Shown here piece after piece: positions 1 to 32,713 of a stretch of DNA of 32,713 nucleotides. The position numbers and the translations under genes are program-made. Numbering within the stretch: position 1 is the stretch's first letter; each line of letters opens with the position of its first letter. Source of the stretch: a virus; IMG/VR virus record IMGVR_UViG_3300032288_002021, positions 1 through 32,713 of that record. One strand, written 5' to 3'. The notes below the pieces were generated by a model. That model was not told the DNA's origin and made no database searches. It saw only the letters and a program-made list of their open reading frames with translations.

Positions 1-8
1 CCAAGGCT

Positions 9-57
9 GGGGGCTGGGGGCTGGGGGCTGGGGGCTGGGGGCTGGGGGCTGGGGGCT
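9..57. repeat. 7-bp tandem repeat (GGGGGCT)x7
   Basis: Seven perfect copies of GGGGGCT run head to tail from 9 to 57, with a partial copy before them. The array lies at the very edge of the window and upstream of the small terminase. All G is on one strand. It could be a real G-rich repeat near a packaging region, or an assembly artefact at a contig end. The remaining sequence to 224 is G-rich and holds no convincing gene; an open frame from a GTG at 63 reads into the terminase gene but lacks a good ribosome site. Confidence 0.85.
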
Positions 58-224
58 GTGGGGTGCAGGCCGCGAGCGACGGGGATGGGGGGGAGGGCCG
101 ACGACTGACCGGTCATAGCTATGGAGGGGTCGCACAAATTTTTTTGCAAAATTTCACGCGCAACACAGCTTATTGCACACGCCCCTTGCTGTACCTGTGC
201 AACCACGTTTATGATCGACGCAAG

Positions 225-692
225 ATGTTTCGATCCCTGCCCTTTGCCCCCCGAGAACTACGCGCTACCGAAGCGCGCCTGGAAGCCATCTACAATGCCG
301 CTGCGTTAGGGCTGAAAGGAGATTCGCTGGCGTTGGCCGCAGGAATGTTGCCGACCGAGTATCGTCGGCTATGCCAATTTGACCCAATGGCCGAAATGGC
401 GGCGCTCAAAGGCAAGGCAGACGCAGAACTGCGGATCGCAAACAAGTTGCACGAAGCTGCCGAAAACGGCGACTCCAAAGCGGCGCTTGCCATTCTCCAG
501 CACCGGCACGACTGGACGGCTAAACAGGAATTGAGCGTTGACGTTCAGCACCGAATTTCCATTACTGACGCGCTACAAGCCGCGCAGGGCCGCGTGTTGG
601 AAAGCCAATCGTTGCCGGCGCTGGAACACACTGAACCGACGCGGCTTACGCGTTCTGTAACCGTGACGGACCATGCAGAAACCGATCTATAG
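225..692 (+). CDS. Terminase small subunit-like protein
   Basis: This 155-residue protein is probably the DNA-recognition subunit of the packaging motor, acting with the large subunit encoded directly downstream. The frame is open further upstream to a GTG at 63, but I chose the ATG at 225. From there the protein starts with a short helical segment ending in a LALAAGM-type stretch that resembles a helix-turn-helix. The upstream extension looks like translated non-coding sequence. A middle helical part (about residues 60-105) is rich in Ala, Glu and Lys, as in small terminases that form rings. The gene overlaps the large terminase start by 20 bp, which supports coupled expression. The ribosome site is weak. 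Function rests on position and general character more than on a decisive motif. Confidence 0.75.
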   Translation: MFRSLPFAPRELRATEARLEAIYNAAALGLKGDSLALAAGMLPTEYRRLCQFDPMAEMAALKGKADAELRIANKLHEAAENGDSKAALAILQHRHDWTAKQELSVDVQHRISITDALQAAQGRVLESQSLPALEHTEPTRLTRSVTVTDHAETDL

Positions 693-2199
693 CGCCGACG
701 AAGAAATGTTGCTGATGACTCGGTTGTGGCAGCCGAGCATCGCAAACGACCCGGAAGCGTTTGTGCTATTTGCCTTCCCGTGGGGGCAGGCCAACACGCC
801 GCTTGCCAACTTCAAAGGCCCGCGCAAATGGCAACGGGACGTTTTGCGGCAGATCAAGAAGCACATCGCCGAGAATCAAGGCCAAGTGACGATGGATACG
901 CTGCGCCTGGCGGTGTCGTCGGGGCGCGGTATTGGCAAATCAGCGTTGGTAAGCTGGCTCATCTTGTGGATGATGGCTACCCGCATTGGGTCGTCGGTTA
1001 TTGTCAGCGCCAATTCTGAGGCGCAGTTGCGGTCTGTGACATGGGGCGAACTGTCCAAATGGTGCGCCATGCTCATTAACTCGCACTGGTGGGAAATCAG
1101 CGCCACGAAGATTACCCCGGCGCAATGGCTTACGGAACTGGTGGAGCGCGACTTGAAGAAAGGAACGCGCTACTGGGCAGCGGAAGGCAAGCTGTGGTCG
1201 GAGGAAAATCCAGACAGCTACGCCGGTGTTCACAATCACGACGGCATGATGCTTATCTTCGATGAGGCCAGCGGTATACCGGACCCCATCTGGGCGGTCG
1301 GCGCGGGATTCTTTACGGAAAACATTCTGGACCGGTATTGGTTTGCGTTCAGCAACCCCCGGCGCAATCAGGGGTACTTTTTTGAAGCGGTCGAAGGGTC
1401 TAAACGCGATTTTTGGTCTAGCGAAAAGATTGACGCTAGAACGGTAGAAGACACAGACAAAGCCGTATACGAGCAGATCATTGCAGAGTACGGAGAGGAT
1501 TCTATCCAGGCGCGGGTAGAGGTGTACGGTGAATTCCCGTCCTCTGGCGACGATCAGTTTATTTCGCCTCGAATGGTGGACGAAGCGGCGCAACGGGCAA
1601 AATACAAAGACGAAACGGCGCCGATTGTTATCGGCATTGACCCGGCTCGCGGCGGCATGGACTCGACAGTTATTGCAGTGCGTCAAGGGCGCGATCTGAT
1701 TGCGCTGAAACGCTATCAGGGCGACGACACCATGACGACGGTCGGGCACATTATTGACGCGATTGAAGAATACCGCCCTACGCTCACAGTAATTGACGAA
1801 GGCGGCCTAGGGTACGGTATTTTGGACCGGCTAAACGAACAGCGGTACAAAGTACGGGGGGTCAACTTTGGCTGGAAAGCTAAAAACCCGATCATGTGGG
1901 GCAACAAACGCGCGGAAATATGGGGCGCTATGCGCGATTGGCTGCGAACGGCGTCGATTCCCAAAGATCGGCAACTAAAAGCTGACTTTACTGGGCCAAA
2001 AACCAAGCCAAACTCCGCCGGCACAATCTTTTTGGAAGGTAAAAGGGAGATGAAATCCCGTGGGCTAGCGTCCCCCGACGCTGCTGACGCGTTAGCGGTG
2101 ACGTTCGCGTACCCAGTGGCTCATCGGGAATCGCGTGAAAAGTCGTTGCGACGGCACTCGTTGCCTGGGCAATCAACCGGATCGTGGATGGCATCATAA
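673..2199 (+). CDS. terL: Terminase large subunit (packaging ATPase/nuclease)
   Basis: This 508-residue protein is the DNA-packaging motor: an N-terminal ATPase and a C-terminal RNase H-like nuclease. The Walker A motif GRGIGKS is at residues 84-90. A SAN motif typical of viral terminases is at 112-114. Walker B, LIFDEAS, has its acidic pair at 197-198. The nuclease domain shows GIDPARGG with Asp323, then VIDEGG with Asp375, then SPDAADALA with Asp469 and Asp472, which together make the expected acidic metal site. Length is normal for the family. It starts inside the small terminase gene, and its TAA stop shares a base with the next ATG (TAATG). It would dock on the portal encoded about 570 bp downstream. 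Confidence 0.97.
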   Translation: MQKPIYSADEEMLLMTRLWQPSIANDPEAFVLFAFPWGQANTPLANFKGPRKWQRDVLRQIKKHIAENQGQVTMDTLRLAVSSGRGIGKSALVSWLILWMMATRIGSSVIVSANSEAQLRSVTWGELSKWCAMLINSHWWEISATKITPAQWLTELVERDLKKGTRYWAAEGKLWSEENPDSYAGVHNHDGMMLIFDEASGIPDPIWAVGAGFFTENILDRYWFAFSNPRRNQGYFFEAVEGSKRDFWSSEKIDARTVEDTDKAVYEQIIAEYGEDSIQARVEVYGEFPSSGDDQFISPRMVDEAAQRAKYKDETAPIVIGIDPARGGMDSTVIAVRQGRDLIALKRYQGDDTMTTVGHIIDAIEEYRPTLTVIDEGGLGYGILDRLNEQRYKVRGVNFGWKAKNPIMWGNKRAEIWGAMRDWLRTASIPKDRQLKADFTGPKTKPNSAGTIFLEGKREMKSRGLASPDAADALAVTFAYPVAHRESREKSLRRHSLPGQSTGSWMAS

Positions 2200-2462
2200 T
2201 GGCACGCAAAACTGTTTCGTTGTCAGTAGGTCGGGGCGAAAAACAGCCAGTTTCTAATGGGGCTGGACTTACCGCCAAGGGCCGCGCAAAATACAACAGG
2301 GAAACTGGGTCAAATCTTAAAGCCCCGGCGCCCAGTCCAAAGACTAAGGCCGATAAAGGGCGCAAAGCGTCATTTTGCGCCCGGATGTCGGGGGTTGTGG
2401 CAAAAGCAAAGGGTCCAGCGGAACGCGCTAAGGCGTCGTTGCGGCGGTGGAAGTGCAACTGA
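2199..2462 (+). CDS. Small basic protein, DUF6321-like
   Basis: This is an 87-residue, strongly basic protein. It carries a GLTAKGRAKYN segment, a KASFCARMSG segment and a C-terminal RRWKCN end with a second cysteine. I recall this pattern from a conserved phage family (DUF6321-like), but its function is not known to me. The start is the ATG in the TAATG overlap with the large terminase; a longer frame begins at 2184 inside that gene. The stop TGA overlaps the next gene's ATG. Sitting between terminase and portal, with high charge, it may bind DNA or the packaging complex. That is inference only. Confidence 0.85.
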   Translation: MARKTVSLSVGRGEKQPVSNGAGLTAKGRAKYNRETGSNLKAPAPSPKTKADKGRKASFCARMSGVVAKAKGPAERAKASLRRWKCN

Positions 2463-2629
2463 TGGAGCATAAAGTGGCTTCTAAGAAAGGTTTGTACGCG
2501 AACATTCACGCCAAACGCGAGCGCATGAAGGCAGGTTCGGGCGAAAAGATGCGCAAGCCCGGAGCGGACGGCGCGCCCACGGCTAAAGCGTTTCGCCAGT
2601 CGGCCAAAACGGCCAAAAAGAGGAAGTAA
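2462..2629 (+). CDS. Small Lys-rich conserved phage protein
   Basis: This 55-residue protein starts at the ATG of a TGATG overlap with the preceding gene. It contains KGLYANIHAKRERMKAGSGE followed by a PGADGAPTAKAF segment and ends in a Lys/Arg cluster. I recognise it as a small conserved protein that recurs in phages next to the two neighbouring small genes; I know no function for it. It has no membrane segment or cysteine. The high positive charge suggests nucleic-acid or acidic-protein binding. A longer frame from 2447 is possible but loses the clean coupling. Confidence 0.8.
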   Translation: MEHKVASKKGLYANIHAKRERMKAGSGEKMRKPGADGAPTAKAFRQSAKTAKKRK

Positions 2630-2631
2630 CT

Positions 2632-2772
2632 GTGCCTCTCGTAAATTCTTCCTCTAAAAAGGCGTTTCGCAAGAACATCAAGGCTGAAATGGCCGCCGGC
2701 AAGCCACAGAAACAGGCGGTCGCCATTGCCTACTCTGTTAAGCGCAAAGAAGCGGCTAAGAAGCATAAATGA
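2632..2772 (+). CDS. Tiny basic protein (46 aa), GTG start
   Basis: A GTG at 2632, two bases after the previous stop, opens a 46-residue frame that ends at a TGA overlapping the portal ATG (ATGA). The protein reads SSSKKAFRKNIKAEMAAGKP followed by a QKQAVAIAYSVKRK segment. I recognise this pattern from many phage and bacterial small proteins of unknown function. It is Lys-rich with no membrane segment. Its exact fit between two coupled neighbours, and the lack of any other gene in the interval, support it as real despite the length. It is the third member of a basic trio between terminase and portal. Confidence 0.85.
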   Translation: MPLVNSSSKKAFRKNIKAEMAAGKPQKQAVAIAYSVKRKEAAKKHK

Positions 2773-4853
2773 AAGACCGTAAGGACGTACTTGATACGAT
2801 GCGCGAGCGCCTTCGCATGGCGCTGTCGGCGTATTCGGACACCCGCGAGGATGAGCTGGAAGACCTGCGTTTTTACGCCGGGTCACCGGACAATAATTGG
2901 CAGTGGCCGGCGGATGTATTGGCAACTCGCGGTGCGGTGCAGGGGCAAACCATTAATGCCCGCCCCACGTTGACGATTAACAAGTTGCCGCAGCATGTAA
3001 AACAGATCACCAACGACCAACGGCAGAATCGGCCTTCCGGCAAAGTAATTCCGGTTGATGATAAGGCTGACGTTGAAGTTGCCGAAATTTTTGACGGGAT
3101 AGTGCGGCACATTGAGTACATTTCGGACGCAGACGTAGCCTACGACACGGCGTGCGAAAACCAGGTAGCTTACGGTGAGGGGTACATCCGTATTCTTACG
3201 GAGTATTGCGACCCGTTAAGTTTTGACCAAGACATTAAAATTGGGCGAATCCGCAACAGCTTCTCGGTCTATATGGACCCGATGATGCAAGACCCCTGCG
3301 GCGCCGACGCCAAGTGGTGTTTTATCACCGAAGACATCACCAAAAGCGAATACGAACGACTGTTCCCGGACGCGCAGCCGGTAAGTTCACTCATGGCGCA
3401 AGGTGTAGGCGATCCGTCGTTTGCCGAATGGATGGCAGAGGACATGGTGCGAATCGCCGAGTATTTTTACATCGAGAATGACAGCAAAAAGCTGAATTTG
3501 TACGCCGGCAATCAAGTAGCCGTTGAAGGGTCGCCGCAAGACAAGCAAATGAAGGCGATGGGGCTGACTCCTATCCGTTCACGCACAACGGATATGGTAA
3601 TGGTCAAGTGGATCAAGACCAACGGCTATGAAGTGCTTGAAGAACGAGACTGGGCGGGCAAATACATCCCCGTTGTGCGTGTCGTCGGCAACGAATTTGA
3701 AGTAGAGGGACGGCTGTACGTTTCGGGTATTGTCCGCAACGCCAAAGACGCGCAGCGGATGTACAACTATTGGACGTCTCAAGAAGCTGAAATGTTGGCT
3801 TTGGCCCCTAAAGCGCCGTTTGTTGGCTACGGCGGGCAGTTTGAAGGGTATGAGATGCAGTGGAAAACGGCCAATACAACAAATTGGCCGTACCTGGAAG
3901 TAAACCCCGATGTAACCGACGGACAAGGCGCAGTGCTGCCGTTGCCGCAACGATCCATGCCTCCTATGGCTCAGAATGGGTTGATTGCGGCCAAGATGGG
4001 CGCATCTGACGACATTAAGGCCACAACTGGACAATACGACCCTAGCTTGGGACAACAGTCTAACGAGCGGTCGGGTCGGGCAATTTTGGCGCGTGAACGG
4101 CAGAGCGACACGGGAACATATCACTATGTAGATAATCTTGCCCGCGCTGTCCGCTACGTCACGCGCCAGCTTATTGACCTTATCCCAAAAATTTATGACA
4201 CGCAGCGTATTGCACGCATTGTCAAAATTGATGGCGAGGTAGGCACGGTACGAATTGACCCAACGCAAGCCGAACCGGTTAAAAAGATTGTCGATCAACA
4301 GGGCGTGGTGCTAGAAAAAATTTACAACCCATCGGTGGGTAAATACGACGTAGCTGTCACAACCGGGCCGAGCTACATGACGAAGCGCCAGGAGGCTCTT
4401 GATGCAATGTCTACGCTTCTTCAGGGCAATCCTGAACTTTGGGCGGTCGCTGGCGACCTATTCATTAAGAATATGGATTGGCCGGGCGCTCAAGAGATGT
4501 CGAAACGCTTTGCAAAAACTATTGACCCGAAGCTATTGGAAGACCAAGACGAATCGCCTGCGCTCCAAGCTGCGAATCAGCAGCTTCAAGCAATGGCTGC
4601 CGAAATGGATCAGATGTACCAGATGCTTCAACAGGTCAACAAGTCTATCGAAGCGCGCGAAGTCAAAATCAAAGAAATCGAAACCGAGATTAAAGCCTAC
4701 GACGCCGAAACCAAACGCATCAGCGCGGTCCAAGCGGGTATGAGTCCTGAACAAATTCAGGACATCGTAATGGGCACGATTGCGGCGGCGGTTGATACTG
4801 GCGATATTGTCGGGCAGATTCAGAGTCGCCCAATGGAAGGTATGCCACAATGA
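2769..4853 (+). CDS. P22-type portal protein
   Basis: This 694-residue protein forms the dodecameric portal ring at one capsid vertex, the channel for DNA packaging and exit. The N-terminal part (DTREDELEDLRFYAG, then DNNWQWP, then RPTLTINKLPQHVKQITNDQ) and the following GYIRILTEYCDP and SVYMDPMMQDPCGADA segments match the P22-like portal family as I know it. Length is close to the P22 portal (about 725). Residues from about 590 on are Gln/Glu/Lys-rich and probably form the long helical barrel, with a coiled-coil look. The ATG overlaps the previous stop (ATGA), and its own stop overlaps the next start (ATGA). In P22 the scaffold gene follows directly; here about 8.2 kb of other genes intervene. 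Confidence 0.95.
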   Translation: MKDRKDVLDTMRERLRMALSAYSDTREDELEDLRFYAGSPDNNWQWPADVLATRGAVQGQTINARPTLTINKLPQHVKQITNDQRQNRPSGKVIPVDDKADVEVAEIFDGIVRHIEYISDADVAYDTACENQVAYGEGYIRILTEYCDPLSFDQDIKIGRIRNSFSVYMDPMMQDPCGADAKWCFITEDITKSEYERLFPDAQPVSSLMAQGVGDPSFAEWMAEDMVRIAEYFYIENDSKKLNLYAGNQVAVEGSPQDKQMKAMGLTPIRSRTTDMVMVKWIKTNGYEVLEERDWAGKYIPVVRVVGNEFEVEGRLYVSGIVRNAKDAQRMYNYWTSQEAEMLALAPKAPFVGYGGQFEGYEMQWKTANTTNWPYLEVNPDVTDGQGAVLPLPQRSMPPMAQNGLIAAKMGASDDIKATTGQYDPSLGQQSNERSGRAILARERQSDTGTYHYVDNLARAVRYVTRQLIDLIPKIYDTQRIARIVKIDGEVGTVRIDPTQAEPVKKIVDQQGVVLEKIYNPSVGKYDVAVTTGPSYMTKRQEALDAMSTLLQGNPELWAVAGDLFIKNMDWPGAQEMSKRFAKTIDPKLLEDQDESPALQAANQQLQAMAAEMDQMYQMLQQVNKSIEAREVKIKEIETEIKAYDAETKRISAVQAGMSPEQIQDIVMGTIAAAVDTGDIVGQIQSRPMEGMPQ

Positions 4854-5212
4854 AAATGGCTGACTTTATAGGGCACTTGTTTCTTGCCCGTGACGTAACC
4901 CATAGCGTTCATCTCAACACGCGAAGCTATGCCAAGCACCAAGCGCTAGGCGGCTTTTACGACGGCATTATCGGCCTAGCAGACGGGTTGGCAGAATCCT
5001 ATCAAGGCCGTTACGGCCTTATCGGACCTATCACTCTGCAATCGGCCAAGAAAACCGGCAATGTTGTTGAGTTCCTTGAAGACAGCTTGGCGGAGTTGGA
5101 AAAAACTCGGCACGAAGTCTGCGAGGAAAAAGATTCTGCTATTCAGAATCAAATCGACGAAATTGTTTCGCTGTACCTGACTACGCTCTACAAACTGAAG
5201 TTCTTGGCGTAA
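4850..5212 (+). CDS. DUF5856-like helical protein
   Basis: This is a 120-residue, mainly helical protein coupled to the portal by an ATGA overlap. The segments FIGHLFLARDVTHSVHLNTR, then HQALGGFYDGIIGLADGLAE, with His and Glu/Asp spaced along helices, resemble the DUF5856 family. That family is seen in several phages and has a four-helix, ferritin/Dps-like look. I see candidate metal ligands (His18, His21, His30, Asp38) but cannot confirm a metal site. It could be a minor virion or assembly protein. There is no signal peptide or membrane helix. The function is unknown and the family call is from memory. Confidence 0.75.
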   Translation: MKMADFIGHLFLARDVTHSVHLNTRSYAKHQALGGFYDGIIGLADGLAESYQGRYGLIGPITLQSAKKTGNVVEFLEDSLAELEKTRHEVCEEKDSAIQNQIDEIVSLYLTTLYKLKFLA

Positions 5213-5263
5213 CTCCAGTACATCCAGTTTTGCACGGTTAAATTTTACTTTGGGATTTCTCAA

Positions 5264-5845
5264 ATGGCTAAAGAACAAGCGGTTTCAACGGATGTAATCA
5301 ACGCGTCTCTAGACAAGGCGCTTGGTGCCGGAAGCAGCGCCCGTGCTGGCGGGGTGTATCGGATGGAATGTTTTGACAAGGACGGCAACCTAAAGTGGGC
5401 GGCAGAATCCCACAACCTAGTGGTAAATGTGGGCCTTCAAGACATGAACACCCAGTATTTTAAGGGCGCCACTTACTCGGCTGCTTGGTATCTGGGTTTG
5501 TACGGCGCAGCGGCTAGCAACACCCCGGCTGCGGGGGATACGGCGGCGTCTCACGCCGGGTGGACCGAAATCGTCCCCTACAGCAATGCCACACGGCCTG
5601 CGGTTACGTTTGGAACGGCTACGACCGCAGACCCGTCCGTTATTTCAAATTCCGCTTCTCCAGCGGCATTTAGTATCAACGCAACGGCTACAGTGGGCGG
5701 CGCGTTTTTGATTAGCAACAGCACTAAGAGCGGTTCGACGGGCATTTTGTTTTCCGCGTCGGATTTTCAGTCCCCAGGGGACCGCTCCGTAACATCCGGT
5801 GACACGCTGAATGTCACTTACACGTTTAACCTTGACGCCGCGTAA
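5264..5845 (+). CDS. Probable virion structural protein
   Basis: This 193-residue protein is rich in Ala, Thr, Ser and Gly. It contains GVYRMECFDKDGNLKWAAES and HNLVVNVGLQDMNTQYF near the N-terminus, then a TLNVTYTFNLDAA end. The pattern (a short recognition domain, a single-layer beta-rich remainder, ending in a strand) is one I know from phage hypothetical proteins near head and fibre genes. The exact role, decoration or fibre base, is not settled. It starts the long fibre cassette after a 51-bp gap that shows no clear promoter. Its TAA stop is part of the next gene's ribosome site (TAAGGAG). Confidence 0.7.
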   Translation: MAKEQAVSTDVINASLDKALGAGSSARAGGVYRMECFDKDGNLKWAAESHNLVVNVGLQDMNTQYFKGATYSAAWYLGLYGAAASNTPAAGDTAASHAGWTEIVPYSNATRPAVTFGTATTADPSVISNSASPAAFSINATATVGGAFLISNSTKSGSTGILFSASDFQSPGDRSVTSGDTLNVTYTFNLDAA

Positions 5846-5855
5846 GGAGACAGAC

Positions 5856-6032
5856 ATGGCGGTTTTTAAGAAAGGCGATCAAGTAAGGCTAAAGTCGGTG
5901 GTGCCTGAAGGTCCGATCACGGCTTTGCGGATGGACGAAGACGGGAACGTCTCGTATTGCGTCGAATGGGCAGACGCTAAAGGCGAAATTCAGCAGCGGT
6001 GGTTTGACGAAGACCAGCTTGCCAGTGCTTAG
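5856..6032 (+). CDS. Small DUF2158-like protein
   Basis: This is a 58-residue protein, short and beta-rich. FKKGDQVRLKSVVPEGPITA followed by a CVEWADAKGE segment and a WFDEDQL end fits the small DUF2158/KOW-like barrel family found in bacteria and phages. That fold often binds nucleic acid or protein, but the role here is unknown. The start ATG at 5856 follows a strong AAGGAGA ribosome site that overlaps the previous stop; a longer frame from 5811 lies inside that gene. A terminator follows 28 bp after its stop, so it ends a transcription unit. Confidence 0.75.
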   Translation: MAVFKKGDQVRLKSVVPEGPITALRMDEDGNVSYCVEWADAKGEIQQRWFDEDQLASA

Positions 6033-6060
6033 TAAGGCGGATTGAGATAGCGTATTTTTG

Positions 6061-6097
6061 ACGGCCTCGGCAAATTTACGTTGCCGAGGCCGTTTTG
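6061..6097 (+). terminator. Rho-independent terminator
   Basis: A perfect 13-bp inverted repeat, ACGGCCTCGGCAA / TTGCCGAGGCCGT, has a 7-base loop at 6074-6080 and is followed by a short T-rich tract. It sits between the DUF2158-like gene and the next gene. A second, smaller inverted repeat (TTTTGC / GCAAAA, 6093-6110) follows at once. Confidence 0.85.
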
Positions 6098-6118
6098 CAT
6101 TAAAGCAAAAAGGCAATA

Positions 6119-6319
6119 ATGCTAAAAATTGATTTTTATTTTCTTACGAAATACGGCCTGTTTTCTGACGCTTTGTATGTGCCAGATGGGCACTCATTTT
6201 CAAGTGCTGAAATTGAACTTATGCAACGCGAGCGTTTGAATAACTGGCTGTACGCCGTGGAAAACCCCGCAACGCCATCTGAACCGCAGCCTGACCCGGA
6301 ACAGCAACAGAATGGCTAA
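6119..6319 (+). CDS. Small protein preceding the glycine-rich fibre
   Basis: This 66-residue protein has a compact N-terminal part (LKIDFYFLTKYGLFSDALYV, then HSFSSAEIELMQRERLNNW) and a Pro/Gln-rich tail. I recognise the N-terminal pattern from small phage proteins found just before fibre genes, with no known function. It has an AAAAAGG ribosome site just after the terminator. Its stop overlaps the ATG of the large fibre gene by 8 bp, so the two are likely co-translated. It may assist fibre assembly, which is inference. Confidence 0.65.
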   Translation: MLKIDFYFLTKYGLFSDALYVPDGHSFSSAEIELMQRERLNNWLYAVENPATPSEPQPDPEQQQNG

Positions 6320-8891
6320 TAGGTATTGGCGTGGCGGCACGGCAACTTGGGACGGCACTGCCGGAACTAAGTGGGCTGACACTGTTGGCGGCGCTGCCGG
6401 CGCTGCCGTACCTACGGCGGCTGACGACGTTTTTTTTGACGCGTCATCAACAGGTACATGCACCGTCTCTGGCTCTCGCGTAGCCAAATCTATTACTTGC
6501 ACAGGCTTTACGGGCACATTAGCCGGAACGGCAACTCCAATTTTAACCCTTTCTGGCAACCTAACTTTGGTTGCGGGAATGACGCTTACATACGCTGGCA
6601 ATACTTTTTTTAACGCAACTGCTACCCTTACTAGCGCCGGTAAAACGCTTGGGAGTGTATCTCTTAGTGCTGGCGCGGCGGTAACGCTTGGCGATGCGTT
6701 TATTTCCAGCGGAAATTTATCGTGTTCAGAAGGCACATTTAACGCAGCTAATTACAACGTAACGTGTTCTATTTTTGCAGGCACAGGGACTAGCACAAGA
6801 ACCGTTACGATGGGGTCTGGGTTGTGGACCGTCACTGGAACTGGAACATGTTGGAGTTGCGCCACCACAACAAATCTCACCTTTAATAAAAACACTGCAA
6901 ATATATTGTTGTCTGATACGTCTACGACTTCCAGAACATTTGCTGGAGGCGGGCTAACGTACAATAAGCTAACTATTGGGGGAACGACTGGTACATCGAC
7001 GCTTACTATCAGCGGCGCAAACACGTTTAGCGAGCTGGCTTCTACCAAAACCGTAGCGCACACAATTACGTTTAGCGGCGACCAAACGGTCACCACTTGG
7101 TCCATTACCGGTTCTTCGGGTAATGTAGTTACGCTACAAAGTTCTGCTAACGCAACCCCAAGAACGTTGACCAAATCCGGCGGCGGATATTTAACCGGCA
7201 TTGATTACTTAAATGTAAGAAGCATCATTGCCAGCCCCGTGTCTGATACTTGGTATATCGGCGCCAATTCCGTCATTAATACGACGCCCCCAAATCCAGG
7301 TTACGGGTTGTTTACTACGGACCGCGCGACTAACACAGTCGTTGTTCTTACCTCAACTTCATCTACGACTTGGACCGTCCCTAGTAACTGGAACAATTCC
7401 AGTAACACGATCCATATAATCGGCGGCGGCGGCGGCGGAGCGGGAGCGCGGGTTTCTGGTAATAATCGTGCAGGCGGCGGCGGTGGTGGGGGTGGCGGGT
7501 ATACAAAACTTACAAACCAGACGTTAACCCTCGGCGCAAGCATAACCTATGTAGCGGGCGCCGCAGGGACCGGAGGAGCGGGGGGCGCAAACGGAACCGA
7601 TGGCGTCAAAACTGAGTGGAACGCGGGCGCAGCGTCAGCAAGCGGCGGCGGCGGCGGACGGGCGACCACACTTTCATCCACCGGAGGCACTGCCGGCAGC
7701 GGCACCACTAACAACGGAGGCGTGGGCGGGGTCGGGTCAACGTCTACTGTGGCAAGTACCGGTAACGGCGGCGGCGGTGGCGGCGGTGCGGGCGGCCCTA
7801 ACGGCGTAGGCGGTACGGGCGGAAATGGATTCGCCTCTACGACGGCGGCTTCTATTGCCGGCGGTGGCGGTGGAGGTAATGGCGGAGGTTCTACCGGCGG
7901 TAATGCTTCGGCGGCAACCGGCGGCACGGGCGGTAATAATTCTTCCTCAGTAGGCGGCGGTTCAAGCAATACCGGCGGCGCGGTTGGCGGTGGTGGTGGC
8001 GGGTCTGTTAGCGCCGCGTCTATCGGTGGACCTGGCGCGGACATTTTTGGTGTTGGCTCTGGCGGCGGCGCCGGCGGCGCTGACGATAGCTCCGGCCCAA
8101 ACACAGGTGGAACTTACGGGGCGGGAGGGGGCGGAGGCGGCGTAACCACTGCCGGCGTCGCCAATGCCGGGTCTGCGGGATCGCAGGGGGTAATTATTAT
8201 TGCCTATACCCCTGCGCCGCTTACAGTATCCGCAGATATTTCTGAATCTACTGCCAGCACAGACCAAACTTCAGCCCTTGTGACTTTCGTTCGCAGCTTG
8301 TCTGAAACGGCTACGGCTACCGATCAAGCTGCCGCGACGGCGGTTTTCGTTCGCAGTTTGGCTGAAACGACTACTGCTGCCGATCAAGCGGCTGCAACGT
8401 CGGCCTTTGCTTCTAACTTGTCTGAAACGACTACTGCTGCCGATGAAGTTGCTGCAACGGCTATTTTTGTTTGTAGCTTGTCTGAGGTTGTTACCGCAGA
8501 AGATCAATACGCCGCAGCGGTAGATTTTATTAGCAGCTTGTCTGAGGCGGTTACCGGGGAAGACCAATTAGCTGCGGTTACAACTTTTATTAGTAACTTG
8601 TCTGAGGCGGCTACCGGGGAAGATCAGGCAGCGGCCAGCGAAGTCTTTGCTTGCGATATACTGGAATTTTCTACCGCTACAGATTTTACAGCGTATATAT
8701 TTGCAATCGCCGCAGACATTGACGAAGGCAGTGCTGTAGTGGATTTTATCTCGGTTACGCAGGATATGGCGGTTGTGATCCTAGAGTCCGTTAACGGAAC
8801 AACCGCCGTCATTGCGACCCCTGGCGACGTTATTATTGCAGACTATCCTTTTATTAAGCTAAGATCGTTTACCGAGCGCAGGAGATTTTAA
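6312..8891 (+). CDS. Large glycine-rich tail fibre/adhesin with 20-aa repeats
   Basis: This 859-residue protein has three visible parts. Residues 1 to about 365 are Thr/Ser/Gly/Asn-rich, starting MANRYWRGGTATWDGTAGTK, and look like a beta-solenoid with many short TLTISG-type strands. Residues about 368-634 are a glycine-rich domain with GGGGGG clusters, resembling Gly-rich phage receptor-binding domains that may form polyglycine-type helices. Residues about 643-840 are tandem 20-residue repeats of the form LSETTTAADQAAAT. There is no signal peptide or transmembrane segment, so it is a virion protein and not a secreted autotransporter. It likely contacts the host surface. Starting inside the previous gene and ending at a TAATG overlap, it is tightly coupled on both sides. 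The long Pro-rich frame on the other strand is a shadow of the Gly codons. Confidence 0.8.
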   Translation: MANRYWRGGTATWDGTAGTKWADTVGGAAGAAVPTAADDVFFDASSTGTCTVSGSRVAKSITCTGFTGTLAGTATPILTLSGNLTLVAGMTLTYAGNTFFNATATLTSAGKTLGSVSLSAGAAVTLGDAFISSGNLSCSEGTFNAANYNVTCSIFAGTGTSTRTVTMGSGLWTVTGTGTCWSCATTTNLTFNKNTANILLSDTSTTSRTFAGGGLTYNKLTIGGTTGTSTLTISGANTFSELASTKTVAHTITFSGDQTVTTWSITGSSGNVVTLQSSANATPRTLTKSGGGYLTGIDYLNVRSIIASPVSDTWYIGANSVINTTPPNPGYGLFTTDRATNTVVVLTSTSSTTWTVPSNWNNSSNTIHIIGGGGGGAGARVSGNNRAGGGGGGGGGYTKLTNQTLTLGASITYVAGAAGTGGAGGANGTDGVKTEWNAGAASASGGGGGRATTLSSTGGTAGSGTTNNGGVGGVGSTSTVASTGNGGGGGGGAGGPNGVGGTGGNGFASTTAASIAGGGGGGNGGGSTGGNASAATGGTGGNNSSSVGGGSSNTGGAVGGGGGGSVSAASIGGPGADIFGVGSGGGAGGADDSSGPNTGGTYGAGGGGGGVTTAGVANAGSAGSQGVIIIAYTPAPLTVSADISESTASTDQTSALVTFVRSLSETATATDQAAATAVFVRSLAETTTAADQAAATSAFASNLSETTTAADEVAATAIFVCSLSEVVTAEDQYAAAVDFISSLSEAVTGEDQLAAVTTFISNLSEAATGEDQAAASEVFACDILEFSTATDFTAYIFAIAADIDEGSAVVDFISVTQDMAVVILESVNGTTAVIATPGDVIIADYPFIKLRSFTERRRF
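7420..8190. repeat. Poly-glycine coding low-complexity region
   Basis: This stretch is dense in GGC/GGT/GGA runs that encode blocks of 3-9 glycines separated by Ala, Ser, Thr and Asn. It is not one simple repeat but many imperfect GGCGGC tracts, which are prone to slippage and recombination. Confidence 0.75.
8238..8777 (+). repeat. 60-bp tandem repeat array (20-aa units)
   Basis: Nine units with an exact 60-bp period start at 8238, 8298, 8358, 8418, 8478, 8538, 8598, 8658 and 8718. A weak tenth begins at 8778. Each unit encodes a form of LSETTTAADQAAAT followed by a short strand. Units at 8358 and 8418 share a 23-base identical stretch. Units at 8538 and 8598 form a second close pair (AVTGEDQ / AATGEDQ). 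The outer units are most diverged, as expected from unequal duplication inside an older array. Confidence 0.9.
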
Positions 8892-9196
8892 TGGCTATAA
8901 ACTTGAAAGCAATTACCTCGGTAATGGGGTATCAGCAGATTACTAACCTTAGTTCTGCAACAAAGCTAACTGTTCCAACTAAAGATTTGTCCGGGCTGGC
9001 CGGGACTCCGCGAATTGCCATCATTACGCCAGATTCAAAGGGCGTTCGTTGGCGCGACGATAATGTAGCGCCGACTGCTTCGGTTGGCATGCCCCTGGCT
9101 GCGGGGGTAACGTTGCAGTACGACGGCGACCTCACGCAAATTCAATTTATTGAGCAGTCCGCAAGCGCCGTGCTTAATATCACCTATTACGCTTGA
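8891..9196 (+). CDS. Small virion-associated protein
   Basis: This 101-residue protein begins at the ATG of a TAATG overlap with the large fibre gene, with an AGGAGA ribosome site inside that gene's end. The segments PRIAIITPDSKGVRWRDD, then TASVGMPLAAGVTLQYDGDL and a FIEQSASAVLNITYY end form a compact beta-rich domain. I recognise the pattern from small conserved phage proteins placed among fibre and head genes; its role is unknown. The WRDDN...TASVGMPL...QYDGD core is probably a single beta-sandwich. Confidence 0.7.
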   Translation: MAINLKAITSVMGYQQITNLSSATKLTVPTKDLSGLAGTPRIAIITPDSKGVRWRDDNVAPTASVGMPLAAGVTLQYDGDLTQIQFIEQSASAVLNITYYA

Positions 9197-9206
9197 GAAA
9201 GCCGCC

Positions 9207-9695
9207 ATGAATATCTCTAACGACACGCCTGGAATTGATTACGTCGCTTATTTTACCGACCAGTTCCCAAAAGATTTGGCCCGAATGGCCGCATTGCGGG
9301 ATGAACTTGCGACCCGCCAAGGAGCTTTGTCCGCTGCTACAGCCGCATTGGCAGACCGAGAAAAGGCCAAAGCAGAGCTTAACGCAGCGCGTAAAAATGC
9401 GGCAGACCTAACAGCAGAAGCGAAAGCCAATTACGAAGCGGCTGAACAGGCGGTTGCTAACGCCGCAGCCCAAACGCAAGCGGCTGAAGCAAAGGCGGCG
9501 GCAGTTGTTGCCGAGTTGACTCGCCGGGAAGAAGCGGTCGGTAACCGGGAAAAACAAGTCGCCGCAAAAGAAATTGCGTTGAGTAAAGCTGCCGATGCCG
9601 TAGACCGACAGCACGCAACTTTGACGGCGCAGCTTAAGGCGCACGAAGATCGCGTTAAGGAATTTCACGCTAAAGTTGCAGCGTTGGGTAACTAA
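9207..9695 (+). CDS. Ala-rich coiled-coil protein
   Basis: This 162-residue protein has a short N-terminal head (residues 1-30, GIDYVAYFTDQFPKDLARM). A continuous helix of Ala, Glu, Lys and Gln follows to about residue 150, in regular heptad-like spacing with no Pro. It should form a long coiled coil, perhaps a trimeric stalk or an assembly chaperone for neighbouring fibres. I chose the ATG at 9207; the upstream frame from 9150 overlaps the previous gene. Its ribosome site is weak (GAGAAAG). I do not recognise a named family. It is not the scaffold, which lies at 13100. Confidence 0.7.
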   Translation: MNISNDTPGIDYVAYFTDQFPKDLARMAALRDELATRQGALSAATAALADREKAKAELNAARKNAADLTAEAKANYEAAEQAVANAAAQTQAAEAKAAAVVAELTRREEAVGNREKQVAAKEIALSKAADAVDRQHATLTAQLKAHEDRVKEFHAKVAALGN

Positions 9696-9728
9696 AAATT
9701 ACAGACGGGTAGCTGAGAGTAACTTTAC

Positions 9729-10277
9729 ATGGCAAACGTTAAAATTTCCGAGCTGACTTCCGCTACTACCCCGTTAGCGGGAACGGAGGTTTTTCCGCTT
9801 GTCCAATCCAGTACGACCAAAAAAGCCACTGTTGCGGATGTCTTGAACAGCGCCAACGCGACATTTACGCCAGACGCGGTAGTGTTTACAAACGCTTCTC
9901 GCGTACTAACCACAAATGCCGTTTTGACCTATGACGGCACTGATTTTTCCGCCCCCAGTGTGTTCTTTACCGGCGACTATACGGAAACGGTTTACACCAT
10001 TACCGACGGCGCGGCAGTCAACATTAACCCTGCCAACGGCACGGTGCAGTTGTGGACGCTTGGCGCAAACCGTAGCCCGACGGCGACCGGGTTTGCTTCG
10101 GGCGAGTCTATTACGCTGATGGTAAACGACGGATCGGCGTACACAATTACTTGGCCTAGCGTTGAATGGAAAACCAACGGGGGCGTGGCGCCTACGTTGA
10201 ACACAACCGGGTACACGGTTATTCAGCTTTGGAAAGTCAGTACCACTTTGTACGGGGCTAGGGTCGGGGACGCGTAA
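9729..10277 (+). CDS. Fibre-like structural protein
   Basis: This is a 182-residue protein. It opens MANVKISELTSATTPLAGTE with VFPLVQSSTTKKATVADVL, a short N-terminal module I know from many phage fibre and tail proteins. The remainder is beta-rich: a YTETVYTITDG segment, then a SITLMVNDGSAYTITWPSVE segment and a GYTVIQLWKVSTTLYGARV end. The second half looks like a compact jelly-roll or knob. It probably builds part of an appendage together with the next protein, whose GTG start directly abuts its TAA stop. Confidence 0.7.
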   Translation: MANVKISELTSATTPLAGTEVFPLVQSSTTKKATVADVLNSANATFTPDAVVFTNASRVLTTNAVLTYDGTDFSAPSVFFTGDYTETVYTITDGAAVNINPANGTVQLWTLGANRSPTATGFASGESITLMVNDGSAYTITWPSVEWKTNGGVAPTLNTTGYTVIQLWKVSTTLYGARVGDA

Positions 10278-12503
10278 GTGCTGTCACAAAAGCTGCGTAT
10301 CGGTGGGAACGGGTCTGCCGGCGGCACAGATTTTGTGCTGGAAATTCTAACAACCTCTGTTGACCTTACGGCTACTTTGCCACTAAACGGCACCGTAAAT
10401 TGCACAGTTGACTGGGGCGATGGCAATACTAATTCCTACACTACAACCGGCAATAAAGGCCATACATACGCCAGCCCCAATACGACCTATACCATCACTA
10501 TTAGCGGCACCGTAACCCATTTTGGTGCATTGGCCGCACTAGCGCGGACTGAATACCGCCGATGCTTGTCGTTTGGGGATATTGGTTTGACCAGCTTGCA
10601 GGGGGCGTTTAGAAATTGCGTTAATTTTATCGAAACGCCTGCAAACCTTCCCCCCACCGTTACCAATTTGTCGTACATGTTTTTAGGAGCGACAAGTTTT
10701 AATGGGGGTGTGGGAGGTTGGGACACTAGCAATGTCACCAACATGTCCGCTATGTTTTCCGACGCAAGTAGTTTTAGTAACGACATTAGCGCCTGGGATA
10801 CCAGCAGCGTTACAGACATGTCGCTTATGTTCTACAACGCGGACAACTTTAACGTCAACATTGGTGCGTGGGACACATCTAATGTCATAGATATGTCCGG
10901 CATGTTCTATGACGCAACTAATTTTAACCAAAACATCGGCGGGTGGAATACCGCTAACGTCGTCAACATGTCGGAAATGTTCCGCGCGGCCAGTAATTTC
11001 AATCAAAATATAAACGCTTGGAACGTTTCTAGCGTTACAAATTTGGAAGGAATGTTTAGGGCGGCTACTGCTTTTAACCAAGCCTTAAGTTCGTGGGACA
11101 CTGCCGCTGTCGTCAATATGAGGTATGTATTTTCGGAAGCGCGCGCGTTTAATCAAAACATCAATGCGTGGGATACGTCGGCGGTCACTGACATGTACGC
11201 TATGTTTTACATAGCGCCGGCATTTAATCAGCCCTTAAGTAGTTGGGACACCGCGCTCGTTACCAATATGTCGTACATGTTTGGGAGTACGTTAGCGGCC
11301 ATTGACGCTAACATTTTCAACCAAAACATAGGCTCTTGGGCTACGTCCAATGTTACTAACATGGAAGGTATGTTTCGGAACGCGATTGATTTTAACCAAA
11401 ACATAAGCGGTTGGAATACGTCGGCTGTGACGAATATGTCGTCAATGTTTTATAAAGCGTATGACTTCGATCAGCCTATTGGAAGTTGGAACACGGCAAA
11501 TGTACTAACGACTGAGCAAATGTTTCGAGAAGCCACCAGCTTTAACCAAACTATAGACGCGTGGAATCTATCTAATGCTACTGATACGCAAAGCATGTTC
11601 TACACTGCTTCGGCCTTTAACCAGCCGCTAAACAGTTGGGATGTGTCAAACGTAACGACAATGAGGTATATGTTTTTTGAGGCGACCGCGTTTAATCAGC
11701 CCCTCAATAATTGGGACACATCAAAAGTTTCATCCTCAATCGGCATGGAGGGGATGTTCCGTAACGCATCTTCGTTTAACCAAAATCTAAACGATTGGTG
11801 CGTAGGAAATATCCCTGAGTACCCATTGTTTTTCGACTCTGGCTCGGCGCTTTCTTCAGGAAACCGCCCTGTTTGGGGCACTTGCCCAATTTATACGACC
11901 AGCGGTTCGATCACTTACATTGGTGCAGCGTCGGGCACGACTAGCGCGACATTGCCAACTCATCAAGCTGATGACTTGATTATTGCGTTCGCGTTTAGGG
12001 ATGGGTCTACTAGCGCACCTACGCAGCCGTCTGGCTGGACTACTATATCCAGCCCGACTGGCGCTAACTCGTGTAACGCCCGTATTGCTTACCGCGTGGC
12101 AACTTCTGGGTCTACTACAACAGGCACTTGGACTAACGCCACCACGGTTGTCTTTCTTGTTTATCGAGGCGATTACGATTTAACGGGAATTACTGCGTAC
12201 AACTCCACATCGACTGGCGCTACAAATACCATTACATATAACACCAACAACTACTGGCAAGACTTGTCGTGGTTGATTGCGTTTGCAGGACATAGAGGCA
12301 TAGATACGGATATTGAATCGCCACCAGGTACGCTGACACTTCGTAACAACACTGTAGACACTGTAGACGAAACAGCAGCTTTTGATAGCGACGGAATTTA
12401 TTCAGGAGCTTGGAATTCTACTAACGTAACCGTGACGGGCACCGCGTCCGGTTGGCGCACTTTTACGTTGCGTGTTCGCAATCAAATTTCGCTTGTCCCG
12501 TAA
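10278..12503 (+). CDS. PKD plus BspA-like (DUF285) repeat adhesin
   Basis: This 741-residue protein starts with GTG directly after the previous stop. Residues about 43-76 (VDWGDGN then a GHTYASPNTTYTITISG segment) look like a PKD domain. From residue 134 to about 517 there are fifteen units of about 25 residues of the type MFRNAIDFNQNISGWNTSAV followed by TNM. These are the DUF285/BspA-like leucine-rich-type repeats known from bacterial surface lipoproteins. The C-terminal part from about residue 545 is a separate beta-rich domain (LIIAFAFRDGS, then PSGWTTISSP, ending GWRTFTLRV) I have seen on phage fibres. There is no signal peptide, so it is likely a virion adhesin and not a secreted protein. 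One repeat carries a 6-residue insertion and one a 3-residue insertion. Confidence 0.85.
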   Translation: MLSQKLRIGGNGSAGGTDFVLEILTTSVDLTATLPLNGTVNCTVDWGDGNTNSYTTTGNKGHTYASPNTTYTITISGTVTHFGALAALARTEYRRCLSFGDIGLTSLQGAFRNCVNFIETPANLPPTVTNLSYMFLGATSFNGGVGGWDTSNVTNMSAMFSDASSFSNDISAWDTSSVTDMSLMFYNADNFNVNIGAWDTSNVIDMSGMFYDATNFNQNIGGWNTANVVNMSEMFRAASNFNQNINAWNVSSVTNLEGMFRAATAFNQALSSWDTAAVVNMRYVFSEARAFNQNINAWDTSAVTDMYAMFYIAPAFNQPLSSWDTALVTNMSYMFGSTLAAIDANIFNQNIGSWATSNVTNMEGMFRNAIDFNQNISGWNTSAVTNMSSMFYKAYDFDQPIGSWNTANVLTTEQMFREATSFNQTIDAWNLSNATDTQSMFYTASAFNQPLNSWDVSNVTTMRYMFFEATAFNQPLNNWDTSKVSSSIGMEGMFRNASSFNQNLNDWCVGNIPEYPLFFDSGSALSSGNRPVWGTCPIYTTSGSITYIGAASGTTSATLPTHQADDLIIAFAFRDGSTSAPTQPSGWTTISSPTGANSCNARIAYRVATSGSTTTGTWTNATTVVFLVYRGDYDLTGITAYNSTSTGATNTITYNTNNYWQDLSWLIAFAGHRGIDTDIESPPGTLTLRNNTVDTVDETAAFDSDGIYSGAWNSTNVTVTGTASGWRTFTLRVRNQISLVP
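10677..11828 (+). repeat. About 75-bp tandem repeats (15 DUF285 units)
   Basis: Fifteen units of mostly 75 bp each begin with ATGTTT/ATGTTC or a close variant and encode MF-x3-A-x2-FNQ-x-I-x2-W-x-T-x-x-V-T-x-M. Units are diverged at the DNA level but share the FNQ and W(D/N)T cores. The ninth unit is longer (31 residues) and the fourteenth has 28. Confidence 0.9.
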
Positions 12504-12513
12504 AGGATTTTGT

Positions 12514-12951
12514 ATGCACATTCGTTTGACAAACGGCCAGCCTGAGATTTACTCAATCGGGCAACTGCGCCGCGATAACCCGCAGGTGTCATTTCCCAAA
12601 AACATCCCCGACGCGGTGTTAGCGGATTACGGCGTTTACCCGCTAAGGGTGTTTTCTGAGGTCACTTTTGACCCAAACACGCATTGCAGCAAACAATCGC
12701 AAATTGTTCAGGTCGATGGCGAATGGCAACTTTCCTATGTCGTTGAGCCATTGCCGCAGGAAACGGTCGAAGAAACTATGCGGGCAAAACGAAATAAATT
12801 GCTTGCGGACAGCGATTGGATCGTAGCCAAGTTTTACGATCAACAAGAAGCTATCCCCGAAAATTGGGCTGCGTACCGCCAAGCGCTTCGTGATGTCACG
12901 TTGCAGCCAGGTTTTCCGTACCACATTACTTGGCCGAATTTGAACGTGTAA
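12514..12951 (+). CDS. Phage tail assembly chaperone-like protein
   Basis: This is a 145-residue protein. The C-terminal part, RNKLLADSDWIVAKFYDQQE followed by AAYRQALRDVTLQPGFP and ITWP, is the pattern of the phage tail-assembly-chaperone family (PF16778-like) that often follows fibre genes. The N-terminal part (residues 1-85) is a small beta-rich domain seen in the same setting. The start ATG at 12514 has a TAAAGGA site that includes the previous stop; an upstream frame lies inside the previous gene. It likely helps fold or attach the adhesin encoded just before it. Confidence 0.8.
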   Translation: MHIRLTNGQPEIYSIGQLRRDNPQVSFPKNIPDAVLADYGVYPLRVFSEVTFDPNTHCSKQSQIVQVDGEWQLSYVVEPLPQETVEETMRAKRNKLLADSDWIVAKFYDQQEAIPENWAAYRQALRDVTLQPGFPYHITWPNLNV

Positions 12952-12974
12952 AGCTATGTTTAGCAATTACCCCC

Positions 12975-13003
12975 TTTTCGGGCCGGCCATTTGTATGTAT
13001 TAT
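12975..13003 (+). promoter_or_regulatory. Candidate promoter before the scaffold gene
   Basis: The 148-bp gap before the scaffold gene is one of the longest gene-free stretches in the late block. It holds TATTAT at 12998-13003 (5 of 6 to the -10 consensus) and a weak TTTTCG at 12975-12980 with 17-base spacing. The -35 match is poor, so this is a suggestion only. No terminator is clear in the gap. Confidence 0.35.
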
Positions 13004-13099
13004 CTTTAGTTACAGTCTGGCAACGTAACCCGATACAAAGGTTATTTTAGCCGCCTACCCGTACTGGCGCGGTACACCAGGGATTCGGAAGGATCAAAG

Positions 13100-13876
13100 A
13101 TGGACGAGTCGATTGTTGATGAAGTAGCGGGCTTGCCCGCGTCGGTTCCCGAAGTGACGGCCACCCCGGAACCTGAAGTTTCTACGCCGGAAGAAAAGCC
13201 TGCCAAGACATTCACCCAAGAAGAAGTGGATGCCCTTGTCAGCAAGCGACTTGCACGGGAGCAGCGCAAGTGGGATCGGGAACTAAAGAAGACAAATTCG
13301 GTTCCCGTTGCCACGGCACCAGCGGTGCCAAAGCCAGATAGTTTTTCTAGCCCGGAAGAAGCAGACGCCTATGCAGAGGCGGTTGCGGATAGAAAGGCAG
13401 AAGAATTGTTGGCTCAACGCGAAGCCGAACGGCAGCGTCAGGAAGCGGTGGACGCCTACCACGACCGAGAGGAGCAGGCGCGGGAGAAATACGACGACTT
13501 TGAACAAGTCGTATACAACCCAAGTCTGCGAATCACAACCGTGATGGCCGAAACCATCCAAACGTCTGAAGTCGGCCCAGATTTGGCGTATTACTTGGGG
13601 TCTAACCCCAAAGAAGCGCAACGCATCGCTAAATTGCCTCCGTATTTGCAAGCTAAGGAAATCGGAAAGATTGAGGTCAAATTGGCCGACAATCCCCCGG
13701 TAAAGAAAACTTCGTCTGCGCCAGCACCGATTACGCCGGTCACAGCCCGAAGCACGACCGCTCCTGCTTACGACACGACTGATCCCCGGTCGATCAAGTC
13801 GATGAGTACGTCGGAGTGGATCGAAGCTGAAAGGGCACGCCAGCGCAAAAAGTACGACGCGCAAAAACTTCGTTAA
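13100..13876 (+). CDS. Head scaffolding protein
   Basis: This 258-residue, highly charged protein directly precedes the coat gene. Residues about 35-65 (TFTQEEVDALVSKRLAREQR followed by KWDRELKK) are a typical scaffold segment. Residues about 90-130 are a Glu/Arg/Ala coiled coil. The C-terminal end is basic and helical (STSEWIEAERARQRKKYDAQ), as expected for the coat-binding end of a P22-type scaffold. The low-complexity Pro/Thr/Ser linkers suit an assembly factor that leaves the capsid after it closes. The start has an AAGGATCAAAG ribosome region. The gene stands 15 bp from the coat gene. Confidence 0.9.
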   Translation: MDESIVDEVAGLPASVPEVTATPEPEVSTPEEKPAKTFTQEEVDALVSKRLAREQRKWDRELKKTNSVPVATAPAVPKPDSFSSPEEADAYAEAVADRKAEELLAQREAERQRQEAVDAYHDREEQAREKYDDFEQVVYNPSLRITTVMAETIQTSEVGPDLAYYLGSNPKEAQRIAKLPPYLQAKEIGKIEVKLADNPPVKKTSSAPAPITPVTARSTTAPAYDTTDPRSIKSMSTSEWIEAERARQRKKYDAQKLR

Positions 13877-13891
13877 CCAAAGGATTTAGAC

Positions 13892-15106
13892 ATGGGTAAT
13901 TCACTTCTTACTATCGACATGATTACGCGGAAGACTCTGGAAATTCTGGAGAACAACCTTGTAATTACTCGCAACGTCAACCGCGCTTATGACGACAGCT
14001 TTGCCGTCGAAGGCGCCAAGATCGGCTCCACACTGCGTATCCGTCTGCCGGATCGCGCTCTGGTGACGGACGGCGCCGCCTTGCAGGTGCAGGACGACAA
14101 CGAACAGTACACCACGTTGACGGTCTCCAGCCAGAAGCACATTGGTGTGAACTTCACATCTGCCGAACTGACGATGCAGTTGGACGATTTTGCTGAACGC
14201 GTGCTGAAGCCTCGCGTTAGCCAGCTTGCGTCCAGCATCGACAACGACGTAGCTAACTCTTACAAGAGCATCTATAGCTCCGTCGGTACTCCAGGCACAG
14301 TGCCTAGCACTTCGCTGGTTCTGTTGCAGGCGCAGCAAAAGCTGAACGAATACGCTTCGCCGATGAATAACCGCTATGCTACCGTTAACCCGGCGGCCAA
14401 CGCGGGTCTTGTCGAAGGCATGAAGGGATTCTTTAACCCGGTTGACACTATCAGCCGTCAGTTTAAGAACGGCCTCATGGGCACGGGCGTTCTGGGTTAT
14501 GACGAGATTGCGATGTCGCAGTCTATCGTTAACCACACGACGGGCACGCGTTCAACTTCCGACACGATCCTTGTCAACGGCACTGTTTCGACGCAGGGCC
14601 AGTCCACCCTTAGCTTTGATGGTGGCACCGGTTCGGCTACGGTCAATGTTGGCGATGTGTTTACGGTGGCGGGCGTTTATGCCGTCAATCCACAGACCCG
14701 TCAGTCTACTGGTTCGCTCCAGCAGTTTGTCGTCACGGCGGCGGCTACCGCAGTAGGCGGCGCGTGGACGAATGTTAGCGTTAGCCCGCCGATGTACACC
14801 AGCGCAAACGCGTTGGCGACCATCGACAGCTTTCCGCAGGACGGCGCAACGATTACGTTCCTTGGCTCGGCTTCGACCGGCTATCCGCAGAACCTTGTGT
14901 ATCAAAAGGATGCCATTACGTTTGCGACGGCTGACCTTCTGATGCCGCAGGGTGTGGATATGGCTTCGCGCCAGGTTCATAACGGCATTTCGTTGCGTAT
15001 CGTGCGTCAGTACGACATTAACAACGACCGTATGCCGTGCCGTATCGACGTTCTGTACGGCTACAACGTGATTCGTGCCCCAATGGCTGCCCGTATCTGG
15101 GGGTAA
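13892..15106 (+). CDS. P22-type major capsid (coat) protein
   Basis: This 404-residue protein forms the icosahedral shell. It starts MGNSLLTIDMITRKTLEILE and continues through a NAYDD-like NRAYDDSFAVEGAKIGSTLR region that matches the P22 coat (gp5) family as I know it. The middle (about residues 225-315) is a Gly/Thr/Val-rich beta domain in the place of the P22 insertion domain. Length is close to gp5 (430). It has a clear AAAGGA site. Its codons differ from the neighbours: more CGT, CTG, AAC, GGC and fewer rare codons, as expected for the most abundant product. This bias explains the 389-codon open frame on the other strand. Confidence 0.95.
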   Translation: MGNSLLTIDMITRKTLEILENNLVITRNVNRAYDDSFAVEGAKIGSTLRIRLPDRALVTDGAALQVQDDNEQYTTLTVSSQKHIGVNFTSAELTMQLDDFAERVLKPRVSQLASSIDNDVANSYKSIYSSVGTPGTVPSTSLVLLQAQQKLNEYASPMNNRYATVNPAANAGLVEGMKGFFNPVDTISRQFKNGLMGTGVLGYDEIAMSQSIVNHTTGTRSTSDTILVNGTVSTQGQSTLSFDGGTGSATVNVGDVFTVAGVYAVNPQTRQSTGSLQQFVVTAAATAVGGAWTNVSVSPPMYTSANALATIDSFPQDGATITFLGSASTGYPQNLVYQKDAITFATADLLMPQGVDMASRQVHNGISLRIVRQYDINNDRMPCRIDVLYGYNVIRAPMAARIWG

Positions 15107-15109
15107 TTT

Positions 15110-15424
15110 ATGAGTTACGTCCTTGGCAATATCGTAAAACAGTCGGTTATCAGCGTTACGCTGTCGCCAGCCGAAGTCGCGGCCAATACGTCTGCCGAAC
15201 AGACGTTTACGGTCAACGGCTTGGCCGTAGGCGATCACGTTGTTGTCAACAAGCCTACGGCGCAGGCCGGTCTGGCTATTGTTGGCACCCGCGTGTCGGC
15301 GGCAAACACGCTGGCAATCACTTTCGGCAATTTTACGGGCGCGGGCATTACTCCTACTGCCAGCCAGACTTATCTGGTTTTGGTTAGCAGGAAAGATCGC
15401 ACCGTTACCGATGGCAACATTTAA
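15110..15424 (+). CDS. Probable head decoration protein
   Basis: This 104-residue protein starts four bases after the coat stop. It is a beta-rich, Ala/Thr/Val protein (SYVLGNIVKQSVISVTLSP, a TFTVNGLAVGDHVVVNKP segment and a SQTYLVLVSRKDRT end). The position, size and composition are those of a capsid-surface or coat-associated protein, and its codon use resembles the coat gene. I have seen similar proteins after P22-type coats in other phages without a known name. The stop is merged with the next ribosome site (TAAGGAG). Confidence 0.65.
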   Translation: MSYVLGNIVKQSVISVTLSPAEVAANTSAEQTFTVNGLAVGDHVVVNKPTAQAGLAIVGTRVSAANTLAITFGNFTGAGITPTASQTYLVLVSRKDRTVTDGNI

Positions 15425-15436
15425 GGAGTAATTTAC

Positions 15437-15715
15437 ATGGCACTTCCGCAAGTTGGTGATGGCGAACAGTTGGGTGATGGCAATACCGCCGAAACGCTGA
15501 ACGTAGGCCGCGCCGGTTCTACCGTTCAGGTTGCAGGGTCGTCGGGGCTGGTGGGTTTCTACGGCAAGGCGCCCGTAGTTCGCCGACCGTATAGCTCTGC
15601 CGTTCACGCGACAAGCGCCCTTGCTACGTCTACCGCTTTTGGTGCGACGCAGCTTGCCGCCGTTCAGGAAATTCAGAATACCCTGATTGGCCTCGGCATT
15701 TACGCGACGGCGTAA
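15437..15715 (+). CDS. Small head-associated protein
   Basis: This 92-residue protein has a strong AAGGAG site. It opens MALPQVGDGEQLGDGNTAET followed by a VGFYGKAPVVRRPY segment and ends in an ATQLAAVQEIQNTLIGLGIY helix. The same-coat codon bias and its place as the last gene before a strong terminator suggest a highly expressed virion protein, perhaps a head-fibre or decoration trimer. The VGFYG...P...RP pattern and the C-terminal helix recur in phage proteins of this slot, from memory. No function can be assigned firmly. Confidence 0.65.
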   Translation: MALPQVGDGEQLGDGNTAETLNVGRAGSTVQVAGSSGLVGFYGKAPVVRRPYSSAVHATSALATSTAFGATQLAAVQEIQNTLIGLGIYATA

Positions 15716-15720
15716 ATACA

Positions 15721-15753
15721 AAGGGCGGGAGGCGACAGCCTTCCGCCCTTTTT
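15721..15753 (+). terminator. Rho-independent terminator after the head genes
   Basis: AAGGGCGGGAGGC pairs with GCCTTCCGCCCTT across a GACA loop. The 13-bp stem has a single G-U wobble and a T tract follows. It closes the coat/decoration unit. The next ATG is only six bases after it, so the following gene has no ribosome site outside the hairpin. Confidence 0.9.
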
Positions 15754-15759
15754 AACCAT

Positions 15760-16446
15760 ATGAAAGTTGTATTTTGTGTCCCTACGCTGACCAAACCCCA
15801 TAAAGCCTGCACAGACTCACTAGCGGCGTCTGAACCGCTTTTGAAAGCCGCCGGATGGGAGCATGGTTTAGTCTTTGAAATCGGCTGCCCTTACATTTCC
15901 GCCGCTCGCGCTACCATGCTGCGAAAAGCACTCGATGCGAAAGCCGACGTTATTGTTTTTATAGATCACGATCTATCCTGGCGCCCTCAAGACCTTCTGA
16001 CGCTTATCGAGACAGAAGGCGACGTAGTAGCCGGGGTATACAGGTTCAAAAAAGACGAAGAAGAATACATGGGGAGCGTCTTGACGGACGACGAAGGCAA
16101 TCCCCTAGTGCGCGCTAAAGACGGGGCGCTTCATGGATTTTCGGCGCCGGCGGGGTTTCTAAAGATTACCTCCAAGGCTGTGAACGACATTATCCGCTCG
16201 TACCCGGAACTTGTTTACGGGGAGCTTCATACCCCCCATGTAGACCTGTTCAACCACGGCGCGCATAACCAGACATGGTATGGCGAGGATTATGCTTTTT
16301 GCCGTCGGTGGCTCCAGCGGGGAGGGGAGTTGTTTATTGTCCCCGACCTAAATTTAGACCATCATACGGAAACTTCTGTATATAAAGGGAATTTTCACCT
16401 TTATTTGCGCCGTCAACCTGGAGGGGACTTATGCACATCTATTTGA
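15760..16446 (+). CDS. Phage GT-A type glycosyltransferase
   Basis: This 228-residue protein resembles GT-A glycosyltransferases. It opens MKVVFCVPTLTKP, followed by an EIGCPYISAARATMLRKALD helix and VIVFIDHDLSW, where DHD at residues 69-71 fits the metal/sugar-nucleotide DxD motif. A GEDYAFCRRW segment near residue 180 fits the catalytic-acid loop of family 2-like enzymes. The donor and acceptor are unknown. Candidates are virion proteins, phage DNA or host surface sugars. It starts six bases after the terminator with no clear ribosome site, so its expression probably depends on readthrough or an unseen signal. It overlaps the next gene by 16 bp. Confidence 0.85.
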   Translation: MKVVFCVPTLTKPHKACTDSLAASEPLLKAAGWEHGLVFEIGCPYISAARATMLRKALDAKADVIVFIDHDLSWRPQDLLTLIETEGDVVAGVYRFKKDEEEYMGSVLTDDEGNPLVRAKDGALHGFSAPAGFLKITSKAVNDIIRSYPELVYGELHTPHVDLFNHGAHNQTWYGEDYAFCRRWLQRGGELFIVPDLNLDHHTETSVYKGNFHLYLRRQPGGDLCTSI

Positions 16447-16625
16447 GGCATCCTAAACATGGAACAAAAGTGGCAATTTCTGACATGGAAGCCGCTGCGG
16501 ATGAACAAAATGGGTGGGTTCGGTATACTCCGGGCACGCCGTCAGCTATTGACGATGCGGCCCCGGAAAACGGGCTAGCGGTGAAACGCCGCCGTCGCGC
16601 GCAACCTGAAGAATTAGGGGCATAG
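16431..16625 (+). CDS. Small protein between glycosyltransferase and gp4-like gene
   Basis: This 64-residue protein starts MHIYLRHPKHGTKVAISDME and has an EQNGWVRYTPG segment, then a basic KRRRRAQPEE tail. It has one of the strongest ribosome sites in the window (GGAGGGG), which lies inside the glycosyltransferase gene. I recall similar small proteins next to P22 gp4-like genes, of unknown role. The tail could bind DNA or the head. It ends one base before the next ATG. Confidence 0.7.
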   Translation: MHIYLRHPKHGTKVAISDMEAAADEQNGWVRYTPGTPSAIDDAAPENGLAVKRRRRAQPEELGA

Positions 16626-16626
16626 T

Positions 16627-17340
16627 ATGGCTACCTCTGCCGGGGACATTATCAACGGCGCATTGCGCCTTCTGGGTACGTTGGCGGAAGGTGAAACTCC
16701 GTCGGCAGAAACATCTCAAGACGCGCTTGCGGCTATGAATCAGATGATTGATTCGTGGAACACGGAGCGGTTAGCCGTCTTTTCAACCCAAGATCAAGTC
16801 GTTAATTGGCCGCCAAACATCCGTTACCGGACGTTTGGCCCGACGGGCGACATTGTGGGCAATCGGCCCGTTTTGGTTGACGACGCAACATACTTTCGGG
16901 ATGCCAGCACAAATGTGTCCTATGGTTTGAAGCTGATTAATCAGCAGCAATACAACGGAATAGCGGTCAAGACGGTGACCAGCACCTATCCGCAAGTCAT
17001 GTGGGTAAACATGACATTCCCGGATATTGAATTGTATGTTTACCCGGTGCCTACGCGTGTATTGGAGTTCCACATCGTGTCGGTGGAGGAGCTTACACAA
17101 CCTGCAATCTTGGCAACCTCACTAACGTTTCCCCCTGGGTATTTGCGGGCGTTTCGCTATAACTTAGCGTGCGAGTTGGCGCCGGAATTTGGCGTTGAAC
17201 CGTCATCTCAAGTCCAACGAATTGCAATGGCAAGCAAGCGAAATCTGAAGCGCATAAACAACCCGGACGACATTATGAGCTTGCCATATATGCTGGTCGG
17301 TAACCGGCAACGGTTCAACATCTACGCCGGCAATTACTGA
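16627..17340 (+). CDS. P22 gp4-like head completion/tail adaptor
   Basis: This 237-residue protein probably binds the portal after packaging and starts tail assembly, as P22 gp4 does. The opening ATSAGDIINGALRLLGTLAE, with SQDALAAMNQMIDSWNTER, is the N-terminal helical pattern of that family. It then has a beta-rich middle and an FPPGYLRAFRYNLACELAPE helix. P22 gp4 is 166 residues, so this version carries about 70 extra. An AGGGG ribosome site precedes it, and its TGA stop overlaps the gp10-like ATG (TGATG). Confidence 0.85.
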   Translation: MATSAGDIINGALRLLGTLAEGETPSAETSQDALAAMNQMIDSWNTERLAVFSTQDQVVNWPPNIRYRTFGPTGDIVGNRPVLVDDATYFRDASTNVSYGLKLINQQQYNGIAVKTVTSTYPQVMWVNMTFPDIELYVYPVPTRVLEFHIVSVEELTQPAILATSLTFPPGYLRAFRYNLACELAPEFGVEPSSQVQRIAMASKRNLKRINNPDDIMSLPYMLVGNRQRFNIYAGNY

Positions 17341-18884
17341 TGAAGACGCCGATTCTTGGGCAGGCGTATGTGGCTCGCAGTGTAAACGCTGCCGACGACC
17401 GCATGATAAATCTGTTCCCGGAAGTTATTCCTTCCGGGGGCAAAGAGCCGGCGTTCTTAAACCGATGCCCCGGATTGCGTTTGCTGGCGACGGTTGGGAA
17501 CGGTCCAATTCGCGGCATGTGGCAGTTTGGCAATCTCGGGTACGTCGTTTCCGGGTCTACGCTATACAAGATTGATTCGTCGTGGGTGCCCACGGCAATC
17601 GGCGGTATTAGTGGAATTGGGCCTGTATCTATGGCGGATAACGGCACGCAGCTATTCATCGCCGCTAATCCTACCAGCTACATCTATAACGCTAGCACGA
17701 ATGTTTTGCAGGTTATCACGGACCCAGATTTCCCCGGCGCCGTAACGGTCGGTTATCTCGACGGGTACTTTGTATTTAACGAACCTAATTCGCAAAAAAT
17801 TTGGGTTACAAGCCTTCTTGAAGGCACGCAGATTGACCCGCTTGATTTTGCCAGCGCCGAAGGCGCGCCGGATAAGTTGGTGTCGCTAATTATAGACCAC
17901 CGCGAAGCCTGGTTGTTTGGCTCAAATTCCGTTGAGGTCTGGTACGACGCCGGCCTTGCCGATTTCCCGCTGACTCGTATTCAAGGCGCGTACAACGAAG
18001 TGGGCTGCGCGGCGGCTTATTCTGTCGCCAAAATGGATAACTCTGTGTTTTGGCTTGGTTCCGACGCTCGCGGCAACGGCATCGTATACCGCGCAAATGG
18101 TTACCAAGCGCAGCGCGTTTCAACGCACGCTATTGAGTTTGCCATCCAAAGTTACGGGCGTATTGACGATGCCCGAGGGTACACCTATCAACAGGAAGGC
18201 CACGCCTTTTACGTCTTGGTGTTTCCGACGGCGGGCAAAACATGGGTGTATGACGCGGCAACAAACGCTTGGCATGAGCGCGCCGCTTTTGAGTTTGGGC
18301 AGTTTGTTCAGCAGCGGCCAATCTGCCAAATGAATTTCAACAACGAGATTGTTGTTGGCGACTATGCTAATGGCAAAATTTATGCCTACGATTTGGATGT
18401 CTACGCAGATTACGACCAACCGCAAAAATGGCTTCGATCTTGGCGTGCGCTGCCGACTGGGCAAAACACACTAAAACGTACCGTTCAATACGCTTTGCAA
18501 TTAGATTGCGAAACCGGCGTAGGCGCGGTTGGCATCGACTTTTACGATACGTCCTACATTTTGACTGAAGCTGGCGATCCCATCATCACAGAATCCGGCG
18601 ACAATCTCGTTACGGAACTAAGCGGTTCGATCTTTGAGGGAGCGGCGTACATTCCTGTAACGCCTCAAGTTATGTTGCGGTGGTCGGATGATGGCGGGCA
18701 TACTTGGTCTAACGAGCGGTGGGTAAGCATCGGCAAAATTGGTAGATACGGGCATCGCGCTATCTGGCGGCGGCTTGGCATGACGCTAAAACTCCGCGAC
18801 CGAGTGTTTGAAGTATCCGGCACCGATCCCGTCAAAATCTCCATTTTGGGGGCGGAATTGCAGTTGGCTCCTACCAATGCCTAA
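17340..18884 (+). CDS. P22 gp10-like packaged-DNA stabilization protein
   Basis: This 514-residue protein is a tail hub part that closes the head after packaging. It opens MKTPILGQAYVARSVNAADD, then RMINLFPEVIPSGGKEPAFL and an RCPGLRLLATVGNGPIRGMW region, which fit the Phage_stabilise (gp10) family. P22 gp10 is about 472 residues. The body is a repeated beta-blade-like pattern (VSGSTLYKID, LFIAANPTSYIYN, GYLDGYFVFNEPNS), consistent with a beta-propeller. It overlaps the gp4-like gene and the following gene (8 bp), so all three are coupled. Confidence 0.9.
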   Translation: MKTPILGQAYVARSVNAADDRMINLFPEVIPSGGKEPAFLNRCPGLRLLATVGNGPIRGMWQFGNLGYVVSGSTLYKIDSSWVPTAIGGISGIGPVSMADNGTQLFIAANPTSYIYNASTNVLQVITDPDFPGAVTVGYLDGYFVFNEPNSQKIWVTSLLEGTQIDPLDFASAEGAPDKLVSLIIDHREAWLFGSNSVEVWYDAGLADFPLTRIQGAYNEVGCAAAYSVAKMDNSVFWLGSDARGNGIVYRANGYQAQRVSTHAIEFAIQSYGRIDDARGYTYQQEGHAFYVLVFPTAGKTWVYDAATNAWHERAAFEFGQFVQQRPICQMNFNNEIVVGDYANGKIYAYDLDVYADYDQPQKWLRSWRALPTGQNTLKRTVQYALQLDCETGVGAVGIDFYDTSYILTEAGDPIITESGDNLVTELSGSIFEGAAYIPVTPQVMLRWSDDGGHTWSNERWVSIGKIGRYGHRAIWRRLGMTLKLRDRVFEVSGTDPVKISILGAELQLAPTNA

Positions 18885-19590
18885 CGTACCCAACATCACC
18901 AACATCCCCGCGCCGCGAGTCGAATTTATCGACCCGCGTACAGGACTAATGGCGCGAGAGTGGTATCGGTTTTTTTACAACCTGTTTAATTTAACCGGCG
19001 CAGGTTCGGTGCAGGTATCCACCCAAGACTTACAAGTTGGGCCTACCGTTAGCGGCGACGCGTCCGAAATTGCGGACTTGCAGAATCAGCTAGAGGGGTT
19101 GGCGTTATCAATTACCCGTCCTGAAGTACAGCAAACATACTACGGGGCGTTTTATGACACGACAACGCAAACGCACACCGCCACTAACACGGCTAAAGCA
19201 ATCACATTTGATACGACAGACATTAGCTACGGCGTAACGCGTGGGTCGCCTACATCCCGCATTACGTTTTACAACCCAGGCGTGTACGACGTTCAGTTTT
19301 CAGCGCAGATTGACACGACATCGGGCGGCGCGGATCAAATATGGATTTGGCTTCGCAAAAACGGCACTGACGTTGCTAGTTCTGCTTCGACGTTTCGGAT
19401 TCAAGGCAACAACAGCGAAATTGTAGTGGCTTGGGATTTTATGGTCGAAATTGCCGCCAACGATTATGTCGAGCTAATGTGGGCGGTTGATGATCTAAAC
19501 GTCCAGTTGCTTGCGGCTGTGGCTGCATCGCCAATTCCCGCTATTCCGTCTGTTATTTTGACGGTCGCACAGGTCAATACACCTTTCTAA
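18877..19590 (+). CDS. Fibre-like protein with C1q/TNF-like end
   Basis: This is a 237-residue protein. The N-terminal part, VPNITNIPAPRVEFIDPRTG followed by AREWYRFFYNLFNLTG, is a short module I recall from phage proteins encoded after gp10-like genes and may anchor to the tail hub. A short helix (ADLQNQLEGLALSI) follows. The C-terminal 120 residues (ISYGVTRGSPTSRITFYNPG, a YDVQFSAQIDTTSGGADQIW segment, VELMWAVDDLNVQLLA) look like a C1q/TNF-type jelly roll. It could replace the P22 tail needle or be a tail fibre. I chose the ATG at 18877, 8 bp inside the gp10-like gene, over an upstream frame within that gene. Confidence 0.7.
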   Translation: MPNVPNITNIPAPRVEFIDPRTGLMAREWYRFFYNLFNLTGAGSVQVSTQDLQVGPTVSGDASEIADLQNQLEGLALSITRPEVQQTYYGAFYDTTTQTHTATNTAKAITFDTTDISYGVTRGSPTSRITFYNPGVYDVQFSAQIDTTSGGADQIWIWLRKNGTDVASSASTFRIQGNNSEIVVAWDFMVEIAANDYVELMWAVDDLNVQLLAAVAASPIPAIPSVILTVAQVNTPF

Positions 19591-19599
19591 AGGATTGTC

Positions 19600-20562
19600 A
19601 TGGCACTTATTTCTCCGCAACCAAAGTTGCAGTTCTTGGACGCCAACGGCGCGCCGCTTGTCGGTGGCAAGCTGTATACCTTCGCGGCGGGGACCACAAC
19701 ACCGCAGGCAACGTATACGGATCAAAGCGGCGGCTCGGCCAATCCAAACCCCGTTATTCTTGATTCTCGGGGCGAAGCATCTGTTTGGCTAGGCACCAGC
19801 ACTTACAAGTTTAAGTTGACTGACTCTACAGACGTTGAGCAGTGGACTATAGATAACCTTTCCGGCGGCGTTTCGGCGGTCACACCGACGTTTTCGGGCA
19901 CCGCTACGTTTACAGGAAACGTGTCGATTGAAGGCAATACGACGCTTGGCAACGCCTCGGGCGATACCATTACGATTAACAGCCTAAACGTCGCAATCCC
20001 TAACAACCTGAATTTTGACACTGATACGCTATACATTGACTCGGCTAATAATCGAGTTGGCGTTGGCACGCCAACCCCGGCGCACAAACTTGACGTTCTG
20101 GATCAGACTGTTAGGGCGGGTACGCTGTTGCGTAGCGCGGTGGGGGCGCTGACTATTAATGCCAGCGACGCCGCAGGTACGCTAGATTTCAAAACCGCAG
20201 ACACTTCCCGCGCTACAGTTACGGCGGCAGGCGTTTTTAACTATAACGGCGTCGAGGTCGGTTACCGCCAGGTGCCGTCTACTGCTACGACTGGGACAAC
20301 CGCCGCCGCTGTTCACAGAGGGTATTGTTACGCCACTACGGGCAACATGATTGTCCCGGCTAACGTGTTTACGGCAGGCGACGCTCTCAGCATATACAAC
20401 AATTCCGCTTCGGCGGTGACGGTTGAGCAAGGTTCTGGTTTGACGTTGCGCCAAGCGGGTACGACCAATACGGGTAACAGGACGCTGGCCGCTCGCGGCT
20501 TGTCTACGGTTTGGTTTATCTCCACGACGGAAGCCGTTATCAGCGGGGCTGGCCTGACATGA
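19600..20562 (+). CDS. Tail fibre with P22-spike-type head-binding domain
   Basis: This is a 320-residue protein. Residues 1-85 (PKLQFLDANGAPLVGGKLYT, a TYTDQSGGSANPNPVILDSR segment, then EASVWLGTSTYKFKLTDS) match the N-terminal attachment domain common to P22-type tailspikes and podovirus fibres. The middle is a Thr/Asn-rich beta-helical stalk (FSGTATFTGNVSIEGNTTLG, GVGTPTPAHKLDV). Residues 225-320 form a C-terminal domain (GYCYATTGNMIVPANVFTAG). It lacks a long enzymatic spike domain, so it is probably a short fibre. The ribosome site is TAAAGGA, merged with the previous stop. Confidence 0.8.
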   Translation: MALISPQPKLQFLDANGAPLVGGKLYTFAAGTTTPQATYTDQSGGSANPNPVILDSRGEASVWLGTSTYKFKLTDSTDVEQWTIDNLSGGVSAVTPTFSGTATFTGNVSIEGNTTLGNASGDTITINSLNVAIPNNLNFDTDTLYIDSANNRVGVGTPTPAHKLDVLDQTVRAGTLLRSAVGALTINASDAAGTLDFKTADTSRATVTAAGVFNYNGVEVGYRQVPSTATTGTTAAAVHRGYCYATTGNMIVPANVFTAGDALSIYNNSASAVTVEQGSGLTLRQAGTTNTGNRTLAARGLSTVWFISTTEAVISGAGLT

Positions 20563-20975
20563 TGCTGCAAATGCTGATGGGGTTTGGCGGGGCGGGCAGC
20601 GCGCCGGTCGGCTACTCCACGGGCGTTATTACTGGCGCAACATGGGTTTCCGGCATCTCAACCAATTCAGGTTTTGACGCCACGCATGGTAGCAGCACAG
20701 GCACGGCGCTCCCTGGGTCTCGCACGCTGACGGCAATGTACGACATAGTAAATTTTGATGAGTACCTTACTTCGTATGAAGCTGTGCTAGTAATTACCGG
20801 ATTTGCCAGCGACCCAGGTGTAGAAGGTTATTTCAGCCAAGCATCTGTTGGCGGTGTGACATTGACTGCCGCAACCGCCGTTTACTCCTACGCGGCGGGG
20901 GGCGGGCAATGGAGTTGGCCGTACCAACTGTTCGGAATTTCCGGCTCTGGCACGACCGATTGGACTTTGAGCTAA
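20559..20975 (+). CDS. Probable fibre-tip or virion protein
   Basis: This 138-residue protein has an MMLQMLMGFGGAG start, then a beta-rich Gly/Ser/Thr body with TALPGSRTLTAMYDIVNFDE and an EGYFSQASVGGVTLTAATAV segment. It starts in an ATGATG that overlaps the previous fibre's stop, so the fibre and this protein are likely made together. It could be a fibre tip or chaperone-like partner. I do not recognise a named family. Its stop forms part of the next gene's TAAGGA site. The choice between the two adjacent ATGs (20559 or 20562) is open. Confidence 0.6.
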   Translation: MMLQMLMGFGGAGSAPVGYSTGVITGATWVSGISTNSGFDATHGSSTGTALPGSRTLTAMYDIVNFDEYLTSYEAVLVITGFASDPGVEGYFSQASVGGVTLTAATAVYSYAAGGGQWSWPYQLFGISGSGTTDWTLS

Positions 20976-20984
20976 GGAATCGAC

Positions 20985-21320
20985 ATGACAGTTACCGCAA
21001 AAAACATCATTCCGTCCAAGTTAGCCGAAGACTCGTTGACCACGCAGTACACGGCCAATAACGTGACTACGATTATTGACAAGTTTACCGCAACAAACTT
21101 TGAGACAGCAGCGGCGACGCTTACGGTCAATTTAGTAACAGCGGGCGGATCGGCGTCTAATACAAACGTCATAACTAAGTCCAAGACGTTACAGCCTTCT
21201 GAAGTGTACACTTTCCCCGAACTAGTGGGCCATGTCCTGTCGTCGGGGTCGTTTATTGCGACCGTGGCAGGCACGGCGCTGTCGATTAGCATCCGCGCCA
21301 GCGGAAGGGAAATTACTTGA
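20985..21320 (+). CDS. Small virion-associated protein
   Basis: This is a 111-residue protein. MTVTAKNIIPSKLAEDSLTT, a TANNVTTIIDKFTATNFETA segment and a SGSFIATVAGTALSISIRAS end form a single beta-sandwich-type domain. I recall this pattern as a conserved small phage protein near fibre genes, function unknown. It has a TAAGGA ribosome site. Its TGA stop overlaps the cupin ATG (TGATG), so the two may act together. Confidence 0.7.
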   Translation: MTVTAKNIIPSKLAEDSLTTQYTANNVTTIIDKFTATNFETAAATLTVNLVTAGGSASNTNVITKSKTLQPSEVYTFPELVGHVLSSGSFIATVAGTALSISIRASGREIT

Positions 21321-21748
21321 TGGAATTGTCCATTCCAAACCGCGTGGCGGCGCTAAAGACGGCGCTGTTACAGCAGCCGCAAATTGAGTTGCCAACAACG
21401 CATACGTTTCACGGCGGGATGTATTGCCGCCAGGTATGGCGTCCGGCAGGCGCGGTGATTGTAGGAAAAGTCCACAAGCGGGAACATTTCTACATGGTCG
21501 TGGCGGGAACGGTATCGGTTACAACAGACGAAGGCGTGGTTACAATTACCGGCCCGCATCTGCTGTGTAGCCGGCCAGGAACTCAGCGAGCGGTTTACGC
21601 GGAAACCGACGCTCTGTGCATGACCATCCATCGCACAGACGCAACAGATATTGAGGCCGCAGAAACCGATTTGGTTGAAGATGAACCCGATAGCGCGTTT
21701 ACGACCGGCAACATTTTAAAGCAGAAACCCCAAGAGGTGCTGACATGA
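21320..21748 (+). CDS. Cupin-domain protein
   Basis: This 142-residue protein has a cupin fold pattern: VGKVHKREHFYMVVAGTVSV (His52 and His56 in the first motif region), then VVTITGPHLLCSRPGTQRAV as the second motif region. The usual His of the second motif is replaced by Gln/Arg, so a full metal site is doubtful and a sugar-binding or structural role is as likely as an enzyme. The C-terminal 35 residues are acidic. I took the ATG at 21320; a TTG at 21317 is also open. It sits between the fibre proteins and the ejection proteins and shares its stop with the next ATG (ATGA). Confidence 0.75.
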   Translation: MELSIPNRVAALKTALLQQPQIELPTTHTFHGGMYCRQVWRPAGAVIVGKVHKREHFYMVVAGTVSVTTDEGVVTITGPHLLCSRPGTQRAVYAETDALCMTIHRTDATDIEAAETDLVEDEPDSAFTTGNILKQKPQEVLT

Positions 21749-22503
21749 CTTTTGCTATAGCTGCCGCCAGTATTGCTGCCGGCGGGTCGATTCTTGGCGG
21801 CGTAATCGGGTCTAGCGGGGCTAGAAGTGCAGCGCGCGCGCAAGAGCGCGCCGCGCAAGAGCAGCTAGCGTTGCAGCGTGAAGTGTTTGGGCAGCAAAGA
21901 GAATTTCTGTCGCCGTACCAGCAGGGGGGTCTCACTGGTCAAAACGAATTGATGCGCCTGCTTGGGCTAGGTGGAGACCCTACATCACAGGATTACGGTT
22001 CGTTGGCGCGGCCTTTTAGCCAAACCGATTTTGAAGCCGATCCTGGGTATGGGTTTCGCATGGCGGAAGGCATGAAAGCATTGGAGCGCAGCGCGGCTGC
22101 CCGAGGTGGGCTGTTGTCTGGCTCGACGCTAAAGGGTATTCAGCGGTACGGGCAGGATTTGGCGTCGCAAGAATACCAAAACGCTTTTCAACGTTATCAA
22201 GCCGAACGGCAGGCGCGATATGCGCCGTTGCAGAACTTGTTGGCTTCCGGTCAAAACGCGGCGGGCGCATTGAGCGGCGCGGCGGGGGGATATGGCGCTG
22301 CCGGCGGACAAGCTATGTCAGATATTGGCGCAGCGCGCGCGTCGGGGTACGCCGGATCGGCGAATGCGTTGAGTTCCGCGTTGTCGGGCGTTGCTGGAGC
22401 CGCACAAGGCTACCAGCAAAATCAGATGTTGTCGCAGTTCTTGAACCAGCCTCGGCCACGAACGAGCAACGCGGACATTGCCTCCATGTACAACTTCGAC
22501 TAA
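21745..22503 (+). CDS. Probable DNA-ejection protein (gp7-like slot)
   Basis: This 252-residue, Ala/Gly/Gln/Ser-rich protein has a hydrophobic Gly-rich start (AIAAASIAAGGSILGGVIGS) that could enter membranes. A charged helix follows (ARSAARAQERAAQEQLALQR), then FLSPYQQGGLTGQNELMRLL and FEADPGYGFRMAEGMKALER. The last two segments are ones I recognise from phage DNA-transfer/internal proteins. In P22 the three ejection proteins gp7, gp20 and gp16 follow the tail genes in this order, and three genes of matching type are found here. No catalytic site is seen. Confidence 0.75.
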   Translation: MTFAIAAASIAAGGSILGGVIGSSGARSAARAQERAAQEQLALQREVFGQQREFLSPYQQGGLTGQNELMRLLGLGGDPTSQDYGSLARPFSQTDFEADPGYGFRMAEGMKALERSAAARGGLLSGSTLKGIQRYGQDLASQEYQNAFQRYQAERQARYAPLQNLLASGQNAAGALSGAAGGYGAAGGQAMSDIGAARASGYAGSANALSSALSGVAGAAQGYQQNQMLSQFLNQPRPRTSNADIASMYNFD

Positions 22504-22518
22504 TAGCGGAATTTGACA

Positions 22519-23778
22519 ATGGCTATCCAACCTTTCGCTACGCAGATTCAGCCGCCGCAGATCGCTGCGCCGCAGCCTATCAATCAGCTTGCCCAGTTCA
22601 TGCAGTTGCGCGGCGCGCAGCAAGAGAACGAGTTGCGGCAGATGCAGATGGCGCAGCTTCAGACAAGTACCGCGCAAGAAAATGCACTGCGGAGCTATCT
22701 TGGCGGCGATGTTGATTTGAGTACGCCGGAAGCACAAAGAAATCTGCTGAAGTTTGGCAAACCTGGCGCTGAAGTGCAAAAAACACTTCGGGAGTCTGAA
22801 GCTGCGCGGCTTAATCAACAAAAAATAGGCGGGGAAATTACCGCACAGCAGCATAAGCTAATTACTGACCGATTAGAACAGGTTCAAACGCAGCTAAAAC
22901 GAACAGGAATAAATCCCCGCGCGCGTTTGGCTATCCACGAAGCTGTTCATGCCGACGGTGTGCTTGGGCCATACTTAGCTTCAATGGGCGTCACTGCGGA
23001 ACAAGGTCGAGCCGAAATTATTAGCGCCGCGCAAAACCCCGCGTCGTGGGAACAGTTTATCTTGGCATCGGATTTTGGGTTAGACAAATTGCTTTCAGAA
23101 AACCGAGCAAAAGCAGGCGAAAGACGGGCAGAATCCGGCGAAAGACGGGCGCAAGCTGTTGAAGGGCGCGCGCAAGCAAAAGAAAGTCGGGAAGCAAAAG
23201 CGGCTGAACTTGGGGTGTTTAGCGCTGAAACGGGCGGCTTTACCTCTAATCTTACAGGTAAATTTACGCCGCTGACCGCAGTGCAGCAGCACAAAGATGC
23301 TTCCGCCGCTCGCAAAGCCCTTAAACAAATTGGATACGACCCAGAAACCGCAAGCGATACCGTTACGGAACTCATTAAAAATTCTACTGGGTCGCTGGCG
23401 GGAACGTGGGTCGATTCATTGGCAAGAAGTGTTGGTGTGGGAACGGCTGGCGCGCGAAACATTGAATCGCTTGCAGCCATTTCTACTCAAATGGTTTTGG
23501 ATTTGAACAACGGAAAATTAGGCGCCGGATTCTCTAACGAAGACCGAGATTTTTTGAAATCTACCCTTGGTGATGTGGCAAACCCCCGTAAAACGCGGTC
23601 GGAACGTCTTGACGCATGGAACGTAGCGAAATCGCGTATGGTAAAACTTGCCGGTGAAACTGAACCAACAGCGCCTAAATCGGGCGCAGCGGAAACCGGC
23701 GCGCGGACGGGCGCCCCTGCCGTTAAATCAGGCGTCACAAAAAGCGGCGTAACTTTTAGCCTCGACAGCGAGGATTAA
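22519..23778 (+). CDS. Probable DNA-ejection protein (gp20-like slot)
   Basis: This 419-residue protein is helical and Gln/Ala/Glu-rich. The N-terminal half holds a long Gln-rich coil (INQLAQFMQLRGAQQENELR). A basic stretch with repeated GERRAES/GERRAQA/AKESRE units lies around residue 200. The C-terminal domain (about 260-385) resembles one I have seen in phage internal proteins (SLAGTWVDSLARSVGVGTAG, then SAGFS-like GAGFSNEDRDFLKSTLGDVA). It would be packaged in the head and injected with the DNA. I used the ATG at 22519 and not the TTG six bases earlier. Function is by slot and composition. Confidence 0.7.
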   Translation: MAIQPFATQIQPPQIAAPQPINQLAQFMQLRGAQQENELRQMQMAQLQTSTAQENALRSYLGGDVDLSTPEAQRNLLKFGKPGAEVQKTLRESEAARLNQQKIGGEITAQQHKLITDRLEQVQTQLKRTGINPRARLAIHEAVHADGVLGPYLASMGVTAEQGRAEIISAAQNPASWEQFILASDFGLDKLLSENRAKAGERRAESGERRAQAVEGRAQAKESREAKAAELGVFSAETGGFTSNLTGKFTPLTAVQQHKDASAARKALKQIGYDPETASDTVTELIKNSTGSLAGTWVDSLARSVGVGTAGARNIESLAAISTQMVLDLNNGKLGAGFSNEDRDFLKSTLGDVANPRKTRSERLDAWNVAKSRMVKLAGETEPTAPKSGAAETGARTGAPAVKSGVTKSGVTFSLDSED

Positions 23779-23779
23779 C

Positions 23780-26251
23780 GTGCCTACATACACCATTAAC
23801 GGACAACGCGTTAAGACAGACGCGCCGCTATCCGAAGATGACATTGACGAAATCGCGCAATCTATCGGTGCCCCCGCCGCGCCGTCTGAAGTGCCGACAA
23901 CGCGAGCGCAGCCAATTACAGCCGCAAAAGGATTTTCTCCTTTTGAGGGAGACCCGTTACGGGGAGCGGCGTTGGGCTATAGAGACATAGTTGCGGGTGC
24001 GGCGACCCTTCCTGGCCTTGTATACGATGTGGCGGCTATACCGTTTAATCTGGCGGGTGCCGGCATACCTTCTGCTTCGTCTCAAGTTCAGCGAGGGCTA
24101 ACCGCCGTAGGATTGCCCGAGCCGCGGACGCCGCAAGAACGGCTGGTTGGCTCCGCCGTGCGAGGTGCCTCCATACTTCCGATTTCGCCTCTGGGGGCTT
24201 TAAGCGGCGCGGCGGGGGAAGTAACTGGCGAAGTGTTACGCCAAGGCGGCGCGCCTGAACCAGTGCAAACGCTTGGGGCGTTAGGTGTGGGCTTGGCTAC
24301 TGGCTCTCCTAGTGCAGTGGCATCTGCGGCGTCTAAAGTCTCCCCTATAGCTTATGTAGCGAGAAAGCTCGCTCCTGGGGTTAAGCGTGCAGTAGAACCT
24401 TTTACGGTTGCAGGCCGTGAGACAATCCGCGCGAGAGAATACGCTCAAGCGTTGGGTAACGACCCTGCAAAAATTCAGCAGGCGATTGACTTGATTGGGC
24501 AAGGCAAGAACGTTGACGAAGTTGCGCTTCAGCTCCAAGCGCCCGAACTGGCCGCCGCATTTAAACAAGTTACGACCCGTTCGCCCGCAGCCGTAAACGA
24601 ACTTCTTTTGCGGAACACCGCTTTACGGCAGGAGCAGTCAAATCAGCTTGCTGCCGCGCAGCAAACACTTCAGCAGCTTCAAGCACAGCAAAGTGCTAAC
24701 GCCGCGCAACAGATCGCGCAGATTCAAACAGACTTGCAAACGGCTATTGGCGCGGCTGAAAAGGCCAAAACGCAAGTCGGCGCAACAGTGCCTCGCACTA
24801 GCCAGATGGCAGTCGGGCAAGAAATTACTGCGTCGCGTGAAGCACTGTATGAAACAGCTAAAAAAGAAACTCGCGAATTGTACGAGTCGGCCATTAAGGC
24901 GGCGGGGGACTCAACATTTGGTATCCCTTCGCTAACAAAAACGGCAAAAACGCAAGCCGCGTCTACTGAGGTTGCGTTAGACCCAAAAGTTGCCCCCAAC
25001 ACCTTTGAAATTTTGAAACTTTTCAAAAGTAGCGAGAAAACGGCCCCTGGCTCTCCTTTTGCCGGCGTAGGAGGGGCGGACATTGGAGGTGCGGCTACTA
25101 TTGTTCCGCCGCAAGTTTCAATGCGTGAAGCAGATGAAATCATGCAGGCCATCAACGAAGATTTGTCTAAAATAAGCGGAAAAACTGAGTCATCGGCGAA
25201 TGCTACGCGTCGAAATCTTATGCAGTTAAAAACCGCGCTTAAGGCCGACCTGAAAGTAGGCGCGCCAGCAAACGCTTATTCGGCGTATTTACAAGCGCAG
25301 AAAACATTTTTAAATCGAGTAGAAAGGCCGTTTCGTCGCGGTTGGATAGCAAACCTTGAGCGTCAATCGGCAACTCGCGAACAACTTTTGCCCCCCAGTA
25401 AGATCGCAAACGAGATTCTTAAGAGCGAAGAAAACGCGCTTAAGTTTGCGTCTACGTTTGGGGATGATGAAAAAGCGTTAACAGCGGCTCGCAAAGGAAT
25501 TGTCGATTTGTACCGCCGATCTGTTGTGAAAACGGGCAAAATTGACCCGGCGGCGCACGCGCGATTCATGGACAAGTACGACTATCAAATTTCTGTGCTT
25601 GACGATGCCGGGTTAAATTTGCGCTCGCAGTTTGACGCTGCTGCACGCGAAACGAAAACCATAAGTGCAGGGGTGGAAAAACTTTCTGAAGCTGCACAAG
25701 CCCGAACTGCGACAGTGACGGAACAACAGAAAGCGGCGCTTGGGGAGATTAGCCGCGTCCAATCCGCCTTGACGCGCGCTGCGGGTAGAGTCGGGGCGAC
25801 GGATAACGCATTGGCGCAAACAGCCGCCCTTGATACCGAGTTGAAAACGCTTCCCGATGTTCGTGCTGCGGTAGAGAAGGTTAAGGCGCAGATTGAGGCC
25901 GCTGAATCATTTGATGACCTGGCAAGGGCGGGCAGTAAATCCGCGCGAGACCTCACTAGCCTAGCGTCGCAAGCGGTCCCGACTGGGCCGAAATGGTTTA
26001 GCACGGTAGCGACTGCGCTATATGACGCTCTTAGGGGCGCGCGGTCTAGACTAGACGACCGGTTAGTAGAAATGATTGCGAACGACATGATAAACAGCCC
26101 AGAAGTTGCGCGGTTGCTTGAAAAATCTCGCGCCAAAGAGATTACAAAAGCAAAGCCCTCTAGTGCAAAAGAAGCAAAAAATAACCTAGCAAATATTGCG
26201 GCGGGCGGCGCCGCTTATTCGCAAGACAACCAAAACGCGCTGGCACCGTAG
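23780..26251 (+). CDS. Large DNA-ejection/internal virion protein (gp16-like slot)
   Basis: This 823-residue protein starts with GTG after a GAGGA site. The N-terminal motif PTYTINGQRVKTDAPLSEDD is one I know from large phage internal proteins. Residues about 60-195 are Ala/Gly/Pro-rich with several weakly hydrophobic stretches (YRDIVAGAATLPGLVYDVAA). Residues about 275-330 are a Gln/Ala coiled coil. The rest is helical. No lytic transglycosylase or peptidase motif is visible, so wall degradation during entry is not supported here. It is the longest of the three probable ejection proteins and ends two bases before the lysis cassette. Confidence 0.75.
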   Translation: MPTYTINGQRVKTDAPLSEDDIDEIAQSIGAPAAPSEVPTTRAQPITAAKGFSPFEGDPLRGAALGYRDIVAGAATLPGLVYDVAAIPFNLAGAGIPSASSQVQRGLTAVGLPEPRTPQERLVGSAVRGASILPISPLGALSGAAGEVTGEVLRQGGAPEPVQTLGALGVGLATGSPSAVASAASKVSPIAYVARKLAPGVKRAVEPFTVAGRETIRAREYAQALGNDPAKIQQAIDLIGQGKNVDEVALQLQAPELAAAFKQVTTRSPAAVNELLLRNTALRQEQSNQLAAAQQTLQQLQAQQSANAAQQIAQIQTDLQTAIGAAEKAKTQVGATVPRTSQMAVGQEITASREALYETAKKETRELYESAIKAAGDSTFGIPSLTKTAKTQAASTEVALDPKVAPNTFEILKLFKSSEKTAPGSPFAGVGGADIGGAATIVPPQVSMREADEIMQAINEDLSKISGKTESSANATRRNLMQLKTALKADLKVGAPANAYSAYLQAQKTFLNRVERPFRRGWIANLERQSATREQLLPPSKIANEILKSEENALKFASTFGDDEKALTAARKGIVDLYRRSVVKTGKIDPAAHARFMDKYDYQISVLDDAGLNLRSQFDAAARETKTISAGVEKLSEAAQARTATVTEQQKAALGEISRVQSALTRAAGRVGATDNALAQTAALDTELKTLPDVRAAVEKVKAQIEAAESFDDLARAGSKSARDLTSLASQAVPTGPKWFSTVATALYDALRGARSRLDDRLVEMIANDMINSPEVARLLEKSRAKEITKAKPSSAKEAKNNLANIAAGGAAYSQDNQNALAP

Positions 26252-26253
26252 CT

Positions 26254-26475
26254 ATGGACTACCAAGTTCTTTTTAACATCGCCCTTACCATCGCTGCGTT
26301 TTTTGGCGGGTGGGTATTAAACAGTATCTACCGCAGTATCGAGCGTCTGGACCACGACGTTAGAGCGTTACCGCATCTTTATGTATCGAAAGATGACTAT
26401 CGCCACGATATTGATGAAGTCAAGGCAATGCTCAGTAAGATATTTGACAAGCTGGACTCCAAGGTAGATAGATAA
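26254..26475 (+). CDS. Small single-TM membrane protein of the lysis cassette
   Basis: This 73-residue protein has one membrane helix (about residues 6-25, LFNIALTIAAFFGGWVLNSI). A charged helical tail follows (YRSIERLDHDVRALPHLYVS, then EVKAMLSKIFDKLDSKV). It directly precedes and overlaps the holin gene (TAATG). It may modulate the holin or act as an antiholin, or be a spanin-like part. I see no lipoprotein signal or embedded Rz1-like gene. The family recurs in phages in this position, from memory. Confidence 0.7.
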   Translation: MDYQVLFNIALTIAAFFGGWVLNSIYRSIERLDHDVRALPHLYVSKDDYRHDIDEVKAMLSKIFDKLDSKVDR

Positions 26476-26960
26476 TGATGACGCTATTCTCGACCCTACT
26501 TGGGTTTGCGTCCGGCGGCCTGCCAAAATTGCTGGATTTTTTCCAGTCCAAGCAAGACAACAAGCACGAACTGGAATTGGCTCGATTGCAAATTGATCGG
26601 GACATGGCGATGGCAGAGCGCGGGTTTCTAGCGCAGCAGCGTGTCGAAGAAATCCGTACAGATCATATCGCCATGCAGACCCAGGCGCAGACGCACGCGG
26701 CTTTGTTGCAGCACGATACGGAGCTAGGTAAAGGCGCAAGTCGATGGGTGGTTAACCTTCGGGCCTTGGTGCGCCCGACCATTACTTACGGACTGTTTTT
26801 TCTGCTTGTGGCCGTAGATGTAGCGGGTTTCTGGTACGGCTGGCAGAAAGGCACCGAGTTTACCGTCTTGCTGGATTACCTTTGGGATGATGACGCGCAG
26901 CAGATTTGGGCTACCGTTATCGCGTTCTGGTTTGGTACGCAAGCGTTTAGCAAGAGGTGA
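26475..26960 (+). CDS. Holin, GTA 3-TM type
   Basis: This is a 161-residue protein. The N-terminus is amphipathic or weakly membrane-seeking (TLFSTLLGFASGGLPKLLDF). A long charged helix follows, then two clear membrane helices at about residues 99-118 (ITYGLFFLLVAVDVAGFWYG) and 141-157 (IWATVIAFWFGTQAF). This layout, and RALVRPTITYG before the first helix, fit the GTA_holin_3TM family. It would permeabilise the inner membrane and let the endolysin reach the wall. A second ATG at 26478 is equally close. Its TGA stop overlaps the endolysin start (GTGA). Confidence 0.85.
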   Translation: MMTLFSTLLGFASGGLPKLLDFFQSKQDNKHELELARLQIDRDMAMAERGFLAQQRVEEIRTDHIAMQTQAQTHAALLQHDTELGKGASRWVVNLRALVRPTITYGLFFLLVAVDVAGFWYGWQKGTEFTVLLDYLWDDDAQQIWATVIAFWFGTQAFSKR

Positions 26961-27490
26961 AGATTTCTGAGGCGGCGCGGCAAATGGTTCAGCACCATGA
27001 AGGGGTGCGGCTAAAGCCGTACCTCTGCCCCGCGCACCTTTGGACGATTGGCGTTGGGCACGTTTTATACCCGGACCAAATGCGCTTGCCGCTGGTTCGT
27101 GCTGGCGGATATACCGGCCTTATCCGCAAAGAATATCCGCTTAAGCCAGAGGATAATCGTGTCTGGAGTCTTGCTGAAGTTGATGATCTACTTGCTCAAG
27201 ACCTTAGTAGGTTTGAGCGCGGCGTTGCCAGATATTGCCCTGCTGCTGTTAGTCGTCAAGGGCATTTTGATGGGCTGGTCTCTTTTGCCTTCAATGTAGG
27301 GCTTGGCACTCTGCAAAGGTCTACGCTTCGGAAAAAATACAACCGGGGCGATTATATGGGCGCGGCCAAAGAATTTTTGAGATTCACTAGAGGCGGCGGC
27401 AAAGTGCTACCAGGGTTGGTTAAGCGCCGAAATGATGAGCTAGAGATGTTTTTACGGCAACCATCCGGTAATTTCTGTCAGCTTATCTAA
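26957..27490 (+). CDS. Endolysin, GH24 lysozyme
   Basis: This 177-residue lysozyme (GH24, T4/P22 type) cuts peptidoglycan between MurNAc and GlcNAc. The active region is HHEGVRLKPYLCPAHLWTIG: Glu15, then Cys24 where T4 lysozyme has Asp20, then Thr30. This E-8-C-5-T form is a known natural variant of the E-8-D-5-T triad. There is no signal peptide, so it depends on the holin. The start is GTG, overlapping the holin stop. Its last 39 bp overlap the end of the leftward DUF3310 gene, tail to tail. The C-terminal end (LVKRRNDELEMFLRQ) is typical of the family. Confidence 0.95.
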   Translation: MKISEAARQMVQHHEGVRLKPYLCPAHLWTIGVGHVLYPDQMRLPLVRAGGYTGLIRKEYPLKPEDNRVWSLAEVDDLLAQDLSRFERGVARYCPAAVSRQGHFDGLVSFAFNVGLGTLQRSTLRKKYNRGDYMGAAKEFLRFTRGGGKVLPGLVKRRNDELEMFLRQPSGNFCQLI

Positions 27491-27682
27491 ATAGTGCCGC
27501 GCCTTAGCGTCATCGTCGTTCGCACCCTTTTTACGCCCCGCACGCATCGTGTACTTGATGACGTTGCCCTTAAGGAATCCAATGAACTCCTCTCGGGTCA
27601 ACACGGCCTCCATGACCGTCCACGGTTGTAGCCCCATCTCTTTATAGTGATCGCCGCCAACTTGGCGGTCGTCCGCCTTCAC
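27452..27682 (-). CDS. DUF3310-like protein
   Basis: This is a 76-residue protein. RQVGGDHYKEMGLQPWTVME, a REEFIGFLKGNVIKYTMRAG segment and KARHYLDKLTEITGW match the DUF3310 family, small phage proteins of unknown activity often annotated near nucleotide-metabolism genes. It starts at a GTG overlapping the stop of the upstream leftward gene (GTGA). That GTG lies in the loop of a 13-bp hairpin (27662-27696), which may control its translation. The gene's end overlaps the endolysin end on the other strand by 39 bp. Confidence 0.85.
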   Translation of the reverse strand: MKADDRQVGGDHYKEMGLQPWTVMEAVLTREEFIGFLKGNVIKYTMRAGRKKGANDDDAKARHYLDKLTEITGWLP

Positions 27683-27700
27683 GGGCGGACCGCCAATTTT
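27654..27700 (+). terminator. Rightward terminator of the late/lysis block
   Basis: On the + strand TTGGCGG (27662-27668) pairs with CCGCCAA (27690-27696), and TCCGCC (27672-27677) pairs with GGCGGA (27684-27689). A 3-base bulge lies on the left side, the loop is TTCACG, and TTTT follows. CCGCC at 27654-27658 can instead pair with GGCGG at 27664-27668, giving a competing small hairpin. It lies about 170 bp after the endolysin stop and is the first good rightward terminator there. The T tract is short. Confidence 0.65.
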
Positions 27701-27870
27701 AGCAATTCAAGGCGTTCGCGGGCGGTTCGCAGAGCGGCGTACCGCTGATGAAGCCGCTGCAAAATAGATGCGCGGCGGCGCTCGGCGCGTTCCTGATTCA
27801 GCATGTCAAGCAGTTGCTCCTCGGTAAAAGTGTGCAAGTGCTTGTTAATTTCCCGCCAAGTCATTGTCAT
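27679..27870 (-). CDS. Small coiled-coil protein of the helicase operon
   Basis: This 63-residue, Arg/Leu/Glu-rich helical protein opens MTMTWREINKHLHTFTEEQL and continues through NQERAERRRASILQRLHQRY to an ARERLELLKLA end. I recall close relatives in other phages as unnamed proteins. The start ATG at 27870 has a GGAGG site and overlaps the helicase stop (ATGA), so the helicase and this protein are coupled. A longer frame upstream lies inside the helicase gene. It may bind nucleic acid or the helicase, which is inference. Confidence 0.75.
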   Translation of the reverse strand: MTMTWREINKHLHTFTEEQLLDMLNQERAERRRASILQRLHQRYAALRTARERLELLKLAVRP

Positions 27871-29204
27871 CTTAAAGCCTCCAAAGCCACATCTGAAATG
27901 TCGCGCTTGTCGTGAAGCGCGGCCCATATCTGCTCATCGACCGTATCCGTAGAGAGCAGCGCGTACACCCATACCGCGTGCCGTTGCCCGCTGCGGTGTA
28001 GCCGGCCAATGGTCTGCTCAAATAGCTCCAGCGACCACGGCAGCGACACAAACACAATCCGGCAACCGCCGTGTTGCAGATTCAGCCCATGCCCCGCCGA
28101 ACGCGGGTGAAGCAACAGCAGCTCAATCTCGCCCCTATTCCACCGTTCCACCGCCCGGTCGTCGTCGAGCGTGACGGCTTTGGGATACCGGCGTTTAAGC
28201 TCGGCTAGCTCCTCTTTATACCAATACGCAATAATAGTATTGGCTTTCTGATTTTCCTGCAACAAATCGTCTAGGGCGTCAAACTTGTGCGTGCTGAACC
28301 AATGCGGCGTTTGGGTCGTCGTAAACTTGCCTGGCGTATCAGAAGGCGTTTGCGTAGTCTGGTAAACGAACCCGGACCCCATCTGTTGCAGCTTGGCCGT
28401 AACCACGCCGGCATTGAGGGCTGTAATAGTCGCCGTGCCGAACTGAGCTACAAAGGTTTTTTTCATCTTTTCATACGGCCCACGGTCGTCCAGAGGGCTG
28501 TGCAAGGGCACCAGATTCAGCGGCGGGAGGGTGTCGCTGTACTCGCCCGGATCAAGGAGGAACGTCGCCGGCTTGATTTTCTGCATGACGGCCTCTAATG
28601 CCCCAGAGCGCGGTTCCCATTCACCGTAGTCTTTGTTGACCAGTATGAAATGCTGTTGCAAAAACGCGCCCTTGCTGCGCCCCAAAAGGCGCTCGTCGAT
28701 GATTTTGCATTGGCCGAATACGTCTTCCAGCCCGTTGCTAGTGAAACTACCTGTTAGCCCCCATCGAATAGACATCGGACCAATGACCTTATGAAGCGCC
28801 TTAAACCGGGCGCCGGACGGGTTTTTGAGCCGCGTCAGCTCATCGAACACAATAGCGTCGAAGTTAAGCGCCTGGCCGGACAGCCATTGCAGATTGTCGT
28901 AATTTGTCACGACAACGGGCGCGTTTGACTTGAGCGCCGCTGATCGGGCCGCTTGATTTCCGACTGCAATCGAGATTTTGAGCAACGGCGCCCATTTTGG
29001 CCCTTCAACCGGCCATACGTCGGTGCAAACGCGCTTAGGCGCCAGCACAAGAAACCGCTTGACGACCCCGCGCAAGATCATATCTTGCATGGCCGTAAGC
29101 GTGATGGCCGTCTTGCCCGCGCCGACCGGCGCCAGAATCATTGCTCGGTCGCGCTCAAACAGGAAGTCAGCCGCCGTTTCTTGATAGAGACGCAATGAAG
29201 GCAT
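27867..29204 (-). CDS. SNF2-type superfamily 2 helicase/ATPase
   Basis: This 445-residue SF2 ATPase of the SNF2 type acts on DNA during replication or recombination. The Q-like start LRLYQ is followed by Walker A APVGAGKT at residues 25-32, motif Ia LAPKRV, and motif II as FDELTRLKNP with DELT at 121-124. A GLTGSFTSN segment is motif III-like. The C-terminal lobe ends with QTIGRLHRSGQ at 397-407, the arginine-finger motif of SNF2 proteins. The start ATG has an AAGGAAG site and overlaps the nuclease gene by 38 bp, implying that helicase and VRR-NUC are made together. Confidence 0.9.
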   Translation of the reverse strand: MPSLRLYQETAADFLFERDRAMILAPVGAGKTAITLTAMQDMILRGVVKRFLVLAPKRVCTDVWPVEGPKWAPLLKISIAVGNQAARSAALKSNAPVVVTNYDNLQWLSGQALNFDAIVFDELTRLKNPSGARFKALHKVIGPMSIRWGLTGSFTSNGLEDVFGQCKIIDERLLGRSKGAFLQQHFILVNKDYGEWEPRSGALEAVMQKIKPATFLLDPGEYSDTLPPLNLVPLHSPLDDRGPYEKMKKTFVAQFGTATITALNAGVVTAKLQQMGSGFVYQTTQTPSDTPGKFTTTQTPHWFSTHKFDALDDLLQENQKANTIIAYWYKEELAELKRRYPKAVTLDDDRAVERWNRGEIELLLLHPRSAGHGLNLQHGGCRIVFVSLPWSLELFEQTIGRLHRSGQRHAVWVYALLSTDTVDEQIWAALHDKRDISDVALEALR

Positions 29205-29454
29205 TTACTTCTTCCTTATCCCACAGTAATACATAGTTTTGCTTGAGCGCGGCCATGTCGTCGGCAAAAATGGCTTGCAGCGCGGACAGCCTTCCGCCAG
29301 GACGCTTAAGTTCAACGAACCAAGTTCGACCGTCCGGGAAACAGGCGATTCGATCCGCGACGCCTCGGTTTGCGGGGCTTGTAAACTTCCACGTTCTGCC
29401 CCCGGCTTTCTGGACCGCCCAGACGAAATAACGCTCGATTTCGGATTCTTTCAC
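29167..29454 (-). CDS. VRR-NUC domain nuclease
   Basis: This 95-residue protein is a stand-alone VRR-NUC (PD-(D/E)XK-type) nuclease. KESEIERYFVWAVQKAGG carries Glu5. PANRGVADRIACF has the Asp34 of the GxxD motif. TWFVELKRPGGRLSALQ has Glu48-x-Lys50 and Gln60. These make the full active site. Family members cut branched or flap DNA. I placed the start at the GTG at 29454 after a GGGGGC stretch; a TTG at 29511 would add 19 residues that run through the divergent control region. It is the first gene of the leftward operon. Confidence 0.88.
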   Translation of the reverse strand: MKESEIERYFVWAVQKAGGRTWKFTSPANRGVADRIACFPDGRTWFVELKRPGGRLSALQAIFADDMAALKQNYVLLWDKEEVNAFIASLSRNGG

Positions 29455-29469
29455 ATTGCCCCCTTGTTT

Positions 29470-29511
29470 TTGACTGTGGTGCAGGGTAAGGTACGCAGCC
29501 TCAACAGTCAA
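29470..29511. promoter_or_regulatory. Inverted repeat in divergent control region
   Basis: TTGACTGT at 29470-29477 and its exact complement ACAGTCAA at 29504-29511 face each other across 26 bp, in the 69-bp gap between the leftward VRR-NUC gene and the rightward DUF2800 gene. Each arm holds TTGACT (5 of 6 to a -35 box). For the leftward side a 17-base spacer leads to TACCCT. The rightward -10 is poor. It could be a pair of overlapping divergent promoters or a regulator site. Confidence 0.5.
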
Positions 29512-29523
29512 CTAGGGTGCAAT

Positions 29524-30633
29524 ATGCAACATAGCAATATCGTCGGCGGCTCAACGGCCAAGCGGGTAATGAAGTGCCCAGGCAGCGTCACGCTGGTTCA
29601 GAAGATGCCCCCGCAGCCGTCCTCAAAGTACGCAAGCGAAGGCACCCTGCTGCACAACGTCATTGCCGAAATGCTGAACGGCAAACCGCTTGAGTCTTTC
29701 ATTGGCATGACTCACGAAGGCGTCACGCTGACGCAAGAATTGGCCGACGAAAAGTTACTCCCGGCGATGGCGGCGCTTGAGGAGATTGACCCCGATAAAC
29801 AGATGGAATACGCCGTTGAGTCTCGCGTGGGTTTCTCTGGGACGCTGGAAGGGGTGTTTGGCTCTACAGACTTGCTTGGGCGTTTAGGCGACCGCGCTAT
29901 TGTTCTGGATTGGAAGTTTGGCGACGGCGTGGCCGTCGAAGCTGAAGAAAATCCACAATTAATGTTTTATGCCGCTGCGGCTATGAAGACCGAAACGACC
30001 GCATGGGTATTTGAAGGCGCGAAAGAAATTGAGTGCATTATTGTGCAGCCTCCCGCGATCAAACGGTGGGTAACGTCGTTTGACCGTCTGCGCTTTTTTG
30101 AGCGTGAGTTGGAGTTGGCCGTCAAGCTGTCTGCCAATCCGACGCCGCCGTTCGCGCAGGGCGACCATTGCCGTTGGTGCAGTGCGAAACCCATTTGCCC
30201 GCTAATGACTGGCGCCGTTGAGCGCGCGTTGCAACAGCAAGTAACCGCACTACCCGCGCAGCAGATCAGCGATTACTTAGCGGTCGCTGACACGCTGGAA
30301 TCGTGGATTAGCGATTTGCGTGCCTTGGCTATGCAGATGATGGAGAATGGCGCTAAACTCCCCGGGTACAAGCTCGTCGCTAAACGCGGCACACGCAAGT
30401 GGATCGACGAAGCTCGCGCTAAGGCTGCGTTGATGGCGCACCTTCCCGAATCTGAGGTGGTTGATGTTAGTCTGATTTCGCCGGCACAAGCGGAGAAGAA
30501 GCTGAAGAAGCTAAAGCTCTCGCTGCCGGCGGACCAGGTGGTGTCAATCTCCTCTGGTAGCACCTTTGCGCCGGTTAGTGACCCCCGGCCTGAGGTGATT
30601 GATCTTGCTCGGTCACTTAGTAAACTAATGTAG
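29524..30633 (+). CDS. DUF2800-type PD-(D/E)XK nuclease with Fe-S cysteines
   Basis: This 369-residue protein resembles DUF2800 phage proteins and the RecB/Cas4 nuclease group. I see ASEGTLLHNVIAEML with His44 (RecB-type H motif), GSTDLLG with Asp116, VLDWKFG with Asp129 and Lys131, and NPQLMFYA with Gln145 and Tyr149, which give the complete active site. Cys18, Cys216, Cys219 and Cys225 (C-n-C-x2-C-x5-C) match the Fe-S signature of AddB/Cas4-type nucleases. It likely resects or processes DNA ends. The start ATG at 29524 follows the control region; longer open frame upstream overlaps the nuclease on the other strand. A good ribosome site is not obvious. Confidence 0.88.
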   Translation: MQHSNIVGGSTAKRVMKCPGSVTLVQKMPPQPSSKYASEGTLLHNVIAEMLNGKPLESFIGMTHEGVTLTQELADEKLLPAMAALEEIDPDKQMEYAVESRVGFSGTLEGVFGSTDLLGRLGDRAIVLDWKFGDGVAVEAEENPQLMFYAAAAMKTETTAWVFEGAKEIECIIVQPPAIKRWVTSFDRLRFFERELELAVKLSANPTPPFAQGDHCRWCSAKPICPLMTGAVERALQQQVTALPAQQISDYLAVADTLESWISDLRALAMQMMENGAKLPGYKLVAKRGTRKWIDEARAKAALMAHLPESEVVDVSLISPAQAEKKLKKLKLSLPADQVVSISSGSTFAPVSDPRPEVIDLARSLSKLM

Positions 30634-30644
30634 GAGAATTGATA

Positions 30645-31286
30645 ATGTCTAATATCGTAAAGTTCGGTAATGCGAATCTGCCTGTTGCCGCGTTGTCCAC
30701 GGCGTTGCGGTCTGTCCAAGCGGATGTTGGCGGCGCAGGCGCCGCGATCCTCAAGATGGATCGTACCGGCCATTGGGTCTACGGCGCAGATCAGACCGAG
30801 GTGGATGATGATGCAACGTGGGCCGTCAATCCTTTCAGCTTCGTTCACGGTTATATCGCGTGGGGCGATGGCGAAGTGTTGGGCGAAGCGATGGCTCCAA
30901 TCAATCAGCCGCTTCCTGACCTGGCTCCCGTGCCTCCGGGCGCGAAGAAGGGGTGGGAGAAGCAGATTGGTTGCTCGCTGAATTGCATCAGCGGGCAGGA
31001 CTCAGACCTTGAAGTCAGGTATACCACTACTAGCGTTGGAGGCAAGAAAGCCCTCCAAGCGTTGGCTGCTGCAATCGCAGCGCAGGTGGATGCAGACCCG
31101 ACGAAGCCGGTGGCTATTGTTCGACTTGGCAAGGATCATTATCAGCACAAGTCCTATGGCCGCATTTACACGCCGGTATTTGAGGTCGTCGAATGGGTGG
31201 ACTTGGACGGCAACGGCAAGCAGACGGAGGCGGCGCTCGCACCCTCGCCCGCTCCCGCTGAATCTGGCCGTCGTCGTCGAGTCTAA
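30645..31286 (+). CDS. Conserved replication-module protein, possible DNA-binding partner
   Basis: This 213-residue protein has a strong TAGGAGA ribosome site. It has an ordered body with GHWVYGADQTEVDDDATWAV, a NPFSFVHGYIAWGDGE segment, then KDHYQHKSYGRIYTPVFEVV, and ends in a short basic tail. I recognise the pattern from phage proteins placed between a DUF2800 nuclease and a family A polymerase, without a known function. In other phages that slot often holds a DUF2815-type single-strand DNA binding protein. I cannot confirm an OB fold here, so DNA binding is inferred from position only. A terminator follows eight bases after its stop. Confidence 0.75.
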   Translation: MSNIVKFGNANLPVAALSTALRSVQADVGGAGAAILKMDRTGHWVYGADQTEVDDDATWAVNPFSFVHGYIAWGDGEVLGEAMAPINQPLPDLAPVPPGAKKGWEKQIGCSLNCISGQDSDLEVRYTTTSVGGKKALQALAAAIAAQVDADPTKPVAIVRLGKDHYQHKSYGRIYTPVFEVVEWVDLDGNGKQTEAALAPSPAPAESGRRRRV

Positions 31287-31293
31287 CCGAGGG

Positions 31294-31323
31294 GAGGGCG
31301 GTCGCAAGACCGCCCTCTTTTTT
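31294..31323 (+). terminator. Rho-independent terminator
   Basis: A perfect 10-bp stem GAGGGCGGTC / GACCGCCCTC with a GCAA tetraloop is followed by six T. It is the strongest terminator in the window by shape. The polymerase ATG is only two bases beyond it, and a ribosome-site-like GGGGAGG overlaps the start of its left arm. Confidence 0.93.
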
Positions 31324-31325
31324 CT

Positions 31326-32713
31326 ATGGCAATTCTTTGGCTCGATTTCGAGACAAAATCCCGTTGCGATCTTAAATCGCGCGGCGTTTATAACTACGCG
31401 CAGCATGGCAGCACTGAAGTGCTGTGTATGTCTTACGCTTTCGATGATGAGTTTGTCGTCACTTGGCAACCTGGCGAACCGTTCCCGGAGCGCGTGCGCC
31501 AGCATACCGGCCAGATTCGCGCGCATAATGCCGCGTTTGAGCGGTTGATTTTCTGGTACGTCCTACAGATCAATTTTGCTTTAGAACAGTTCTATTGCAC
31601 TGCCGCGCAGGCGCGTGCGAATTGTCTGCCGGGGTCGCTTGAAGACTTAGGGCGCGCAGTTCGCAGCGAGATGAAAAAAGACCATCGTGGCGCGCAGTTG
31701 ATTCGACTGCTTTCGATTCCGATGGCCGACGGTACGTTCCGCAACGATCCAGAATTGATGCGCGAAATGGTCGAGTATTGCGAGCAAGACGTGCGCGCCA
31801 TGCGTGCCGCGTCGCTTGCCATGCGCGAGCTATCGCCCGAAGAATGGACGGACTATTTCGTCAGCGAGCGCATCAACGACCGGGGCGTATTGCTCGATAA
31901 ACCGCTTGCAGAGGCCGCCATGCTTTACGCCGGACGCGAGCTAACCGAGATTGAGGCGCAGGTGGTGGAGCTAACCGGCGGCGAAATTACCAGCGTTCGC
32001 AGCCCTAAAATGCGCGCTTGGGTGCAGTCCCGCGTTGGCCCGCAGGCGCTCAAGTTAATGACCGTCTACAAAGACGGGGAGAAGAAGTACAGCATCGACA
32101 AGACTGTACGGGCGAACCTGCTGATATTGGCCGAGGAAAACCCGGAGGAAATTCCGCCTACCGTAACGGATGTGGTTCAATGCGCAGACGACTTATGGGC
32201 GTCGAGCGTGGCAAAATTTAATCGGCTGGCCGACTTAGCCGATGAGGAGGATGATCGTGTCAGAGGAGCCTTTGTATTTGCTGGTGGCAGTGCCACCGGA
32301 CGCGCTTCTTCCTATGGCGCGCAAGTCCATAACTTTACGCGTAAGTGCGCTAAAAATCCCGAGTCAGTACGAGATGCCTTGGTCCGAGGTCACAGTATCG
32401 TACCCGCCTTCGGCAAACGCGTTACTGACGTTCTTAAAGGTATGCTCCGACCTTCACTTATCCCCGGACGAGAGTGTTTATTTGTCGTAGCCGACTGGTC
32501 TGCAATCGAGGCGCGGGTAAATCCCTGGTTGTCGGCAGAACCGACTAGCGAAACCGTATTGCAAGTGTTTCGTGACGGCAGGGACATTTACAAGCGTGAA
32601 GCGTCCGGTATCTATCACGTCGAGGAGTCGAGCGTTGACGACGATCAACGGCAAATTGGCAAGGTCGCCATTTTGTCTCTGGGCTTTGGCGGCAGCGTAG
32701 GCGCGTTTGCTGC
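31326..32713 (+). CDS. polA: Family A DNA polymerase with 3'-5' exonuclease (partial)
   Basis: This frame runs off the window; 462 residues are visible. The exonuclease domain opens MAILWLDFETKS with Asp7 and Glu9 (Exo I), has AHNAAFE with Glu72 in the Exo II position, and YCEQD with Asp155 (Exo III). The polymerase domain shows VVADWSAIEARV with Asp390 (motif A) and DQRQIGKVAILSLGFGG with Arg442 and Lys446 (motif B). Motif C lies beyond the window. The protein copies phage DNA with proofreading. The start ATG lies two bases after the T tract of the terminator, with no ribosome site downstream of the hairpin, but the Exo I motif at residues 7-9 leaves no later start. Confidence 0.95.
   Translation, partial: MAILWLDFETKSRCDLKSRGVYNYAQHGSTEVLCMSYAFDDEFVVTWQPGEPFPERVRQHTGQIRAHNAAFERLIFWYVLQINFALEQFYCTAAQARANCLPGSLEDLGRAVRSEMKKDHRGAQLIRLLSIPMADGTFRNDPELMREMVEYCEQDVRAMRAASLAMRELSPEEWTDYFVSERINDRGVLLDKPLAEAAMLYAGRELTEIEAQVVELTGGEITSVRSPKMRAWVQSRVGPQALKLMTVYKDGEKKYSIDKTVRANLLILAEENPEEIPPTVTDVVQCADDLWASSVAKFNRLADLADEEDDRVRGAFVFAGGSATGRASSYGAQVHNFTRKCAKNPESVRDALVRGHSIVPAFGKRVTDVLKGMLRPSLIPGRECLFVVADWSAIEARVNPWLSAEPTSETVLQVFRDGRDIYKREASGIYHVEESSVDDDQRQIGKVAILSLGFGGSVGAFA

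Follow-up and report, generated by a model that had tools for sequence, protein, structure and literature searches.

A DUF2800 protein of a freshwater phage with the predicted site of a RecB/Cas4-type nuclease and a putative four-cysteine metal staple

The 369-aa DUF2800 protein encoded at positions 29524–30633 of a freshwater phage looks, to judge from its sequence and predicted fold, like an active nuclease of the RecB/Cas4 type that carries a putative four-cysteine metal staple. The best overall explanation, which is considered probable, is that of a RecB/Cas4/AddB-type phage exonuclease which stands alone, carries a metal staple and is engaged in end resection within an exonuclease–single-stranded DNA-binding protein (SSB)–polymerase module. 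The window, that is, the whole stretch of DNA analysed, is 32,713 bases long and comprises all of IMG/VR record IMGVR_UViG_3300032288_002021; its end falls within the polymerase gene. The structural genes of the window have PHROG matches to portal, scaffold, coat, head closure and DNA ejection proteins, among others.

Table 1. Positions of the DUF2800 gene, its predicted functional residues and the neighbouring genes in the window
Feature	Position	Strand	Basis or conservation
DUF2800 protein, predicted RecB/Cas4-type PD-(D/E)XK nuclease with putative four-cysteine staple	29524..30633	+	Pfam, PHROG, AF2, Foldseek
Cys18, N-terminal ligand of predicted staple	29575..29577	+	334/336
His44, RecB motif histidine	29653..29655	+	336/336
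Glu99, further invariant acidic residue	29818..29820	+	336/336
Asp116, putative metal-binding aspartate (GxxD)	29869..29871	+	336/336
Asp129-Trp130-Lys131, D-x-K core of predicted PD-(D/E)XK site	29908..29916	+	D129, K131 336/336
Gln145...Tyr149, Q-x3-Y motif	29956..29970	+	336/336 each
C216-x2-C219-x5-C225, C-terminal ligands of predicted staple	30169..30198	+	C216, C219 336/336; C225 334/336
213-aa probable OB-fold ssDNA-binding protein, phrog_9528, C-terminal end GRRRRV	30645..31286	+	weak fold call
DNA polymerase family A, cut by contig end	31326..32711	+	PF00476 3.6e-14, phrog_17 1.8e-63
VRR-NUC-like endonuclease (longest ORF)	29167..29511	-	phrog_93 2.5e-25; Pfam VRR_NUC below cut-off
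SNF2-type DNA helicase	27867..29204	-	PF00176 5.4e-11, PF00271 4.2e-08, phrog_62 4e-119

The family name given in the initial annotation is correct: the protein belongs to DUF2800 (PF10926) with a score far above the Pfam gathering cut-off (2.3e-56; 192 bits against 21) and over the full model, residues 8–356 aligning with positions 5–368 of 368. It also belongs to the PD-(D/E)XK nucleases of the RecB type, possessing the H, D, D-x-K and Q-x3-Y motifs in order and a PDDEXK_1 match above the cut-off (5.6e-13; 49.8 bits against 22; residues 37–226), and its PHROG match is phrog_69, ‘exonuclease’ (1.3e-66). Among 105 diverse DUF2800 members, 101 match PDDEXK_1, eight match the TIGR00372 cas4 model and single members match Dna2 or AddB models. 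A search of the PDB by sequence alone found no significant relative.

The nuclease reading is correct but mostly known, the family having already been placed among Cas4-like nucleases, and the suggestion that its function is obscure is out of date. DUF2800 has been described as PD-(D/E)XK (PMC8093625) and as a RecB family exonuclease (PMC9503304), and has been placed in the Cas4 superfamily (PMC4711790, PMC8306868); phage records annotate DUF2800 proteins as ‘Cas4 family exonuclease’ and PHROG 69 is labelled ‘exonuclease’. The window’s protein resembles other DUF2800/PF10926/phrog_69 exonucleases in Pfam and PHROG scores, length, motifs, cysteines and neighbours. Nothing essential differs, although its clade has another protein in the SSB slot and carries the VRR-NUC and SNF2 genes on the opposite strand. 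The family, which has relatives in 1,092 of 50,697 phage records and is thus very common, is still listed as of ‘unknown function’ in Pfam; quantitative conservation and a confident model confirm it as an intact Cas4/AddB-type nuclease. A literature search found no paper reporting activity or metal content for the family; assays of its metal and of resection are directly worthwhile.

Conservation was assessed in an alignment of 336 homologue rows drawn from viral contigs, bacterial genomes and named phages, in which the query is present three times and which holds 55 representatives at <60% identity. H44, E99, D116, D129, K131, Q145, Y149, C216 and C219 do not vary in any of the 336 rows, and C18 and C225 are each cysteine in 334. 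The conservation of these residues far exceeds chance. The residues listed in the initial annotation (C18, H44, D116, D129-W-K131, Q145, Y149, C216, C219 and C225) all lie in the ORF exactly at the positions given, E99 being the invariant residue that the list lacked; the claim of a complete RecB-family nuclease site is upheld by the invariance in 336 rows, the PDDEXK_1 match and the fold matches. In the C-terminal domain (approximately residues 230–369), K283 is invariant and R288 and R291 are strongly conserved; the domain is particular to DUF2800 proteins, and its probable role is in binding DNA or partners.

The cysteines follow the pattern of a staple, with one N-terminal cysteine (C18) and a conserved C-x2-C-x5-C after the nuclease core (C216, C219, C225), the spacing of which is kept in 328 of 336 rows. 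Since the peptide GDHCRWC had been used in some of the searches, 160 homologues fetched with cysteine-free patterns were counted separately. Poor conservation of the cysteines had been named at the outset as an argument against the predicted cluster; all four are present in 160/160 of these homologues. In the same set, the fifth cysteine, C171, varies freely (M in 120, L in 29, T in 5, also I) and serves as an internal control. Because the four are fully conserved while C171 drifts, they appear to be strongly selected as one set, and C171 does not. The homologue in Lactococcus phage 1358 (L128:5875-7095), which is the only exception at C18 and C225, carries C18→S and C225→D jointly and keeps C216, C219 and the whole active site. 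This joint loss agrees with the four cysteines lying together in space, and the homologue represents a natural test of the staple’s purpose.

The structure prediction proposed as a check gave a confident AlphaFold (AF2) model from the alignment of the 105 diverse members (pLDDT 92.3, pTM 0.82). Its best Foldseek match in the PDB is AdnA of mycobacterial AdnAB (E 1e-8), followed by the Argonaute-associated ACE1 (2e-6), Cas4 SSO0001 (3e-6), RecE (3h4r, 9e-6), MGME1 (1e-5), Exo5 (3e-5) and Dna2 (4e-5); type I-C Cas4, lambda exonuclease and DUF3799 protein 3L0A (rank 35, E 1.5e-3) are also among the matches. The model is both confident and similar to staple-bearing folds; the predicted RecB-type nuclease site and four-cysteine staple are strongly supported by conservation, the PDDEXK_1 match and the model together. 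C216-x2-C219-x5-C225 aligns on the C-x2-C-x5-C of the Cas4-family protein ACE1 (9iab), a weak match (E 0.17). The closest folds are the nuclease domains of AdnA and AddB, and the N-terminal and three C-terminal cysteines are arranged as in AddB (PMC3466216); unlike these, the DUF2800 protein stands alone, has no helicase fusion and possesses an extra C-terminal domain. With the phage exonucleases RecE and DUF3799 it shares the recombination exonuclease fold and, with DUF3799, four cysteines. DUF2800 is, however, a separate Pfam family, the DUF3799 crystal holds Zn, and RecE and DUF3799 pair with RecT, which is absent here.

By analogy, Cys18 and Cys216/219/225 would join both ends of the nuclease fold round a metal centre, most likely a [4Fe-4S] or [2Fe-2S] cluster, as in Cas4 and AddB, or else Zn. 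Cas4 binds Fe-S via one N-terminal and three C-terminal cysteines, as does AddB; Cas4, which has these same four cysteines, is an Fe-S exonuclease of 5'-3' polarity (PMC3466216). The DUF3799 protein 3L0A of Eubacterium rectale, one of the Foldseek matches, carries Zn on the same four-cysteine arrangement, although the authors of that study note that the metal may be an expression artefact (PMC3466216). Thus, of the Fe-S signature initially proposed, the conserved four-cysteine pattern stands, whereas the choice of Fe-S over Zn is not established. The tolerated loss of two of the four ligands in Lactococcus phage 1358 is also in line with a structural zinc in an otherwise identical nuclease; Cas4, a fold match of the model, holding Fe-S (PMC3466216) argues the other way. 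The four cysteines should hold an iron–sulphur cluster or zinc, Fe-S being the more likely reading by analogy and zinc a serious rival, though clearly the less favoured. If zinc is the metal, proposals of redox activity or DNA-end sensing that depend on Fe-S do not apply. A further point against zinc is that the remaining matched four-cysteine enzymes are generally known as Fe-S proteins.

The DUF2800 gene, the gene of the 213-aa protein and DNA polymerase A follow one another on the plus strand, and the VRR-NUC-like and SNF2 genes lie divergently upstream on the opposite strand. The neighbours named in the initial annotation were thus rightly recognised, the VRR-NUC assignment resting on phrog_93; the likely start of that gene is a GTG at 29454. 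Among 155 related loci, the 213-aa gene is directly downstream of DUF2800 in 148, VRR-NUC is present in 147 and SNF2 in 140. The set of exonuclease, DUF2815/Enc34 SSB, polA, VRR-NUC and SNF2 is found, whole or in part, in Vibrio, Staphylococcus, Streptococcus, Rhodobacter and Liberibacter phages. The exonuclease–ssDNA-binding protein–DNA polymerase A arrangement, with VRR-NUC and SNF2, is already known from phages as a replication/recombination module, and has been given the name duf2800-gp2.5-polA module (PMC8093625). In 36 DUF2800-bearing records (the window record and 35 related ones, which are fragments of two clades and not independent samples), no Pfam match to YqaJ/lambda-exo (PF09588) or DUF3799 (PF12684) and no RecT relative was found, so that, among recombination exonucleases of these kinds, DUF2800 stands alone in the 36 records.

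Conservation and fold suggest that H44, E99, D116, D129, K131, Q145 and Y149 form a Mg2+-dependent PD-(D/E)XK site. The protein is likely to act as an exonuclease near the polymerase, since the exo–SSB–polA order is conserved; its nuclease fold is shown, and activity, direction, substrate and metal are inferred. Judging from gene order, the nuclease would resect double-strand ends of replicating phage DNA, the SSB would then coat or anneal the resected strands and the family A polymerase would extend them, as a recombination/replication module analogous to gp6-gp2.5-gp5 of phage T7. The T7 exonuclease, T7-type SSB and family A polymerase constitute a functional set, as in the DUF2800 module, and a PD-(D/E)XK exonuclease is unlike T7 gp6. 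A further difference from T7 is that the SSB-slot protein of the window’s clade is not gp2.5- or Enc34-like by sequence.

A true Cas4, with which the phage would supply or misdirect CRISPR adaptation in its host, would have precedents in the Cas4-like protein of Campylobacter phages, linked to spacer acquisition (PMC4283603, PMC5704561), and in a Liberibacter prophage DUF2800 protein called cas4 (PMC4711790). The DUF2800 protein shares with Cas4 (SSO0001, TIGR00372, PF01930) a common fold, the order of the active site and four cysteines with C-x2-C-x5-C. It scores, however, only 15 bits against the TIGR00372 NCBIfam cut-off of 65, has a longer C-terminus and is not beside cas1 or cas2; its context is one of replication, with no cas gene among the genes examined. 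A profile comparison (hhalign) with ten Cas4 proteins of bacterial genomes gave nothing significant, and kinship with Cas4 therefore rests on the PDDEXK_1 profile and the fold. By model score the protein is Cas4-like and not Cas4, and the CRISPR role is highly unlikely. Least probable of all is a relative without catalytic activity that serves a structural or DNA-binding purpose; some Cas4 relatives are structural (e.g., the TTV1 nucleocapsid protein, PMC5704561), but here the active site speaks against it, all seven active-site residues being invariant in 336 rows.

The less expected part of the locus is not the DUF2800 nuclease but the 213-aa protein downstream of it. Its GRRRR tail is encoded at 31269–31280, and an RRRR end is present in 140/140 full-length homologues. 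PF10991 occurs in 0/18 records of the window’s clade against 18/18 of the other DUF2800 clade, and phrog_9528 shows the reverse distribution; SSBs of the other clade mostly have acidic ends (DDDDDFLN). An Enc34-type SSB (PF10991/DUF2815) was considered for the 213-aa protein and rejected: the window record has no PF10991 match, the hhalign probability is 0.1% and the tail, GRRRRV, is not acidic. A model built from a reduced alignment of homologues has a pLDDT of 75 and no significant PDB match, most of the weak hits being SSBs. Foldseek ranks first, over the whole length of the protein, the recombination directionality factor (RDF) of phiC31, a match that is likewise non-significant (E 0.04). 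The PHROG label of phrog_9528, ‘nucleotidyltransferase / polyribonucleotide nucleotidyltransferase’, was traced to Caulobacter phage annotations; the distant homologues have no nucleotidyltransferase Pfam match, and the label, which looks like a propagated mis-annotation, is considered unreliable.

An acidic C-terminal tail is usual in prokaryotic SSBs, and T7-type SSBs end in acidic residues. An arginine-tailed SSB in place of an acidic-tailed one is plausible, and the protein offers an exception, open to testing, to the rule that SSBs of bacteria and phages have acidic tails. More tentatively, an OB-fold protein that is either unrelated or extremely diverged may have taken the place of the standard acidic-tailed SSB of the DUF2800-SSB-polA module in this large clade of freshwater phages; its GRRRR tail might recruit its partners, the exonuclease or polymerase, through the opposite kind of charge. 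Distant relatives of the 213-aa protein end in GRRF in Caulobacter phages, RRRSF in a Mesorhizobium phage and RRRR in a Nostoc phage. In the Caulobacter giant phages and the Mesorhizobium phage, the arginine-tailed protein directly follows a different four-cysteine RecE/Cas4-like exonuclease, phrog_434 (L418:2772-3869, L416:2724-3860); the pairing of a Cas4-like exonuclease with an arginine-tailed protein therefore recurs with another exonuclease family. In Salmonella phage PhiSEP1 (L125:7303-7932), a gp2.5-like SSB (phrog_112) adjoining DUF2800 has a tail that is first acidic and then arginine-rich (DDEEDETPRRERRRNR), possibly an intermediate tail type.
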